Assembly: GCF_030693405.1 (NCBI RefSeq)
Contig: NZ_JAUYAW010000010.1
Coordinates: 124,001-188,000, forward strand
Length of the DNA stretch: 64,000 bases
Reading direction: 5' to 3'
Source: Phenylobacterium sp.
GTDB taxonomy: Bacteria > Pseudomonadota > Alphaproteobacteria > Caulobacterales > Caulobacteraceae
Below are positions 1 through 64,000 of this stretch, in pieces. The position numbers and the translations under genes are program-made. Each line of letters opens with the position of its first letter. Within the stretch, counting starts at the first letter, position 1. The notes beneath the pieces are model-generated. The model did no database searches. It was not told where the DNA came from and saw only the letters and a program-made list of their open reading frames with translations.

Positions 1-237
1 ATCTGGCGGGAGCATGATGAATCGCAGGTGCTAACAGTTCCTAACCGTGGGTTGCGAAATCGTGCGGCCTCGCACGGTTCGCTGCGTACTATAGAGAGCG
101 GCCAAGTGAAGGCCGGGGTCCGACAGGTAGTGAATTATGGTTTATTTGCGTTTACCTATATTTTCCTGCGCGGATTAGACAATTTTAACCTGAATCCCCG
201 ATGGTGTGCACACTTCCGGTCTAGAAGGAGTGGGTAG
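1..237. other. window edge and upstream region of first gene
   Basis: No convincing gene is seen here. The stretch is less GC-rich than the coding DNA around it, as expected for a promoter region. It contains a short inverted repeat (CGTGC/GCACG, about 61-75) and ends with AAGGAG just before the GTG start at 238. A 69-codon open frame lies in it but has no ribosome-binding site, no recognisable product and untypical composition. Confidence 0.4.
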
Positions 238-543
238 GTGAAAAACATCATCGCAGTGGGTGGGGGCGTCCTCATCAGCCTCGTACTGACGTCTGCAGCA
301 GCGGCGTCTTCGTTTGAACAGAGCATGGCCCGTTGTCTTGCCAAGCACGCCAATATGCGTGACGCGGCGACGGTCATGCTGGAATGCAGCGCCGACGGCG
401 GTAAGCTGTCGGGCTGTGTGGTCCTGCAGGACAGCGCCGCGGGCAAGGGTTTCGACAAGGCTGCGCTCTGCGTCGCCGAGGCCCTGCCCATGGGCGCCAA
501 GACGGGCCAGGTTAAGGTCCCGATGCGGTTCCCTGGCAGCTAA
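238..543 (+). CDS. small secreted protein with TonB C-terminal-like fold
   Basis: A 101-residue protein of unknown role. Residues 1-24 form a typical signal peptide ending in an Ala-rich cleavage region, so the mature protein should be periplasmic. The rest follows the TonB_C pattern: a 'LECSADGGKLSGC' strand pair, then 'GKGFDKAALCVAEA' and a final 'VKVPMRF' strand. It has four cysteines (C33, C50, C60, C78) that could form disulfides. The transmembrane and Pro-rich parts of true TonB are missing, so it is not an energy transducer itself. The GTG start is supported by AAGGAG about 8 bases upstream. A hairpin terminator follows. Fold assignment is by pattern only. Confidence 0.65.
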   Translation: MKNIIAVGGGVLISLVLTSAAAASSFEQSMARCLAKHANMRDAATVMLECSADGGKLSGCVVLQDSAAGKGFDKAALCVAEALPMGAKTGQVKVPMRFPGS

Positions 544-575
544 ACTCGAGAATTCGTAATTCTTGACGATCCGGC

Positions 576-609
576 GCCCTCGCAGCCTGCTGCGGGGGCG
601 TCTTTCGTT
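576..609 (+). terminator. Rho-independent terminator
   Basis: A ten-base-pair stem (GCCCTCGCAG with CTGCGGGGGC, one T-G wobble) with a CCTG loop at 576-599 is followed by a short T-rich run, TCTTTCGTT. It ends the small secreted-protein gene and overlaps the stop codon of the convergent DUF72 gene by two bases. Confidence 0.65.
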
Positions 610-1420
610 ATGGGGCGTGAAAGCGCGTCTCGACCCTGTCCATCAGCGCCTGCGCCGCCGCTGGCGCCCGCACCTTCCCTTCGCTGATGAAAAAGGCGAA
701 CACGTCTCGTCCGGCCGCCTGGTTGGCCGCAGGCGCGATGTGCGGCAGGTCCTCGGGCGCCCCGCCCTCGGCATAGGCCTCAAGCCGCCGCGCCCAGCGC
801 TCAAGGGCGTCCGGGGCGTAGCCCGTCTCGATCCCGTCATCGCCGGCCATCAGCCGGGCATAGACAAAGTCCGCCGTCGGGTCGGCGATCATCGGAAACT
901 CGGCGTGTTCGGTCAGGCAGACCGCCACATTGCGCGCCCGGCACAGGTCGAGAAAGGCCTCCTGCGCGAAGCTCTCGTGGCGCACCTCGACCGCGTGGCG
1001 CAGGGGCCGGTCCTCAAGGCGCGCCGGCAGCAGGTTAAGGAAGCTCTCGAAGTCATCGCGGTCGAACCGCTTGGTGGCCATGAACTGCCACAGGATGGGC
1101 CCCAGCCGGTCGCCGAGCTCAATGAGCCCCTGATTGAGGAACTTGCCGATCGACTCCCCGGCGTCGGCCAACACCTTGCGGTTGGTGCAGAAGCGCGAGG
1201 CCTTAACCGTGAAGATAAACCCTTCCGGGGTCGCCGCGGCCCACTTGGCGAAGCTCTCTGGCTTCTGGCTGGAATAGTAGGTCGAGTTGATTTCGATGAC
1301 CGGCAGGTGAGCGCTGGCATAGGCCAGCTCATCGGCCTGGCGCAGCCCCTTGGGATAGAAGACACCCCGCCAGGGTTCGAAGGTCCAGCCGCCGATTCCA
1401 GCGCGCACCTGCCTGCTCAT
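608..1420 (-). CDS. DUF72 (YecE-like) family protein
   Basis: A 270-residue cytoplasmic protein of the DUF72/YecE family, which forms a TIM-barrel-like fold; its biochemical role is not established. The family signature is clear: 'AGIGGWTFEPWRGVFYP' at the N terminus, 'INSTYY' near residue 45, 'FTVKASRF' near 70, 'LGPILWQF' near 107, 'VEVRHESF' near 145 and a C-terminal 'FAFFISEGKVRAPAAAQAL'. Length is normal for the family. It lies only 13 bases from the end of the M28 peptidase gene on the same strand, so the two may be co-transcribed, although no functional link is obvious. Confidence 0.85.
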   Translation of the reverse strand: MSRQVRAGIGGWTFEPWRGVFYPKGLRQADELAYASAHLPVIEINSTYYSSQKPESFAKWAAATPEGFIFTVKASRFCTNRKVLADAGESIGKFLNQGLIELGDRLGPILWQFMATKRFDRDDFESFLNLLPARLEDRPLRHAVEVRHESFAQEAFLDLCRARNVAVCLTEHAEFPMIADPTADFVYARLMAGDDGIETGYAPDALERWARRLEAYAEGGAPEDLPHIAPAANQAAGRDVFAFFISEGKVRAPAAAQALMDRVETRFHAP

Positions 1421-1433
1421 TGATGCCTATCCT

Positions 1434-3092
<1,659 letters not shown>

Positions 3093-3310
3093 GATGATTC
3101 TGCGTAAGATTGGGGTTGCTGCGACCCTATCTGCGGCCCATGTGTCGCGCCACCGTCGGAATGCCCGGCGGCGCCCCGTCTAGTTTGTATCGTCCCTGCA
3201 ATCACCGGGTCGCAGACCTGTGGTCTGGGAACCCTCGCCGCCCGGGGTCAGGGATCTGAAGCTGGGCTATGATGCCTTCTGATTCGCGGCCGAGGCCCAC
3301 CAGGACTGCC

Positions 3311-4729
3311 ATGCGTCTGCCGACTTCGCTCGCCCTTCTCACGCTCCTGTCGCTTGGCGCCTGCGCGACCCCGCGGGAGGCCCGCATCGACCTGCCGGAC
3401 GCCTATCCGGTGTCGGGCGCGGCCGAGACCCAGGCCCTGGACCAGTGGTGGCTGGCCTTCAACGACCCTGAACTCACCGCCCTGGTGAATGAGGCGCTGA
3501 CCCGCAGCCCCGACGCCCAGAGCGCCGAGGCCCGTCTGCGGGAGGCGCGCCTGACGGCCGCCAGCGCGCTCACCACCTTCCTGCCCCAGGGCCAGCTGAC
3601 CGGCTCGGGGCGGCGGACCGAGACCGAGCAGGTGGATGGTCAGGAGATCACCATCCCGGGCTTTTCCACCTCGGGAACCAGTGAGGCCTATCAAGCCAAT
3701 TTCAATGTCAGCTGGGAGCTGGACCTGTTCGGTCGCTTCTTCGCCGTGCGCCGCGCCGCCCAGGGCGATACGGCCGCGGCCCGCTTCGCCTATGAGGGCG
3801 CCCGGGCGAGCCTGGCGGCCAATGTGGCCGACGCCTATTTCCAGGCCCGCGGCCTGGCCATCCAGCTGGCTGACGCCCGGGAGAGCGCCCGCATCCAGCG
3901 CTCGCTCTATGACCTGGTGGAGCGCCGGGTCCAGGCGGGCCTCACCGCCCGGCTGGAATCGGACCGGGTGGCCGGCGAACTGGCCCAGGCCGACAGCCAG
4001 GTGGAAAGCCTGGAGGCTGAGCTCCAGGCCCAGCAGCGCACCCTCCTGGTGCTGGTGGGCCGGGGAACCGCGCCCCTGGACGGGGTCTCCACCCCGCCGC
4101 TGACCGCCCTGCCGCCGCCGGTCCCCGCCGCCATTCCGGGCGAACTCCTGGCCAGGCGGCCTGACGTCCGCGAAGCCGAGGCCCGGGTGCGCTCGGCGGC
4201 CGGCCGGCTGACCTACGCTCAACTGGCGTTTTTCCCGACCTTCAGCCTGACGCCCGGCCTAGGCCTTTCGCGCAACGAGCAGCCGGGCTATTCGGCCACC
4301 ACCCAGAACTGGAGCATCGGGGCTTCGGTGGTTCAGCCGGTGCTCAACATCCCGCAGCTGATGCTGGACCTCAAGGCGCAGGACGCCCGCACCGAGCAGG
4401 CCGTGATCGCCTATGAGAAGGTGGTCCAGACCGCCTATGCCGAGGCCGAGAGCGCGCTGACCCGCCTGTCGGCCGACCGTCGCCGGGTCGACCTGCTGGC
4501 CGATGGCGAGGCGCGGGCCGAGCGGGCCTACACTTCCGCGCGCCTGGGATATGACGCCGGGCTGACCGATCTCAACACCGCGCTCAGCGCCGAGCAGGTC
4601 TGGCGGGCCACCCGGGCCCAGCTGACCAGCGCCCAGGTCCAGGCCCAGCGCAGGGCCGTGCAGGCCTACAAGGCTCTGGGCGGCGGCTGGCCGTCCCAGA
4701 CCCTCCCCCCCAACACCCAAGCCCGCTGA
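3311..4729 (+). CDS. RND efflux outer-membrane lipoprotein, NodT/OprM type
   Basis: A 472-residue outer-membrane channel of the TolC superfamily, the exit duct of the RND pump encoded downstream. I start it at the ATG 42 bases inside the longest frame because that gives a clean lipoprotein signal, 'LLTLLSLGAC', with the lipidated cysteine at C18. AGGA sits upstream. The two outer-membrane efflux repeats are seen as paired 'LTALVNEALTRSPDAQSAEARLREARLTA' and 'GELLARRPDVREAEARVRSAAGRL' type segments with long coiled-coil helices. Its stop is 10 bases before the adaptor gene, so the three pump genes form one operon. Confidence 0.9.
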   Translation: MRLPTSLALLTLLSLGACATPREARIDLPDAYPVSGAAETQALDQWWLAFNDPELTALVNEALTRSPDAQSAEARLREARLTAASALTTFLPQGQLTGSGRRTETEQVDGQEITIPGFSTSGTSEAYQANFNVSWELDLFGRFFAVRRAAQGDTAAARFAYEGARASLAANVADAYFQARGLAIQLADARESARIQRSLYDLVERRVQAGLTARLESDRVAGELAQADSQVESLEAELQAQQRTLLVLVGRGTAPLDGVSTPPLTALPPPVPAAIPGELLARRPDVREAEARVRSAAGRLTYAQLAFFPTFSLTPGLGLSRNEQPGYSATTQNWSIGASVVQPVLNIPQLMLDLKAQDARTEQAVIAYEKVVQTAYAEAESALTRLSADRRRVDLLADGEARAERAYTSARLGYDAGLTDLNTALSAEQVWRATRAQLTSAQVQAQRRAVQAYKALGGGWPSQTLPPNTQAR

Positions 4730-4739
4730 GGCGGACGGC

Positions 4740-5900
4740 ATGATGCAGATCAAGACCCTTCCGGCGCCCCGCCGCCTCGCCCCCGCCCTGGCCATCCTGA
4801 TGGCCGGCCTGCTCGGGCTCGCCGCCTGCAGCGAAGAGGCGCCGCGGGAGACCGCCGAACAGCAGGCCCGGGCGGTCACCGTCGTACCGGTCGGCTCGCA
4901 GCCGATCACCGGCTCGGTTTCGGCCTCCGGTCCCCTGGTTCCCCGGGAGGAGGCCGCCGTCAGCGCCGAGATCGCCGGCTACCGGGTAGCCCGGGTCCTG
5001 GTGGAGCCCGGCGCCTATGTGCGCGCCGGCCAGACGCTGGCGGTCCTCGACGGCGCCCTCCTCCAATCGCAGCTCCTGCAGCAGGAGGCCGCGCTCGCCC
5101 AGGCCGAGGTCCAGGCCGAGCAGGCCGAAAGTCAGGCCGCCCGGGTCGAGGGCCTCGAGGGCCAAGGCGTCCTGTCCAACGAACAGATCGAACAGCGGCA
5201 ATTCCAGGCCCGCACCGCCCGGGCTCAGGTCCGCGCCCAGGCCGCGGGTCTCGCCGACCTGCGGGCCCGCCAGTCAAGGCTGTCGGTCAGCGCCCCGGTC
5301 TCAGGCCTGGTGCTGGCGCGCAATGTCCGCCCCGGCGATCAGTCGGGCGCCGGCTCGACGCCCTGGTTTGTCATCGCCCGTGACGGGCTGATCGAGCTGC
5401 AGGCCGAGGTTTCCGAAGCTGATCTCGCCCGCATCCGCCAGGGCCAGTCGGTGCAGGTGACCCTGCAGAACGGCGAGACGGTGCTGGGCAAGGTCCGGCT
5501 GGTCAGCCCGCAGGTGAGCGCCCAGACCCAGCTGGGGACGGTGTGGATCAGCCTGCCTGCCCGGCCGTCGATCCGCGCCGGGGGCTTCGCCAGCGCCGCC
5601 TTCGAGGGCGGCGGCGGTTCCTCTCTGACCGTGCCGGAAACCGCCGTGCGCTATGACGGCGACGGCGCCAGCGTCATGGTGGTCGGCGAGGACACCCGCG
5701 TGAAGCGGGTGGCCGTCTCCACCGGCGCCCGCGGCGGCGGCCTTGTGGAGCTGGTCCGCGGTCCTGCGGCCGGATCCCTGGTGGTCGAGAGCGCCGGCTC
5801 ATTCCTGCTGGAGAATGATCTCGTCCGGCCCGTCCGCAAGGGCGCCGAAGGCGCGCCCGCCGCGCCGGCGCCGAAGGCCAAGACCGAGCCCGCGAAATGA
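4740..5900 (+). CDS. RND efflux periplasmic adaptor (membrane fusion protein)
   Basis: A 386-residue membrane fusion protein linking the inner-membrane pump to the outer-membrane channel. The lipobox 'LLGLAAC' puts the anchoring cysteine at C30. After that come the barrel-sandwich/lipoyl half motif ('EIAGYRVARVLVEPGAYVRAGQTLAVLD'), an alpha-helical hairpin rich in Gln/Ala/Glu (about 100-175), the second lipoyl half ('SAPVSGLVLARNVRPGDQSGAG') and a beta-barrel domain. The first two codons are both ATG, so the exact start is open by one residue. Its end overlaps the pump gene by four bases (ATGA), which suggests translational coupling. Confidence 0.9.
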   Translation: MMQIKTLPAPRRLAPALAILMAGLLGLAACSEEAPRETAEQQARAVTVVPVGSQPITGSVSASGPLVPREEAAVSAEIAGYRVARVLVEPGAYVRAGQTLAVLDGALLQSQLLQQEAALAQAEVQAEQAESQAARVEGLEGQGVLSNEQIEQRQFQARTARAQVRAQAAGLADLRARQSRLSVSAPVSGLVLARNVRPGDQSGAGSTPWFVIARDGLIELQAEVSEADLARIRQGQSVQVTLQNGETVLGKVRLVSPQVSAQTQLGTVWISLPARPSIRAGGFASAAFEGGGGSSLTVPETAVRYDGDGASVMVVGEDTRVKRVAVSTGARGGGLVELVRGPAAGSLVVESAGSFLLENDLVRPVRKGAEGAPAAPAPKAKTEPAK

Positions 5901-8900
5901 GCGCCGACCGCCCCTTAGGCCTCTCCACCTGGGCCATCCGCAACCCGGTCCCGGTGGCGGTGCTGTTCATCGCCCTGACCCTGGCGGGGCTGATTTCCTA
6001 TGGGAATCTGCCGGTCAAGCTGTTCCCCAACGTCCAGTTTCCCGCGGTCTCGGTCACCGTCACCCAGAGCGGCGCCGCGCCTGGCGAGATGGAGACCCAG
6101 ATCACCCGGCCGGTGGAGGACGCCCTGGCGGGCATCCCCAACGTCAAGAACATCTATTCCACCGTCACCCAGGGGGTCTCGGTCACCAGCGTCGAATTCG
6201 AGCTGGGCGAGGACCTGCAAAAGGCCACCGACGACGTCCGCTCGCGCATCGACCAGACCCGCGCCGTCCTGCCCCGGGAGATCGACGAGCCGACGGTCCA
6301 GCGGATCGAGCTCGATTCCCAGCCGATCATGACCTATGCGGTCGCCGCCCCGAACATGTCGGACGTGGAGCTGTCGTGGTTCGTGGACGACACCCTGGGC
6401 CGGGCCCTGCAGGCCCGCGAGGGTGTCGCCCAGGTGGCCCGGGTGGGCGGGGTGACCCGCGAGATCAATGTGGTCCTGGACCCCGACCGGCTGGCCGCCC
6501 GCGGCCTGACCGCGGTGCAGGTCAACAACGCCCTGCGCAGCTTCGACCTGGATGCGCCTGGCGGTCGGGTGGCCATCGGCGGCCAGGAGCAGAACCTGCG
6601 GGTGCTGGGCGCCGTGAGCAGCGTCGAGGCCCTGCGCGACCTGACCATCCCCACAGGCCAGGGGGGCTATGTCCGCCTGTCGGATATCGCCGATGTGGGC
6701 GATGGCGCGTCCGAGCCCCGGGGCTTCGCCCGCCTGAACGGCCAGCCGGTGGTCGGCTTCATGGTCATGAAGACCCGGGATTCCAGCGACGTGACCGTCG
6801 AGGATGGGGTCCTTGCGGCCCTGGCCGAGCTGGAGACCCAGCACGAGGGCGTCTCCTTCACCAAGATCTTCTCGTCGGTGGACGAGACCCGCGCCAGCTT
6901 CCACGCGACCCAGAACGTGCTGCTGGAAGGCATGGGGCTCGCGGCCCTGGTGGTCTTCGTCTTCCTGCGCAACTGGCGCTCCACGGCCATCGCCGCGGTG
7001 GCCATGCCGCTGTCGCTGATCCCGACCTTCTTCGTGATGGACCTGCTGGGCTTCTCGCTCAACATCGTCACCCTCCTGGGTCTCACCCTGGTGATCGGCA
7101 TCCTGGTCGATGACGCCATCGTCGAGGTGGAGAATATTGAGAAACGGATCATCGCCGGAATGCGGCCCTTCCAGGCCGCGCTTGAGGGCGCGGACGCCAT
7201 CGGCCTGGCCGTGGTGGCGACGACCGCCTCCATCGTGGTGGTGTTCACGCCCGTCTCCTTCATGGGCGGCATGGCCGGGCAATTCTTCCGGGAGTTCGGC
7301 ATCACCGTGTCGGTGGCCGTCATCTTCTCCCTGCTGGTGGCGCGCCTGCTGACGCCGCTGATGGCGGCCTATCTGCTCAAGCCGGCCACAGCGCCCCATC
7401 CGCGCAAACCGTTCAAGGGCCTCTATCGCGACACGCTCGAATGGGCGCTGGATCACCGGATCATCGCCAGCATCGCCGGCGGGGTCATGTTCATCGCCTC
7501 CCTGGCGCTGATCCCGCTCCTGCCCCAGGGCTTCCAGCCGGCCGGCGACCCCGACTACCTCTATGTGAACGTCCAGGGTCCGCCCGGGGCGACCGCCGAG
7601 CACATGGAAGGGGTGGTCCGCGACATCACCGCCACCTTCGCCGACCGGCCCGAGGTGACCAACGTCTTCGCCCAGATCGGCTCCACTGTGGTGGCGCAGG
7701 GGCCGGGCGGCGGCGGGGGCGGCGGCAGCGACCTGCGCAGCGGCACGGTCACCGTGCTGCTTCAGGAGGGCCGCGACCTGACCGGCGCAGAGATCCGCCG
7801 GGAAATGCGCGAGGCCCTGCGGGAGATTCCCGACGCCCGGGTGACCTTCCTCGACGGCCAGGGCCAGGCGGGACTTCAGATCGTCCTGACCAGCGAAAAC
7901 CCTGAGGCCCTTCGCGAGACCGCCCTGGAGCTGGAGCGGCAGATGCGCGAGGTGCCAGAGATCGCCGAACCCCGGCCCTCGGTTCCGCCCACGGGGCCTG
8001 AGCTGATCATCCGGCCCCGCCCCGCCGAGGCCGCCCGCCTGGGCGTCAGCGCCGAGCAGATCGCCACCGTGGCCCGGGTCGCCACCGTCGGCGACATCGA
8101 CGCCAATGTGGCCAAGATGACCATCAATGAGCGGCGTCTGCCGATCCGCCTGCGCCTGCCGGTGGAGGCCCGGACCGACCTTGAGGCGATCCGCTCCCTG
8201 CGCATCCCCACCGCGACCGGCGGCGTGACCACCCTGGGCGCCGTGGCCGATGTGGAGTTTCAGGCCGGCCCCGCCCGGATCGAGCGTCTCAACCGCAGCC
8301 GCCAGCTCACCGTCCAGGCCGAGCTGAACGGGGTGGAGCTGGGCGAGGCCAACCAGAAGGTCCAGGCCCTGCCGATCATGCGGAACCTGCCTGACGGCGT
8401 GGCGCCGGCCGAGACCGGCGAGCTGGAGGCCATGCAGGAGCTGTTCGGCGCCATGGGCCTGGCGATCTTCGCCGGGGTCTCGATGATCTTCGCCGTGCTG
8501 GTCCTGCTGTTCCGCAGCTTCTTCAAGCCGCTGGTCATCCTGTCGGCCCTGCCGCTGGCGGTGGGCGGCGCCTTCCTCGGCCTGCTGGCCTTCCAGCTCT
8601 CCCTGTCGATCCCTTCGATGATCGGCTTCCTGATGTTGCTCGGCCTGGCGGCCAAGAACTCCATCCTGCTGGTGGAGTACGCCATCGAGCGCGAGCGGGA
8701 AGGGATGCCCCAGCGCGAGGCGCTGATCGACGCCTGCCGCGAGCGGGCCAGGCCCATCGTCATGACCACCGTGGCCATGGCCGCAGGGATGTTGCCCACG
8801 GCGCTCGCCCTGGAGAAAGGCGCGGAGTTCCGTCAGCCCATGGCGGTCGCCGTGATCGGCGGGCTTATCACCTCGACCATCCTGTCCCTGGTGCTGGTGC

Positions 8901-9013
8901 CGGTGGTCTATGAGTTCGTCGACGACTTCGAGCGCTGGCTGAAGCCGCGCCTGGCCCGCTTCATCACCCCGCGGGAGGCCCCTGGCCCCGCCGTGCCGGA
9001 GGACAGGCTCTAG
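5897..9013 (+). CDS. RND multidrug efflux permease, HAE1/AcrB type
   Basis: A 1038-residue inner-membrane proton/drug antiporter, full length for the family. It shows the usual duplicated plan: TM1, a large periplasmic loop, TM2-6, a cytoplasmic helix, TM7, a second periplasmic loop and TM8-12. The proton-relay pair in TM4 is present as D405-D406 in 'GILVDDAIVEVEN', and the TM10 motif 'GLAAKNSILLVEYA' is conserved, both typical of hydrophobe/amphiphile exporters and not of metal pumps. An unusual Gly-only run lies in the second periplasmic loop near residues 602-610. No TetR- or MarR-type regulator is adjacent. The stop codon shares four bases with the convergent dehydratase gene. Confidence 0.93.
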   Translation: MSADRPLGLSTWAIRNPVPVAVLFIALTLAGLISYGNLPVKLFPNVQFPAVSVTVTQSGAAPGEMETQITRPVEDALAGIPNVKNIYSTVTQGVSVTSVEFELGEDLQKATDDVRSRIDQTRAVLPREIDEPTVQRIELDSQPIMTYAVAAPNMSDVELSWFVDDTLGRALQAREGVAQVARVGGVTREINVVLDPDRLAARGLTAVQVNNALRSFDLDAPGGRVAIGGQEQNLRVLGAVSSVEALRDLTIPTGQGGYVRLSDIADVGDGASEPRGFARLNGQPVVGFMVMKTRDSSDVTVEDGVLAALAELETQHEGVSFTKIFSSVDETRASFHATQNVLLEGMGLAALVVFVFLRNWRSTAIAAVAMPLSLIPTFFVMDLLGFSLNIVTLLGLTLVIGILVDDAIVEVENIEKRIIAGMRPFQAALEGADAIGLAVVATTASIVVVFTPVSFMGGMAGQFFREFGITVSVAVIFSLLVARLLTPLMAAYLLKPATAPHPRKPFKGLYRDTLEWALDHRIIASIAGGVMFIASLALIPLLPQGFQPAGDPDYLYVNVQGPPGATAEHMEGVVRDITATFADRPEVTNVFAQIGSTVVAQGPGGGGGGGSDLRSGTVTVLLQEGRDLTGAEIRREMREALREIPDARVTFLDGQGQAGLQIVLTSENPEALRETALELERQMREVPEIAEPRPSVPPTGPELIIRPRPAEAARLGVSAEQIATVARVATVGDIDANVAKMTINERRLPIRLRLPVEARTDLEAIRSLRIPTATGGVTTLGAVADVEFQAGPARIERLNRSRQLTVQAELNGVELGEANQKVQALPIMRNLPDGVAPAETGELEAMQELFGAMGLAIFAGVSMIFAVLVLLFRSFFKPLVILSALPLAVGGAFLGLLAFQLSLSIPSMIGFLMLLGLAAKNSILLVEYAIEREREGMPQREALIDACRERARPIVMTTVAMAAGMLPTALALEKGAEFRQPMAVAVIGGLITSTILSLVLVPVVYEFVDDFERWLKPRLARFITPREAPGPAVPEDRL

Positions 9014-9990
9014 AGCTCGCCGCGCAGGACCTGGGCGAACTGTTCAGGATCGACATTGCCGCCGGACAGGATCAGGCCCACGGCCCTCTTGCCGGCGACA
9101 TCGATCTTGCCGGCCAGCAGGGCGGCCAGGGCGGCGACGCCGCCGGGCTCCACCACCAGCTTCAGGGTGGAAAAGGCGTAGCGCATGGCCTCGGTGATCT
9201 CGCGATCGCTGACCACGGCCACATCGGCTACGGTCTTCTGCATGATCGGAAAGGTCAGTTCTCCCGGGAAGGGCGACTCCAGCGAGTCGCACAGGGAGCG
9301 GCCGGTGGGCTTGAACACTTGGCGCTCGCCGGCCTGCAGGGACTTCAGCGTGTCATCGAAGCCTGCCGGCTCCACCCCGACCATGGCGGTCTGTGGACTT
9401 AAGCCCTTGATCGCTGTGGCCAGACCGGCCAGCAGGCCCCCGCCGCTGATCGGAGCGGCCACCAGATCAAGGGACGCTCCGGCGGCCTTCGCCTGATCGA
9501 CCATCTCCAGACCCACCGTGCCTTGGCCCGCGATGATGTGGCGATCATCGAAGGCCGGCACGACGACGGAACCCCGCTGTGCGGCGATCTCTGCGGCGAT
9601 GGCCTCGCGGCTGTCGGTCAGCCGGTCGTAGAACCGCACCTCGGCGCCATAGCCCTGGGTGGCGTCGACCTTCACCTTGGGCGCGTCGCTCGGCATGACG
9701 ATCAGGGCCGGAATCCCCAGCAGCCGGGCGGCGAGCGCGACCCCTTGCGCATGGTTGCCCGAGGAGAAGGCCACCACGCCCCGTGTCCGTTCGTCGGCCG
9801 ATAGCTGAACCAGCCGGTTATAGGCCCCGCGGAACTTGAAGGCGCCCACCCGCTGCAGGGTCTCGGCCTTCAGCAGGACCCGAACACCCGCCCGCTCGTT
9901 CAGGGCGGGGCTTTCGATCAGCGGCGTCTCGAGGGCGTGGCCGCGGATGCGGCCGGCGGCGGCCTGAATGTCGGCAAGCGTTACGCTCAT
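9010..9990 (-). CDS. PLP-dependent threonine/serine dehydratase
   Basis: A 326-residue fold-type II PLP enzyme that should deaminate threonine or serine to the 2-oxo acid and ammonia. The Schiff-base lysine is K52 in '[12 protein letters not shown]', and the phosphate-binding glycine loop is '[10 protein letters not shown]' (181-190). It lacks the C-terminal ACT regulatory domain of biosynthetic IlvA, so it is the short catabolic form (TdcB-like) or a serine racemase-like enzyme. It overlaps the upstream VOC gene by four bases (ATGA), so the two are co-translated. Substrate choice between threonine, serine and 3-hydroxyaspartate is not decided by the sequence. Confidence 0.88.
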
Positions 9991-10406
9991 TTGGCGAACA
10001 CCATGCCGTCGTCGGCGAAGGCCTTGAACTCCAGCGCATTGCCCGAGGGATCAAGGAAGAACAAGGTCGCCTGCTCCCCGGGCTGGCCCTTGAAGCGCAC
10101 CTGCGGGGGGATGATGAACTGTGTGCCGGCCGCCTCCAGCCGATCGGCCAGGGCCCGCCAGGCCTCCAGGGTCAGGATGACGCCAAAGTGGCGGACGGGC
10201 ACGTCTTCCCCGTCCACGGCGCTGGTCTGTCGATGGCCGACCTCATCGGGCGCCAGATGAGCGACGATCTGGTGGCCATGGAAGTCGAAGTCGATCCAGT
10301 CGGGGCTGGAGCGACCCTCTGGGCAGCCCAGCAGCTCACCGTAGAAGGCGCGGGCCTCGGCCAGGTCACGGACGGGGAAGGCGAGGTGGAAGCGGGGTCG
10401 GGTCAT
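9987..10406 (-). CDS. VOC (glyoxalase/dioxygenase) superfamily protein
   Basis: A 139-residue protein with the paired beta-alpha-beta-beta-beta modules of the vicinal oxygen chelate fold: '[26 protein letters not shown]' opens it and '[18 protein letters not shown]' closes it. Candidate metal ligands are H7 of the first strand, a histidine in the 'RHFGVILTL' strand and the Glu of 'ALEFK'. Members include glyoxalase I, fosfomycin-resistance enzymes and extradiol dioxygenases; nothing here points to one of them. It is the first gene of a two-gene operon with the dehydratase. Confidence 0.8.
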
Positions 10407-10511
10407 GGATTCTGATTAGCTCGCGACTGCCGCCCGCGCGACGGTTTTAAGCGGCGCCGGCCCGTGCTTATCTGTCGTCGACCCATAGCGGTGGGTTGGG
10501 GGCGAATCACA

Positions 10512-11114
10512 ATGCGTAAGCTTGCTGCGGCGGCCGGGGCGGCCTTGGTCCTGGCTGGGATGGGCGCTGGCGAGGCGACGGCGGCCGAACTTCTGGTCGG
10601 CGCCTACGCCCACGATGTCACCTTCATCGGCGACGCGATCGGATCAGGCGCGCCTGGCCGCGAGGAGGGCATCGACCTGCATCTTGGCCTTCGCACAGAG
10701 CCCATCGACTATCTGTTCGGCGGTCCTCAGCTGCACGCGTTTGTTTCCCTCAACAGCGAGGGCACGAGCAATTTCGTCGCCGCCGGAGTCTCCTGGCCCA
10801 TCGGCCTGACCGAGCGCCTGTACGTCCGTCCGGGCCTGGGCCTGGCCTATACCGACGGTGAGGCGGGCCTGCCGCCGGTCAATGCGCCAAACCTGACGCC
10901 GGCCGAGATCGAACGGCGGCTGGAGCTCTACAACACCCGCATCGACTTCGGGTCCCAGCTGCTGTTCCAGCCGGAATTGTCGGTGGGCTATGCGTTCACC
11001 GATCAGTTCGCCGCCGAACTGTCCTGGGTTCACATCTCCAACGCCCAGATTTTCCACCAGGGAAAGAACCAGGGCCTTGACGCCGCGGGCGTGCGGCTGA
11101 TTTACAGCTTCTGA
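10512..11114 (+). CDS. PagL-like lipid A 3-O-deacylase (acyloxyacyl hydrolase)
   Basis: A 200-residue outer-membrane beta-barrel enzyme predicted to remove an acyl chain from lipid A. The signal peptide covers about residues 1-25 (ending 'EATAAE'). The PagL catalytic His-Ser pair is seen as H174 and S176 in 'LSWVHISNA', followed by the conserved 'NQGLDAAGVRL' strand and a C-terminal phenylalanine typical of outer-membrane barrels. The longest frame starts 48 bases upstream, but only this ATG gives the signal peptide and has a GGGGGCGA ribosome-binding site. It stands alone, about 100 bases from the divergent VOC gene. Confidence 0.85.
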   Translation: MRKLAAAAGAALVLAGMGAGEATAAELLVGAYAHDVTFIGDAIGSGAPGREEGIDLHLGLRTEPIDYLFGGPQLHAFVSLNSEGTSNFVAAGVSWPIGLTERLYVRPGLGLAYTDGEAGLPPVNAPNLTPAEIERRLELYNTRIDFGSQLLFQPELSVGYAFTDQFAAELSWVHISNAQIFHQGKNQGLDAAGVRLIYSF

Positions 11115-11230
11115 CCGGCCCCCGCCTTCGCGGCGTCTGAACGCCGGTTCCACAATCGATCACATCCTCTCGCCGAGCCCTGTCGAAGGGCGGGACGGAT
11201 CCGCCCGGCAGGCGGAAGGATCGTATCTCA

Positions 11231-12520
<1,290 letters not shown>

Positions 12521-12588
12521 TCGGGGGGTGCGACGTAAGCGCTTCTTTACGGGCTGATGGCAGGGTGGCCCCATAGGGGAGCCCATCT

Positions 12589-13407
12589 GTGTTCAATGAT
12601 GACCGCAAGCTGATCGACCGAATGGCGCCCGCATTGCAGCGGGTGCTGATCATTGATCCGTCCCCGGCTGGCGGACGCATGCTGGCTGATCTCATGCGTA
12701 GTCTGACCCACTGTCAGGTCTGGGTGGCGCCCTCGGCCGGCAAGGCCATGGAGTTGATCAAGGGGGCAGACCCGCAGATCATCTTCATCGAGCACGCCGA
12801 GCGCGGCGGCGTCGACGGCATCGAATTCACCCGCCGCCTGCGCCGCAGCGAGGCGACCTGCCGCCAGGCGCCGGTGGTCATGATCCTGACCCAGCCCACC
12901 GCAGCCGCGGTTCTCGGCGCGCGGGACGCCGGCGTCCACGAATTCCTGCGCAAGCCCTTCACCACCGCCGACCTGCTCAAGCGGCTTGAGGCGGTGACCC
13001 TGCGGCCCCGGGACTGGGTCGAGGCGGTGACCTATGTCGGTCCCGACCGCCGGCGGTTCAATTCTGGCGACTATCAGGGCGCCCTCAAGCGCCGCTCTGA
13101 CTCCCGGGCGACGCCGGAGCGCAGCCGCATCCTGCAGGCGGTGAAGATCCTCAAGTCCGCCGCCGGAGCCCTGCAGAGCGATCCGGCCCAGGCTCTGCGA
13201 GCCATGAAGGCGCAGGGCGCCGATCTTCAGTCGGTGGCGGTCAAGACCGGCGACATGAAGCTGGCTGCGGCGGCGGCCGACTTCCACCGTTACCTGGCCA
13301 CCGTCGTGGACCCGCGACGACTGGACCCGACCGAGATCGCCTTTCATGTGGCGGCTCTGTCGGCCTTTGCCCCGGCCGAGGACGGCCCGCGCAAGCGCGT
13401 GGCCTGA
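12589..13407 (+). CDS. receiver-domain protein with altered phosphosite
   Basis: A 272-residue protein. Residues 15-135 fit a CheY-like receiver: 'RVLIIDPSPAGGRMLADLM', strand 3 'PQIIFIEHAERGGVDGIEF', T101 in 'VVMILTQ' and K122 in 'EFLRKPF'. At the position of the phospho-accepting aspartate is E68, and the acidic pair of strand 1 is reduced to one residue (D23-P24). It is therefore probably a pseudo-receiver, either not phosphorylated or locked in a phospho-like state. Residues 140-272 are helical and contain no DNA-binding or enzymatic domain I recognise. The start is GTG, downstream of a GGGGAG-like site. No sensor kinase is adjacent. Confidence 0.75.
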   Translation: MFNDDRKLIDRMAPALQRVLIIDPSPAGGRMLADLMRSLTHCQVWVAPSAGKAMELIKGADPQIIFIEHAERGGVDGIEFTRRLRRSEATCRQAPVVMILTQPTAAAVLGARDAGVHEFLRKPFTTADLLKRLEAVTLRPRDWVEAVTYVGPDRRRFNSGDYQGALKRRSDSRATPERSRILQAVKILKSAAGALQSDPAQALRAMKAQGADLQSVAVKTGDMKLAAAAADFHRYLATVVDPRRLDPTEIAFHVAALSAFAPAEDGPRKRVA

Positions 13408-13416
13408 ACCGGCGCT

Positions 13417-13788
13417 CTATTTCAGGGCGTTGAGATAGGTCGAGAGGTCGAAATAGTCGCGCCAGACCTTGATCTGACCCTTCTCCATCTCGAAGACGCC
13501 GCAGCAGGGCAGATCGACGGGCTTGCCGCCGACCATGGTGCGGTCGAGCCGCTCGGCCACCACCCGGTCGCCCTCCGCCATCAGGGTCAGGACCTCCCAG
13601 TCGGTGGAGGTCCAGTCTTTGACAAAGGCGCCGATGAAGCCGGCGATGGCCTCGCGGCCATGGACCGGCCCGGTCGGCATGTTGTGGTAGCAGCCGTCTT
13701 CGCAGAAATAGCTCGCCAGCTCAGCCGGATCGCGGCGGGACCAGGCGGCGATGAAATTGGCGATGATCTCGGCATTGACCTGGGCCAT
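13417..13788 (-). CDS. limonene-1,2-epoxide hydrolase family protein
   Basis: A 123-residue NTF2-like protein. All five catalytic residues of limonene epoxide hydrolase can be placed with matching spacing: Y34 and N36 in 'CYHNMP', R80 and D82 in 'ERLDR', and D111 in 'WRDYFD'. Active epoxide hydrolysis is thus plausible, though the natural substrate is unknown. A longer in-frame start exists at 13833, but the ATG at 13788 follows a strong GGGGGAG site six bases away. That site and the ATG both lie in one arm of a long hairpin (13782-13838; separate entry). The gene is on the same strand as rpoH and 71 bases downstream of it. Confidence 0.8.
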   Translation of the reverse strand: MAQVNAEIIANFIAAWSRRDPAELASYFCEDGCYHNMPTGPVHGREAIAGFIGAFVKDWTSTDWEVLTLMAEGDRVVAERLDRTMVGGKPVDLPCCGVFEMEKGQIKVWRDYFDLSTYLNALK

Positions 13789-13838
13789 GGACGTCTCCCC
13801 CTGCGTTCTCTTGAACTTTGGGGGAGGGTCCATGGCCC
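13782..13838 (-). promoter_or_regulatory. long hairpin masking RBS and start codon
   Basis: An inverted repeat pairs GGGCCATGGAC (13782-13792) with GTCCATGGCCC (13828-13838), and CTCCCCC (13795-13801) with GGGGGAG (13820-13826). That gives 18 base pairs with only a 2-versus-1-base internal loop and an 18-base apical loop. Read as RNA from the minus strand, the 3' arm contains the Shine-Dalgarno GGGGGAG and the ATG of the epoxide-hydrolase-like gene, so the folded form should block ribosome access. The 5' arm holds a second in-frame ATG. There is no U-tract, so a simple terminator is less likely. Function is inferred. Confidence 0.6.
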
Positions 13839-13859
13839 GGCTGTTTTGGGCAAGCCCGA

Positions 13860-14747
13860 TCAGGCGTTGACCAGGTTCCGGTCTTCGGCGGCGGCCTGCA
13901 TGGTCTTCTGAAGCTTCTCGAAGGCGCGGACCTCGATCTGACGGACGCGCTCGCGGCTGACGCCGTACTGGCCGGCCAGTTCCTCGAGCGTCGTCGGATC
14001 GTCCTTCAGCCGCCGCTCGGTCAGAATGTGACGTTCACGGTCGGAAAGCTCGGCCATGGCCTCCTGAAGGAGACCCATGCGCAGACCGCGCTCCTCGTTG
14101 TCGGCGACCACCGTCTCCTGGCTGGGGGCGGCGTCGTCGGCCAGCCAGTCCTGCCACTCGCTCTCGGAGTCCGAACGCAGGGGCGCGTTGAGCGAGGCGT
14201 CCGGGCCCGACAGGCGCCGGTTCATGGAGATGACCTCTTCGTCCAGCACGCCGAGCTTGGTGGCGATCTGACGGACCTGGTCGGGGTGCATGTCGCCTTC
14301 CTCGAAGGCGCTGATCTGGCTCTTGGCCTTGCGGAGGTTGAAGAACAGCTTCTTCTGCGCCGCCGTCGTGCCCATCTTCACCAGGGACCAGGACCGCAAG
14401 ATGTACTCCTGGATCGAGGCGCGGATCCACCACATGGCGTAGGTGGCCAGGCGGAAGCCCCGGTCGGGATCGAACTTCTTGACCGCCTGCATCAGGCCGA
14501 CATTGCCCTCGGAGATCACCTCACCGATGGGCAGGCCATAGCCGCGGTAGCCCATGGCGATCTTGGCCACCAGACGCAGGTGGCTGGTCACCAGCCGATG
14601 GGCGGCCTCGGGGTCTTCGTGCTCCTGCCAGCGCTTGGCGAGCATGAATTCCTCGTCCTTGGCCAGCATCGGAAATTTGCGAATATCGCTGAGATACCGG
14701 CTCAGGCCGCCTTCCGGCGACATGACGGCAAGCGTTTGCGCGGCCAT
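13860..14747 (-). CDS. rpoH: heat-shock sigma factor sigma-32
   Basis: A 295-residue sigma-70-family factor that directs RNA polymerase to heat-shock promoters. Region 2 is clear ('LRLVAKIAMGYRGYGLPIGEVISEGNVGLMQAVKKFDPDRGFRLATYAMWWIRASIQEYIL' region, about residues 56-117). It is followed by the RpoH box-like segment 'LFFNLRKAKSQI' (about 134-145) and region 4 with its helix-turn-helix 'TLEELAGQYGVSRERVRQIEVRAFEKL' near the C terminus. Length suits alphaproteobacterial RpoH and is much shorter than RpoD. The ATG follows AGAGGGGA. About 210 bases of non-coding DNA precede it; I could not identify its promoters with confidence. Confidence 0.95.
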   Translation of the reverse strand: MAAQTLAVMSPEGGLSRYLSDIRKFPMLAKDEEFMLAKRWQEHEDPEAAHRLVTSHLRLVAKIAMGYRGYGLPIGEVISEGNVGLMQAVKKFDPDRGFRLATYAMWWIRASIQEYILRSWSLVKMGTTAAQKKLFFNLRKAKSQISAFEEGDMHPDQVRQIATKLGVLDEEVISMNRRLSGPDASLNAPLRSDSESEWQDWLADDAAPSQETVVADNEERGLRMGLLQEAMAELSDRERHILTERRLKDDPTTLEELAGQYGVSRERVRQIEVRAFEKLQKTMQAAAEDRNLVNA

Positions 14748-14961
14748 GACTATCCCCTCTTGATGTGTGGACTGCCGGGCCGCTGCGCAGGTGTGCGCCA
14801 GGTCCCCCCACCCCTCGACCCTTCAGATAGGTATCGGGTTGTCGGAGCGGAAGGCCGCCGGGGAGGGCGGCTGGAAAGTCCCACTTGTGAACTCAGGTAT
14901 TTGTACCCCGCGATCTGGGCGCAAGCAAGGCGCGGCCCCTCGTTGGGACCCGCCGAAAATC

Positions 14962-15978
14962 TCAGAGGGCGCCCAGCAGAGCTTCAAGCTGCGCCATGTC
15001 GGCGGGCAGCGGGGCCTCGAACCTCAGGGGCTCGCCGGTGATCGGATGGATGAAGCCCAGAACCTGGGCGTGCAGGGCCTGGCGGGTCAGGCCCGCCTCG
15101 GCCATGGCCGCACGCACGGCCGGCGCCGGGCTGCCGGAGCCATAGACGGCGTCGCCCAGGCAGGGCGCGCCCTTTGACGCCATGTGGACGCGGATCTGGT
15201 GGGTGCGTCCAGTCTCCAGCCGGCACCGCACCCGCGCCGCGGTCGGGCGGTCGGAGGGGCCGAACAGGGCTGTGGTCTCATAGTGGGTGATCGCCTCGCG
15301 TCCCCCGGACTTCAGCACGGCCATCTTCTTGCGGTCATGGGCTGAGCGGCCTAGCAGGGACTGCACCGTGCCCTTGCGCGGCTTGGGCGCGCCCCGGGTC
15401 AGGGCCACATAGGCCCGGTCGATATCGTGGCGAAAGAACAGGGCCGACAGACCCTGGTGGGCGGCGTCGGTCTTGGCGCAGACCAGGACGCCGGAGGTGT
15501 CCTTGTCGATCCGGTGGACGATCCCTGGCCGGGCCACCCCGCCGATCCCCGACAGGCTGGCGCCGCAGTGGTGCAGCAGGGCGTTGACCAGGGTGCGATC
15601 GGGCGAGCCCGGGGCGGGATGGACAGCCATGCCTGGAGGCTTGTCGACCACGATCAGGTGGCTGTCCTCAAACAGCACCTTCAGGGGAATATCCTGCGGC
15701 TCCGGCTCGGCGGCGATGACCGGGGGCACCAGGATCTCATAGGCGCCGGGCTGGGCCTTGGCCGAGCCGTCCCGGACGACCTCGCCGTTCCAGCTCACTG
15801 CGCCGGCGGCCAGCAGGGCCTGGATGCGGGCCCGGGACAGGTCCTCGGCGAGGGCCGCCAGGGTCTTGTCCAGGCGCCCGCCGGCGGCCTCGGCGGCGAC
15901 CTGCAGCACAAGCAGGTCGCCGTCGTCTTCCGTCTCGAGGATCGTCACACGCGTCGGAGCGCTGGGGTCAGAGCCCAT
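14962..15978 (-). CDS. RluD-type 23S rRNA pseudouridine synthase
   Basis: A 338-residue RluA/RluD-family enzyme that isomerises uridine in rRNA. An S4 RNA-binding domain occupies about residues 30-90 ('GGRLDKTLAALAEDLSRARIQALLAAGAVSWNG' region). The catalytic domain follows with 'HLIVVDKPPGMAVHP' and the catalytic aspartate D158 in 'HRIDKDTSG'. The longest frame begins 29 codons earlier, but those codons run inside the ferritin-like gene. The ATG at 15978 overlaps that gene's stop by 11 bases and gives the normal length. Co-expression with the ferritin-like gene is likely from the overlap. It is probably RluD by domain order, but RluC-like specificity cannot be excluded. Confidence 0.88.
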   Translation of the reverse strand: MGSDPSAPTRVTILETEDDGDLLVLQVAAEAAGGRLDKTLAALAEDLSRARIQALLAAGAVSWNGEVVRDGSAKAQPGAYEILVPPVIAAEPEPQDIPLKVLFEDSHLIVVDKPPGMAVHPAPGSPDRTLVNALLHHCGASLSGIGGVARPGIVHRIDKDTSGVLVCAKTDAAHQGLSALFFRHDIDRAYVALTRGAPKPRKGTVQSLLGRSAHDRKKMAVLKSGGREAITHYETTALFGPSDRPTAARVRCRLETGRTHQIRVHMASKGAPCLGDAVYGSGSPAPAVRAAMAEAGLTRQALHAQVLGFIHPITGEPLRFEAPLPADMAQLEALLGAL

Positions 15979-16285
15979 GCTTGTCGGCGGCGCCTTCTTC
16001 ATGGCCCATGATGGAGCCGTCCTTGAACAGGTACTCCCGCAGCTGGCCGTCGAACTGCTCATCATTGCGGCGGATCCATTCCAGGACCATGGCCGCGTGC
16101 TCCATTTCCTCCTTGGCGTTGTGCAGGAGGATGGCTTTCAGCTCCGGGTCGTCGCAATCGTCGGCCCGCTGGCGGTACAAGTCCACCGCCTCCAGCTCCT
16201 CCATCAGCGAGGCGATCGCATAGTGGAGCTGGAGCGTCTTGGGGCTAAGCTTTTCCCGGGGGACGTGAAGGCTCTCGCTGGCCAT
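15968..16285 (-). CDS. encapsulated-ferritin-like (EncFtn) protein
   Basis: A 105-residue helical protein of the encapsulated-ferritin family, which oxidises and stores iron at a ferroxidase centre formed between two subunits. Motif 'LMEELEAVDLYRQRADDCDDPELKAIL' and 'HNAKEEMEHAAMVLEWIRR' match the known family. By alignment from memory with Rhodospirillum rubrum EncFtn, the ferroxidase ligands correspond to E30, E60 and H63, and the tyrosine to Y37; the usual Trp before it is Leu (L36). The C terminus (GHEEGAADKHGL) shows no clear encapsulin-targeting peptide, and no encapsulin shell gene lies nearby. The start is one of three closely spaced ATGs after AGGAG; 16285 gives the best spacing. Confidence 0.8.
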   Translation of the reverse strand: MASESLHVPREKLSPKTLQLHYAIASLMEELEAVDLYRQRADDCDDPELKAILLHNAKEEMEHAAMVLEWIRRNDEQFDGQLREYLFKDGSIMGHEEGAADKHGL

Positions 16286-16358
16286 AGGCATCATGCTCCT
16301 GTCGCAAAGGCCTTCTATTGCACGCGCTCGACCAAGGCGCGAGTTGGGGACAGTCAGA

Positions 16359-18035
16359 ATGAAGATCGATCGCCGTCGGGCTCTGGCCCTTCTCGGATTC
16401 GGCGCCGCCGCGCCGCTCACCGCGCGCGCCCAGACGCCCTTTAGCGGTCCGGTGGCCTTCGAGCACGGCGTGGCCTCGGGTGATCCCCTGGCTGATGCGG
16501 TCATCCTGTGGACCCGGATCACGCCAAAGGCCGAGGGCGCCGGGCAGATCGCCTATGCCTGGCGGATGAACCCGGTGGACCGCCGGGCCGGCGGCGCCAA
16601 GTCCGGAACCGGCGTCACCGGACCCGAGCAGGACTACACGGTGAAGGTCGATGTCGCCGGGCTCGATCCGGCGCGGGCCTACACCTTCGAATTCGAGGCC
16701 AACGGGGTCACCTCGCCCATGGGCCGCACGCGCACCCTGCCGGTGGGCGAGACCCGCGAACTGGTCCTGGCTGTGGCCTCGTGCTCCCTCTATCCCAATG
16801 GCTATTTCAACGCCTATCAGGCCATCGCCGACCTGCCCCAGCTCGACGCGGTGGTCCATCTGGGCGACTACATCTACGAATATGGGGGCGAGGGGTCTTA
16901 CGGCATGACCTCGGCCGTGGCCGGCGAGCGGCCGCATGACCCGCCCCATGAGATTGTGACCCTCCAGGACTACCGGACCCGTCACGCCCAGTACAAGACC
17001 GATCCCTCGCTGCAGGCCGCCCATGCGCGTGCGCCGTGGATTGTCACCTGGGACGATCACGAGACGACGAACAACTCCTGGATGGATGGGGCCGAAAACC
17101 ATCAGCCCGAGACCGAGGGCGACTGGGCGACCCGCAAGGCCAATGCGCTGAAGGCCTATTTCGAGTGGATGCCGATCCGTAACCCGGCGCCCGGTGCGGC
17201 CATGACCGCCATCAACCGCAGTTTCCATTTCGGCGACCTGGCCAGCCTGATCATGCTGGAAACCCGGATCGGCGGCCGCGACCTGCAACTGGACTACGCC
17301 ACGGACCTGCCGATCGTGGACGGCCAGGCCGACGTGGCCGCCTTCCGCCAGCGTCTGAACGACCCGGATCGTCGCATGATGGGCGCCGAGCAGGAGGCCT
17401 GGCTCGCCGGTGAACTGGCCAGCTCGGTCCAGTCGGGCCGGAAGTGGCAGGTGCTGGGCAACGCCGTGGTCATGGCGCGGGTCATGATGCCTGCCGCGCG
17501 CAAGACCATGGGCGATGAGGCCTTCGCCCAGGCGATCGCCAGCCTGCCGCCGGGGATTGGCGTCCTGGTCGAGCGTTGGGAGCGGCTGGCCGCCCTTGGT
17601 CTGCCCTACGGGCTGGACATGTGGGACGGATATCCGGTCGCCCGAGAGCGTCTGTACGACGCCATTGCGGCCGCGAACGCCCGGGTGGTGGTGGTGTCCG
17701 GCGACAGCCACGCCTTCTGGGCCAACGAGCTTTACGATGATGACGCCCAGCTGCGGGCGGTGGAGTTCGGCACGACCGGGATCACCAGCCCCGGCGCCGG
17801 CGACTATCTGACGGGCGTCGAGGTGGGCGAGCTGTTCGCCGCGGCCTCCAACGAGGTGGTCTTCTCGGAGCAGGCGGCCAAGGGCTTCATCCTGCTGACC
17901 CTGACGCCTGAGGCGGTGAAGAGCGAGCTGATGACCGTCTCCACCATCGTCGCCAAGGACTATGAGATCGCGGTGCGCAAGACCTTCACCGTGACGGCGC
18001 AGGAGTCGGGGGTCTCGCCGCTCAAGGCGCTCTGA
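16359..18035 (+). CDS. phoD: PhoD-family alkaline phosphatase/phosphodiesterase
   Basis: A 558-residue exported metallophosphatase that should release phosphate from phosphate esters in the periplasm. The signal peptide has a twin-arginine motif, 'DRRRALALLGFGAAAP', so it is exported folded by Tat. An N-terminal PhoD_N domain (to about residue 120) is followed by the metallophosphatase domain with 'VHLGDYIYEYGG', 'TWDDHETTNNSW' and 'VVVSGDSHAFWANEL'. These supply the Asp, Asn and His ligands of the Fe/Ca centre. The start is set by the signal peptide; upstream codons in the frame are not signal-like. No Pho box was identified in the 73-base gap shared with the divergent EncFtn gene. Confidence 0.92.
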   Translation: MKIDRRRALALLGFGAAAPLTARAQTPFSGPVAFEHGVASGDPLADAVILWTRITPKAEGAGQIAYAWRMNPVDRRAGGAKSGTGVTGPEQDYTVKVDVAGLDPARAYTFEFEANGVTSPMGRTRTLPVGETRELVLAVASCSLYPNGYFNAYQAIADLPQLDAVVHLGDYIYEYGGEGSYGMTSAVAGERPHDPPHEIVTLQDYRTRHAQYKTDPSLQAAHARAPWIVTWDDHETTNNSWMDGAENHQPETEGDWATRKANALKAYFEWMPIRNPAPGAAMTAINRSFHFGDLASLIMLETRIGGRDLQLDYATDLPIVDGQADVAAFRQRLNDPDRRMMGAEQEAWLAGELASSVQSGRKWQVLGNAVVMARVMMPAARKTMGDEAFAQAIASLPPGIGVLVERWERLAALGLPYGLDMWDGYPVARERLYDAIAAANARVVVVSGDSHAFWANELYDDDAQLRAVEFGTTGITSPGAGDYLTGVEVGELFAAASNEVVFSEQAAKGFILLTLTPEAVKSELMTVSTIVAKDYEIAVRKTFTVTAQESGVSPLKAL

Positions 18036-18041
18036 GACCCT

Positions 18042-18440
18042 CTAGTCAGGGCGTTCGACCAGGCGGCCGTCCTCGACCACCCGGTAGAAGCACGAGCGAA
18101 AGCCCACATGGCAGGCGCCGCCGTCGCCCTGGGGCAGGACCTTGATCCAGACGCAGTCCTGGTCGCAGTCGATCCGGGTCTCCACCACCTGCTGCACCTG
18201 GCCGCTGGTCTCGCCCTTGAGCCACAGGGCGCTGCGGGAGCGGCTGTAATAGTGGGCCTGGCCGGTGGACAGCGTCAGGGCCAGGGCCTCGGCGTTCATC
18301 CAGGCGAACATCAGCACCTCGCCGGTCTCGGCGTGGGTGGCGACAGCGGCGATCAGGCCATTTGTGTCGAAGCGCGGGGCGATGGCCGCGCCGCGCTCCA
18401 GGGCGTGCTTGTCAGAAGCGGTGGGAAATTGAACGGACAT
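18042..18440 (-). CDS. hisI: phosphoribosyl-AMP cyclohydrolase
   Basis: A 132-residue histidine-biosynthesis enzyme that opens the purine ring of phosphoribosyl-AMP. The metal site is complete: D91, D93 and D95 in '[10 protein letters not shown]' for magnesium, and C92, C110 and C117 ('[13 protein letters not shown]') for zinc. It is the stand-alone form without a HisE domain. The open frame continues far upstream, but the family N terminus and the ATG at 18440 fix the start. It lies apart from other his genes, convergent with phoD (six bases between stops) and divergent from the serine-hydrolase-like gene. Confidence 0.94.
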
Positions 18441-18518
18441 GGGCAAACTATAGCCCTCCTTCCAGGGCAGGGGGAGATGTCGCAGCGCAGCTTGCGCCGC
18501 CAAGGGAGTCGAATCGCC

Positions 18519-19568
18519 ATGAGCCTCAGCCGCCGCGCCCTCCTGTCCGCCATTGCCCTGGCCGCGCCCGCGCCAGCCCTTGCTCAATGGCCCTTCGGCC
18601 TTGGCCGGCGGGCGAGCCGGGCGCCACGGGAGGGGCGAGCCGACTATGCGGGACAGCCCCTGCGCCAGCAGCTGGGCGACTGGCAGTTTGATCAGATCCG
18701 CACGGCGGTCTCCTCGCGCCTGCAGCCGGTGATCCGCGACGCCATCGAAGAGCGTTTCCTCAGCAGGGTCGCGGCGATGCCAGGCGTCGAGGCCGCCACG
18801 GCGGCCCTGGCCGAACCGGGTGGCGCGGTCTGGACGCAAGGCTGGACCCGCGATGGGACGCCGCCGCCGGCGCAGTTCGCCTGGAACGGGCTGGAGCGAG
18901 CCTATGTCGCCACCGCCGCGACGCAGATGGTGGAGACTGGCGTCCTGACCCTCGAGGCGCCGATCACCCCCTGGGCGCCGGACCGGCCCAACGCCGCCTG
19001 GATCACCCTGGAGGACCTGCTGGCCCACACCAGCGGCCTGCCGTCAGCCGATGGGTCTGAACCGCAGCCTGCGCGCTTCCAGCCCGGGGCGGCGATGGAA
19101 CTGTCCCCGGCCAATGACGCGGTCCTGGCCCAGATCCTCACCACCGTGGATGCCGCCCCCCTGGCCGACATCCTGAACCGGCGGATCGCCGAGCGGCGCG
19201 ACCTGCGGGAGACCGCGTTCGCGGCGAGCGACCCGGTGACCGTCTCGGCCTCAGCCCTGGACGTGGTGCGGTTCTGGCGCGACCTGCTGGGCGAGCGCCT
19301 GCATGGGGCGCAGGCCACCCGTCGGCGATTCTACCGGCTGCACCCCCTGGCCGAGGGGCTGACCGACTATGCCGGCCTAGGCGTGAGGGTTCGTGACCTT
19401 CCGGCCGCCCAGGACGCTGCGGCCGACACCTGGCTCTATGCCGGGGAGGCCGACGCCTGCCTCGTGGCCTATTCCATGACGAGCCGGGCCACGGTGGCGA
19501 TCGCCCTGAAAGGCGAGGGGGAGCCCGACGCCCTCGCGCGAAGCCTGCTCGACCTCGTGCGCGCCTAA
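18519..19568 (+). CDS. serine-hydrolase-fold protein lacking SxxK motif
   Basis: A 349-residue exported protein resembling class C beta-lactamase/penicillin-binding-like hydrolases. The N terminus is a signal sequence with a twin-arginine-like start ('[21 protein letters not shown]'). The segment '[20 protein letters not shown]' and the downstream '[16 protein letters not shown]' (HTSGLP 170-175) are typical of the family. The catalytic Ser-x-x-Lys expected just before residue 130 reads G124-L-E-R127, and the Tyr-x-Asn motif reads 'SPAND'. It is probably not an active hydrolase and may bind peptidoglycan or peptides. It is followed after 9 bases by DUF817. A remote, differently placed nucleophile cannot be excluded. 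Confidence 0.7.
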
Positions 19569-19577
19569 GCTCGGGCG

Positions 19578-20435
19578 GTGAGCCTCAAGGACCAGATCAA
19601 GCGCCGGGTCGAGACCTTTGACGCCTGGGCCAGGCCCTGGACGCTGGGCGCGCCCTGGCGGGCCGGCGCCTATGAATTCCTGCTGTTTGGCCTGAAGCAG
19701 GCCTGGGCCTGCCTGTTCGCCGGAACCATGCTGGCCCTGCTGGTGGCCACCAGCTTCTGGTGGCCGCAGGACGCAGTCCTCGCCCGCTATGATTTTCTGG
19801 TGCTGGCGGCGGTGGGCCTGCAGGTCTTCCTGCTTGCCACCGGCCTGGAGCGGCCCCGGGAGGCCCTGGTCATCGCCATCTTCCATCTGGTCGGCACGGC
19901 CATGGAGATCTTCAAGACCGCCCACGGCTCCTGGACCTATCCGGAGGAGAGCCTGCTTAGGATCGGCGGCGTGCCGCTGTTTTCGGGCTTCATGTACGCC
20001 TGCGTCGGCTCGTTCATGGCCCGGATCATCCGGCTGATGGACATCCGGTTTGCGAACTACCCGCCGGCCTGGGCGCCCTGGATCCTGGCGGTGCTGGCCT
20101 ATGCCAACTTCTTCACCCACCACTACATGCCGGACATCCGGTTGGGGCTGTTCGCTTTCTCGGTCCTGATCTTCGCCCGCACCTGGGTGGTTTATCGCCC
20201 TGACGTGCGCGACCGGCGCATGCCCCTGCTGGCGGCGGCGATCCTGACGGCCTTCTTCATCTGGATCGCCGAGAACCTCGGGACCTACGCCTCGGCCTGG
20301 GTCTATCCCGACCAGGCTGACGGCTGGACGCCGGTCAGCCTGGCCAAGATGGGCTCCTGGTACCTGCTGATGATGCTCAGCTTCGTCCTGGTGACCCTGG
20401 TCCATCCGCCGCGGCGGGCAGAACGCTCAAGCTAG
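19578..20435 (+). CDS. DUF817 family membrane protein
   Basis: A 285-residue integral membrane protein with about eight hydrophobic helices. The conserved family core is present: 'YEFLLFGLKQAWACLFAG', 'HLVGTAMEIFKTAHGSWTYPEE' and 'GVPLFSGFMYACVGSFMARI', then 'FIWIAENLGTYASAWVYPDQ'. Function is unknown for the family. The start is GTG, nine bases after the preceding gene, so the two are probably co-transcribed. Its stop codon and that of the convergent folE share the tetranucleotide CTAG. Confidence 0.85.
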   Translation: MSLKDQIKRRVETFDAWARPWTLGAPWRAGAYEFLLFGLKQAWACLFAGTMLALLVATSFWWPQDAVLARYDFLVLAAVGLQVFLLATGLERPREALVIAIFHLVGTAMEIFKTAHGSWTYPEESLLRIGGVPLFSGFMYACVGSFMARIIRLMDIRFANYPPAWAPWILAVLAYANFFTHHYMPDIRLGLFAFSVLIFARTWVVYRPDVRDRRMPLLAAAILTAFFIWIAENLGTYASAWVYPDQADGWTPVSLAKMGSWYLLMMLSFVLVTLVHPPRRAERSS

Positions 20436-21058
20436 CGCTTGTTGACGAAGTCCAGGAAGCGCTGGCGCAGGCTGTTGTCGGTCTTGAAGACGCCGGTGAA
20501 CTGGGTGGTGATGGTGCTGACGTGGCGGTGGTGGACCCCGCGGGTGGTCATGCACTGGTGCTGGGCGTCGATCAGCACCGCCACGCCGGCCGGGCGCAGG
20601 CTGTCGGTGATGGCGTCGGCGATCTGCTGGGTCATGGTCTCCTGGGTCTGGAGACGCTTGGCGTAGATTTCCACCACCCGGGCCAGCTTGGAGATGCCGA
20701 CGACGCGGTTGGTGGGCATGTAGGCCACATAGGCCTTGCCCAGGAAGGGCGCCATGTGGTGCTCGCAGTGGCTTTCCACCTCGATCTCGCGCAGCATGAC
20801 GATGTCGTCATAGCCCTGCACGTCCTCGAAGGTCCGCGACAGCTCCTTGGCCGGATCGGCGCCATAGCCCTCAAACCAGTCGGCATAGGCGTCCACCACC
20901 CGCTTGGGCGTGTCGATCACCCCTTCCCGGCGCGGGTCGTCGCCGGCCCAGGCGATCAGGGTGCGAACAGCCGCCATGGCCTCTTCGCGGGTGGGGCGGG
21001 CGATGGGCTCAAGGCCGGCCGGACCGTTCAGGTTCAAGTCGCGTGTGGGAGCGTCCAT
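20432..21058 (-). CDS. folE: GTP cyclohydrolase I
   Basis: A 208-residue enzyme that converts GTP to dihydroneopterin triphosphate, the entry to tetrahydrofolate. Zinc and catalytic residues are seen in 'EVESHCEHHMAPF' and 'HQCMTTRGVHH', with the intervening 'GKAYVAYMPTNRVVGISKLARVVEIYAKRLQTQE' region intact. It is the classical zinc-dependent FolE, not the FolE2 type. About 180 bases separate it from the divergent cysS. That gap contains GC-rich inverted repeats (GGGGCGCG at 21113 with CGCGCCCC at 21155) of unknown role. Confidence 0.95.
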   Translation of the reverse strand: MDAPTRDLNLNGPAGLEPIARPTREEAMAAVRTLIAWAGDDPRREGVIDTPKRVVDAYADWFEGYGADPAKELSRTFEDVQGYDDIVMLREIEVESHCEHHMAPFLGKAYVAYMPTNRVVGISKLARVVEIYAKRLQTQETMTQQIADAITDSLRPAGVAVLIDAQHQCMTTRGVHHRHVSTITTQFTGVFKTDNSLRQRFLDFVNKR

Positions 21059-21239
21059 GGTCTGATGAGGCTTTCTCTGGTGCTGAGTTGCGCCGGGTCC
21101 AAGAACCCGGAAGGGGCGCGCGCCACCGATTTACGGGGGAAGACGGCGCGCGGACGCGCCCCCTGTCTTCCGGCCCGGGCGATCTGTATATGGTGGCCCA
21201 TCCCGGGCGGGCAACCGTTCCCTAGCGTCAGTATGGTCT

Positions 21240-22640
21240 ATGTCCCTTAGCCTCTATGACACCATGGCCCGCCAGAAGCGGCCCTTCGTCCCCGTCGATC
21301 CCCAGCGGGTGACGATGTATGTCTGTGGCCCGACGGTCTATAACTACGCCCACATCGGCAACGCCCGGCCGGTGGTGGTCTTCGACGTGCTGTTCCGCCT
21401 GCTGCGCCATACCTATGGCGACGACGCGGTGCTCTACGCCGCCAACGTCACCGACGTGGACGACAAGATCAACGCCAAGGCCCAGGCCGAGGGCGTCGAG
21501 ATCGACGTCATCACCCAGCGCTATCTCGACATCTATAATCGCGACATGGCGACCCTGGGCGCCCTGGCCCCCACCTTCCAGCCCCGCGCGACCCAGACTA
21601 TGGACGCGATCATCGAGATGATCGGCCGCCTGGTGGACAAGGGCGCGGCCTATGCCGCCGAGGGCCATGTGCTGTTCAGCACGGAGTCCTATCCCGACTA
21701 TGGCCAGCTCTCGGGCCGCAGCCTGGAGGACATGGTCGCCGGCGCCCGGGTCGATGTGGCGCCCTATAAGCGCAACCCCGCCGACTTCGTCCTCTGGAAG
21801 CCTTCCAAGGCCGGCGAGCCGGTGTGGGACAGCCCCTGGGGGCCTGGGCGTCCCGGCTGGCACATCGAATGCTCGGCCATGATCGAGCAGACGCTCGGCC
21901 TGCCCATCGACATTCACGGGGGCGGCAACGACCTGATCTTCCCCCACCATGAGAACGAGCTGGCCCAGGGGGTGTGCGCCGCCCACGGCTGCGAGTCCGG
22001 CCACGGGGCCGACTATGCCCGCTACTGGATGCACAACGGCTTCCTGAACTTCGGTTCGGAGAAGATGTCCAAGAGTCTGGGCAATGTGGTCCTGGTCCAT
22101 GACCTGGTGAAACAGACGCCTGGCGAAGCGGTCCGCTGGGCCCTGCTGGTGGGCCACTATCGCGCGCCGCTAGAGTGGTCTGGCGAGATGCTGGAGCAGG
22201 CGCGCAAGTCCCTGGACCGGCTCTATGGCGCCCTGCGCCGGGCGGCCGACGTCACCCCGACCACTACGGCGCCGGGGGCGAAGTTCCTGGCGGCCCTGGA
22301 GGATGACCTCAACACCGCCCAGGCCATGGCCGAGCTGTTTGTCCTGGCCTCGGTGATCGAGACTGGGGATGAGGCGGCCCGCGCCCAGGCGAAGGGCGAA
22401 CTGCTGGCGTCCGGCGCCCTGCTGGGTTTCTTGCAGGCCGATCCCGAGACCTGGTTCCAGGGCGGGGCCGATCCTGAGCTGAAGGCCAGGGTCGAGACCC
22501 TGATCGCCGATCGGATCGCCGCGCGGACCGCCAAGGATTGGCCACGGGCCGATGCGATACGCGATGAGCTGAACGCGCTGAACGTGGTGGTGATGGATTC
22601 TGCCGAGGGCGCCACCTGGCGGCTGAAGGAGCCGAGCTGA
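21240..22640 (+). CDS. cysS: cysteinyl-tRNA synthetase
   Basis: A 466-residue class I aminoacyl-tRNA synthetase. The HIGH motif is 'YNYAHIGNARP' and the KMSKS motif is 'SEKMSKSLGN'. The cysteine-binding zinc ligands are in 'MYVCGPTVY', 'WHIECSAM' and 'IFPHHENE'. The DALR anticodon-binding domain and the C-terminal helical region are present at normal length. The stop overlaps the next start by one base (TGATG), beginning a run of tightly packed genes that ends with the glycosyltransferase at 26899. Confidence 0.96.
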   Translation: MSLSLYDTMARQKRPFVPVDPQRVTMYVCGPTVYNYAHIGNARPVVVFDVLFRLLRHTYGDDAVLYAANVTDVDDKINAKAQAEGVEIDVITQRYLDIYNRDMATLGALAPTFQPRATQTMDAIIEMIGRLVDKGAAYAAEGHVLFSTESYPDYGQLSGRSLEDMVAGARVDVAPYKRNPADFVLWKPSKAGEPVWDSPWGPGRPGWHIECSAMIEQTLGLPIDIHGGGNDLIFPHHENELAQGVCAAHGCESGHGADYARYWMHNGFLNFGSEKMSKSLGNVVLVHDLVKQTPGEAVRWALLVGHYRAPLEWSGEMLEQARKSLDRLYGALRRAADVTPTTTAPGAKFLAALEDDLNTAQAMAELFVLASVIETGDEAARAQAKGELLASGALLGFLQADPETWFQGGADPELKARVETLIADRIAARTAKDWPRADAIRDELNALNVVVMDSAEGATWRLKEPS

Positions 22641-23194
22641 TGATGGGCATGAACCGCAACACCAATCCCCTGGCCGCCAGCCAGCTGTCGCCCTCCTTCA
22701 TGCCGGGCTTCGGGTTTGGCAAGCGCAAGGGTGGGGCGGGCCCCAAGGGGCTGAAGGTAGAGCATCGGATCGGCGTCCAGGCGCCGCCGGAGACCCTCTG
22801 GACCCTGATCGCCGATCTCCAGGCCTGGCCGGAGTGGAATCCGATCTACACCCGGGCGTCCGGCGTCCTGTCCATCGGCGCGCCCCTGGAGCTGACCCTG
22901 GCCCTGCCCGAACAGGCCCCGCGGCACATCGAGCCGGTGGTGGTGGACTGGGTGCCCCACGAGCAGCTGCACTGGCGCACCAGCGTGGCCAGCGGCTTCG
23001 GCACAGCGATCCGCTATATCGAGATCGATCAGGTGGCCGACCACGCCTGCATCGTCTCCAATGGCGAGCTGTTCCAGGGCCTGCTGGGGCCAGCCGCCGC
23101 CAAGCGGGTGCAGCGCCCGTTGAAGAAGGGCTTCGCCGCCATGGGCGAGGCGCTGAAGGCCAGGGCCGAGGCCGCCTGGCGCGGCCGGGCCTGA
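22640..23194 (+). CDS. SRPBCC (START-like) family protein
   Basis: A 184-residue protein with the helix-grip SRPBCC fold seen in lipid-transfer and cyclase proteins: 'LKVEHRIGVQAPPETLWTLIADLQAWPEWNPIY' is the standard opening, and the last helix is 'VQRPLKKGFAAMGEALKARAEAAW'. The fold forms a hydrophobic pocket; no catalytic residues can be assigned. The N-terminal 40 residues are polar and low in structure. The start overlaps the cysS stop by one base, and translational coupling is likely. Confidence 0.8.
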   Translation: MMGMNRNTNPLAASQLSPSFMPGFGFGKRKGGAGPKGLKVEHRIGVQAPPETLWTLIADLQAWPEWNPIYTRASGVLSIGAPLELTLALPEQAPRHIEPVVVDWVPHEQLHWRTSVASGFGTAIRYIEIDQVADHACIVSNGELFQGLLGPAAAKRVQRPLKKGFAAMGEALKARAEAAWRGRA

Positions 23195-23211
23195 ACCCCC
23201 AGATCAGGCCC

Positions 23212-23661
23212 ATGATCGACGACCTCTATTCCGCGCGGCTCCTCAAGCTCGCCGCCAACATGCCCCGGGCCGGCCGGCTGGCGCAGCCGCAGGGCACGTC
23301 GGAGAAGGTCGCCAAGCTCTGCGGCAGCCGGGTGGTGGTGGACGTCGTCCTCGACGGCGACCGGGTCGCCGACTTCGCTCAGGACGTGAAGGCCTGCGCG
23401 CTGGGCCAGGCCGCCGCCGCCGTGCTGGGGACCCATGTGGTCGGCGCCTCCCTGTCGGAGATCGAGATGGCCCGGGACGCCTTCCGTGCTATGTTGAAGG
23501 ACGGCGCAGACGCGCCGGTCGGACGTTTTTCGGATCTCTCCATGCTTGCGCCGGTGAAGGACTATCCCGCCCGCCACGCCTCCACGCTTCTGGCGTTCGA
23601 GGCGACGGTCGATGCTGTCCATCAGGCCCTGGCGCGAACTAGTCCCGCCGGCGCGGCTTGA
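23212..23661 (+). CDS. NifU/IscU-like iron-sulfur scaffold homologue
   Basis: A 149-residue protein of the IscU/NifU-N fold. It keeps two of the three cluster cysteines, C37 ('KLCGSRVVVDV') and C62 ('VKACALGQAAAAVLG'). In the last motif ('DYPARHASTLLAF') the His is present (H122) but the expected neighbouring Cys is A123. The stabilising Asp after the first Cys is Ser (S39). A standard scaffold role is therefore uncertain; it may be a related carrier or a divergent scaffold. No iscS, sufS or other cluster-assembly gene is next to it. The ATG at 23212 is chosen because the longer frame runs inside the SRPBCC gene. Confidence 0.75.
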   Translation: MIDDLYSARLLKLAANMPRAGRLAQPQGTSEKVAKLCGSRVVVDVVLDGDRVADFAQDVKACALGQAAAAVLGTHVVGASLSEIEMARDAFRAMLKDGADAPVGRFSDLSMLAPVKDYPARHASTLLAFEATVDAVHQALARTSPAGAA

Positions 23662-23715
23662 TTTGACCGCCCCCGCAACGTAATCGCTGCGAGCAATCGC
23701 AAGCCTGCGGCCGGC

Positions 23716-23988
23716 ATGACCCCCTACGAATCCTGCGTCAGAGGCGCCCATCGCGCCTACAAGCTGACGCTTTCCCCCCTGATCGGACGCCACTGTCGCT
23801 TCCTGCCGACCTGTTCGGACTATGCGGCGCAGGCCCTGATCGATCACGGCCCCTGGCGCGGCTCCTGGCTTGCGGCGCGGCGGCTGTGCCGATGCAACCC
23901 CTGGGGCGGTTCGGGCTATGATCCGCCGCCTCCGCCGCCGGGCCGCTCCGATGAGCCGCCGGCGCGCAAATGGACGTGTGACACATGA
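23716..23988 (+). CDS. yidD: membrane protein insertion efficiency factor
   Basis: A 90-residue YidD protein that helps YidC insert inner-membrane proteins. The signature is unmistakable: '[32 protein letters not shown]', then '[24 protein letters not shown]'. It is thought to sit on the inner membrane through an amphipathic helix. Here it is not in the usual rpmH-rnpA-yidC cluster but overlaps thrS by four bases (ATGA). Confidence 0.93.
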
Positions 23989-25961
23989 TCGAGCTCGTTT
24001 TCCCTGACGGTTCCAAACGGCCCTTCGAGGCCGGCGTGACCGGCCGCCAGATCGCCGCGGGCATCTCCAAGTCCCTGGAGAAGAAGGCCGTGCTGGTGAA
24101 GCTGGACGGCCAGCTGCTGGACCTGGAGCGGCCGCTGCACGCCAGCGGCGCCTTCCAGATCCTGACCCGGGAGGACCCCGAGGTCCTGGAGACCATCCGC
24201 CACGACGCCGCCCACGTGCTGGCCGAGGCGGTGCAGGAGCTGTTCCCCGGCACCCAGGTGACCATCGGTCCGTCCATCGAGGACGGCTTCTATTACGACT
24301 TCGCCCGCGATGAGCCCTTCAGCCTCGACGACTTCGAAAAGATCGAAGCCAAGATGCGCGAGATCGTCGAACGCGACGAGCCGATCCGCCGGGACGTCTG
24401 GGACCGCAACCAGGCCATCGAACACTTCCGGGGCATTGGCGAGGCCTACAAGGCCGAGATCATCGAGGACCTGCCCGAGACTGAGGAGATCAGCGTCTAT
24501 TGGCAGGGCGCCTGGAAGGACCTGTGCCTGGGTCCGCACCTGCCTTCGACCAAACATGTGGGCAAGGCCTTCAAGCTGACCAAGCTGGCCGGCGCCTACT
24601 GGCGCGGTGACCACCGCAACGCCCAGCTGCAGCGCATCTACGGCACCGCCTGGGCCACCGAGGCCGACCTTGCGGCCTATCTGCAGCGGGTGGAGGAGGC
24701 CGAGCGCCGGGACCACCGCAAGATCGGCAAGGCCATGGACCTCTTCCACATCCAGGAAGAGGGCAAGGGCATGGTCTTCTGGCACGCCAAGGGCTGGACC
24801 CTCTATCGCGAGGTTGAGGCCTATATCCGCCGCCGGCTGACCAAGGACGGCTACGAAGAGGTCAAGACGCCCCAGATCCTCGACCGCTCCCTCTGGGAAG
24901 CCTCAGGCCACTGGGAGAAGTTCGGGGCCAACATGTTCGTCTGCGAGACCGCCGAGGGCGAGAGCCTGGCCGTCAAGCCGATGAACTGCCCGGGCCATGT
25001 GCAGATCTTCAATGTCGGCCAGAAGTCCTACCGCGACCTGCCGCTGCGCATGGCGGAGTTTGGCGCCTGCCACCGCTATGAGCCCTCGGGCGCCCTGCAC
25101 GGCATCATGCGGGTGCGCGGCTTCACCCAGGACGACGCCCACATCTTCTGTCGCGAAGACCAGGTGGAAGACGAGACCAAGCGGTTCGTCCGCCTGCTCA
25201 ACTCCGCCTATGCCGACTTCGGCTTGGAGCTGCACTCGGTGAAGCTCGCCCTGCGGCCTGACCTGCGGGCCGGCACCGACGAGATCTGGGATATCGCCGA
25301 GCAGAAGCTGGAGCGCGCCGCCCGGGCGGCGGTGAACATGGGAGTGGAATACCTGCCCGGCGAGGGCGCCTTCTATGGTCCCAAGCTGGAATTCCACCTG
25401 CGCGACGCCATCGGCCGCACCTGGCAGTGCGGCACCCTCCAGCTGGACTTCGTCCTGCCCGAGCGGCTGGAGGCTGAATATGTGGCCGAGGACGGCTCCA
25501 AGCAGCGGCCGGTCATGCTGCACCGGGCTATTGCGGGCTCGATGGAACGCTTCATCGGCATGCTGATCGAGAACTATGCCGGCGCCTTCCCGCTTTGGCT
25601 GGCGCCCACCCAGGTGGTGGTGGCGACGATCACCTCCGACGCCGACGGATTCGCCCGAGAGGCGGCGTTAAAGCTGAAGGCCGCGGGCCTGCGGGTGGAG
25701 ACCGATTTGCGCAACGAGAAGATCAACTACAAGATCCGCGAGCACAGCCTGACCAAGACCCCGGTGATCGCCGTGATCGGCCGGCGCGAGGCCGAGGAGG
25801 GCAAGGTCGCCCTGCGCCGCCTCGGCTCCCAGGGCCAGGAGATCCTCACCCTGGAGGAGGCGGTCTTGCAGCTTGCCTCCGAGGCGCTTCCGCCCGATGT
25901 TGAACGGGAAGCTCGGGGCGAAGCGGATTCGTGGGGATCCGCCGAGGCCATGGAGGCTTGA
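23985..25961 (+). CDS. thrS: threonyl-tRNA synthetase
   Basis: A 658-residue class II aminoacyl-tRNA synthetase with the full domain set: N-terminal TGS domain (1-65), the editing/second additional domain (about 70-230, with '[12 protein letters not shown]'), the catalytic core with zinc ligands in '[10 protein letters not shown]' and later histidines, and a C-terminal anticodon-binding domain ('[25 protein letters not shown]' region). The last 25 residues are an acidic extension. It overlaps yidD at its start and the GT2 gene at its stop. Confidence 0.96.
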
Positions 25962-26899
25962 TGAACGATATCGGCGCATCGTTTGTGGCGGCGGAGGCTG
26001 TCCCGACGCCGCTAGACGTCGCGTCCCGCGCGCGCCTTTCGGTGATCATGGTCGTCTACATGACGGGCGAGGCTCTGGATCAGAGCCTCGCCTGCGTGCT
26101 GGCCGATCCGCAGGTGGACGAGTTCGTTGTCGTCGACAATGGCTCCGACCCCTGCGAGGCGGCGCTCCTCGACGATCTAGCCCGCCGCCACCCGCAGATG
26201 CGGCTGGTGCGCGGCCAGGGCAATGTGGGGTTCGCCCGCGGGGCCAATCTGGGCGCGGACGCCGCCACCGGCGATGTGCTGATCTTCCTCAATCCCGACG
26301 CCTTTCTGCAGCCGGGTTGCGCCCAGGTGCTGGCCAGGGCGGTGCTGGACGGCTGCCCCTTGCGGCTGGTCGGCGGCCGGGTCCTGAACGCTGACCGCAC
26401 CGAGCAGCGCGGCGCCCGCCGCGGCGAGATCACGCCGGTGGCCGCGCTCCTGTCCCTCAGCGGCCTCACCCGCCGCTCCAAGGCCCTGCGCCGCTATGAG
26501 GTCCATTGGGAGAATGAGGCCGCGCCGGCCGCGCTTTGCCCGGTGCCGACCATTTCCGGGGCCTTCTTCGCCATCCGCCGGGCCGGCTATCTCAGCCTGG
26601 GCGGCTTCGACGAGGGCTATTTCCTGCATGTGGAGGATATCGATCTGTGCTGGCGGGTGCGTGAGGCCGGCGGCGAGGTGATGTTCCATCCCACCGCAGA
26701 AGTCGTCCATCTCGGCCACACCAGCCGCGCCAGCCCGCTGAAGGTCGAACTGTCCAAGGGCCTGGGCCTGGCCCGCTACTTCCGCAAGCGCGCCCATGGC
26801 GCGGGCGAGGCCGTCGCCGCCTGGCTGCTCTGGCCCCTGGTGGTCGGCGCCGCCGTCGTTCGCCCCCTGCTGTGGCGCCTGACCGGCCGGACGGCCTAA
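25961..26899 (+). CDS. family 2 glycosyltransferase
   Basis: A 312-residue GT-A glycosyltransferase, similar in layout to rhamnosyl- and galactofuranosyl-type enzymes. Motifs are 'LSVIMVVYMTGEALDQSL' at the start, the nucleotide-binding 'VVVDNGSDPCEAALLDDLA' (DNGS), the 'GNVGFARGANLGADAATGDVLIFLNPDA' acceptor-metal stretch with a DxD-like 'NPD', and 'GGFDEGYFLHVEDIDLCWRVREAGGEV' with the ED motif. The C terminus carries one hydrophobic stretch that may attach it to the membrane. The ATG overlaps the last base of the thrS stop (TGATG). The sugar and acceptor are unknown; it is not in a polysaccharide cluster. Confidence 0.85.
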   Translation: MNDIGASFVAAEAVPTPLDVASRARLSVIMVVYMTGEALDQSLACVLADPQVDEFVVVDNGSDPCEAALLDDLARRHPQMRLVRGQGNVGFARGANLGADAATGDVLIFLNPDAFLQPGCAQVLARAVLDGCPLRLVGGRVLNADRTEQRGARRGEITPVAALLSLSGLTRRSKALRRYEVHWENEAAPAALCPVPTISGAFFAIRRAGYLSLGGFDEGYFLHVEDIDLCWRVREAGGEVMFHPTAEVVHLGHTSRASPLKVELSKGLGLARYFRKRAHGAGEAVAAWLLWPLVVGAAVVRPLLWRLTGRTA

Positions 26900-27804
26900 G
26901 CCCCTGACCTCGGAAATCCGCCGGCCCGGCTGACGGAGGCCGCAGGTGGCTTGCCCAACAGACCTGAGACCCATTGAGCGGTCTCGACCAGGGCGTCCAG
27001 GTCATAGCCGGTATGAAACCCGGCCCGTTCGAGCATATAGACCAGGTCCTCGGTGCCGATATTGCCCGTGGCGTCCGGCGCGAAGGGACACCCCCCGAGG
27101 CCGCCGCAGCTGGCGTCCAGCACGTCCACCCCGGCCTCCACAGCGGCGAAGGCGTTGGCCAGACCCGTATTGCGCGTATCGTGGAAATGGACCCGCAGGA
27201 CCGCCTCAGGCGCCGCCGCGCGCACGGCGTTGATCCGTTCGCGGACAGTCCAGGGATCAGCCACGCCGATGGTGTCGGCCAGTGCGATCTCCGGCACCCC
27301 CAACTCGCCTGCGGCCCGCGCCAGGGCGACCACCTGGGCGGTGCTCACCTCCCCGTCGAAGGGACAGCCAAATGCCACCGAGAAGGTGACGCTCAGGGCC
27401 GGTCCGCCCTCGACCTGCCGGCGCGCGACGATGGCGGCCAGGGTGTCCATCTGCTCGGCCGTGGTGGCGCCCTGATTGCGGACCCCGAACCCGTCGGTGG
27501 CGCAGACCACCACATTGGCCTCCGCGCAGCCAGCGGTCACGGCCCGCTCCCAGCCTCGGGCGTTCAGCACCAGGCCGATGGGCGAGAAGCCGTCCGCGGG
27601 CGGCTGGGCGGCCATGATCTCCTCGGCGCCGGCCATCTGCGGCACGCGGCGCGGATTGACGAAGGACACGGTCTCGATCCGTCGGGCGCCGGCGGCGCGC
27701 AGCCGGGCGATGAAATCGAGCTTCTGGTCGGTGTCCAGCAACACCTTTTCGTTCTGCAGTCCGTCCCGGGGGCCGACCTCGACGATCTGGATCTTGCGGC
27801 TCAT
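26896..27804 (-). CDS. mvaB: hydroxymethylglutaryl-CoA lyase
   Basis: A 302-residue TIM-barrel lyase that splits HMG-CoA into acetyl-CoA and acetoacetate, the last step of leucine degradation. Visible are 'EVGPRDGLQNE' (catalytic Arg and metal-binding Asp), 'RVHFHDTRNTGLAN' (metal His pair) and the glycine-rich loop 'GGLGGCPFAPDATGN' with the catalytic cysteine. Its start overlaps the end of the GT39 gene by four bases, although the two have no obvious common pathway. The usual partners (isovaleryl-CoA dehydrogenase, MCC subunits) are not in the window. Stop codons with the convergent GT2 gene share CTAA. Confidence 0.92.
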   Translation of the reverse strand: MSRKIQIVEVGPRDGLQNEKVLLDTDQKLDFIARLRAAGARRIETVSFVNPRRVPQMAGAEEIMAAQPPADGFSPIGLVLNARGWERAVTAGCAEANVVVCATDGFGVRNQGATTAEQMDTLAAIVARRQVEGGPALSVTFSVAFGCPFDGEVSTAQVVALARAAGELGVPEIALADTIGVADPWTVRERINAVRAAAPEAVLRVHFHDTRNTGLANAFAAVEAGVDVLDASCGGLGGCPFAPDATGNIGTEDLVYMLERAGFHTGYDLDALVETAQWVSGLLGKPPAASVSRAGGFPRSGA

Positions 27805-29498
27805 GGGCGCGGCTCCGGCGCGGCTGGCGGCGGCGGGCGCGGCGCGGCGTTCTGATAGATCCGCAGGCGCACCGGCCGGCCATTGGAATAGTTCAGTCCC
27901 GAAACCTGACGCACCATCCGCACCTGCAGATTCCGGGCGTCCAGGGCCGCGCGGAAGGCCTGCTCCTCGGCGGCCTCCACCACGGCCGGTCGGAAGGTGG
28001 CGATGGCCTGGGCGGCATCAGCGCTATCGCCCAGCAGGGTGGGTGTGCCCAGGGCGAAGACCAGGCTCGGCTCGGCATATCCGGCCACGGCCACGGGGGA
28101 GGGCGCCATGCCCTGCCGCGGCAGCAGCCGCTCGGACTCCAGGATCCGCGCCACGCGGGCCGAGGACCAGAGCGGCGCCAGGCCTGGCGCCAGGCCTGCG
28201 GCCAGCGCCCCGTGGCCGAGCACGGTCAGGGCCATGGCGGTGACCACGGCGCCGCGGGGCGCGCGGCTGGCCAGCATGAAACCGCCCACCAGGCCGGCCG
28301 CGGCGAGTAGTCCGCCGGCCGCGGCGGCGGCGGTGACATCGGCGGCGGCGCCGAACTGGGAGAGCAGAACAAAGCAGATCCCCGCCAGGATCAGGCCTGA
28401 GACCGCCGCCAGCCCAGCCCCGATCAGCCGCGGCCAGCGGCCCAGGGGCGCCTGCAGGGCCGCCGCTGACAGCCAGGCCAGTGCGCCATAGAGCGGCAGG
28501 GGATAGTGGACCAGCTTGGTGGGGGTGAGTTCGAAGACGATCCAGGCGGGGATCAGCCAGCACAGGGCGAACCGCACGCCCGGCTCGTGGCGGCGCGTCC
28601 AGCCCACCAGGAGGCCCGCCGGAATCAGCAGGGTCATGGGAAAGGCCAGCAGGCTTAAGGCGAGCAGGTGATAGCCCGGCGGCGCCCCATGGGTCTCGTG
28701 TCCGCCGGACAGCTTGGGCGCCAGGTCGCCCATCAGGGCGGTGCTCCAGAAGGCGCCGTCGGTGGCCACCGTGACGGCCCAGGCCCACGGCCCCACCAGG
28801 GCCAGCAGCAGGATCGGACCCCAGCTGAGGCCAAGTCCCTTCAGCCAGTCTATCTTCCGCTCCGAGGCCACCAGGGCGATCACCGCCAGGGCGACGACCA
28901 TCGGACCCACTGGACCCTTGACCAGGATGGCCCCCGACAGGCCCAGCCAGAACAGCAGCCGCGCCCGCCAGCTCACCTGCGGCCCGCCCCGGGCGGCGCC
29001 ATAGATCCGCGCGAGCGCAGCCATGGCCAGGACGATCATCCCGCACAGCACCGCATCGGTCTTGGCAATGAAGGCCTCGGTGGAGAGCAGCAGGCTTGAG
29101 GCCAGCAGCGTCCCGGCGATCAGGCCCGCCGGCGAGCCGAAAAAGGCCGCCGCCCCCCAGGCGCAGGCGCCCGCCGCCAGCATGGCGCCCAGCAGGGAGG
29201 GCAGGCGGTAGGCCCAGATCTCCCGGTCCTCGACCGCCGACACCGCCGAGACGCTGGCCGCCTGCAGCCAGTGGATACCCACCGGCTTCTTGAACCGGGG
29301 CTCGTCCTGATAGCGGATGACCACGAAGTCGCCGGTCTCCAGCATCTGGGCGGTGGCCTGGGCGAATCGCGACTCGTCGCGGTCGAGCGGCGGCATCGCG
29401 AACACGCCGGGCAGGCCGGCGATCATGGCCAGCAGGGCGGCGAAGACCGGGCCCCGCCAGCCTTGGCTCGCCCACTGAAGACTGGACTGAAACGTCAT
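27801..29498 (-). CDS. ArnT-like family 39 glycosyltransferase
   Basis: A 565-residue polytopic membrane enzyme of the ArnT/PMT class, which uses a polyprenyl-phosphate sugar to glycosylate lipid A or other envelope targets on the periplasmic side. The first periplasmic loop carries 'MPPLDRDESRFAQATAQMLETGDFVVIRYQ' with the family's acidic residues, then 'EPRFKKPVGIHWLQ'. About eleven hydrophobic helices follow, and a soluble C-terminal part of about 120 residues ends it. It is divergent, with a 54-base gap, from a DPM1-like GT2 that could supply the polyprenyl-phosphate donor. Confidence 0.85.
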   Translation of the reverse strand: MTFQSSLQWASQGWRGPVFAALLAMIAGLPGVFAMPPLDRDESRFAQATAQMLETGDFVVIRYQDEPRFKKPVGIHWLQAASVSAVSAVEDREIWAYRLPSLLGAMLAAGACAWGAAAFFGSPAGLIAGTLLASSLLLSTEAFIAKTDAVLCGMIVLAMAALARIYGAARGGPQVSWRARLLFWLGLSGAILVKGPVGPMVVALAVIALVASERKIDWLKGLGLSWGPILLLALVGPWAWAVTVATDGAFWSTALMGDLAPKLSGGHETHGAPPGYHLLALSLLAFPMTLLIPAGLLVGWTRRHEPGVRFALCWLIPAWIVFELTPTKLVHYPLPLYGALAWLSAAALQAPLGRWPRLIGAGLAAVSGLILAGICFVLLSQFGAAADVTAAAAAGGLLAAAGLVGGFMLASRAPRGAVVTAMALTVLGHGALAAGLAPGLAPLWSSARVARILESERLLPRQGMAPSPVAVAGYAEPSLVFALGTPTLLGDSADAAQAIATFRPAVVEAAEEQAFRAALDARNLQVRMVRQVSGLNYSNGRPVRLRIYQNAAPRPPPPAAPEPRP

Positions 29499-29552
29499 GG
29501 GTGCGGTGATAGCACGATCTTTCCCAGGCCAAGTTTTCCGCTATTGAGGGGA

Positions 29553-30278
29553 ATGCATCCAAGTCCCGACATTTCGGTGGTCGTCCCGGTCTTTGACGAA
29601 GAAGGCGCCGCCCCGGCCCTGGCCCGGGAGATCGCCACGGCCTTCGCCGGCCGCAATATTGAGATCATCTTCGTCGATGACGCCAGCCGGGACGGGACCC
29701 TGGCCGTGCTCAGCGCCCTGAAGGCCGAGCTGCCCCAGCTGCGCGTGCTGCGCCACCGGAAGAACTCAGGCCAGAGCCGGGCGATCCGCACCGGCGTCAT
29801 GGCGGCCAGGGCGGCTGTCATCGTCACCCTGGACGGGGATGGTCAGAACGACCCGGCCGACGGCCCGGCTCTGGTGGACGCCCTGATGGCCGGCGGCCCC
29901 GATCTGGCCCTGGTGGGCGGCGAGCGGACCAAGCGGCAGGACAGCCAGGCCAAGAAGGTCGCCTCGCGCCTGGGCAACGGCGTGCGCAAGCGTCTGCTGG
30001 GGGATGCGGCCAATGACACCGGCTGCGGCCTCAAGGCCTTCCGCCGCCATGCGTTTCTTGAGCTTCCCTTTTTCGACCACATCCACCGCTACCTCCCAGC
30101 CCTGATGCTGCGCGAGGGCTATCAGGTGGCCTTCCAGCCGGTGGGACATCGCCATCGCCAGACGGGGGCGTCGAAATACACCAATCTCGGCCGCCTCTGG
30201 GCCTCGGCCTCGGACCTGCTGGGTGTGATGTGGTTGCAGACCCGCTCCCGGCGGCCGGACGGCGTGGACGAGGTCTGA
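29553..30278 (+). CDS. DPM1-like polyprenyl-phosphate glycosyltransferase
   Basis: A 241-residue GT2 enzyme resembling dolichol-phosphate mannosyltransferase and the catalytic part of ArnC. Motifs are 'ISVVVPVFDEEGAAPALAREI', 'IIFVDDASRDGTLAVL' (DDAS), 'GQSRAIRTGVMAARAAVIVTLDGDGQNDPADG' (DGDGQ) and 'RHRQTGASKYTNLGRLWA'. Unlike ArnC it has no C-terminal pair of transmembrane helices, so it is the short soluble form. It likely loads a sugar onto a polyprenyl phosphate for the adjacent GT39 enzyme. The longest frame starts inside the GT39 gene; the ATG at 29553 gives the family N terminus. Confidence 0.87.
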   Translation: MHPSPDISVVVPVFDEEGAAPALAREIATAFAGRNIEIIFVDDASRDGTLAVLSALKAELPQLRVLRHRKNSGQSRAIRTGVMAARAAVIVTLDGDGQNDPADGPALVDALMAGGPDLALVGGERTKRQDSQAKKVASRLGNGVRKRLLGDAANDTGCGLKAFRRHAFLELPFFDHIHRYLPALMLREGYQVAFQPVGHRHRQTGASKYTNLGRLWASASDLLGVMWLQTRSRRPDGVDEV

Positions 30279-30385
30279 AAGGCGAAGACGGCGGCCTGCG
30301 CCCGCAGGACGTGCGGACGCTTCCTAGAGCCTGGACCTAGGGGTTAAGGTTGTTCCGGGCCTTTTCAGGTCCGGGGGGAGATCCA

Positions 30386-30820
30386 TTGCGCAACTTCGCC
30401 GCCTTTCCGCTGCTGGCCCTGCCAGTGCTGGTCTACAACCTTGTCGCGCTTACCCTGGACGGCGGCTTCTCGGCGGTGGAGGCCCACGCCCGGATGACCG
30501 AGGGGCTGTTCACCATCCGCATGGCGTCCAATGTGGACTGGCCGGTGAACCTGGGGGACCTGTTCCTGGCCGCGGCCCTTGTGGTTCTGTTCATCGAGCT
30601 TTTGAAATCCACCACCAGCCGGGGGGTGGCGATCGTCAATCACGCCCTGTCGATGATCCTGTTCATCATCTGCCTGATCCAGTTCCTGCTGGCGCCGGCC
30701 TTTGCGACCTCGACCTTCTTCCTGATCACCCTGATGGTGCTGCTGGACGTGCTGGCCGGCTTCATCGTCACCATCGTGGCCGCCCGCCGGGACATCGACT
30801 TCGCCGGCGCCGACGCCTGA
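30386..30820 (+). CDS. small four-helix membrane protein, unknown function
   Basis: A 144-residue hydrophobic protein with about four transmembrane segments ('FPLLALPVLVYNLVAL', 'LGDLFLAAALVVLFIELL', 'HALSMILFIICLIQFLL' and 'FFLITLMVLLDVLAGFIVTIVAA'). I do not recognise a named family with certainty. The likely start is the TTG at 30386, placed six bases after a very strong GGGGGGAG, not the weaker TTG at 30350. It follows the DPM1-like gene by about 107 bases on the same strand and may belong to the same envelope module, but that is only positional. Confidence 0.7.
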   Translation: MRNFAAFPLLALPVLVYNLVALTLDGGFSAVEAHARMTEGLFTIRMASNVDWPVNLGDLFLAAALVVLFIELLKSTTSRGVAIVNHALSMILFIICLIQFLLAPAFATSTFFLITLMVLLDVLAGFIVTIVAARRDIDFAGADA

Positions 30821-30836
30821 TTTGGCGGCTGCGCCC

Positions 30837-30905
30837 TCAGGTCAGGGCGGTGAAGATCAGGGTCACCAGGGTGATGTCGAACAGTCGGGTGGCGATAGCC
30901 AGCAT
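30837..30905 (-). CDS. possible 22-residue hydrophobic peptide
   Basis: A short frame, too small for normal gene calling, encodes MLAIATRLFDITLVTLIFT followed by three more residues and TGA: one transmembrane segment and almost nothing else. It is convergent with the four-helix membrane protein gene, 16 bases between stops. No clear ribosome-binding site precedes the ATG; a GTG three codons upstream is an alternative start. It may be a genuine membrane micropeptide or chance. Confidence 0.25.
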   Translation of the reverse strand: MLAIATRLFDITLVTLIFTALT

Positions 30906-30983
30906 GGAACGCACCGGGGCAGGGGCACAAAAGGTTAGCCTCGGTTAAGCAAGACCGGCGCCAGTTCGGAGGTTCGTTGATCT

Positions 30984-31292
30984 GTGGCCCTGTTTTTCGA
31001 CGCCCAGTGGTTTGACGCGCAGCTCGCGGCCCGCGGTCTGACCCGCCGGGTGCTGGCGGCGGCCGCCGGCATGAGCGAGGCCGATCTGGCGCTCGCCTAC
31101 AAGGACCAGCGCGAGCTGTCGGCCGACGAGGTGGGCATATTCGCCGAAATCCTGGGGGTCAGCCCGGCGGAAATCGCCCGGCAGGCCGGCATTTCCACCC
31201 CGGTCCCTGGCGGCGGACCCGAGGCGCGGATCGCGGCCCTGGAGCGACGGGTGGCGGCGCTGGAGGCCGAGCTGGCCCGGCTTAAGGGCTAG
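30984..31292 (+). CDS. helix-turn-helix (XRE-like) protein with coiled coil
   Basis: A 102-residue protein. The middle reads as an XRE/Cro-type helix-turn-helix ('RRVLAAAAGMSEADLALAYKDQRELSADEVGIFAEILGVSPAEIARQAG'), where the second helix pair would contact DNA. The last 24 residues form a heptad-rich coiled coil ('EARIAALERRVAALEAELARL') suited to dimerisation. The GTG start follows GGAGG with a spacing of about nine bases. Targets are unknown; it precedes a convergent small basic protein gene. Confidence 0.65.
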   Translation: MALFFDAQWFDAQLAARGLTRRVLAAAAGMSEADLALAYKDQRELSADEVGIFAEILGVSPAEIARQAGISTPVPGGGPEARIAALERRVAALEAELARLKG

Positions 31293-31305
31293 AAGTCCGT
31301 AAAGC

Positions 31306-31638
31306 CTAGATGTCGGTGCGGGTCAGGCCGCCCTTGCGCGCCCGGCGGTCGGCCCGGCCGGAATATTCGGTCTGGGTATAGGCGCTGCGGGCGGCGTTCA
31401 GGGTCGGCGGCCCGCCCCGCAGGCCGCGCTTCTGCTCGCCTTCACTCATCACGTGGGCGGTGAAGATGGCCGGGCCGCCCGCGGTGATGGTCGGCGCGGG
31501 CTGGTCGGGCAGGGTCTTGGAGACCGGAACCGGCAGGTTCGGATGCTCCTCATGGGCGCTGCCTTGCGCTTGATCGGTCCGCCGACGCAGCCGGCGCAGG
31601 CGGGCGACCTGACGGATGGGATCGACGGACGAGGACAA
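31306..31638 (-). CDS. small basic hypothetical protein
   Basis: A 110-residue Arg-rich protein with no recognised domain. I set the start at TTG (31638) because AAGGAG lies seven bases upstream; the longer ATG frame would place that site inside the gene. The N terminus has a polybasic run ('QVARLRRLRRRTDQ'). The C-terminal half ('MSEGEQKRGLRGGPPTLNAARSAYTQTEYSGRADRRARKGG' region) is polar and probably disordered, with Arg/Gly/Lys suited to nucleic-acid or ribosome contact. Composition matches neighbouring genes, which supports but does not prove coding. Confidence 0.5.
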   Translation of the reverse strand: MSSSVDPIRQVARLRRLRRRTDQAQGSAHEEHPNLPVPVSKTLPDQPAPTITAGGPAIFTAHVMSEGEQKRGLRGGPPTLNAARSAYTQTEYSGRADRRARKGGLTRTDI

Positions 31639-31722
31639 GCGCGCGCTCCTTCTGGGGCCAGGGCGCATCACCCTGGCGCCGCCATCCTTAAGGAACGCCC
31701 AAGGGGGCCGAAATTTCCAGGC

Positions 31723-32058
31723 CTAGGAGAGGCTCTCATGGGCGGCCTCCAACAGGGCCTTCAGCTCTTCGGTCGGGATCTGCTCGACGGACTTGAAGTT
31801 GAAGCAGGACTTGCCCTGCATCCGCGCGCGAAGCTCTAGGCTGAGATCGGCCAGAAGCTCTGGCTTTGTATAGACCGGGAACAGGTGGAAGGAGACATAG
31901 CTCGCCTTCTCCTGCACCGCGGCGAACATCTGCGGCTTCGCCGACGACACACACTCCTCCAGATAGAGGTGGGTCGGCGTGTCGGTCTTGATGCTGTGGC
32001 GCTCGGCATAGGGCCGTAGCAGGCCCGCCAGATGCTCGAAGACGGCCTGACGGCTCAT
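31723..32058 (-). CDS. DUF1801-like small protein
   Basis: A 111-residue cytoplasmic protein similar in pattern to DUF1801/YdhG proteins: an alpha-beta core with 'ASYVSFHLFPVYTKPELLADLSLELRARMQGKSCFNFKSVEQIPTEELKALLEAA'. The family has an iron-chaperone-like fold in some members, but no function is assigned here. It lies on the same strand as phaR, 36 bases downstream of that gene, and could be read from the phaR promoter. Confidence 0.65.
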   Translation of the reverse strand: MSRQAVFEHLAGLLRPYAERHSIKTDTPTHLYLEECVSSAKPQMFAAVQEKASYVSFHLFPVYTKPELLADLSLELRARMQGKSCFNFKSVEQIPTEELKALLEAAHESLS

Positions 32059-32094
32059 GGCCTGTCCTCCCTGGCCGCGCTGGCCCGCCCCCGC

Positions 32095-32709
32095 CTAATC
32101 CTTCGAGGCCAGCTTGTTGATCTGGGCCTGCATGGCGGCCAGCTGGTCCTGCAGGGCCTTGAGCGTGTCGTCGGAGGCGGCGGCCGGTTCGGGGGCTGCG
32201 TCGCTGCGCGGGGCCTGTTCCTCGCCCTTGCCCGGCGGGTAGGCGAAGGGGGTGAACATCTTCATGGCCCGGTCGAACATGGCCAGGTTCTGGCGGATCT
32301 GGTCGTCATAGGCGCCCAGCGGCGTGGCCTGGCCGATCTGGGTGAACTGGGTGCGCATCCGCTCCTGCTGCTGGGCGAACGTCGCCAGCGACAGCTCCAG
32401 ATAGCTCGGCAGGAAGGCCTCCATGGAATTGCCATAGAAGCCGATCAGCTGGCGCAGGAACTGGATAGGCAGCAGGCTCTGGCCCTGGCTCTCCTCCTCG
32501 AAGATGATCTGGGTCAGGACCGTGCGGGTGATGTCGTCATTGGTCTTGGCGTCATAGACCACGAAGTCGACGCCCTGCTTCACCATGTCGGCCAGGTGCT
32601 CCAGGGTGACGTAGGAGCTGGACGCAGTGTTGTAGAGCCTGCGGTTCGCATACTTCTTGATGACGACGCGATCGCCGCCGGCCTTGCCGCCATCCTTGGT
32701 CTCGGGCAT
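32095..32709 (-). CDS. phaR: polyhydroxyalkanoate synthesis regulator PhaR
   Basis: A 204-residue repressor that senses polyhydroxyalkanoate granules and controls granule-protein and synthesis genes. The N-terminal DNA-binding domain is clear: '[59 protein letters not shown]'. Then come the two PHB-accumulation regulatory segments ('[29 protein letters not shown]' and the '[12 protein letters not shown]' helix), and an Ala/Glu-rich tail ending in a coiled coil. It is divergent from phaA-phaB. The intergenic palindrome at 32741-32768 is a likely autoregulatory operator. Confidence 0.93.
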
Positions 32710-32740
32710 CGCGAATCCTCTCGTCTTTTCTGCGCTCGGC

Positions 32741-32768
32741 CTGCGCCGCAGCGGCTCTTTGCGGCGCA
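32741..32768. promoter_or_regulatory. palindrome between phaR and phaA, probable PhaR operator
   Basis: A perfect nine-base inverted repeat, TGCGCCGCA (32742-32750) and TGCGGCGCA (32760-32768), lies 32 bases upstream of phaR. The left arm with its flanks reads CTGC-GCC-GCAG, which agrees with the TGC-rich CTGC-N3-GCAG type site described for alphaproteobacterial PhaR (from memory). Placement between divergent phaR and phaA fits autoregulation and control of the synthesis genes. No binding data are available here. Confidence 0.5.
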
Positions 32769-32879
32769 GTATCGCGGATGCGAGGGAAATCGCAAATCCC
32801 GCCCGTCCCGCGGTCGGCCTTGCCCAAGGCCCGGTTCGTCCTGATAGATAGCGCTGCAAGTCCAGGGAGATGTGGTTCC

Positions 32880-34055
32880 ATGACCGAAGTGGTGATCGTC
32901 GCGGCCGCCCGCACGCCGGTGGGTTCGTTTAACGGGGCGCTCGCCAGCCTGCCCGCCCACGAGCTGGGCCGGGTGGCCATCAGCGCGGCCATCGAGCGCG
33001 CGGGCCTCACGCCCGCCGATATTGATGAGGTGATCCTCGGCCAGGTGCTGCAGGCCGGCGCCGGCCAGGGCCCGGCCCGTCAGGCCTCCATCGCGGCGGG
33101 CATTCCTGCGGCCGCGCCGGCCTGGAGCCTCAACCAGCTCTGCGGGTCGGGTCTGCGCGCCGTGGCGCTGGCGGCCCAGCAGGTGGCCGAAGGGGCCTCC
33201 AAGATCGTCATCGCCGGCGGCCAGGAAAGCATGAGCCAGGCGCCCCATGCTGCCCACCTGCGCTCTGGCCAGAAGATGGGCGACCTGAACTTCGTCGACA
33301 CCATGATCAAGGACGGCCTGTGGGACGCCTTCCACGGCTACCACATGGGCCAGACGGCCGAGAACATCGCCGCCCGCTGGCAGATCACCCGGGCCGACCA
33401 GGATAACTTCGCCGTCGCCTCGCAGAACCGCGCCGAGGCCGCCCAGAAGGCCGGCAAGTTCACAGGCGAGATCGCGCCCGTGACCATCAAGGGCCGCAAG
33501 GGCGACACCGTCGTCGACCAGGACGAGTACATCCGTCACGGGGCGACCCTGGACAGCGTGTCTGGCCTGCGCCCGGCCTTCACCAAGGACGGCTCGGTCA
33601 CCGCGGCCAACGCCTCGGGCCTCAATGACGGGGCAGCAGCCCTGGTGGTCATGAGCGCTGATGAGGCCAAGGCCCGCGGCCTGAAGCCGCTGGCCCGCAT
33701 CGCGTCCTGGGCCCATGCCGGTGTCGAGCCGGAGATCATGGGCACCGGCCCGATCCCCGCCAGCCGCAAGGCCCTGGAAAAGGCCGGCTGGAGCGTGGCC
33801 GATCTTGATCTGGTGGAATCCAACGAGGCCTTCGCCGCCCAGTCCATCTGCGTGGTGCGCGAACTGGGCCTCGACCCGGACAAGGTCAATGTGAACGGCG
33901 GGGCCATCGCCATCGGCCACCCCATCGGCGCTTCTGGCGCGCGCATTCTGACCACCCTGCTGCACGAGATGCAGCGCTCGGGCGCCGCCAAGGGTCTGGC
34001 GACCCTGTGCGTCGGCGGCGGCATGGGCGTGGCCATGTGCGTGGAAAAAATCTGA
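32880..34055 (+). CDS. phaA: acetyl-CoA acetyltransferase (beta-ketothiolase)
   Basis: A 391-residue thiolase condensing two acetyl-CoA to acetoacetyl-CoA, the first step of polyhydroxybutyrate synthesis. The nucleophile cysteine is in '[17 protein letters not shown]' (near residue 89). The His is in '[18 protein letters not shown]' and the second catalytic Cys is in '[14 protein letters not shown]'. The ATG at 32880 follows AGGGAG; the longer frame runs into the operator region. phaB follows after 51 bases, supporting the PHB role over a degradative one. Confidence 0.93.
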
Positions 34056-34106
34056 GCCAGACGGCGTTCAAGCCTTCGGCGACATTGGGAACAGGGAAGG
34101 AAATCC

Positions 34107-34832
34107 ATGGCCAGAGTGGCGTTCGTCACCGGGGGCACCCGCGGAATCGGTCGGGCCATCTGTCAGCGGCTCAAGACCGATGGCTTTCATGTGGCCGCCG
34201 GCTATTCCGGCAATGAGGCCGCCGCCGAGGCCTGCGCCCGGGAGCTGGGCATCATGGTGGTGAAGGGCAATGTGGGCGTCTTCGCCGATTGCCAGGCCGC
34301 CGTGGCCCAGGTGGCCGCTGAGCTCGGCCCCGTGGACGTGCTGGTGAACAACGCCGGCATCACCCGGGACGGCTTCTTCCACAAGATGGACGCCGAGCAG
34401 TGGTCGGAGGTGATCCGGGTGAACATGGACTCCCTGTTCAACATGACCCGTCAGGTGATCGAGGGCATGCGCGAGCGCGGCTGGGGCCGGATCATCAACA
34501 TCTCCTCGATCAACGGCCAAAAGGGGCAGGTGGGTCAGACCAACTACTCCGCCGCCAAGGCCGGCATGATCGGCTTCTCCAAGGCGCTCGCCCTGGAGAA
34601 CGCCCGCAAGGGGGTGACGGTGAACTGCATCGCGCCGGGCTATATCGACACCGAGATGGTGACCGCAGTGCCGGAAGAGGTGCTGAAAGGCATCATCAGC
34701 CAGATCCCGGTCGGTCGCCTGGGGCGGGGCGAAGAGATCGCCGACATGGTCGCCTTCCTGGCCGGGGAGCACGCCGGCTATGTGACCGGCTCCACCCTGT
34801 CCCTGAACGGCGGGCAATATATGGCAGGCTGA
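34107..34832 (+). CDS. phaB: acetoacetyl-CoA reductase
   Basis: A 241-residue short-chain dehydrogenase reducing acetoacetyl-CoA to (R)-3-hydroxybutyryl-CoA with NADPH. The Rossmann glycine motif is 'TGGTRGIGRAI', 'NNAGI' follows, and the catalytic Ser and Tyr-x-x-x-Lys are in 'INISSINGQKGQVGQTNYSAAKAG'. The C-terminal 'GYVTGSTLSLNGGQYMAG' ending is characteristic of PhaB as opposed to FabG. It makes the monomer for PHA synthase; phaC is not in the window. Confidence 0.94.
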   Translation: MARVAFVTGGTRGIGRAICQRLKTDGFHVAAGYSGNEAAAEACARELGIMVVKGNVGVFADCQAAVAQVAAELGPVDVLVNNAGITRDGFFHKMDAEQWSEVIRVNMDSLFNMTRQVIEGMRERGWGRIINISSINGQKGQVGQTNYSAAKAGMIGFSKALALENARKGVTVNCIAPGYIDTEMVTAVPEEVLKGIISQIPVGRLGRGEEIADMVAFLAGEHAGYVTGSTLSLNGGQYMAG

Positions 34833-34884
34833 CTGGCGCTATCGTCTCAAAAGCGCCCCAGTCGAACGTCATGTCTTTTCGTCC

Positions 34885-35655
34885 ATGATGAGCGCTCGAC
34901 CCGTGCTGCCTTTGAGGATCCTCGCTGCGGCGGCGCTCGCCGCGGCCGGGCTTGGCGTGACTGCGCCTGTCCTGGCCGCCCCGGGCTCCCTGCGCGAGGG
35001 GCTGTTCGGCGAAGGGCGCTATGACAGCCGCCGATTCTCCGCCCCGCCTGTGGCCCGCTACACGGTGGAGGACGGCGGCGGCTTCATCCTTGATCGCTCC
35101 ACCCCGCGTCCCCTGGTCAAGTTCGAGGACAGCGCCGAGGTCTGGGTGTTGCAGCCCCAGCCGGCGCCGCGGGGCGACATCATCTACAAGAACGATCTGG
35201 GCGAGCCGGTCCTGCGGGCCACCCGCCTGGGCGGCCTGACGGTCTTCACCCGCGATCGGCCGTCGGGCGCCGCGGCGGCCCTGGTGGCCGACGCAACGCC
35301 CCTGCGTCTACCGACCCTGGGGCCTGAGGCGCTTCTGCAGAGGCTGGCCCAGGCCAGCGCGCGCGCAAGCCGCGCGGCGCGGCGGCTGATCCCCTTCGAG
35401 GCCGACGCCTCCCCTGAGACCGCGCCCCTGGTGGCGGACGCGGCCATGGTCGCGGCCGAGGCGGTGGTCCGCTTGGCCGAGCAACCGGCCGGTCGCCAGG
35501 TGTTGAGCGGCGTCGACAAGGTCACCCTGGTCGAAGGCCGCCGCCCCGGCGCCAGCCTGCGCGGCGGGGTGATCCTGATCACCATCACCCCGGAAGACGG
35601 TCTGGCGGGCCGGCCGTCGTCTGAGCGAATCGTAGCCGCGGCCGGCGCCCGCTGA
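34885..35655 (+). CDS. secreted protein, DUF4908-like
   Basis: A 256-residue exported protein of unknown function. Residues 1-32 form a signal peptide ('LRILAAAALAAAGLGVTAPVLAA'). The mature N-terminal part has a conserved-looking block: 'SLREGLFGEGRYDSRRF', 'VARYTVEDGGGFILDRS', 'PRPLVKFEDSAEVWVL', 'GDIIYKNDLGEPVLRATRLGGLTVFTRD'. It resembles a family I recall as DUF4908, found in Caulobacterales. The second half is Ala-rich and helical. It is probably periplasmic. No partner is evident; phaB lies upstream on the same strand and gloB is convergent. Confidence 0.7.
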   Translation: MMSARPVLPLRILAAAALAAAGLGVTAPVLAAPGSLREGLFGEGRYDSRRFSAPPVARYTVEDGGGFILDRSTPRPLVKFEDSAEVWVLQPQPAPRGDIIYKNDLGEPVLRATRLGGLTVFTRDRPSGAAAALVADATPLRLPTLGPEALLQRLAQASARASRAARRLIPFEADASPETAPLVADAAMVAAEAVVRLAEQPAGRQVLSGVDKVTLVEGRRPGASLRGGVILITITPEDGLAGRPSSERIVAAAGAR

Positions 35656-35667
35656 GCCCCTTGAGCC

Positions 35668-36429
35668 TCAGCCTTTGAAGCTGTCCTTGGCCGCCCGCAC
35701 GGCGGCGAAGGCCGCATGGTCGGGCGCGCCCACGACCCCCAGCCTGGGCGCCAGCAACGGCGCGCGCAGGAAGGGATTGGTCTGGCGCTCCAGGCCGATC
35801 GTGGTGGGCACGGTGGCCTCCCCGCGGCCGCGGGCCGCGAACACGGCCTCGGCGCGGGCGGCGACCGCCGGATCATCATCCACCGACAGGGCGAACCGGG
35901 CGTTGGAGGCGGTGTACTCATGGGCGCAATAGACGGTGGTGGCCTCTGGCAGGGCCGCCAGCCGCTGCAGGCTCGCCCACATCTGCTCGGGCTGGCCCTC
36001 GAACATCCGGCCACAGCCCAGGGCGAACAGTGTGTCGCCGACAAAGGCGATGGCGTCCTCGGCGTCGTGATAGGCGATATGCCCCAGGGTATGGCCCCCC
36101 ACCTCAAGCACCGAGAAGCGCGTCTGCCCGAGCTCGACCACGTCGCCGTCTGTCACCTCCCGGTCCAGGGGGGCGATCTTGCGCACCTCGGCCGGACCGA
36201 CAATCTGGGCGCCCGTAGCGGCCTGGATCTCGGCGTTCCCACCGGCGTGGTCGGGGTGCCAGTGGGTGTTGAGGATCAGGGCCAGCGTCCAGCCGGTCTT
36301 GTCCAGTTCGGCCAGGATGGCGGCCGCGTCGGGGGTGTCGACCGTGGCGGCGAGGCCGGTGGCCTCGTCCTGGATCAGGAAGCCGTAATTGTCCGACAGG
36401 CAGGGAAACTGGTGGACCCGCAGGGCCAT
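35668..36429 (-). CDS. gloB: hydroxyacylglutathione hydrolase (glyoxalase II)
   Basis: A 253-residue metallo-beta-lactamase-fold enzyme that hydrolyses S-lactoylglutathione in methylglyoxal detoxification. The metal-binding motif is 'LNTHWHPDHAGGN' (HxHxDH). It is followed by 'GGHTLGHIAYH' and 'FVGDTLFALGCGRMFEG' with the bridging Asp, and by the glutathione-binding 'YCAHEYTASNARFA'. The C-terminal helical domain ends normally. It is divergent from the methyltransferase gene, with about 90 bases between them. Confidence 0.94.
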   Translation of the reverse strand: MALRVHQFPCLSDNYGFLIQDEATGLAATVDTPDAAAILAELDKTGWTLALILNTHWHPDHAGGNAEIQAATGAQIVGPAEVRKIAPLDREVTDGDVVELGQTRFSVLEVGGHTLGHIAYHDAEDAIAFVGDTLFALGCGRMFEGQPEQMWASLQRLAALPEATTVYCAHEYTASNARFALSVDDDPAVAARAEAVFAARGRGEATVPTTIGLERQTNPFLRAPLLAPRLGVVGAPDHAAFAAVRAAKDSFKG

Positions 36430-36520
36430 GGACGCGCCTCGTCATGTTCGGGCCGCGGGACAAGGCCGCCGCCAACGCTTTAGGGTGGGGTGTCGAGCCT
36501 CATCCTAACGCCCAGGGCCC

Positions 36521-37294
36521 ATGCGTCGAGACATCCTTGATCTGCGCGCCTTCTACGCCTCCGACCTCGGGCGGACAGCCCGGGCGATGATCGGCCGCAA
36601 GCTGACGGAAGCCTGGGGCGAAGCCCGGGGCCTTGATGTCCTCGGGCTCGGCTATCCGACCCCCTATCTTGGGCCCTTCCGGGATAAGGCCCGCCGGGCC
36701 GTGGTGGCCATGCCCGCCCAGCAGGGTGTGGAGATCTGGCCCGGAAGCGGCGGCGGGCTGGCGAGTCTGGTCCATGAGGAGGCGCTGCCCTTCCAGAACG
36801 CTTTGTTCGACCGGATCCTGGTGATCCACGCCCTGGAGGAGAGCCCCGATCCGCTCGCCCTGCTGCGCGAGGTGTGGCGGGTGATGGCGCCATCCGGCCG
36901 GGTGATCGTGGCCGTCAGCGCCCGCGACGGCCTGTGGGCCAATGCCGAGCACACCCCCTTCGGCCATGGGCGCCCCTATAGCCGCCGTCAGCTGGCTCAG
37001 CTGATCGGCGAGGCCGAGTTCGAGCCGGTGGGCTATACCCGCGCCCTCTACGTGCCGCCGGTTTCCTGGCTGAGGGGGCAGGCTGAGACCTTCGAACAGG
37101 CCGGCTCCCGGTTGTGGCCCCGCTTTTCCGGCGTCGTGATGATCGAGGCGGTGAAACAGACCTTCGCCATCAAGGCGCGGCCCGCGGCGGCCAAGGTCCG
37201 CAGGATCAGGCCGGTCATGGCGCCGGTCCCCGCCACCCGTGAGCCGGCCCGTCGCAACCTGGAAACCGCAAGCTTCGTTTCCAAAGGCGCCTAA
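36521..37294 (+). CDS. class I SAM-dependent methyltransferase-like protein
   Basis: A 257-residue protein of the methyltransferase type 11 group. The fold is recognised from 'DVLGLGYPTPYLGPF' at the SAM-binding first strand and 'FDRILVIHALEESPDPLALLREVWRVMAPSGRVIVAVSARDG', the usual fourth- and fifth-strand region. The glycine-rich motif I is weak, so catalysis is plausible but unproven. The last 40 residues are a basic tail. The substrate is unknown. The stop is followed by a small GC-rich hairpin (GGCGA...TCGCC). Confidence 0.75.
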   Translation: MRRDILDLRAFYASDLGRTARAMIGRKLTEAWGEARGLDVLGLGYPTPYLGPFRDKARRAVVAMPAQQGVEIWPGSGGGLASLVHEEALPFQNALFDRILVIHALEESPDPLALLREVWRVMAPSGRVIVAVSARDGLWANAEHTPFGHGRPYSRRQLAQLIGEAEFEPVGYTRALYVPPVSWLRGQAETFEQAGSRLWPRFSGVVMIEAVKQTFAIKARPAAAKVRRIRPVMAPVPATREPARRNLETASFVSKGA

Positions 37295-37410
37295 GGCGAA
37301 GGCGCCTCGCCCCTATGCTGTCCGACGCTCTTGGAGCCTAGCCCGGAACGTCCTAGCTTGATGATCTGACCGTCCGGCATTTCGCCGGCCCCCAGCGGAG
37401 ACCCGTCGCC

Positions 37411-37755
37411 ATGAAGATGATCGTCGCGGTCATCAAGCCCAGCCGCCTCGACGCGGTGCTCGAAGCCGTCACCGAGGCCGGAGCCTCAGGTCTCACCGTC
37501 ACCGAAGTCCGCGGCTATGGCCGCCAGCGGGGCAAGACCGAGGTCTATCGGGGCGCCGAGTACGAGGTGAAGCTCCTGCCCAAGGTGAAGCTGGAGATCG
37601 CCGTGCCCTCCGACATCGCCGATGCGGTGATCGAAGCCGTGGCCCGCACGGCCAACACCGGCAAGATCGGCGACGGCAAGGTGTTCGTGCTCGACCTCGA
37701 ACAGGCCCTGCGAATCCGCACCGGCGATCGGGACGCGGCGGCCATCGCCGGCTAG
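37411..37755 (+). CDS. P-II nitrogen regulatory protein (GlnB/GlnK type)
   Basis: A 114-residue trimeric signal protein that reports nitrogen and energy state through ATP/ADP and 2-oxoglutarate binding and through uridylylation. The T-loop carries the target tyrosine Y51 in 'VYRGAEYEVKLLPKVKLEI', and the ATP-binding 'TGKIGDGKVFVLDLEQALRIRTGDRD' is intact. GlnK proteins are usually followed by amtB, but here the next gene is an autotransporter. GlnB is usually upstream of glnA, which is also absent. The choice between the two names is therefore left open. Confidence 0.92.
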   Translation: MKMIVAVIKPSRLDAVLEAVTEAGASGLTVTEVRGYGRQRGKTEVYRGAEYEVKLLPKVKLEIAVPSDIADAVIEAVARTANTGKIGDGKVFVLDLEQALRIRTGDRDAAAIAG

Positions 37756-37952
37756 GTCCAGACGCGCTCTGGTGAAGCTAACATCCTGAGATAGTAAGAG
37801 TCTCGGCGCTCGCTTCGACGGAACGGTGATTTTCGGCGCCCTATCCTCGCCCCTATTCGCCTTGGCATGGCCTAAATGGGTCCCGACTTCCTCCTCATTT
37901 GGGGGCCATTTCCGCTCTGAAATCGCCACTTCGGCGACATTGGAGGGGTGCT

Positions 37953-40900
37953 ATGGACAGGCGATGGCTCAGCGCGGCGGCGATCGGACCCCTCCTGCTG
38001 GCGGCGGGCGCGGCCCGGGCCGAGACGGTGATCGGGGATGCGGGCACCACCCCCGTGGCCACCGCCACGGCCGCCTCCGGCGCCCCTGACGACCTCCGCA
38101 TCTCCAGCGTCGGCTCGGTAAAGCCGACCGGGGGAACCGCGGTCACCCTAAACAGTGACCACAAGGTGACCATCGAGGGCGAGGTGGCGATCACCGACGC
38201 CAGTGACGCCACGGCTCTGCTGGTCGAGGGCGGCCGGCGGGGGGATGTGGCCCTGTCGGGCGCCATGCGGGTGGATGAGTCCTATACCGCCACCGACGCG
38301 GATTCTGATGGAGACCTCGACGGGGCGTTTGCGACCGGCGCCCGCCGCTATGGCGTCCGGACCACAGGCGCCGAGGCCTTTCATGGCTCCATCGTGCAGA
38401 CCGCAGGCTCCATCACGGTGGAGGGTAATGATTCGGTCGGCATCCTGACCCAGAGCGCCGTGGACGGGTCGATCCGCGCCGGGGGATCGATCTCGGTGCT
38501 GGGCGACCGCAGCTACGGCCTTCGGACCGAGGGGACGGTGGGCGGCGATGTGGTCACCCGCGGCGGCGTGACTGTGCAGGGCGCCGAGGCCGTGGGCGTG
38601 GCCGTGGACCGCAATGTGGGCGGCGCCCTGATCCTCGGCGGTCCGGTGACCGTCACGGGTTATCGCTACACGACGCGGCCGACCGACGTCAGCAAGCTCG
38701 ACGCCGACGACCTGCTGCAGGGTGGGCCGGCCGTGCGGGTCCGGGGCAGCGTCCAGGGCGGCGTGCTGGTCGATGCTCCGCCTGCGGACAATGATCCCGC
38801 CAACGCTGACGAGGACGGCGACGGCGTGGCCGACGCGTCGGAAACCACCGGCGTGATCACCAGCTACGGCCAGGCTGCGGGCCTCCAGATCGGCGGCGCG
38901 GACGCCCTGGTTCTCGGGACGGTCAGCGGCTCGGGCGGCTTTGGTCTGGTGGTCAATGGCACGGTCCAGGGGGTGGGCCTCTATGACGGGGTCCGCGGCC
39001 TCGGGATCGAGATTGGCGGCCAGGGGGGCGCGGCCCAGGTGACTGGCGGGATCAAGGTCGGCGGCGTGGTCTCCGCCGATGGGGTCCAGGCCGGCGCGGT
39101 GGGTCTTCACCTCCGGTCCGGCGCCAGCGCCCCGGTCCTGGCCAATAGCGGGGTGATCCGAGGGCGCGCGGTGTCCGACACCGCCGTCGATGTCCGCGCC
39201 ATCCAGATCGACGCCGGCGCCAGCGCCAGCCAGCTGACCAATCACGGCACGATTTCCGCCGCCATCACCGGGGCGAAGGGCTCGGCCACCGCCGTGCTGG
39301 ATTCCGCCGGAACCCTGAGACTGGTGGAGAACACCGGCCTTATCAGCGCGGCCTTTGCGCCGGCGGCTGGGGCGACCGTGGAGGGCCGCGCCATCGCGCT
39401 CGACCTGCGGGCCAACACCTCCGGCGTCACGGTGCGGCAGAGCGCCAACAGCGTGGCGACCGTCGTTCCAACCCTCACGGGCGACGTGCTGTTCGGCTCA
39501 GGCCCGGCGCGGATGGAGCTGCTGGCGGGCCAGATGACCGGCGCCCTGGCCTTCGGGACCGGCGCCGATGTCCTGACGATCAATGGCGGGGCCCGCTATA
39601 CGGGCGCCCTCACCGATGCGGGCGGCGGCCTCGCCGTCACGGTGGGCGATGGCCGTCTGACCACCACCCATACGGGGACGCTTGGCCTGAGCAGCCTGAC
39701 CCTCGGCTCTGACGCCGAGCTGATCCTCACCGCCGATCCCGCCGCCGGGACCGCCGGCCGCTTCAATGTGGCGGGTCAGGCGGTGGTGGCCCAGGGCGCC
39801 CAGATCGGTCTGGCCTTCACCTCCAAGCTCACCGCGCCCACCAGCTTCACCCTGATCCAGGCCGGCGACCTGCAGGTCAGCGGGGCGCTGGACGAAACCC
39901 TGCTGGCCACAGGCCCCTGGCTCTATCGCACCAGCCTGCGGGTGGATCGGGCGCAAGGTCAGATCATCGCCGACGTCCGTCGCCGCACGGCCGGGGAGGC
40001 GGGGCTGACCACCACCCAGGCGAACGCCTATGAGGCGGTGTTCGAGGCCTTCGATCGGGACGCCACCGTCCGCGACGCCCTGCTGGCCAAGACCGATGCG
40101 GCGGGTTTTGGCGGCCTCTACGACCAGTTCCTGCCCGACTATTCCGGCGCCCTCTTCCGGGTGATCGCCCAGGCCCAGGAGGCCACCGCCCGGGGGATCG
40201 ATGAGACCGAGGGTCTGCTGCCCCGCAGCGGCCGCCGGGCTTGGGTGCAGGAGATCGGCGTCATCCAGCGCCAGGACCTGGACGGGGCGGCCGGCTTCGA
40301 GGCTGACGGGTTCGGCCTAGCGGCTGGGCTCGAGGGGGCGGAGACCGGTCTCGGGACCTTCGGCATCCAGACCAGCTTCCTCAATGTGAATGTAGACGAG
40401 AACGGCGCAGCGGCCCCCGAGACCCTCAGCGGCTCGACCCTGTCGGCAGGGGTCTATTGGCGGGCCTCGGCGGGAGGCCTGCAGGCCTCGGCCGGCGCCA
40501 CAGGCGGCTATGCCTGGATGCAGGGCGAGCGGGCGGTGGTGGACCTGAACGGAGGGCTGTCGCGGACGGCGACCTCGGACTGGACCGCCCTCCTGGGGAC
40601 CGGTCACGTGGCCCTGTCCTGGACCGCGGAGGCCGGTCGCTTCTACGCGCGCCCGATGCTGCGGGCCGACTATGTCTATCTGCGGGAAGACGGCCGTACC
40701 GAGAGCGGCGGCGGCGAGGCCATCGACCTCGTCATCGACGAGCGCACGGGTCAGCAGCTGGCGGCCTTTGCCGGGCTGGCCCTGGGCGCCACCTTCGGCG
40801 ACCCGGAAGGCATGCTCTGGCGGCCCGAAGTCACGGCCGGCTACCGCGCCCTGACCGGAGACGGCGCCGGCGCCACCACCGCCCGCTTCGTCAGCGGCGG

Positions 40901-41069
40901 CCCGGCGTTCAGCCTGGACGCCCCGGAGCTGGACGACGGAGCCATGGTGGTGCGCCTGGGCGTCCGGGGCCTCAGCCGCCACTTCGACCTGGCGCTCGAG
41001 GGTGGCGGCGAACTGCGCGGCGACCACCAGGCCTATGACGCCCGGGTCACCGCCCGCCTGGCCTTCTAG
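37953..41069 (+). CDS. large autotransporter (type Va secreted protein)
   Basis: A 1038-residue autotransporter. The start at 37953 gives a clean signal peptide ('LSAAAIGPLLLAAGAARA') after GGAGGGG; the upstream codons do not. The passenger (about 24-750) is rich in Gly, Ser, Thr, Val and Asp with short repeats of the 'GSITVEGNDSVGILTQSAVDGSIRAGGSISVLGDRSYGLRTEG' kind, as in a right-handed beta-helix. Two Asp-rich stretches look calcium-binding: 'DADSDGDLDG' at 115-124 and 'DEDGDGVAD' near 286-294. The C-terminal beta-barrel starts near residue 760 and ends in phenylalanine. Adhesin or surface function is likely; no protease triad is visible. Confidence 0.88.
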   Translation: MDRRWLSAAAIGPLLLAAGAARAETVIGDAGTTPVATATAASGAPDDLRISSVGSVKPTGGTAVTLNSDHKVTIEGEVAITDASDATALLVEGGRRGDVALSGAMRVDESYTATDADSDGDLDGAFATGARRYGVRTTGAEAFHGSIVQTAGSITVEGNDSVGILTQSAVDGSIRAGGSISVLGDRSYGLRTEGTVGGDVVTRGGVTVQGAEAVGVAVDRNVGGALILGGPVTVTGYRYTTRPTDVSKLDADDLLQGGPAVRVRGSVQGGVLVDAPPADNDPANADEDGDGVADASETTGVITSYGQAAGLQIGGADALVLGTVSGSGGFGLVVNGTVQGVGLYDGVRGLGIEIGGQGGAAQVTGGIKVGGVVSADGVQAGAVGLHLRSGASAPVLANSGVIRGRAVSDTAVDVRAIQIDAGASASQLTNHGTISAAITGAKGSATAVLDSAGTLRLVENTGLISAAFAPAAGATVEGRAIALDLRANTSGVTVRQSANSVATVVPTLTGDVLFGSGPARMELLAGQMTGALAFGTGADVLTINGGARYTGALTDAGGGLAVTVGDGRLTTTHTGTLGLSSLTLGSDAELILTADPAAGTAGRFNVAGQAVVAQGAQIGLAFTSKLTAPTSFTLIQAGDLQVSGALDETLLATGPWLYRTSLRVDRAQGQIIADVRRRTAGEAGLTTTQANAYEAVFEAFDRDATVRDALLAKTDAAGFGGLYDQFLPDYSGALFRVIAQAQEATARGIDETEGLLPRSGRRAWVQEIGVIQRQDLDGAAGFEADGFGLAAGLEGAETGLGTFGIQTSFLNVNVDENGAAAPETLSGSTLSAGVYWRASAGGLQASAGATGGYAWMQGERAVVDLNGGLSRTATSDWTALLGTGHVALSWTAEAGRFYARPMLRADYVYLREDGRTESGGGEAIDLVIDERTGQQLAAFAGLALGATFGDPEGMLWRPEVTAGYRALTGDGAGATTARFVSGGPAFSLDAPELDDGAMVVRLGVRGLSRHFDLALEGGGELRGDHQAYDARVTARLAF

Positions 41070-41725
41070 TCAAAGAGATCGCCCGTGGTCGTGCGCTCCG
41101 GCGCGGGCGGCCGCGGGCGTTCGCGGGTCAGCAGGAAGAGCGCGGTCTCGGCCCGCCAGTTCTCGATCGGGCGGGCGGGATCGATGTTGCGGGCCGGCTG
41201 GTCGGGGCTGACCGCGGCGCAGGCCTCGATCCGCAGTCCAAGCTCGGCGCACAGCGTGGTGAAGTCCCGCAGGGTGCAGAGATGGATGTTCGGCGTCGAC
41301 CACCAGGGGTCGGGCAGGGCCTTGGTCTCCGGCATGCGCCCCTGGGTCAGCAGGGCCCAGCGCATCCGCCAGTGGCCGAAGTTCGGCACCGAGACCAGAG
41401 CCCGATCGGCGATCCGCATCAGCTCGGTCAGCACATGGCGCGGCTCGCGCATCTGCTGCAGGGTCTTGGAGAGGATGGCGTAGTCGAAGGCCTGGGTGGG
41501 GAAGTGATCCAGATCCCGGTCGCCGTCCCCCTGCACCGCGGCGATGCCCTTGGCCAGGCAGGCGGCCACGCCGCTGGGGCTGATTTCCAGGCCCTGGCCG
41601 TCGACGCCCTTTTCCTGGGTCAGCAGCTCCAGCAGGTCGCCCTCGCCGCAGCCGACATCCAGCACCCGGGTGTTGGGCCGCACCAGGCGCAGGATCTCCT
41701 TGAAGTCCTCCCGAAGGGCGGTCAC
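41066..41725 (-). CDS. metW: methionine biosynthesis protein MetW
   Basis: A 219-residue methyltransferase-like protein. The glycine-rich SAM motif is '[16 protein letters not shown]', followed by '[43 protein letters not shown]', which is distinctive for MetW. It works with MetX in methionine biosynthesis and is needed for full acetyltransferase activity in some bacteria. It overlaps metX by four bases, so the two are translationally coupled. Its stop codon shares CTAG with the convergent autotransporter gene. Confidence 0.93.
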
Positions 41726-42882
41726 GCCAGACCCCGCCGCGAGGCCTGGGACTCAAAGAAGCCGCGCAGGGCCGAGTGCAGCACCGGCTCCTCCAGGAAT
41801 ATGGCGTCGTGGCCCTTGTCGGTCTCGATCTCGACAAAGCTCGCCCGGCAGCCCGCGGCGTTCAGGGCGCGGACAATGTCGCGGCTCTCGCCGGTGGAAT
41901 AGAGCCAGTCCGACGAGAAGGAGAGCACGCAGAAGCGCACATCCCGGGCGCGGCGGAAGGCGTTGGCCAGCACGCCGCCATGGCTGGCGGCCAGGTCGAA
42001 ATAGTCGAGCGCCCGGGTGATGTAGAGATAGGAATTGGCGTCAAACCGGTCGACGAAGGAGGCGCCCTGGTAGCGGAGATAGCTCTCCACCTGGAAGTCA
42101 GGCGCATCGAAGCCCCAGGACAGGCCGTCCCGCTGCAGCTCGCGGCCGAACTTCCGCTGCAGGGCGGCTTCGGACAGATAGGTGATGTGCGCGGCCATGC
42201 GGGCCACGGCCAGGCCCTTCTCCGGACGCACCCCATGGGCCTCATAGGCCCCGCCGCGCCAGTCGGGGTCGGCCATGATCGCCTGACGGCCGACCTCGTG
42301 GAAGGCGATGTTCTGGGCCGAATGCCGGGCCGCGGCGGCGATGCAGACGGCCGAATGCAGCCGGTGCGGATAGTCCGCCGCCCATTGCAGCACCTGCATC
42401 CCGCCCATGGATCCGCCAACGGCGGCGAACAGGGTCTCGATCCCGAGCGCGTCGAGCAGCATGGCCTGGGCGCGGACCATGTCGGCGATGGTTATGACCG
42501 GGAAGGTCAGGCCAAAGGGCTTGCCTGTCGCCGGATCTATCGAGGAGGGTCCCGTGGACCCCATGCAGCCGCCGACCACATTGGTGCAGATTATGAAGTA
42601 GCGGTCCGGATCCAGGGGCAGGCCTGGCCCGATCACCCGGTTCCACCAGCCAGGCTTGCCGGTGATGGGATGCACAGAGGCCGCATGCTGGTCGCCGGTC
42701 AGGGCGTGGCAGACGAGCACGGCGTTGGATCGTTCGGCGTTCAGCCGCCCATAGGTCTTGTAGGCGATCTCCAGAGGCGCCAGCGTGGCCCCGGAGTCGA
42801 GGCGCAGGGGGGCGTCGGCCGGAAGGCGCAGAGTCCCGCCGTTGGTTTCGATGGCCGGGCTCTCAATGACCGTCTGGCTCAT
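41722..42882 (-). CDS. metX: homoserine O-acetyltransferase
   Basis: A 386-residue alpha/beta-hydrolase-fold transferase acylating homoserine in methionine biosynthesis. The nucleophile is S158 in '[14 protein letters not shown]', and the catalytic His is in 'DKGHDAIF' near the C terminus. The family motif '[10 protein letters not shown]' is present. Some alphaproteobacterial MetX proteins use succinyl-CoA, and the acyl donor is not decided here. The ATG at 42882 follows AAGGCGG and is preferred to a TTG six codons upstream. No SAM-II riboswitch motif was found in the 92-base upstream gap. Confidence 0.93.
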
Positions 42883-42974
42883 GCCGCCTTGGACCGCCAA
42901 GCTCTGCGACTGTCAACCGCTTCGCGTCCGGGCGCGGTCGCGCTATGGGTTCGGCCCTGGGTTATGGAGTGGGA

Positions 42975-43478
42975 ATGCAGCGGCTGATCCTCTTGCGGCA
43001 CGGCAAGGCCGAGCGCGAGTCAATGAGTGGGGACGACCACGCCCGGCGCCTGACGCCCCGCGGTCGCCGGGACGCCCTGGAGGCGGGCCAGCGACTGGTC
43101 GATATGGGCTTTGTCCCCGACCTCGCCCTGGTGTCGGACGCCGCCCGCACGCGGGAGACCTGGGAGTCCCTGCGACCGGTCTGCGAGGCCTGCCAGGTCC
43201 GCATCGACCCCAGCCTCTATCATGCGGAGGCCCAGACGGTGCTGGACCGGGTGCGGGAGGCGGCGGACGGGGCCGAAACAGTCCTGGTCATCGGCCACAA
43301 TCCCGGCCTGCACGAACTGGTCCTGCGTCTGCTCATCGAAGGCGGGGCGTCCGGCGACCTGCTGAATACGGCGCGTTCGCGCTTTCCCACCTCGGCGGCG
43401 GCGGTCTTCCTGTTCAACGGTCAGGGTCGCCCCGTCTATGACGGCCTGATGATGCCCCCGCGCGGAGGTCATGATTGA
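42975..43478 (+). CDS. SixA-like histidine phosphatase
   Basis: A 167-residue member of the histidine phosphatase superfamily. The catalytic RHG motif opens the protein ('LILLRHGKAERES'), and the second catalytic His is in 'LVIGHNPGLHEL'. The small size and 'RRDALEAGQRL' fit SixA-type phosphohistidine phosphatases, which dephosphorylate phosphotransfer proteins. It could act on a phosphorelay, but that is inference. The end overlaps the next gene (TTGA). Confidence 0.85.
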   Translation: MQRLILLRHGKAERESMSGDDHARRLTPRGRRDALEAGQRLVDMGFVPDLALVSDAARTRETWESLRPVCEACQVRIDPSLYHAEAQTVLDRVREAADGAETVLVIGHNPGLHELVLRLLIEGGASGDLLNTARSRFPTSAAAVFLFNGQGRPVYDGLMMPPRGGHD

Positions 43479-43816
43479 CTAGGATCTACAAGATCCTGCC
43501 GCGCTCGGCCTGGACGCAGGCGCAGGCGGCCGGGGCGTTCGAAGGCTCGCCCGTCGACCTGGCGGACGGCTACATCCACTTCTCCACCGCCGCCCAGGCG
43601 CAGGAGACCGCGCGGCGCCATTTCGCCGGCCAGGCCGATCTGGTGGTGCTGGAGCTCGACGCCGGCGACCTGGGGACGGCCCTCGTCTGGGAGCCCTCCC
43701 GGGGCGGGGACCTGTTTCCTCATCTCTATGGCGTGCTCGATCCGGCGCGGGTCAAGGCGACGCATGAAGCGCCTCTGGACGGCGATGGCGTCCCTCGCCT
43801 GGAAGGCCTGACATGA
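43475..43816 (+). CDS. DUF952 family protein
   Basis: A 113-residue cytoplasmic protein of the DUF952 family, recognised from 'IYKILPRSAWTQAQAAGAFEGSPVDLADGYIHFSTAAQAQETARRHFAGQADLVVLELD' and 'PHLYGVLDPARV'. Function is unknown. The start is a TTG that overlaps the previous stop (TTGA); GGAGG lies eight bases upstream and supports it, as no other start would keep the conserved N terminus. It overlaps pyrD by four bases at its end, forming a three-gene unit. Confidence 0.85.
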   Translation: MTRIYKILPRSAWTQAQAAGAFEGSPVDLADGYIHFSTAAQAQETARRHFAGQADLVVLELDAGDLGTALVWEPSRGGDLFPHLYGVLDPARVKATHEAPLDGDGVPRLEGLT

Positions 43817-44859
43817 GTCTTGTTCACGATCTGGCGGCCGGCGCCCTGCGCGGGCTGGATCCGGAGGACGCCCACGGCCTGACCATCCGCGCCCTGCAGG
43901 CCGGACTGGGTCCGCGACCTCGGGGGCCGGGCGACCCGATCCTGGCGATCCGCTTCGCCGGGCTCGACCTGCCCAACTGCGTCGGTTTGGCCGCCGGCTT
44001 CGACAAGAACGCCCAGGCTTATGGCCCCATGCTGGCGGCGGGGTTTGGCTTTGTGGAGTGCGGCACGGTCACGCCCCTGCCCCAGGCGGGCAATCCGCGT
44101 CCTCGCCTGTTCCGGCTGACCGAAGACCGGGCGGTGATCAACCGGATGGGATTCAACAATGAGGGCCTGGAGGCCTTCGCCGGACGGCTCGCCCGCCGCC
44201 ATGGCGGGGTGGTGGGCGCCAATATCGGGGCCAACAAGGACTCCGAGGACCGGGTCGGCGACTATGTCACTGGCCTGCGGCGGCTCTGGGGCCTGGCCTC
44301 CTATTTCACCATCAACATCTCTTCGCCCAATACGCCGGGCCTGCGGGCGCTCCAGACCAAGGACGCCCTGGAAGATCTGCTCGGCCGCCTCACCGAGGCC
44401 CGCGACGCCCTGCCGCCAGAGGGCAAGGTCCCCATGTTCCTGAAGGTGGCCCCAGATCTGGACGCGGCCGAGGTGGAGGCCATCTGCGACGTGGTGGCGG
44501 CGGCTGAGCTGGATGCGGTGATCGTGTCCAACACCACCATCTCGCGACCGCCCCTGAAATCGGCCCAGGCCGGCGAGACCGGCGGCCTGTCGGGTGCGCC
44601 GCTGATGGACCTGTCCACCCAGACCCTGCGCCTGTTCCATCAGGCCGCCGAGGGGCGCTTCCCCCTGGCCGGAGCCGGCGGGGTCAGCTCCGGCGCCGAC
44701 GCCTACGCCAAGATCCGCGCTGGCGCCTGCGTGGTGCAGCTCTATTCCGCCCTGGTGTTTTCTGGGCCAGGCCTGGTGGAGCGGATCAAGACCGATCTCG
44801 CCGCCCGGCTGCGGGCCGACGGCTTTTCCTCCACCGCCGAGGCGGTGGCCACGGCGTGA
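43813..44859 (+). CDS. pyrD: dihydroorotate dehydrogenase (quinone), class 2
   Basis: A 348-residue membrane-associated flavoenzyme of pyrimidine synthesis passing electrons to the quinone pool. The class 2 N-terminal helical extension is present ('VHDLAAGALRGLDPEDAHGLTIRALQAG'). FMN and substrate motifs include 'AAGFDKNAQA', 'GFGFVECGTVTPLPQAGNPRPRLFRL', 'NRMGFNNEG' and 'FTINISSPNTPGLR' (catalytic Ser), and the C-terminal 'GAGGVSSGADAYAKIRAGACVVQLYSALVF' region. It is co-transcribed with DUF952. Confidence 0.96.
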   Translation: MSLVHDLAAGALRGLDPEDAHGLTIRALQAGLGPRPRGPGDPILAIRFAGLDLPNCVGLAAGFDKNAQAYGPMLAAGFGFVECGTVTPLPQAGNPRPRLFRLTEDRAVINRMGFNNEGLEAFAGRLARRHGGVVGANIGANKDSEDRVGDYVTGLRRLWGLASYFTINISSPNTPGLRALQTKDALEDLLGRLTEARDALPPEGKVPMFLKVAPDLDAAEVEAICDVVAAAELDAVIVSNTTISRPPLKSAQAGETGGLSGAPLMDLSTQTLRLFHQAAEGRFPLAGAGGVSSGADAYAKIRAGACVVQLYSALVFSGPGLVERIKTDLAARLRADGFSSTAEAVATA

Positions 44860-44933
44860 GACCGACCGCGCCCGCCGGGGCAGGGGCCAACAGTCGCGTT
44901 GCTCAAAGGCCCGGGGTGCATTAACGGACAGGC

Positions 44934-46436
44934 ATGGTGGAGCCCTCCTCGCCACCGCAGCCCTCAGGCTCCCTCAGGCGCGGCTTCCTCTGGCCGGGCG
45001 GCCTCTCTGCTCGCCTGCTGATCCTCACCAGCCTGTTCGTCCTCTTCGGCGGCGCCCTGATCGTGCCCCCGACCCTGGCGGCGTTCGAGGAGCAGTGGCT
45101 GCTGGACCGGGTGCGGGCCGCCGAGCTGGCCTCCCTCGCCACCGAAGTCGCCCCCGATGTGGTGGTCAGCGAGCAGCTGTCCTCCGACCTGCTGGAGGTG
45201 GCCGGGGTGGAGTGGGTGGCCATTCAGAGCAATGGCGTGCGCCGTCTGGTTCTGCGGGGCAACAATCTGAACCGCACCCCCTATCTGGTGGACCTGCGCG
45301 ACCAGGCCGTCGCCTCCTGGCTGGCTGCGCCCTTCCAGACCCTGTTCGGGGGCGAGGGCCGCATGGTCCGCGTGGTGGCCGAGCCGCGCTTCCGCGACGC
45401 CGAGTTCATCGAGATCGTCGCCCCGGACGCCGAGCTGCGCCAGGAGCTGACCGCCTATCTCTGGCGGCTGATCGCGGTGACCGCCTTCGTCTCGGCCATG
45501 GCCGGCGGGCTGGTCTATCTGTCGCTGAACCTGTTCCTGGTGCGGCCCATGCAGCGCATCACCCGGGGCATGGAGCTGTTCCGCGCCGATCCCGACGACC
45601 CCCGGGCGAGCGTCAAGCTGTCTGGCCGCCGGGACGAGATCGGCCGGGCCGAGGTGGAGCTGGCCCTGATGCAGGGGGACCTGCGCGCAGCGCTGAACGC
45701 CAGGGCCCGGTTGGCCGCCCTCGGCGAGGCGGTGGCCAAGATCAATCACGACCTGCGCAACATGCTGACCAGCGCCCAGATCGCCTCGGAGCGGCTGGCG
45801 GCCTCGGCCGACCCCGATGTCAGCCGCGCCCTGCCCAGGCTCGAGCGGGCCCTGGACCGGGCGGTGAAGCTGGCCTCCCACGTCCTGACCTATGGCAAGA
45901 CCCAGGAGCCCGCCCCCGAGGCGCGGCCGGTGGCGGTGGCCGAGGCCGTGGACATGGCCGCCGAGGAGGCCCGCCTGAGCGAGGACGGCGTGCGCCTGGT
46001 CTCCACCCTCTCCTTGGCCGACCAGATCCTGGCCGATCCCGACCAGCTGCACCGGATCCTGGTCAATCTGATGCGCAACGCCCGGGAGGCGATCGAGCAG
46101 CAGCCGGACCGCGCCCAAGGCGTCATCACCGTCAGCCTGGATCAGGCGGACGGCGAAAGCCGCCTTCGCCTGGCCGACGATGGTCCCGGCGTGCCGGCCC
46201 GGGTGCGCGAGCACCTCTTCCTGCCGTTCAGCGGCTCTGGGCGGGCCGATGGGGCGGGTCTTGGCCTGGCCATCGCCCGGGAGCTGGCCCAGGGCCACGG
46301 TGGCGACCTGACCCTGGCCTCGACCGGTCCTGAGGGCTCGGTGTTCGAGGTGCGCCTGCCCGGCGTTCCCGCCGCCATCGCCCCGGCGCCGGCGCTCAAG
46401 CGCCCGCGCAAGGCCTCGGCGGCCAAGCGGAGCTAG
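44934..46436 (+). CDS. orphan sensor histidine kinase
   Basis: A 500-residue membrane sensor kinase. The N terminus has a transmembrane helix ('LLILTSLFVLFGGALIVPP'), a periplasmic sensing region to about 170, a second helix ('LIAVTAFVSAMAGGLVYLSL') and a HAMP-like linker. The dimerisation box holds H272 in 'AVAKINHDLRNMLTS'. The ATP-binding domain shows the N box 'HRILVNLMRNAREAIE', G1 'LADDGPGVPA' and G2 'GAGLGLAIARELAQGHGG'. The C terminus is a basic tail. No response regulator gene is adjacent, so its partner is elsewhere. The stop codon lies in a palindromic repeat. Confidence 0.9.
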   Translation: MVEPSSPPQPSGSLRRGFLWPGGLSARLLILTSLFVLFGGALIVPPTLAAFEEQWLLDRVRAAELASLATEVAPDVVVSEQLSSDLLEVAGVEWVAIQSNGVRRLVLRGNNLNRTPYLVDLRDQAVASWLAAPFQTLFGGEGRMVRVVAEPRFRDAEFIEIVAPDAELRQELTAYLWRLIAVTAFVSAMAGGLVYLSLNLFLVRPMQRITRGMELFRADPDDPRASVKLSGRRDEIGRAEVELALMQGDLRAALNARARLAALGEAVAKINHDLRNMLTSAQIASERLAASADPDVSRALPRLERALDRAVKLASHVLTYGKTQEPAPEARPVAVAEAVDMAAEEARLSEDGVRLVSTLSLADQILADPDQLHRILVNLMRNAREAIEQQPDRAQGVITVSLDQADGESRLRLADDGPGVPARVREHLFLPFSGSGRADGAGLGLAIARELAQGHGGDLTLASTGPEGSVFEVRLPGVPAAIAPAPALKRPRKASAAKRS

Positions 46437-46546
46437 AGCCCTTTCCAATCTGATTGCCTGTCAGATTGGATAAAAACGGCTCTAAATCATTAAGTTAGAG
46501 CATTTTTGATCCGATAACCGCGTCACACTTATCGGAAAATGCTCTA
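46434..46546. repeat. two adjacent palindromic repeat elements
   Basis: The gap between two convergent genes is filled by two palindromes. The first (46435-46484) has a perfect ten-base stem, TCCAATCTGA (46444-46453) and TCAGATTGGA (46461-46470), with outer AGAGCC...CGGCTCT ends. The second (46497-46545) pairs AGAGCATTTT with AAAATGCTCT and CCGATAA with TTATCGG. Both gene stop codons (TAG) lie at the outer ends. They look like dispersed intergenic palindromic elements known in Alphaproteobacteria and could act as bidirectional terminators. The DNA is much more AT-rich than the flanks. Confidence 0.7.
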
Positions 46547-48313
46547 GAAGCCCCGGGCGACGCCCTCGCGACGCGGATCAGCGCCGCCCTCGAGGCCGCC
46601 TGGTGTGACCATCACCCCGTGCAGGCCCGAGCCCTCGCCGCCGACGGAGGTGAAGGTCACCCCGCGGGCGGTCAGGCCCTCGATGACCTCCGGGGCGAAC
46701 TTGTCGCCCTCGGCGGCGTAGGAGGTCCCCCGGGCGATCAGGTTGGGCAGGGCGAGCGCCTCCTGCACCGGCAGCTTCCAGTCCAGCATGCCCACCAGGG
46801 CCTTCAGATTATAGGCCAGGATCGAGGTCCCGCCGGGCGAGCCCACGGCGCCCAGGAGCTTGCCCTCGGAGTCCAGGATGATGGCCGGGGCCATGGAGGA
46901 GCGGGGCCGCTTGCCGCCGGCGATGGCGTTGGCCGCCGGCGTCCCGTCGGTGTTGACCGGCGCAAAGGCGAAGTCGGTCAATTGGTTGTTGAGGAAGAAG
47001 CCGCCGACCATCCGGCCCGAGCCAAAAATGCTCTCCACCGTGGTGGTCATGGAGACCGCATCCCCATTGGCGTCCACCACCACGAAGTGGGAGGTGCCGG
47101 ACACTTCCCGGGTGGTGTCGGGCGCACGCACGCCAGCGCCCCTGGGCGTTCCCGGTTGCGGCGCTGGCCCGGCCATGGGGCCGATCAAGGCGGCGCGGTC
47201 AGCCAGGTAGGCCTTGTCCAGCAGGCCCTCCGTGGGGACCTCCACAAAGTCCGGATCGCCCATATAGCGGTCGCGGTCGGCATACATCAGCCGGCTGGCC
47301 TGGGTGAACAGGTACCAGCCTTCCGCGGCGTTGGGATGGTTGGCGATGGCGGTGTTTTCCAGGATGCCGAGGCCTTCCAGCACGGCGGGGCCGCCGGACG
47401 GGGCGGGCGGGGTGCAGACCACATAGATGCGGTAGGGCCGGCACAGGGCTTCCGACTTCTTCGGCTCATAGCGCGCCAGGTCCTCCAGGGTCATGACCCC
47501 TGGCAGGTCGCCCTCGGTGACCTTGGCGACGATGGCCTGGGCGATCTCGCCCTCCAGTAGGGCGTCGGGGCCCTCGGCGGCGATCTTGCGCACGGTGGCG
47601 GCGTAGGCGGGGTTCCGCAGCCGGTCGCCGGCCTGATAGCGGGTCCCGTCGGGCTTGGTGAAATAGGCCGTGGCGTCGGGAGACTTCGCCTGGGGGGCGC
47701 GGCCGACGATCATCTCGGCCAGGCGCGGGCTGACGATGAAGCCCTCATCGGCGAGGCGCTCGGCGGCGCCGAACAACTGGCGCCATTCCAGGTTTCCGTG
47801 CTCGGCTTGGGCCATGTGCAGCATGGCCACAGCCCCCGGCGCGCCGGTGGATCGGCCGCTGAGCAGCACCTGGAAGAAGGGCAGGGGCTTACCCTCGGCG
47901 TTCAGGAACATGTCGGGCGTGGCCGCCGCCGGCGCGGTTTCGCGGCCGTTATAGGCGCTGACGGTCCCGGTTTCGGCGTCGTAATGGACGAGGAAGGCGC
48001 CGCCGCCGAGGCCCGAACTCTGCGGCTCCACCAGGCCAAGCACCGCCTGCACCGCGACCGCGGCGTCCACCGCCGAACCGCCGGCCCGCAACACCTCCAG
48101 CCCCGCCTCCACCGCAAGCGGATTGGCCGCCGACACCATCACCTGGCCCTGGGCGGCGCTGGCCTGGGGCGGGGACGGGCCTTCGGTGGCTTGAGACAGG
48201 GGCGCACAGGCCGTGGCCAGGAGCAGCAGGGCCGGGACCAGGGGGCGGGCGAGGCGGGCGAGGGGACGCGAACGGGAGGAGGACACAGCGCTCCGGGGAC
48301 TGGCTTGGATCAT
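46544..48313 (-). CDS. ggt: gamma-glutamyltransferase
   Basis: A 589-residue N-terminal-nucleophile hydrolase that cleaves or transfers the gamma-glutamyl group of glutathione. A lipobox 'LLLLATAC' places a lipidated Cys at C36, so it is probably a periplasmic or outer-membrane lipoprotein. The precursor should self-cleave before the Thr of 'VSGTSHFVVVDANGDAVSMTTT'. The substrate-binding 'GSGRMVGGFFLNNQ' and the 'RPRSSMAPAIIL' and 'GSPGGTSI' motifs are intact. Length is standard for a full pro-enzyme. It is divergent from the P1 peptidase gene and may share turnover of exported peptides with it. Confidence 0.93.
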   Translation of the reverse strand: MIQASPRSAVSSSRSRPLARLARPLVPALLLLATACAPLSQATEGPSPPQASAAQGQVMVSAANPLAVEAGLEVLRAGGSAVDAAVAVQAVLGLVEPQSSGLGGGAFLVHYDAETGTVSAYNGRETAPAAATPDMFLNAEGKPLPFFQVLLSGRSTGAPGAVAMLHMAQAEHGNLEWRQLFGAAERLADEGFIVSPRLAEMIVGRAPQAKSPDATAYFTKPDGTRYQAGDRLRNPAYAATVRKIAAEGPDALLEGEIAQAIVAKVTEGDLPGVMTLEDLARYEPKKSEALCRPYRIYVVCTPPAPSGGPAVLEGLGILENTAIANHPNAAEGWYLFTQASRLMYADRDRYMGDPDFVEVPTEGLLDKAYLADRAALIGPMAGPAPQPGTPRGAGVRAPDTTREVSGTSHFVVVDANGDAVSMTTTVESIFGSGRMVGGFFLNNQLTDFAFAPVNTDGTPAANAIAGGKRPRSSMAPAIILDSEGKLLGAVGSPGGTSILAYNLKALVGMLDWKLPVQEALALPNLIARGTSYAAEGDKFAPEVIEGLTARGVTFTSVGGEGSGLHGVMVTPGGLEGGADPRREGVARGF

Positions 48314-48390
48314 GGCGGCACCTTAGCGGGGATGGCGTGGACAACAACCGTCGGGCTGTGCCACCCAGCCAGAAGGGAGATCCTGCCGCC

Positions 48391-49449
48391 ATGACGTCAT
48401 CCGCCGCCCCGCCGCCGATCAACCGTCTGGGGATCGCCCGTCCCGGTCCGCGCAACCTGATCACCGATGTGCCAGGGCTGAAGGTGGGCCAGGCCCATGA
48501 CGCCGCCGCGCGCACTGGCGCCACCGTCATCCTGCCCGACGCCCGCGCTGTGGCCGCCTGCGACGTCCGGGGCGGCGGCCCCGGCACCCGGGAGACCGAT
48601 GCGCTGGACGCCCACAATCTGGTCGAGGCCATCGATGCGGTGGTGCTCTCAGGGGGCTCGGTCTATGGCCTGGCCGCGCCGGACGGGGTCTGCGCCTGGC
48701 TGGGGGCCCAGGGGCGGGGCTATGGCCTCACCGCCAACCCCGCCGTGCCGCCCTCGCCCGTGGTGCCGGCCGCCATCCTGTTCGACCTCGCCAATGGCGG
48801 CGACAAGGCCTGGGGTGAAGATCCCCCCTATCGCGCCCTGGGGCGAGAGGCGGTCCTCGCCGCGGCCCTCGACTTCGACCTGGGCACCGCCGGGGCGGGC
48901 TATGGCGCCATGGCTGGCCAGCTGAAAGGCGGGACGGGCTCGGCCTCGGCGGTCACCGCCGACGGCTTCACCGTGGGGGCGGTGGTGGCGGTCAACAGTT
49001 TCGGCGCCGTCACCGCGCCTGGCGGCCGCACCTTCTGGGCCGCGCCCTTCGAGATGGGGGACGAGTTCGGCGGACTCGGCGCGGCCGGCCTGGTCGGCGC
49101 CGGCGACGACTGGGGCCTGGCCAAGGCCGACCCCCAGGCCCGGACCAACACCACCATCGCCTGCGTGGCCACAGACGCCGTCCTGACACCCGCCCAGGCC
49201 CGTCGGGTGGCTGTCATGGCCCAGGACGGCCTGGCCCGCGCCATCCGCCCCATCCACGCGCCTTTCGACGGCGATGTGGTCTTCGCTATGTCCACCGCCC
49301 AGCGGCCCCTGGGGGAGCGGCCGGACTTCCAGATCGCCCGCCTGGGCGCCCTGGCCGCCGACGTCCTGGCCCGCGCCGTGGCCCGCGGCGTCCACGCCGC
49401 TGCGCCCTGGCCCGACGCCCCGGTGCGCTGCTGGCGGGACCTGGCCTAG
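48391..49449 (+). CDS. P1-family peptidase (DmpA/NylC-like)
   Basis: A 352-residue self-processing amidase/aminopeptidase of the DmpA-NylC group. The start of the fold is 'NLITDVPGLKVGQAHD', with 'VVLSGGSVYGLAAPDGVCAWL' following. The autocleavage site and nucleophile are expected at Asn-Thr in 'ARTNTTIACVATDA', where Thr becomes the new N terminus of the small chain. There is no signal peptide, so it should be cytoplasmic. The start is between this ATG (AAGGGAG 12 bases upstream) and a GTG 18 codons earlier. The natural substrate, probably short peptides or D-amino acid amides, is unknown. Confidence 0.88.
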   Translation: MTSSAAPPPINRLGIARPGPRNLITDVPGLKVGQAHDAAARTGATVILPDARAVAACDVRGGGPGTRETDALDAHNLVEAIDAVVLSGGSVYGLAAPDGVCAWLGAQGRGYGLTANPAVPPSPVVPAAILFDLANGGDKAWGEDPPYRALGREAVLAAALDFDLGTAGAGYGAMAGQLKGGTGSASAVTADGFTVGAVVAVNSFGAVTAPGGRTFWAAPFEMGDEFGGLGAAGLVGAGDDWGLAKADPQARTNTTIACVATDAVLTPAQARRVAVMAQDGLARAIRPIHAPFDGDVVFAMSTAQRPLGERPDFQIARLGALAADVLARAVARGVHAAAPWPDAPVRCWRDLA

Positions 49450-49555
49450 GGCCCCCGATGGGGGCCGGATCAGGGAAATCGCTTTTCCCCCATTCGCCGG
49501 CTTGAACTTTCCCAAAAGGCCGACTAGGTTCCGCGCCCTTGCCGTAAGGCACTGC

Positions 49556-49632
49556 GCGCCCGTAGCTCAGCTGGATAGAGCATCAGACTACGAATCTGAG
49601 GGTCGGACGTTCGAATCGTTCCGGGCGCGCCA
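49556..49632 (+). tRNA. tRNA-Arg (anticodon ACG)
   Basis: A 77-base tRNA with a full cloverleaf: seven-pair acceptor stem GCGCCCG/CGGGCGC, D stem GCTC, anticodon arm TCAGA-CTACGAA-TCTGA with anticodon ACG, TTCGAAT T-loop, discriminator G and an encoded CCA end. It decodes CGU and, after A34-to-inosine editing, CGC and CGA. The genomic content changes character right after it, and tRNA 3' ends are common integration sites for islands. Confidence 0.95.
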
Positions 49633-49857
49633 ATTTTCCCAACAAAATCAAGTAGTACCGGGCGGGCGCGAGATCGCCCCCAACCTAAGAGCTCAATTAG
49701 GTTGGGGTTTAGGTTGGGGTTTGAGCTGAAACAGCAGGAGAACACCGCCGTTCCCACGCTGTCATTGGCGGCTATCCGCTGCAGTTCGACCTTCTTGCAG
49801 CCCGGTTGGCCCTTACAAAGGGGACTCAGCAAACGGCAAACGAGCGCCAATTTTTCC
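49627..49857. repeat. short direct repeat of tRNA 3' flank
   Basis: GCGCCAATTTT occurs at 49627-49637, covering the last bases of the tRNA, and again at 49844-49854, with CC following both copies (one extra T in the second). This is short, but a repeat of a tRNA 3' end is what an attachment-site remnant looks like. The 217-base spacing is too small for an intact element. Chance is possible. Confidence 0.3.
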
Positions 49858-50022
49858 AGGTGCCAACAGGCGTTTCGGGGTCTGGCGACCTCTGCAAGTC
49901 CGCCGTTCGGGCTGCCAATCCAGCCGGCGCACCAGCCGATCGAGCGTTTAGCCGCGGGTGAGCCGCGAGCACCCGGGGACAGGGCCAGCGGAGACTAAGG
50001 CGGCGGCGCGCGTTATCCGAGG
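49633..50022. other. 390-base gene-free stretch after tRNA-Arg
   Basis: No credible gene is present. It starts AT-rich, contains a palindrome with tandem repeats (49678-49722) and a second copy of the tRNA-flank string GCGCCAATTTT (at 49844), then becomes GC-rich before the SRAP gene. Open frames across it read the tRNA in sense or antisense and are artefacts. The mix of short repeats next to a tRNA suggests the scar of an integration event, but no integrase or excisionase remains. Confidence 0.5.
49678..49722. repeat. palindrome with tandem 12-mer, possible tRNA terminator
   Basis: CCCCAACCTAA (49678-49688) pairs perfectly with TTAGGTTGGGG (49697-49707) around an eight-base loop. The right arm continues into two tandem copies of AGGTTGGGGTTT (49699-49710 and 49711-49722). 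The hairpin could end tRNA transcription. The tandem copy gives an alternative pairing partner for the left arm. Confidence 0.5.
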
Positions 50023-50595
50023 ATGTGCAACGATTATCGCTACACCAAGTCGCCGGACACCCTGCGGGAAGAGTTCAGCCAGCTGAAGATCCCCCTGCGT
50101 TTCTCGGGCGACGCCACGCCCAACTACCCGCCCTACGACGACATCCGGCCGAACCAAAGGGCGCCGATCATCCGCGGCGGCTCTGAAGGGGTGGAGCTTT
50201 CCGTCACGCCCTGGGCTTGGAAATCCCCGAACGGCAAGCCGGTGTTCAACTTTCGGTCCGAGGGGCGCAGCTTCGCCAAGAGCGACCGCTGCCTGATCCC
50301 TTCGGACGGCTTCTACGAGTTCACCAAGCCTGACGATCCCAAGCGGCGACTGAAGGACAAGCACCGCTTCACCCTCACCGGCGAGCCTTGGTTCTGGATT
50401 GCGGGACTGGTGAAGGAAGGCTCCTTCGCCATGCTGACCACCGCTCCTGGACCAGACATCGCGCCCTATCATGACAGGCAGATCGTCGTGCTGCCGCGCG
50501 GCCAGGGCCTGGACTGGCTCAACCTCTCCAAGCCTGAGGCGGAGATCCTCCGGCCGCTGCCCGAGGGCAGTTTGGACCACCAACAGGTGCGGTGA
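50023..50595 (+). CDS. SRAP-family abasic-site protein (YedK/HMCES)
   Basis: A 190-residue SOS-response-associated peptidase family protein that covalently caps abasic sites in single-stranded DNA. The active residues are all visible: C2 ('MCNDYRY'), which becomes the N terminus after Met removal, N76 ('FNFRSEG'), E99 ('SDGFYEF') and H150 ('APYHDRQIVVLP'). It is slightly shorter than typical YedK. It is the first gene after tRNA-Arg; SRAP genes are frequent on mobile elements and islands. No LexA box was identified upstream. Confidence 0.9.
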   Translation: MCNDYRYTKSPDTLREEFSQLKIPLRFSGDATPNYPPYDDIRPNQRAPIIRGGSEGVELSVTPWAWKSPNGKPVFNFRSEGRSFAKSDRCLIPSDGFYEFTKPDDPKRRLKDKHRFTLTGEPWFWIAGLVKEGSFAMLTTAPGPDIAPYHDRQIVVLPRGQGLDWLNLSKPEAEILRPLPEGSLDHQQVR

Positions 50596-50685
50596 AGGTC
50601 GCGCTTGGCGGGGGATGCGAGGAGGGTGATTTGCGGAGGCCGCCTGGGCTGCTAGAAGTCGCGGACTCGGGAGTTTGCCGCCTCA

Positions 50686-51129
50686 GTGTCCAACCGCCGT
50701 AAGCCTCGGCTGCGATCGTTCCTCGCCATGTGCTGCCTGGCGTTGATGGCGGTGCTGACTCACCAGGGCGCCGTAGCGAGCGTCGATAAGGTCCAGCATG
50801 CGCTGGGCGTCGAGCACGCGCCGAACGCCTTGGCCGGGGCGGTGTCCTTTGACCACGATCATGATCACGACGCCGACCAGCATGGTGACGACCACGCCGC
50901 GGCCGACGCCGACCATGGCCGGCCGGACAGCAGCGATCAGGGCCCCGACGATGGAGTCCGCAATCACCACCACGCCGGCGAAGCCTCCCAGTTCGCCGCG
51001 CTTGAGGGCGAGCGTCTACCGGCGCTGATCCTGGCGACCGGGGCCGCCCTGGATCTGCCACTCGCCGACGGACCTGAGTCCTGGCTGAGCGCCCGGCTCG
51101 AACGACCTCCAAAGCCGCTCTCGATCTGA
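50686..51129 (+). CDS. His/Asp-rich exported protein, probable metal binder
   Basis: A 147-residue protein just ahead of the czc genes. Residues 10-32 are a signal peptide or anchor ('SFLAMCCLALMAVLTHQGAVAS'). Residues 56-96 are packed with His and Asp ('FDHDHDHDADQHGDDHAAADADHG' region, then 'RNHHHAGE'), which suits binding of Zn, Co, Ni or Cd. The C-terminal 40 residues are ordinary. The start is GTG at 50686; an ATG at 50728 is possible. It lies 59 bases before czcC on the same strand. I infer a periplasmic metal buffer or donor for the pump; homologues of this kind are seen in other czc-type operons. Confidence 0.7.
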   Translation: MSNRRKPRLRSFLAMCCLALMAVLTHQGAVASVDKVQHALGVEHAPNALAGAVSFDHDHDHDADQHGDDHAAADADHGRPDSSDQGPDDGVRNHHHAGEASQFAALEGERLPALILATGAALDLPLADGPESWLSARLERPPKPLSI

Positions 51130-51188
51130 ACGCCTGACCGCGCGGGGCTCCGCCACGCGCGTCGTTTCACCGTGCTTCGAGAGACCTC

Positions 51189-52483
51189 ATGCCCATTTTT
51201 CGTCCGAGTTGCGCCTTTGCGCGGCTCCTCGCCGCGCCGGTTCTGGCGGCGCTGTCGCTCGCCTTCGGGCCGGGCGCCGCACTGGCCCAGGCACCGGCGC
51301 CATCCCTGACGCTCACCGATGCGGTGACCCGCGCGCTGGGCGCCGATCCTTCGGCTGCGGCCGCCGATGCGAGGGTGGAAGCCGCGCGGGCTGCGACCCG
51401 TCAGGCGGGGCTGCGGCCCAACCCGTCTGTGGGCTTGGAGTTGGAGAACTTCGCAGGCTCGGGCGCCTATTCGATCCTCGACCGGACCGAAGCCACGGTG
51501 AGCTACCAGCAGACCTTCGAGCGCGGCGGCAAACGCGGCGCCCGCACCGCGGTCGCGGCCGCGGAGATCGAACTGGTGCATCGCCGTCAGGAGGTTCGGA
51601 GGCTGGACCTCATAAAGGAGGTGCAGGTCGCCTACGCCGAGGCGCTCGCCGCTGAGGCCGACGTGCTGATCGCAGAGGCCCGGCTGATCGCCGCCCACCG
51701 CTCCCAGGCCGACATCGCCCGGCGGGTCCGCAGCGCCCGGGACCCGCTGTTCGCGGGGGCCCGCGCCGAGACCCTTACGGCCCAGGCCGAGATCGCCCGG
51801 GACCAGGCGCGCGACACGGCGCGCAACGCGCGGGCCGCGCTCGCCGCCTTCTGGGGCGGCGGCCCCGACTTCAACCTCGATCTTGAGACCTTCTTCTTCC
51901 GCACGGCGCCGGCCACCAATGCTGCTCCGGCGGAGACCGCCGACCTAGCGCTGTTGGCCGCCACCCGCGACGCGGCGCTCGCGCGAGTGGACCTGGAGCG
52001 CGCCCGTCAGGTCGCCGACCCCACCCTGCGGGCCGGCGTCCGCTACTTCGGACAGGGCTCGGATGTCGCCCTAGTGGTTGGCGGGACTATCCCGCTGCAG
52101 CGCTACGACACCAACAAGGCCGGCGTGGAGCGGGCCCTGGCCGAGCGCAACGCGGCTGAGGCCGACATCGCCGCGGCCCGGGTTCTGCAGGCCCGCGAAG
52201 TGGCGCGGCTGCGGGCCAAGCTCGCCGCCTCGGCAGCCGAGTCGGAGCGGATCCGCGCCGAGGTGATCCCGTCGGCGATCAAGACCGTCGAGCTGGTGCG
52301 GGAGGGCTTCAACCGAGGCGGATTCCAGTACATCGACGTCACCGAGGCCGAACGGGCCCTGGCCGACGCCCGCGCGCGGCGGGTGGCGGTCTTGAGACAG
52401 CACCACACCGACCAGGCCGCCCTCGACCGGCTCACCGGCCGCTTCGCCCATCTCGCATCCACGCCTTCCGCGGAGCCCCGCTG

Positions 52484-52484
<1 letters not shown>
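51189..52484 (+). CDS. czcC: CzcC-type outer-membrane efflux protein
   Basis: A 431-residue TolC-family channel of the heavy-metal RND group. The signal peptide (about 1-33) ends in 'AALAQ'. Typical motifs are 'LTLTDAVTRALGADPSAAAADARVEAARAATRQAGLRPNPSVGLELENFAG', then 'SYQQTFERGGKRGART' and the second repeat with 'GGTIPLQRYDTNKAGVERALAERNAAEADI'. It has no lipobox, unlike the first pump's channel. The stop overlaps the adaptor start by one base (TGATG). Confidence 0.88.
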
Positions 52485-56915
<4,431 letters not shown>

Positions 56916-56955
56916 CCCAGGTAGCGTCGATGATCTCTGCGCCGAGGCGCGCGCC

Positions 56956-58302
56956 ATGCTGAGCGTGCTCCAGGACCGCACCTACCGGCACCTGTTCCTG
57001 GCGCAGGTGATCGCACTGGTGGGCACGGGGCTGGCGACCGTGGCGCTCGGCCTGCTCGCCTACGACATGGCCGGCGCCGACGCTGGCGCGGTGCTGGGAA
57101 CAGCACTGGCGATCAAGATGGTCGCCTATATCGGGGTGGGGCCGATCGCCAACGCCTTCGCGGACCGGCTGCCGCGCCGCGCCTTCCTGGTCTCCATGGA
57201 CCTCGTGCGGGCGGGCGTGGCCTTGATGCTGCCGTTTGTGACGGAGATCTGGCAGGTCTACCTGCTGATCTTCCTGCTGCAGTCGACCTCGGCCGCCTTC
57301 ACGCCGGCCTTCCAGGCCGCCATCCCCGACATCCTGCCCGACGAGGGGCGCTACACCCGGGCCCTCTCCCTCTCGCGCCTCGCCTACGACTTGGAAAGTG
57401 TGGTTAGCCCGATGCTGGCGGCCGCGCTGCTCAGCGTCATCAGCTTCCACTGGCTGTTCGGCGGCACCGTGCTGGGCTTCCTCACGTCCGCCGCCCTGGT
57501 GGTCTCCGTCGCCGTCCCGCAGCCGAAGCGACAGCCACAGGCCGGCGGGATCTATGCCCGGACCACCCGCGGTTCGCGCATCTACCTGAAGACGCCGCGC
57601 TTGCGCGGCCTACTGGCTCTGAACCTCGCCGCCGCGGCGGGCGGGGCGATGGTCATCGTCAACACCGTGGTCTACGTCCGCTCGCTGCTCGGCCGCTCGG
57701 AGAACGATGTGGCCCTGACGCTCGCCGCCTTCGGCGCGGGCTCGATGCTCGCCGCGCTCGCCTTGCCGCGGCTGCTCGAGCGCCTGGACGACCGCAAGGT
57801 GATGGTGGCCGCCGCGCTGCTGCTGGCGGCCACCTTGCTGGCCACGGCGGTGGCGACCGTTGCGCCGGGCGTGGACCGCTGGGCTGCGCTGCTGATCCTA
57901 TGGCCGATCATGGGCGTCGGCTATTCCGCCGTGCTGACGCCCTCGGGTCGGCTGTTGCGGCGCTCAGCGAGCCCGGAGGACCGTAGCGCCGTCTTCGCAG
58001 CCCAGTTCGCGCTGTCGCACGCCTGCTGGCTCGTCACCTACCTGGTGGCCGGCGCGGTGGGAGCTCGCATCGGCCTAGGGTGGACCTCTGTGGCGCTCGC
58101 GATTTTGGCGGCGGTCGGCGTGCTTGGCGCGCTGGCCTTCTGGCCCGCCAAGGACCCGGACGTGGTGGTCCATCGGCACGACGACCTTCCAGCGACCCAC
58201 CCGCATCTCCTCGAGGGCGAAGCCGCGGGCCGTGAGCGCGAGCATGCCCATGACTTCGTCATCGACGACCTTCACCGCCAATGGCCTTCGGCAGGGATCT
58301 AG
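56956..58302 (+). CDS. MFS transporter with His-rich C-terminal tail
   Basis: A 448-residue major facilitator with 12 predicted helices (enterobactin/NreB-like MFS_3 group). It starts 'MLSVLQDRTYRHLFLAQVIALVGTGLATVALGLLAYD', and the A-like loop 'NAFADRLPRRAFLVSMD' follows TM2. The last 50 residues are soluble and His-rich ('VVHRHDDLPATHPHLLEG' and 'EREHAHDFVIDDLHRQW', seven His), a plausible cytoplasmic metal sensor or metal-binding tail as in NreB-type nickel exporters. It lies 40 bases after czcA and four bases before hupE. A metal export role is inferred from the tail and context. Confidence 0.82.
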   Translation: MLSVLQDRTYRHLFLAQVIALVGTGLATVALGLLAYDMAGADAGAVLGTALAIKMVAYIGVGPIANAFADRLPRRAFLVSMDLVRAGVALMLPFVTEIWQVYLLIFLLQSTSAAFTPAFQAAIPDILPDEGRYTRALSLSRLAYDLESVVSPMLAAALLSVISFHWLFGGTVLGFLTSAALVVSVAVPQPKRQPQAGGIYARTTRGSRIYLKTPRLRGLLALNLAAAAGGAMVIVNTVVYVRSLLGRSENDVALTLAAFGAGSMLAALALPRLLERLDDRKVMVAAALLLAATLLATAVATVAPGVDRWAALLILWPIMGVGYSAVLTPSGRLLRRSASPEDRSAVFAAQFALSHACWLVTYLVAGAVGARIGLGWTSVALAILAAVGVLGALAFWPAKDPDVVVHRHDDLPATHPHLLEGEAAGREREHAHDFVIDDLHRQWPSAGI

Positions 58303-58306
58303 ACCC

Positions 58307-59026
58307 ATGAGAGCAAGCCATCTCCCACGACCCTGGCTAGCCAGGCCCGGCGTGCGCCTGGCGGTCGGCGCAGCGATCTTCAGCCTCATCGCCAGCGCCG
58401 CCTGGGCGCATGGCGTCGCCGAGGGGGACAAGGGCTACATTCAAGAAAGCTCAGGCGTGCTGTTCGCGCCCTTCGTCTATCTCGGCGCCAAGCACATGGT
58501 GACCGGCTACGACCACCTGCTGTTCCTGGCCGGGGTGATCTTCTTCCTCTACCGCCTGAAGGACATCAGCCTCTATGTGACGATGTTCGCCTTGGGCCAC
58601 TCGGTGACCCTGCTGGCGGGCGTGCTCGGCGGGATCAGCGTCAACGCCTACCTGATCGACGCGATCATCGGCCTGTCGGTAGTGTACAAGGCGCTCGACA
58701 ACCTCGGGGCTTTCCAGCGCTGGTTCGGGGTGCAGCCGAACGCCAAGGCGGCCACGCTCGTCTTCGGCCTGTTCCACGGCTTTGGCCTGGCCACCAAGCT
58801 GCAGGACTTCGAGCTCGCCCGCGACGGGCTGATCCCGAACCTGCTGGCCTTCAACATCGGCGTCGAGCTCGGCCAGATCCTGGCGCTGAGCCTGATCCTC
58901 ATCGCCATGGGCTTCTGGCGGCGCACGTCGAGCTTCTGGAAGCACGCCTACGCCGCCAACGTCGCGCTGATGTCGGCGGGCTTCGTCCTCACCGGCTACC
59001 AGCTGGTCGGCTTCTTCGTCGCCTGA
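58307..59026 (+). CDS. HupE/UreJ-family membrane protein
   Basis: A 239-residue membrane protein of the HupE/UreJ_2 group, whose founding members are linked to nickel or cobalt uptake. A signal peptide ending 'ASAAWAHG' is followed by about six helices with the conserved 'VTGYDHLLFLAGVIFFL', 'FALGHSVTLL' and 'FGLFHGFGLATKLQDFEL' motifs that hold His and Asp in the membrane. Being next to an efflux pump, its direction of transport and metal are open. The ATG start gives the signal peptide; the longer frame lies in the MFS gene. Confidence 0.85.
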   Translation: MRASHLPRPWLARPGVRLAVGAAIFSLIASAAWAHGVAEGDKGYIQESSGVLFAPFVYLGAKHMVTGYDHLLFLAGVIFFLYRLKDISLYVTMFALGHSVTLLAGVLGGISVNAYLIDAIIGLSVVYKALDNLGAFQRWFGVQPNAKAATLVFGLFHGFGLATKLQDFELARDGLIPNLLAFNIGVELGQILALSLILIAMGFWRRTSSFWKHAYAANVALMSAGFVLTGYQLVGFFVA

Positions 59027-59038
59027 GGGGAGTTCCTC

Positions 59039-59665
59039 ATGTCCAACATCCACAAGCCCGATCCGACCGAACTGCCGAGCACCCGGCGACTGCTGCGTTC
59101 CACCGCCATCGCGGCAGCGGTGGCCGCGGGGCTGCTGGTCACCGTGGTCCTGCCCGCTGAATACGCCATCGACCCCACGGGAGTAGGTCGGCTGATCGGC
59201 CTGACTCAGATGGGCGAGGTTAAGGTCGCCTTGGCTGCCGAAGCGAAGGCCGAAGTCGCGGCGCCGTCGGCTGCCCCGCAAGTGGCGGTCGCGGCCGCGC
59301 CGGCGGCCCCGCGGCCGGCTCCAGCTACGGCGGCGCCGGCCGTGGCCGCCGGCAAGGTGGAGGAGGTCGCCATCACCCTAGCGCCCAACCAGGCTGCCGA
59401 ATTCAAGGCGGAGATGCGCAAAGGCACCACCATCGACTTCCGCTGGAGCACCGACGGCCCGAAGCTGAACTTCGACACCCACGGGGACGGGCCGGGCATC
59501 AAGTACCATGGCTACGCCAAGGGTTCGGAGGCCGTCTCCGAAGGCCAGCTGACCGCCGCCTTCGACGGCGCGCACGGCTGGTTCTGGCGCAACCGCGCCG
59601 GCAAGCCGGTGACGCTCACCCTCCGCGTCTCAGGCGACTTCGCGCGGTTGAAGCGGGTGGTCTGA
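59039..59665 (+). CDS. membrane-anchored periplasmic protein
   Basis: A 208-residue protein with one N-terminal transmembrane helix (about 22-42), a long Ala/Pro linker (65-105) and a C-terminal beta-rich domain ('VEEVAITLAPNQAAEFKAEMRKGTTIDFRWSTDGPKLNFDTHGDG' region, then 'FDGAHGWFWRNRAGKPVTLTLRVSGDF'). Databases call similar proteins 'transmembrane anchor protein'; the role is unknown. The linker should let the domain reach across the periplasm. It follows hupE by 12 bases with GGGGAG before the ATG, and appears to be the last gene of the metal operon. Confidence 0.78.
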   Translation: MSNIHKPDPTELPSTRRLLRSTAIAAAVAAGLLVTVVLPAEYAIDPTGVGRLIGLTQMGEVKVALAAEAKAEVAAPSAAPQVAVAAAPAAPRPAPATAAPAVAAGKVEEVAITLAPNQAAEFKAEMRKGTTIDFRWSTDGPKLNFDTHGDGPGIKYHGYAKGSEAVSEGQLTAAFDGAHGWFWRNRAGKPVTLTLRVSGDFARLKRVV

Positions 59666-59745
59666 AGGTTTCCTCGCGTAGTCACTTAGGACGACCTAGA
59701 CTAACGACGTGGCTCCAGGAGAGCCTCGCTGGACCGTCTTCTTCG

Positions 59746-61065
59746 ATGCTGCTCTTCGCCTCTGCCGTGGTGCTCCTGCTCCTGGTGCTCAACGGTCTCT
59801 TCGCGATGTCCGAACTAGCGGTGGTGTCATCCCGCCGCGCCAAACTGCAGAGCCGAGCCGACCGGGGGGACAAGGGGGCAGCCGCTGCTCTGAAGCTGTC
59901 TGAGAATCCGACCCGGTTCCTCGCCGCCGTACAGGTTGGAATCACGCTCATCGGCATTCTGGCGGGTGCGTTCGGCCAGGCGACGATTGCGGCGGAACTT
60001 GATGCCATGCTCGAGCGCGTGCCCGCGCTGCAACAATACTCTGAAGGCTTGGCGACTGGCGTTGTCGTGGTGGCCCTGACTTACTTCTCGCTCGTGGTGG
60101 GCGAACTGGTGCCTAAGCGGTTCGCCCTGGCCTTCCCGGAAACCATCGCCGCATTGGTCTCGCGGCCGCTCACGGTCATGGCGCGCGGGCTGAGCCCATT
60201 TGTGACGCTCCTGACCTTCTCGACGGCTGGGGTACTGAAGTTGCTCGGCGTCAAGGACCAGCAGGGCGAAGAGATCACCCACGAGGAAGTGGAGACGGTG
60301 CTGGCGGAAGGCACAAGCGCAGGTCTTATCGAACCGGCCGAACAGGCAATGATCGGCGAGGTCATGCGGCTTGGTGATCGCCCAGTCCGCGTCGCCATGA
60401 CGCCACGCCGCGACGTCCATTGGATATCGCTCTCTGATCCACTCGAGCAGCAGACAGCCGACATCCGCGCCTGTCCTTACTCCCGCATCGTCGTCGCGCG
60501 CGGCAGCGATGTGGATGAACCGGTAGGCGTTGTCCACAAGAAGGATGTGCTCGACGCCATGCTCGATGGCCAGCGTCTGGATCTGCCGGCGCTCATGGTC
60601 ACCCCGGTGTTCATCTCTGAGACGACCTCAGTGCTGAAAGCCTTCGAACTCTTAAAGCAATCCCCGCTTCACATGGCGCTCGTCGTTGACGAATTCGGCG
60701 CTATGGAGGGGGTGGTCACGGCCACGGATTTGCTTGAGATGATCGCTGGTGACTTCGACGAGGCGCATGATCAGGACACTTCAAGCGCCATCCTGCAGCG
60801 GGAGGATGGCTCGTTCCTGATCGACGGTCGCGCGGACATCGAAGACGTCGCCCGTCACCTGAAAGCCGACTTTGATGAGACCGGTCACTTCCACACCGCA
60901 GCCGGCCTTGTCTTGCACGAGGCCGGGCGCCTCCCGGAAGAGGGCGAAGTCTTCCACATCGCGGGCTACGAGGTTGAGGTGGTCGACATGGACGACCGTC
61001 GGATCGACAAGCTGTTATTCCGGCGGCGCAACGCTTCTGAGCGATCGTTTCACCGCGTGGACTAG
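59746..61065 (+). CDS. CNNM/CorC-type hemolysin-family protein
   Basis: A 439-residue membrane protein of the UPF0053/CNNM group linked to Mg or Co transport. The DUF21 domain (about 1-190) has four hydrophobic segments and begins 'LVLNGLFAMSELAVVSSRRAKLQ'. A pair of CBS domains follows (about 215-335, 'MTPRRDVHWISLSDPLEQQ' and 'MVTPVFISETTSVLKAFELL'). A CorC_HlyC domain closes it ('GSFLIDGRADIEDVARHLKADF' region). Third codon positions are less GC-biased than in the czc genes, so it may have a different history. The AGGAG seen is about 25 bases from the ATG, so the start is not firm. Confidence 0.87.
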   Translation: MLLFASAVVLLLLVLNGLFAMSELAVVSSRRAKLQSRADRGDKGAAAALKLSENPTRFLAAVQVGITLIGILAGAFGQATIAAELDAMLERVPALQQYSEGLATGVVVVALTYFSLVVGELVPKRFALAFPETIAALVSRPLTVMARGLSPFVTLLTFSTAGVLKLLGVKDQQGEEITHEEVETVLAEGTSAGLIEPAEQAMIGEVMRLGDRPVRVAMTPRRDVHWISLSDPLEQQTADIRACPYSRIVVARGSDVDEPVGVVHKKDVLDAMLDGQRLDLPALMVTPVFISETTSVLKAFELLKQSPLHMALVVDEFGAMEGVVTATDLLEMIAGDFDEAHDQDTSSAILQREDGSFLIDGRADIEDVARHLKADFDETGHFHTAAGLVLHEAGRLPEEGEVFHIAGYEVEVVDMDDRRIDKLLFRRRNASERSFHRVD

Positions 61066-61346
61066 TGGGCCGAGCGGTCTGAACAGACGGCGTCTTCCCA
61101 AGGCCAACTCCACGCGCTATTCCGGGCCATCGGGCTTCTGCGGATCGCCCGGTCAGACGGGTGCGCCCGTCCAAGATCCGCTCCTTCAGGGTCCGCCGTG
61201 TGCGGGCTCCCGGGAGCGCATGCCTTGGACGCTGAAACGTCGCCTTTCCAAACGATTCCCTCATCGACACCCGACCCGCTCGGCGCCGCAGCGGCCAGGA
61301 GTCCAACGCCCGCGTGGCGCCCTGCAAACCTCTGAAGGAGAGACCA
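61066..61346. other. intergenic region before sodA-like gene
   Basis: No gene is seen in this 281-base stretch; frames crossing it have no family signature or ribosome-binding site. It should contain the promoter of the superoxide dismutase-chrA pair, but I could not identify convincing -35/-10 hexamers or a ChrB-like operator. Confidence 0.4.
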
Positions 61347-62045
61347 ATGATCGATCCGGATCGCCGCACGCTGCTGGCCGCCGCCGCCGGCCTTGCGACC
61401 GCCGCGCCTGCGCTCGCGGCCCCCGAAGCAACTGGAGGGCCGCCCGCTGCAGCGGCCTTCACCCCCAAGCCGCTGCCCTTTGATCCGGCAAAGGTGCCGG
61501 GTCTGTCGGAGAAGCTGATCCGTAGCCACTACGACAACAACTACACCGGCGCGGTAAAGCGGCTCGCGGCGATTAAGGCGGATTTTGCGAAGCTCGACAT
61601 GGCCACGGCTCCCACCTTTCTGCTGAATGGTCTGAAGCGCGAAGAACTCCTCGCTTGGAACTCCATGGTCCTGCACGAAGTGCATTTCGAGGGGTTCGGC
61701 GAACGCGACGCGCCTTCGGCCCAGTTGGCGCGCGCTATCGAGCGGGATTTCGGAACCCATGACCGCTGGGCGGCGGAGTTCTCCGCCATGGGCAAGGCGC
61801 TCGGCGGCGGGTCGGGCTGGGTGCTGCTCACCTGGAGCGAACGGGACCAGCGGCTGGTCAATCAGTGGGGCTCCGACCACACCCAGACGCTGGCCGACGG
61901 GCGGCCGCTGTTGGCGCTCGATATGTACGAGCATGCCTATCACATGGACTACGGCGCCAAGGCCGCGGCCTACGTCGACGCCTACATGAAGGTGTTTGCC
62001 TGGAAGGGGGCAAATACGCGTTTCGCACGGGCCACGGCGGCATGA
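61347..62045 (+). CDS. exported Fe/Mn superoxide dismutase (ChrC-like)
   Basis: A 232-residue superoxide dismutase. All four metal ligands are present: H61 ('IRSHYDNNY'), H110 ('MVLHEVHF'), D192 and H196 ('LDMYEHAYHMDYG'). The N terminus 'DPDRRTLLAAAAGLATAAPALAAPE' is a signal sequence with a twin-arginine-like start, so the enzyme should be exported, probably folded. The start has AAGGAGAG in front. The stop overlaps chrA (ATGA), so the two are co-translated. Fe-SODs called ChrC accompany ChrA in known chromate operons, where they cope with superoxide from Cr(VI) reduction; those known to me are not exported. Confidence 0.88.
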   Translation: MIDPDRRTLLAAAAGLATAAPALAAPEATGGPPAAAAFTPKPLPFDPAKVPGLSEKLIRSHYDNNYTGAVKRLAAIKADFAKLDMATAPTFLLNGLKREELLAWNSMVLHEVHFEGFGERDAPSAQLARAIERDFGTHDRWAAEFSAMGKALGGGSGWVLLTWSERDQRLVNQWGSDHTQTLADGRPLLALDMYEHAYHMDYGAKAAAYVDAYMKVFAWKGANTRFARATAA

Positions 62046-63442
62046 TCGCTGCGAACGAAGTCGCCTCCCCGGCCGCCGGCCACGGCGTCTCCTTCGGCGA
62101 GGCCATGAAGGTGTGGGGGCGCGTCGCCGCCCTCAGCTTCGGCGGTCCCGCGGGCCAGATTGCCATGATGCATCGCATCTTGGTGGAGGAGAAACGCTGG
62201 CTGGGCGAGCGGCGATTCCTGCATGCTCTGAACTACTGCATGTTGCTGCCGGGGCCTGAGGCGCAGCAACTCGCCATCTACATTGGCTGGCTCATGCACG
62301 GCACGGCCGGCGGCCTGCTGGCTGGCGTGCTATTCGTCCTGCCCGGCTTCCTCGCCATCATGGGCCTCAGCATCCTTTACGCCATGCTGGGCGGCGTCGG
62401 CATGGTGTCGGCCCTGTTCTTCGGTCTGAAGGCCGCCGTCTTGGCCATCGTGCTGCAGGCCGTGGTCAGGGTCGGAAAGCGCTCGCTGAAGAATCCGGTG
62501 ATGGTCGGCATCGCCGCGGCCGCCTTCGTGGCCATCTTCGCCTTCGACGTGCCGTTCCCGTTGATCATTCTGGCCGCGGCGCTGATCGGCTTCGTCGGCG
62601 GGCGGGCCGGCGCCCCGGCCTTCCTCGTGGGCGGCGGCCATGGCGCTGCGAGCGGCAAGGAGGTGCTCGACGTCGACAGCCTGCTGGGCGAGGGCACGCC
62701 CGCTCATGCGCGGCCGAACCTCGCCTGGTCTGTGAAGATCTGCGGGGCGCTCGCCGTGCTGTGGGCGGCGCCGGTCCTCGGCCTTGGCCTCATGCTGGGC
62801 TGGGGCGATGTCTTCTCGGAGATCGCCGTCTTCTTCTCGAAGATGGCCGTAGTCACCTTCGGCGGCGCCTACGCTGTGCTGGCCTACGTCGCCCAGGAGG
62901 CGGTCGAGACCTACGGCTGGCTGCGCCCCGGCGAAATGCTGGATGGCCTCGGCATGGCTGAGACCACGCCGGGACCGCTGATTATCGTCACCCAGTTCGT
63001 CGGTTTCATGGGGGCGTATCGCGGAGCCGAGGGCCTGTCGCCGTTGCTGGCGGGGGTTCTCGGCGGGGTGCTCACCACCTGGGTCACCTTCACCCCCTGC
63101 TTCCTCTGGATTTTCCTAGGCGCCCCATTCGTCGAAGCCCTGCGCGGAGCCAGAGCGCTCAACGCCGCCCTGGCGGCCATCACGGCGGCAGTGGTGGGGG
63201 TTATCCTCAACCTGGCCATCTGGTTCGGACTGCACGTGCTTTTCAGCGAAGTGCGGGAGTTGGCGGGCTGGGGGCTTCGGCTCGATGTGCCCGTCCTGTG
63301 GACGATGAATTGGGCTTCGCTCGTCCTCACGCTGGCCGCAGCGCTCGCTATCTTCCGCTTCAAGGTGGGCGTGATCCCGGTGCTGCTCGGCTGTGCCGTC
63401 GTCGGCATCGCCCTACACATCATGGGCCTGCGGGCGGTCTGA
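62042..63442 (+). CDS. chrA: chromate efflux transporter ChrA
   Basis: A 466-residue two-domain CHR transporter that exports chromate, probably in exchange with protons. Each half carries the family motif: 'ALSFGGPAGQIAMMHR' (FGGP at 33-36) and 'VVTFGGAYAVLAYVAQEAVETYGWL' (near 272). The loop 'HALNYCMLLPGPEAQQLAIYIGWLMHG' after the first helices and 'GMAETTPGPLIIVTQFVGFMGAYRG' are typical of long-chain ChrA. No chrB regulator is present. Coupled to the superoxide dismutase gene by a four-base overlap. Confidence 0.92.
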   Translation: MIAANEVASPAAGHGVSFGEAMKVWGRVAALSFGGPAGQIAMMHRILVEEKRWLGERRFLHALNYCMLLPGPEAQQLAIYIGWLMHGTAGGLLAGVLFVLPGFLAIMGLSILYAMLGGVGMVSALFFGLKAAVLAIVLQAVVRVGKRSLKNPVMVGIAAAAFVAIFAFDVPFPLIILAAALIGFVGGRAGAPAFLVGGGHGAASGKEVLDVDSLLGEGTPAHARPNLAWSVKICGALAVLWAAPVLGLGLMLGWGDVFSEIAVFFSKMAVVTFGGAYAVLAYVAQEAVETYGWLRPGEMLDGLGMAETTPGPLIIVTQFVGFMGAYRGAEGLSPLLAGVLGGVLTTWVTFTPCFLWIFLGAPFVEALRGARALNAALAAITAAVVGVILNLAIWFGLHVLFSEVRELAGWGLRLDVPVLWTMNWASLVLTLAAALAIFRFKVGVIPVLLGCAVVGIALHIMGLRAV

Positions 63443-63594
63443 ACGGCATCGGCTAAAGCTAAACGAAGCGAGCGAGATGCGACTGGGGGACAGCTTCAGG
63501 TTGATTTAACCGAGGTGCTGCTACATCCATTGCGAAGCAAAAGAGGGCTTTGAGGAAGCGATTCTCATGCGCGTTGAGTCCTTCGTGTGCGCTT

Positions 63595-63816
63595 ATGCCT
63601 AGCGATGCCGTACCTGGGCTAAGCCCCCGTCAGATCGAATGCTTGCGCCTCGCTGCGGCCGGGAAGACTTCGGTAGAGATTGCGGCAACGCTTGGCTTGT
63701 CGTCACGAACAGTCGACCAGTATGTCGGGGAGGCCTGCGAACGCCTGAAGGTTCGAAATAGAACACAGGCCGTCGCGAAGGCAGCGGAGCTAGGGCTTCT
63801 CTCCGATCATCCGTAA
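63595..63816 (+). CDS. single-domain LuxR-type DNA-binding protein
   Basis: A 73-residue protein that is little more than a LuxR/GerE helix-turn-helix: 'LSPRQIECLRLAAAGKTSVEIAATLGLSSRTVDQYVGEACERLKVRNRTQAVAKAAELGLL'. There is no receiver or ligand-binding domain. A TTG start 15 codons upstream is possible, with GGCTTTGAGG around it. The AT content is higher than in upstream genes. It may regulate a neighbouring gene beyond the window. It is a complete domain, not an obvious fragment, since the stop follows the domain by a few residues. Confidence 0.8.
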   Translation: MPSDAVPGLSPRQIECLRLAAAGKTSVEIAATLGLSSRTVDQYVGEACERLKVRNRTQAVAKAAELGLLSDHP

Positions 63817-63981
63817 ATCTACGGGCCGCAATTCTGCGGAATTGACCCGGCAAACGGTTGTCGGGAATCAATCAGTAGTGGTGTCAGTCTCGTAGCTTAC
63901 GAAGTCTTGGAACTTCAAGCCAACTGCATCCGATCAATCGGTCTAGTTAGGGGGGCAAACCTTAGCTAGGAGGTCGGTCCT
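63817..63981. other. AT-richer intergenic region at window end
   Basis: No gene is seen. A small inverted repeat, CAATTC-TGCG-GAATTG, lies at 63829-63844 just after the LuxR-type gene and may be a weak terminator or a binding site. Base composition is clearly less GC-rich than in the rest of the window, consistent with a promoter region or with acquired DNA. Confidence 0.4.
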
Positions 63982-64000
63982 TTGGCCAACCGCTCCGACT
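63982..64000 (+). CDS. possible start of next gene (truncated)
   Basis: AGGAGG at 63968-63973 is a perfect ribosome-binding site, and a TTG codon follows eight bases later (reading M-A-N-R-S-D). The window ends after six codons, so neither product nor reality can be judged. Confidence 0.3.

Follow-up and report, generated by a model that had tools for sequence, protein, structure and literature searches.

Structure and strength of the hairpin behind rpoH

The Shine-Dalgarno (SD) sequence and start codon of a small limonene-epoxide hydrolase (LEH)/SnoaL-like gene directly downstream of rpoH are buried in an extremely stable RNA hairpin, which is kept in all four species found with the rpoH-LEH order and covers a gene under purifying selection. 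The window, i.e., the whole stretch of 64,000 nucleotides of Phenylobacterium DNA analyzed here, carries the hairpin at 13782–13838 on the minus strand. It is composed of an 11-bp outer stem, a 1/2 internal loop, a 7-bp inner stem, and an 18-nt apical loop, in agreement with the sequence, position, and architecture given in the original prediction, and its existence was confirmed by folding. The heat-shock sigma factor gene rpoH (13860–14747, minus strand; NCBIfam rpoH_proteo, 372.5 bits with a cut-off of 323.1) lies upstream of LEH on the same strand, and the stem begins 21 nt past its stop codon in all four species, the spacer occupying 13839–13859 in the window. Along the transcript follow the 5' arm of the outer stem (13828–13838, located by folding and alignment), the 5' arm of the inner stem, which forms the anti-SD strand (13820–13826), and the apical loop (13802–13819), inside which the Phenylobacterium hairpin of the window has an extra 4-bp GUUC/GAAC helix. 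Sequence and folding place the 3' arm of the inner stem (13795–13801) exactly on the SD sequence GGGGGAG, 6 nt upstream of the LEH ATG (13786–13788). The 3' arm of the outer stem (13782–13792) contains this ATG and the start of codons 2 and 3. The inner stem hence coincides with the SD and the outer stem with the AUG.

The gene with the buried start (13417–13788, minus strand) encodes 123 amino acids. Its product matched Pfam SnoaL_2 (5.5e-20) and Pfam LEH (2.5e-19; 70.2 bits, cut-off 24), and comparison with the PDB returned limonene-epoxide hydrolases (best 1.9e-17), which bears out the earlier description of the gene as epoxide-hydrolase-like. The ER-x-D and WRDYFD motifs were preserved in alignments to 5jpp and 4r9k; of these we take the R-x-D and D residues to be catalytic. 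These matches suggest that the protein belongs to the limonene-1,2-epoxide hydrolase/SnoaL fold family. The dN/dS ratio of LEH among the four species was 0.12–0.16, indicating purifying selection, so the protein is presumably made. On its 3' side, LEH is followed by a convergently oriented gene whose product has a response-regulator receiver domain (12589–13407, plus strand; Pfam Response_reg, 2.5e-12).

The 57-nt hairpin had a minimum free energy (MFE) of -42.3 kcal/mol (z -8.22), and 0 of 200 shuffled sequences were as low. When 371 nt of rpoH and LEH were folded together, it remained intact in both the MFE and the centroid structure. We then compared it with a sample of 464 kb from the 3.4-Mb genome (the 64-kb window and another 400 kb), where it was the fifth most stable distinct place among 154,276 segments of 57 nt (both strands, step 6). 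Among 415 ORF-derived starts of this sample, the LEH start region had the second-lowest MFE. The LEH start was also the hardest to open of 175 SD-supported starts sampled from this genome, itself included, with a cost of 36.5 kcal/mol (-15 to +12) against a median of 15.4. The starts in these samples were picked mechanically, by longest ORF and best SD, and false genes will be among them. A stricter count of occlusion, with SD region and ATG both more than 0.9 paired, held 2 of the 415 starts; the LEH start fell outside it because its 8-nt SD region included the unpaired internal loop (0.87). SD-bearing starts in alphaproteobacteria are located on average at a peak of unfoldedness (PMC3121790), which makes the LEH start a marked exception.

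Folding z-scores of the hairpin alone were -8.4 in the window, -5.8 in G076, -6.4 in G077, and -5.4 in G094. With the spacer included, they were -6.5, -4.0, -5.4, and -3.0, respectively, and shuffled sequences as low numbered 2 of 1000 for G076 and 5 of 1000 for G094. A search of the window's own genome with a 16-base pattern (up to two mismatches) returned 17 matches including the hairpin site, which does not support a genomic repeat family. Two other folds were observed. The most stable 57-nt fold of the 464-kb sample (-51.3 kcal/mol) is located at 59299–59355 of the window on the plus strand, and a hairpin of strength similar to that at the LEH start (-40.4) is located at about 3187–3243 (plus strand) of locus L115, just upstream of an SD-ATG start. 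The L115 start is mostly open (ATG 0.18 paired) and forms a contrast case to the buried LEH start.

Conservation of pairing and distribution of the gene order

In the four-species alignment, the 17 shared pairs comprise 68 cells, every one of which was standard; an 18th pair exists only in the hairpin of the window and was left out of these counts. A check for compensatory changes in relatives, as the original prediction had suggested, revealed one such change, from C-G to U-A at inner pair 1 in G094. Four pairs had changed on one side only, always to G-U in the sense RNA, and these same changes are mismatches in the antisense RNA or in a DNA inverted repeat. The 5' arm varied in 4 of 17 columns, comprising 1 of 11 in the outer stem and 3 of the 6 shared columns in the inner stem, where the pair was kept each time. 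The corresponding values were 9 of 21 for the spacer and 14 of 18 ungapped columns for the apical loop (Fisher's test: 5' arm versus loop, p 0.002; 5' arm versus spacer plus loop, p 0.02). With the 3' arm fixed in its observed form and only the 5' arm drifting at the spacer rate, the probability that every pair is kept was 4e-5 to 2e-4, in a rough calculation on a star tree rooted at the window. Sliding the partner by 1–3 columns reduced pairing to 39–59%, and the +3 slide likewise yielded one pair changed on both sides. In a shuffle control of covariation, 114 of 500 shuffles reached the observed score, which is not significant, as four sequences hold little information and are too few for a formal test. 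Taken with the folding, these pair-preserving changes support an RNA structure hiding the SD and ATG of the LEH-like gene, as had been proposed.

To delimit the gene order, rpoH was searched in 101 genomes of the genus. All gave a match, although that in G106 and G112 was only a weak one to another sigma-like protein and several genomes gave fragments only. LEH was matched at E <=1e-30 in 39 of the 101 genomes, and coordinate comparison placed it directly 3' of rpoH in 4 of these 39, namely G000 (the window), G076, G077, and G094; where an assembly is fragmented, separate contigs are no strict proof against adjacency. Among the LEH loci that were re-scanned, rpoH was present at these four only. 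At rpoH loci without LEH, the receiver-domain gene was convergent to rpoH in 19 of 26 and was not found at the remaining 7, some of which are on short contigs. The four rpoH-linked LEH starts had opening costs of 28.5–36.6 kcal/mol, versus 1.5–21.4 kcal/mol (median 8.6) for 31 LEH starts at other loci, with the start at L072 left out because of Ns. The hairpin was therefore rejected as a general feature of LEH genes, since the starts at other loci have no such lock.

A covariance model of the hairpin matched 7 of 390 genomes of the family, in a search with stricter filters that could miss weak copies. The matches in the four rpoH-LEH species were strong (E 6.2e-19 to 1.9e-17), and the remaining three, in other genera, were weak (E 1.9e-4 to 8.2e-4). 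In a tree with 10 rows built from the pseudouridine-synthase-rpoH region, the occurrence of LEH needs three changes, of which at least two are forced, and the window is sister to G090, which has neither LEH nor the hairpin. The literature search found no paper joining rpoH with "limonene epoxide hydrolase", and among the matches listed no title concerned this hairpin element; the statement is limited to that search.

A separate motif was observed upstream of LEH genes elsewhere in the genus. The operator- or promoter-like motif CTTGCC-N9-GCAAACRGGTGTTT, with constant spacing, was present upstream of 12 of 32 scanned LEH loci, between about -63 and -85 relative to the aligned LEH start. Its carriers (L002, L003, L005, L081, L087, L088, L089, L090, L091, L092, L093, and L094) are not next to rpoH. 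It was absent from the four rpoH-linked LEH loci, which have the hairpin instead.

Alternative roles for the hairpin

The location behind rpoH and the burial of both SD and AUG would suit an RNA thermometer, as the original prediction had guessed, in which heat shock melts the hairpin and frees the two elements. In ROSE thermometers, a U(U/C)GCU motif pairs imperfectly with the SD and leaves a bulged G (PMC11342760); in fourU thermometers, four uridines pair with the SD, and intercistronic thermometers are known (PMC4166951). The rpoH-LEH hairpin resembles these in its intercistronic position and in pairing with the SD (and AUG) of the following gene, but it differs in the arm opposite the SD, where neither U(U/C)GCU nor a UUUU run was found in the four species. 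This arm reads CUCCCCC in the window and is C/U-rich in the other three. None of the four Rfam matches with E up to 1 was to a thermometer family, ROSE included, and LEH is not a heat-shock chaperone gene. Moreover, the GC-rich stem is not predicted to melt in the physiological range: from 20 to 70 °C, predicted pairing of the AUG exceeded 99% in all four species, and SD pairing did not fall below 99% in the window and G094, 97% in G077, or 88% in G076, these being predictions run with no known thermometer as a positive control. We thus give hardly any credence to a thermometer; on these predictions the hairpin looks too strong for a temperature switch, and an opener of another sort would be needed. 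The terminating ribosome was considered as such an opener. In classical translational coupling, ribosomes ending rpoH would open the hairpin and restart on LEH, in keeping with the short intergenic region and the shared strand. The footprint of a terminating ribosome, however, falls short of 21 nt beyond the stop. The stem thus starts out of its reach in all four species, which makes simple coupling unlikely, and a change in loop length alters the frame relation of rpoH and LEH; we consider this route improbable. A start at a second ATG (13833) in the 5' arm was rejected. This ATG, previously noted as in frame, is so in the window, 45 nt from the LEH start, but at 43 nt in each of the other three it is out of frame, and the codon is GTG in two of the four species (G076 and G094).

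The pattern of change in the arms also bears on a DNA-level inverted repeat, either a protein-binding palindrome or a bidirectional terminator. Each arm contains CCATGG, and the terminator scan indicated a weak terminator-like site on the plus strand at 13826–13838. Yet all four one-sided changes retain pairing in the sense RNA only, which disfavors the bidirectional palindrome entertained earlier, and the antisense tail is T-rich by eye in just two of four species, for which reason an antisense terminator was rejected; a DNA-level role as a whole seems decidedly improbable. A sense intrinsic terminator was likewise rejected, as the sense tail reads AGGUCAAUGCCG in the window and is free of U-runs in the other three, and the terminator scan of the minus strand at 13400–14800 found none. 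The hairpin could still serve rpoH as an mRNA 3' boundary that blocks 3'-5' exonucleases and replaces the terminator of relatives, its overlap with the LEH start being a by-product. Relatives too have hairpins after rpoH, so selection could be for rpoH. By eye, the LEH-less G001, G018, and G084 have GC-rich hairpins with T-runs there and G005 and G090 have GC-rich hairpins without T-runs, and the terminators of relatives resemble the rpoH-LEH hairpin in being strong, GC-rich, and located no more than about 45 nt past the rpoH stop. The freely varying loop would also be expected of a mere barrier. On the other hand, the terminator-like hairpins of G001, G018, and G084 come with T-runs, and no gene start lies in their stems, whereas the rpoH-LEH hairpin is followed by no U-run and its stems match the SD and AUG, which a stabilizer does not need. 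Because the 3' arm is itself the LEH start, co-occurrence with LEH is trivial for that half of the hairpin; the 5' arm, however, could have persisted in G005 and G090 and did not, and both carry a different hairpin of their own. We regard a role for rpoH instead of LEH, the main rival to a translational lock, as a real but doubtful possibility, and the hairpin may double as the rpoH 3' end in a second role. G005 and G090 (L039 and L040), the closest LEH-less relatives, share a homologous alternative spacer, in which their own GC-rich hairpin lies.

A candidate translational lock and its meaning

The reading that we favor, with chances that we judge to be about even, is that the hairpin constitutively locks translation of LEH on mRNA reading through from rpoH, the lock being opened actively or bypassed. 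The hairpin would lie within a transcript running from rpoH into LEH and would be maintained by selection for pairing. With the SD held in the inner stem and the AUG in the outer stem, ribosomes would be unable to initiate LEH at physiological temperatures as long as the transcript is intact. As LEH is maintained as a gene, the lock would have to be opened by an active step or bypassed. Opening might involve an endonuclease cut and removal of the 5' arm by an exonuclease or helicase; a transcript starting after the 5' arm would be the bypass. We infer that LEH is read from rpoH transcripts and that its translation is blocked in cells, and the manner of relief is likewise a proposal.

It speaks against the lock that a maintained gene should be closed so tightly while no opener is apparent, and no hairpin would form on an LEH transcript whose start lies downstream of the 5' arm. 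A scan for sigma-70-like promoters on the minus strand at 13400–14800 found none. As to a hidden promoter in the rpoH 3' end, third positions of the last 15 codons varied in 1 of 15 among the four LEH species versus 3 of 15 among four species without LEH. The apical loop is not conserved, which argues against a sequence-specific ligand binding there.

The pnp leader of E. coli forms a stable double strand near a start and is processed by RNase III and PNPase. Regulation of pnp by these two enzymes is described in PMC7509114 and PMC3997798. Both the pnp leader and the rpoH-LEH hairpin place a stable double strand upstream of or over a start, and translation could change once the strand is cut and its 5' arm removed. 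The two differ in that LEH is not a nuclease and in that the rpoH-LEH stem covers the SD and AUG directly. A more specific proposal, in which the rpoH-LEH transcript stays silent for LEH until the stem or loop is cut and the 5' arm removed, while the hairpin becomes the protected 3' end of rpoH mRNA, is on balance unlikely. If it were true, one element would separate the heat-shock regulator from the enzyme gene, with RNA decay timing enzyme synthesis.

The hairpin is stable and conserved as RNA and pairs both the SD and the start codon, so by structure it belongs to a known kind, the RBS-sequestering hairpins; its strength and its position behind rpoH make it notable. Few start-site hairpins in the sampled part of the genome are as strong, and the gene that it covers is maintained by selection. 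If the hairpin is instead the 3' end of rpoH, a gene start would serve as one arm of its neighbor's 3' end. If the lock is real, the locus would offer a clean test of how a message is translated when its start is buried beyond the reach of heat or of a finishing ribosome, and one clade of Caulobacteraceae would have the mRNA of its heat-shock sigma factor tied to a small enzyme.
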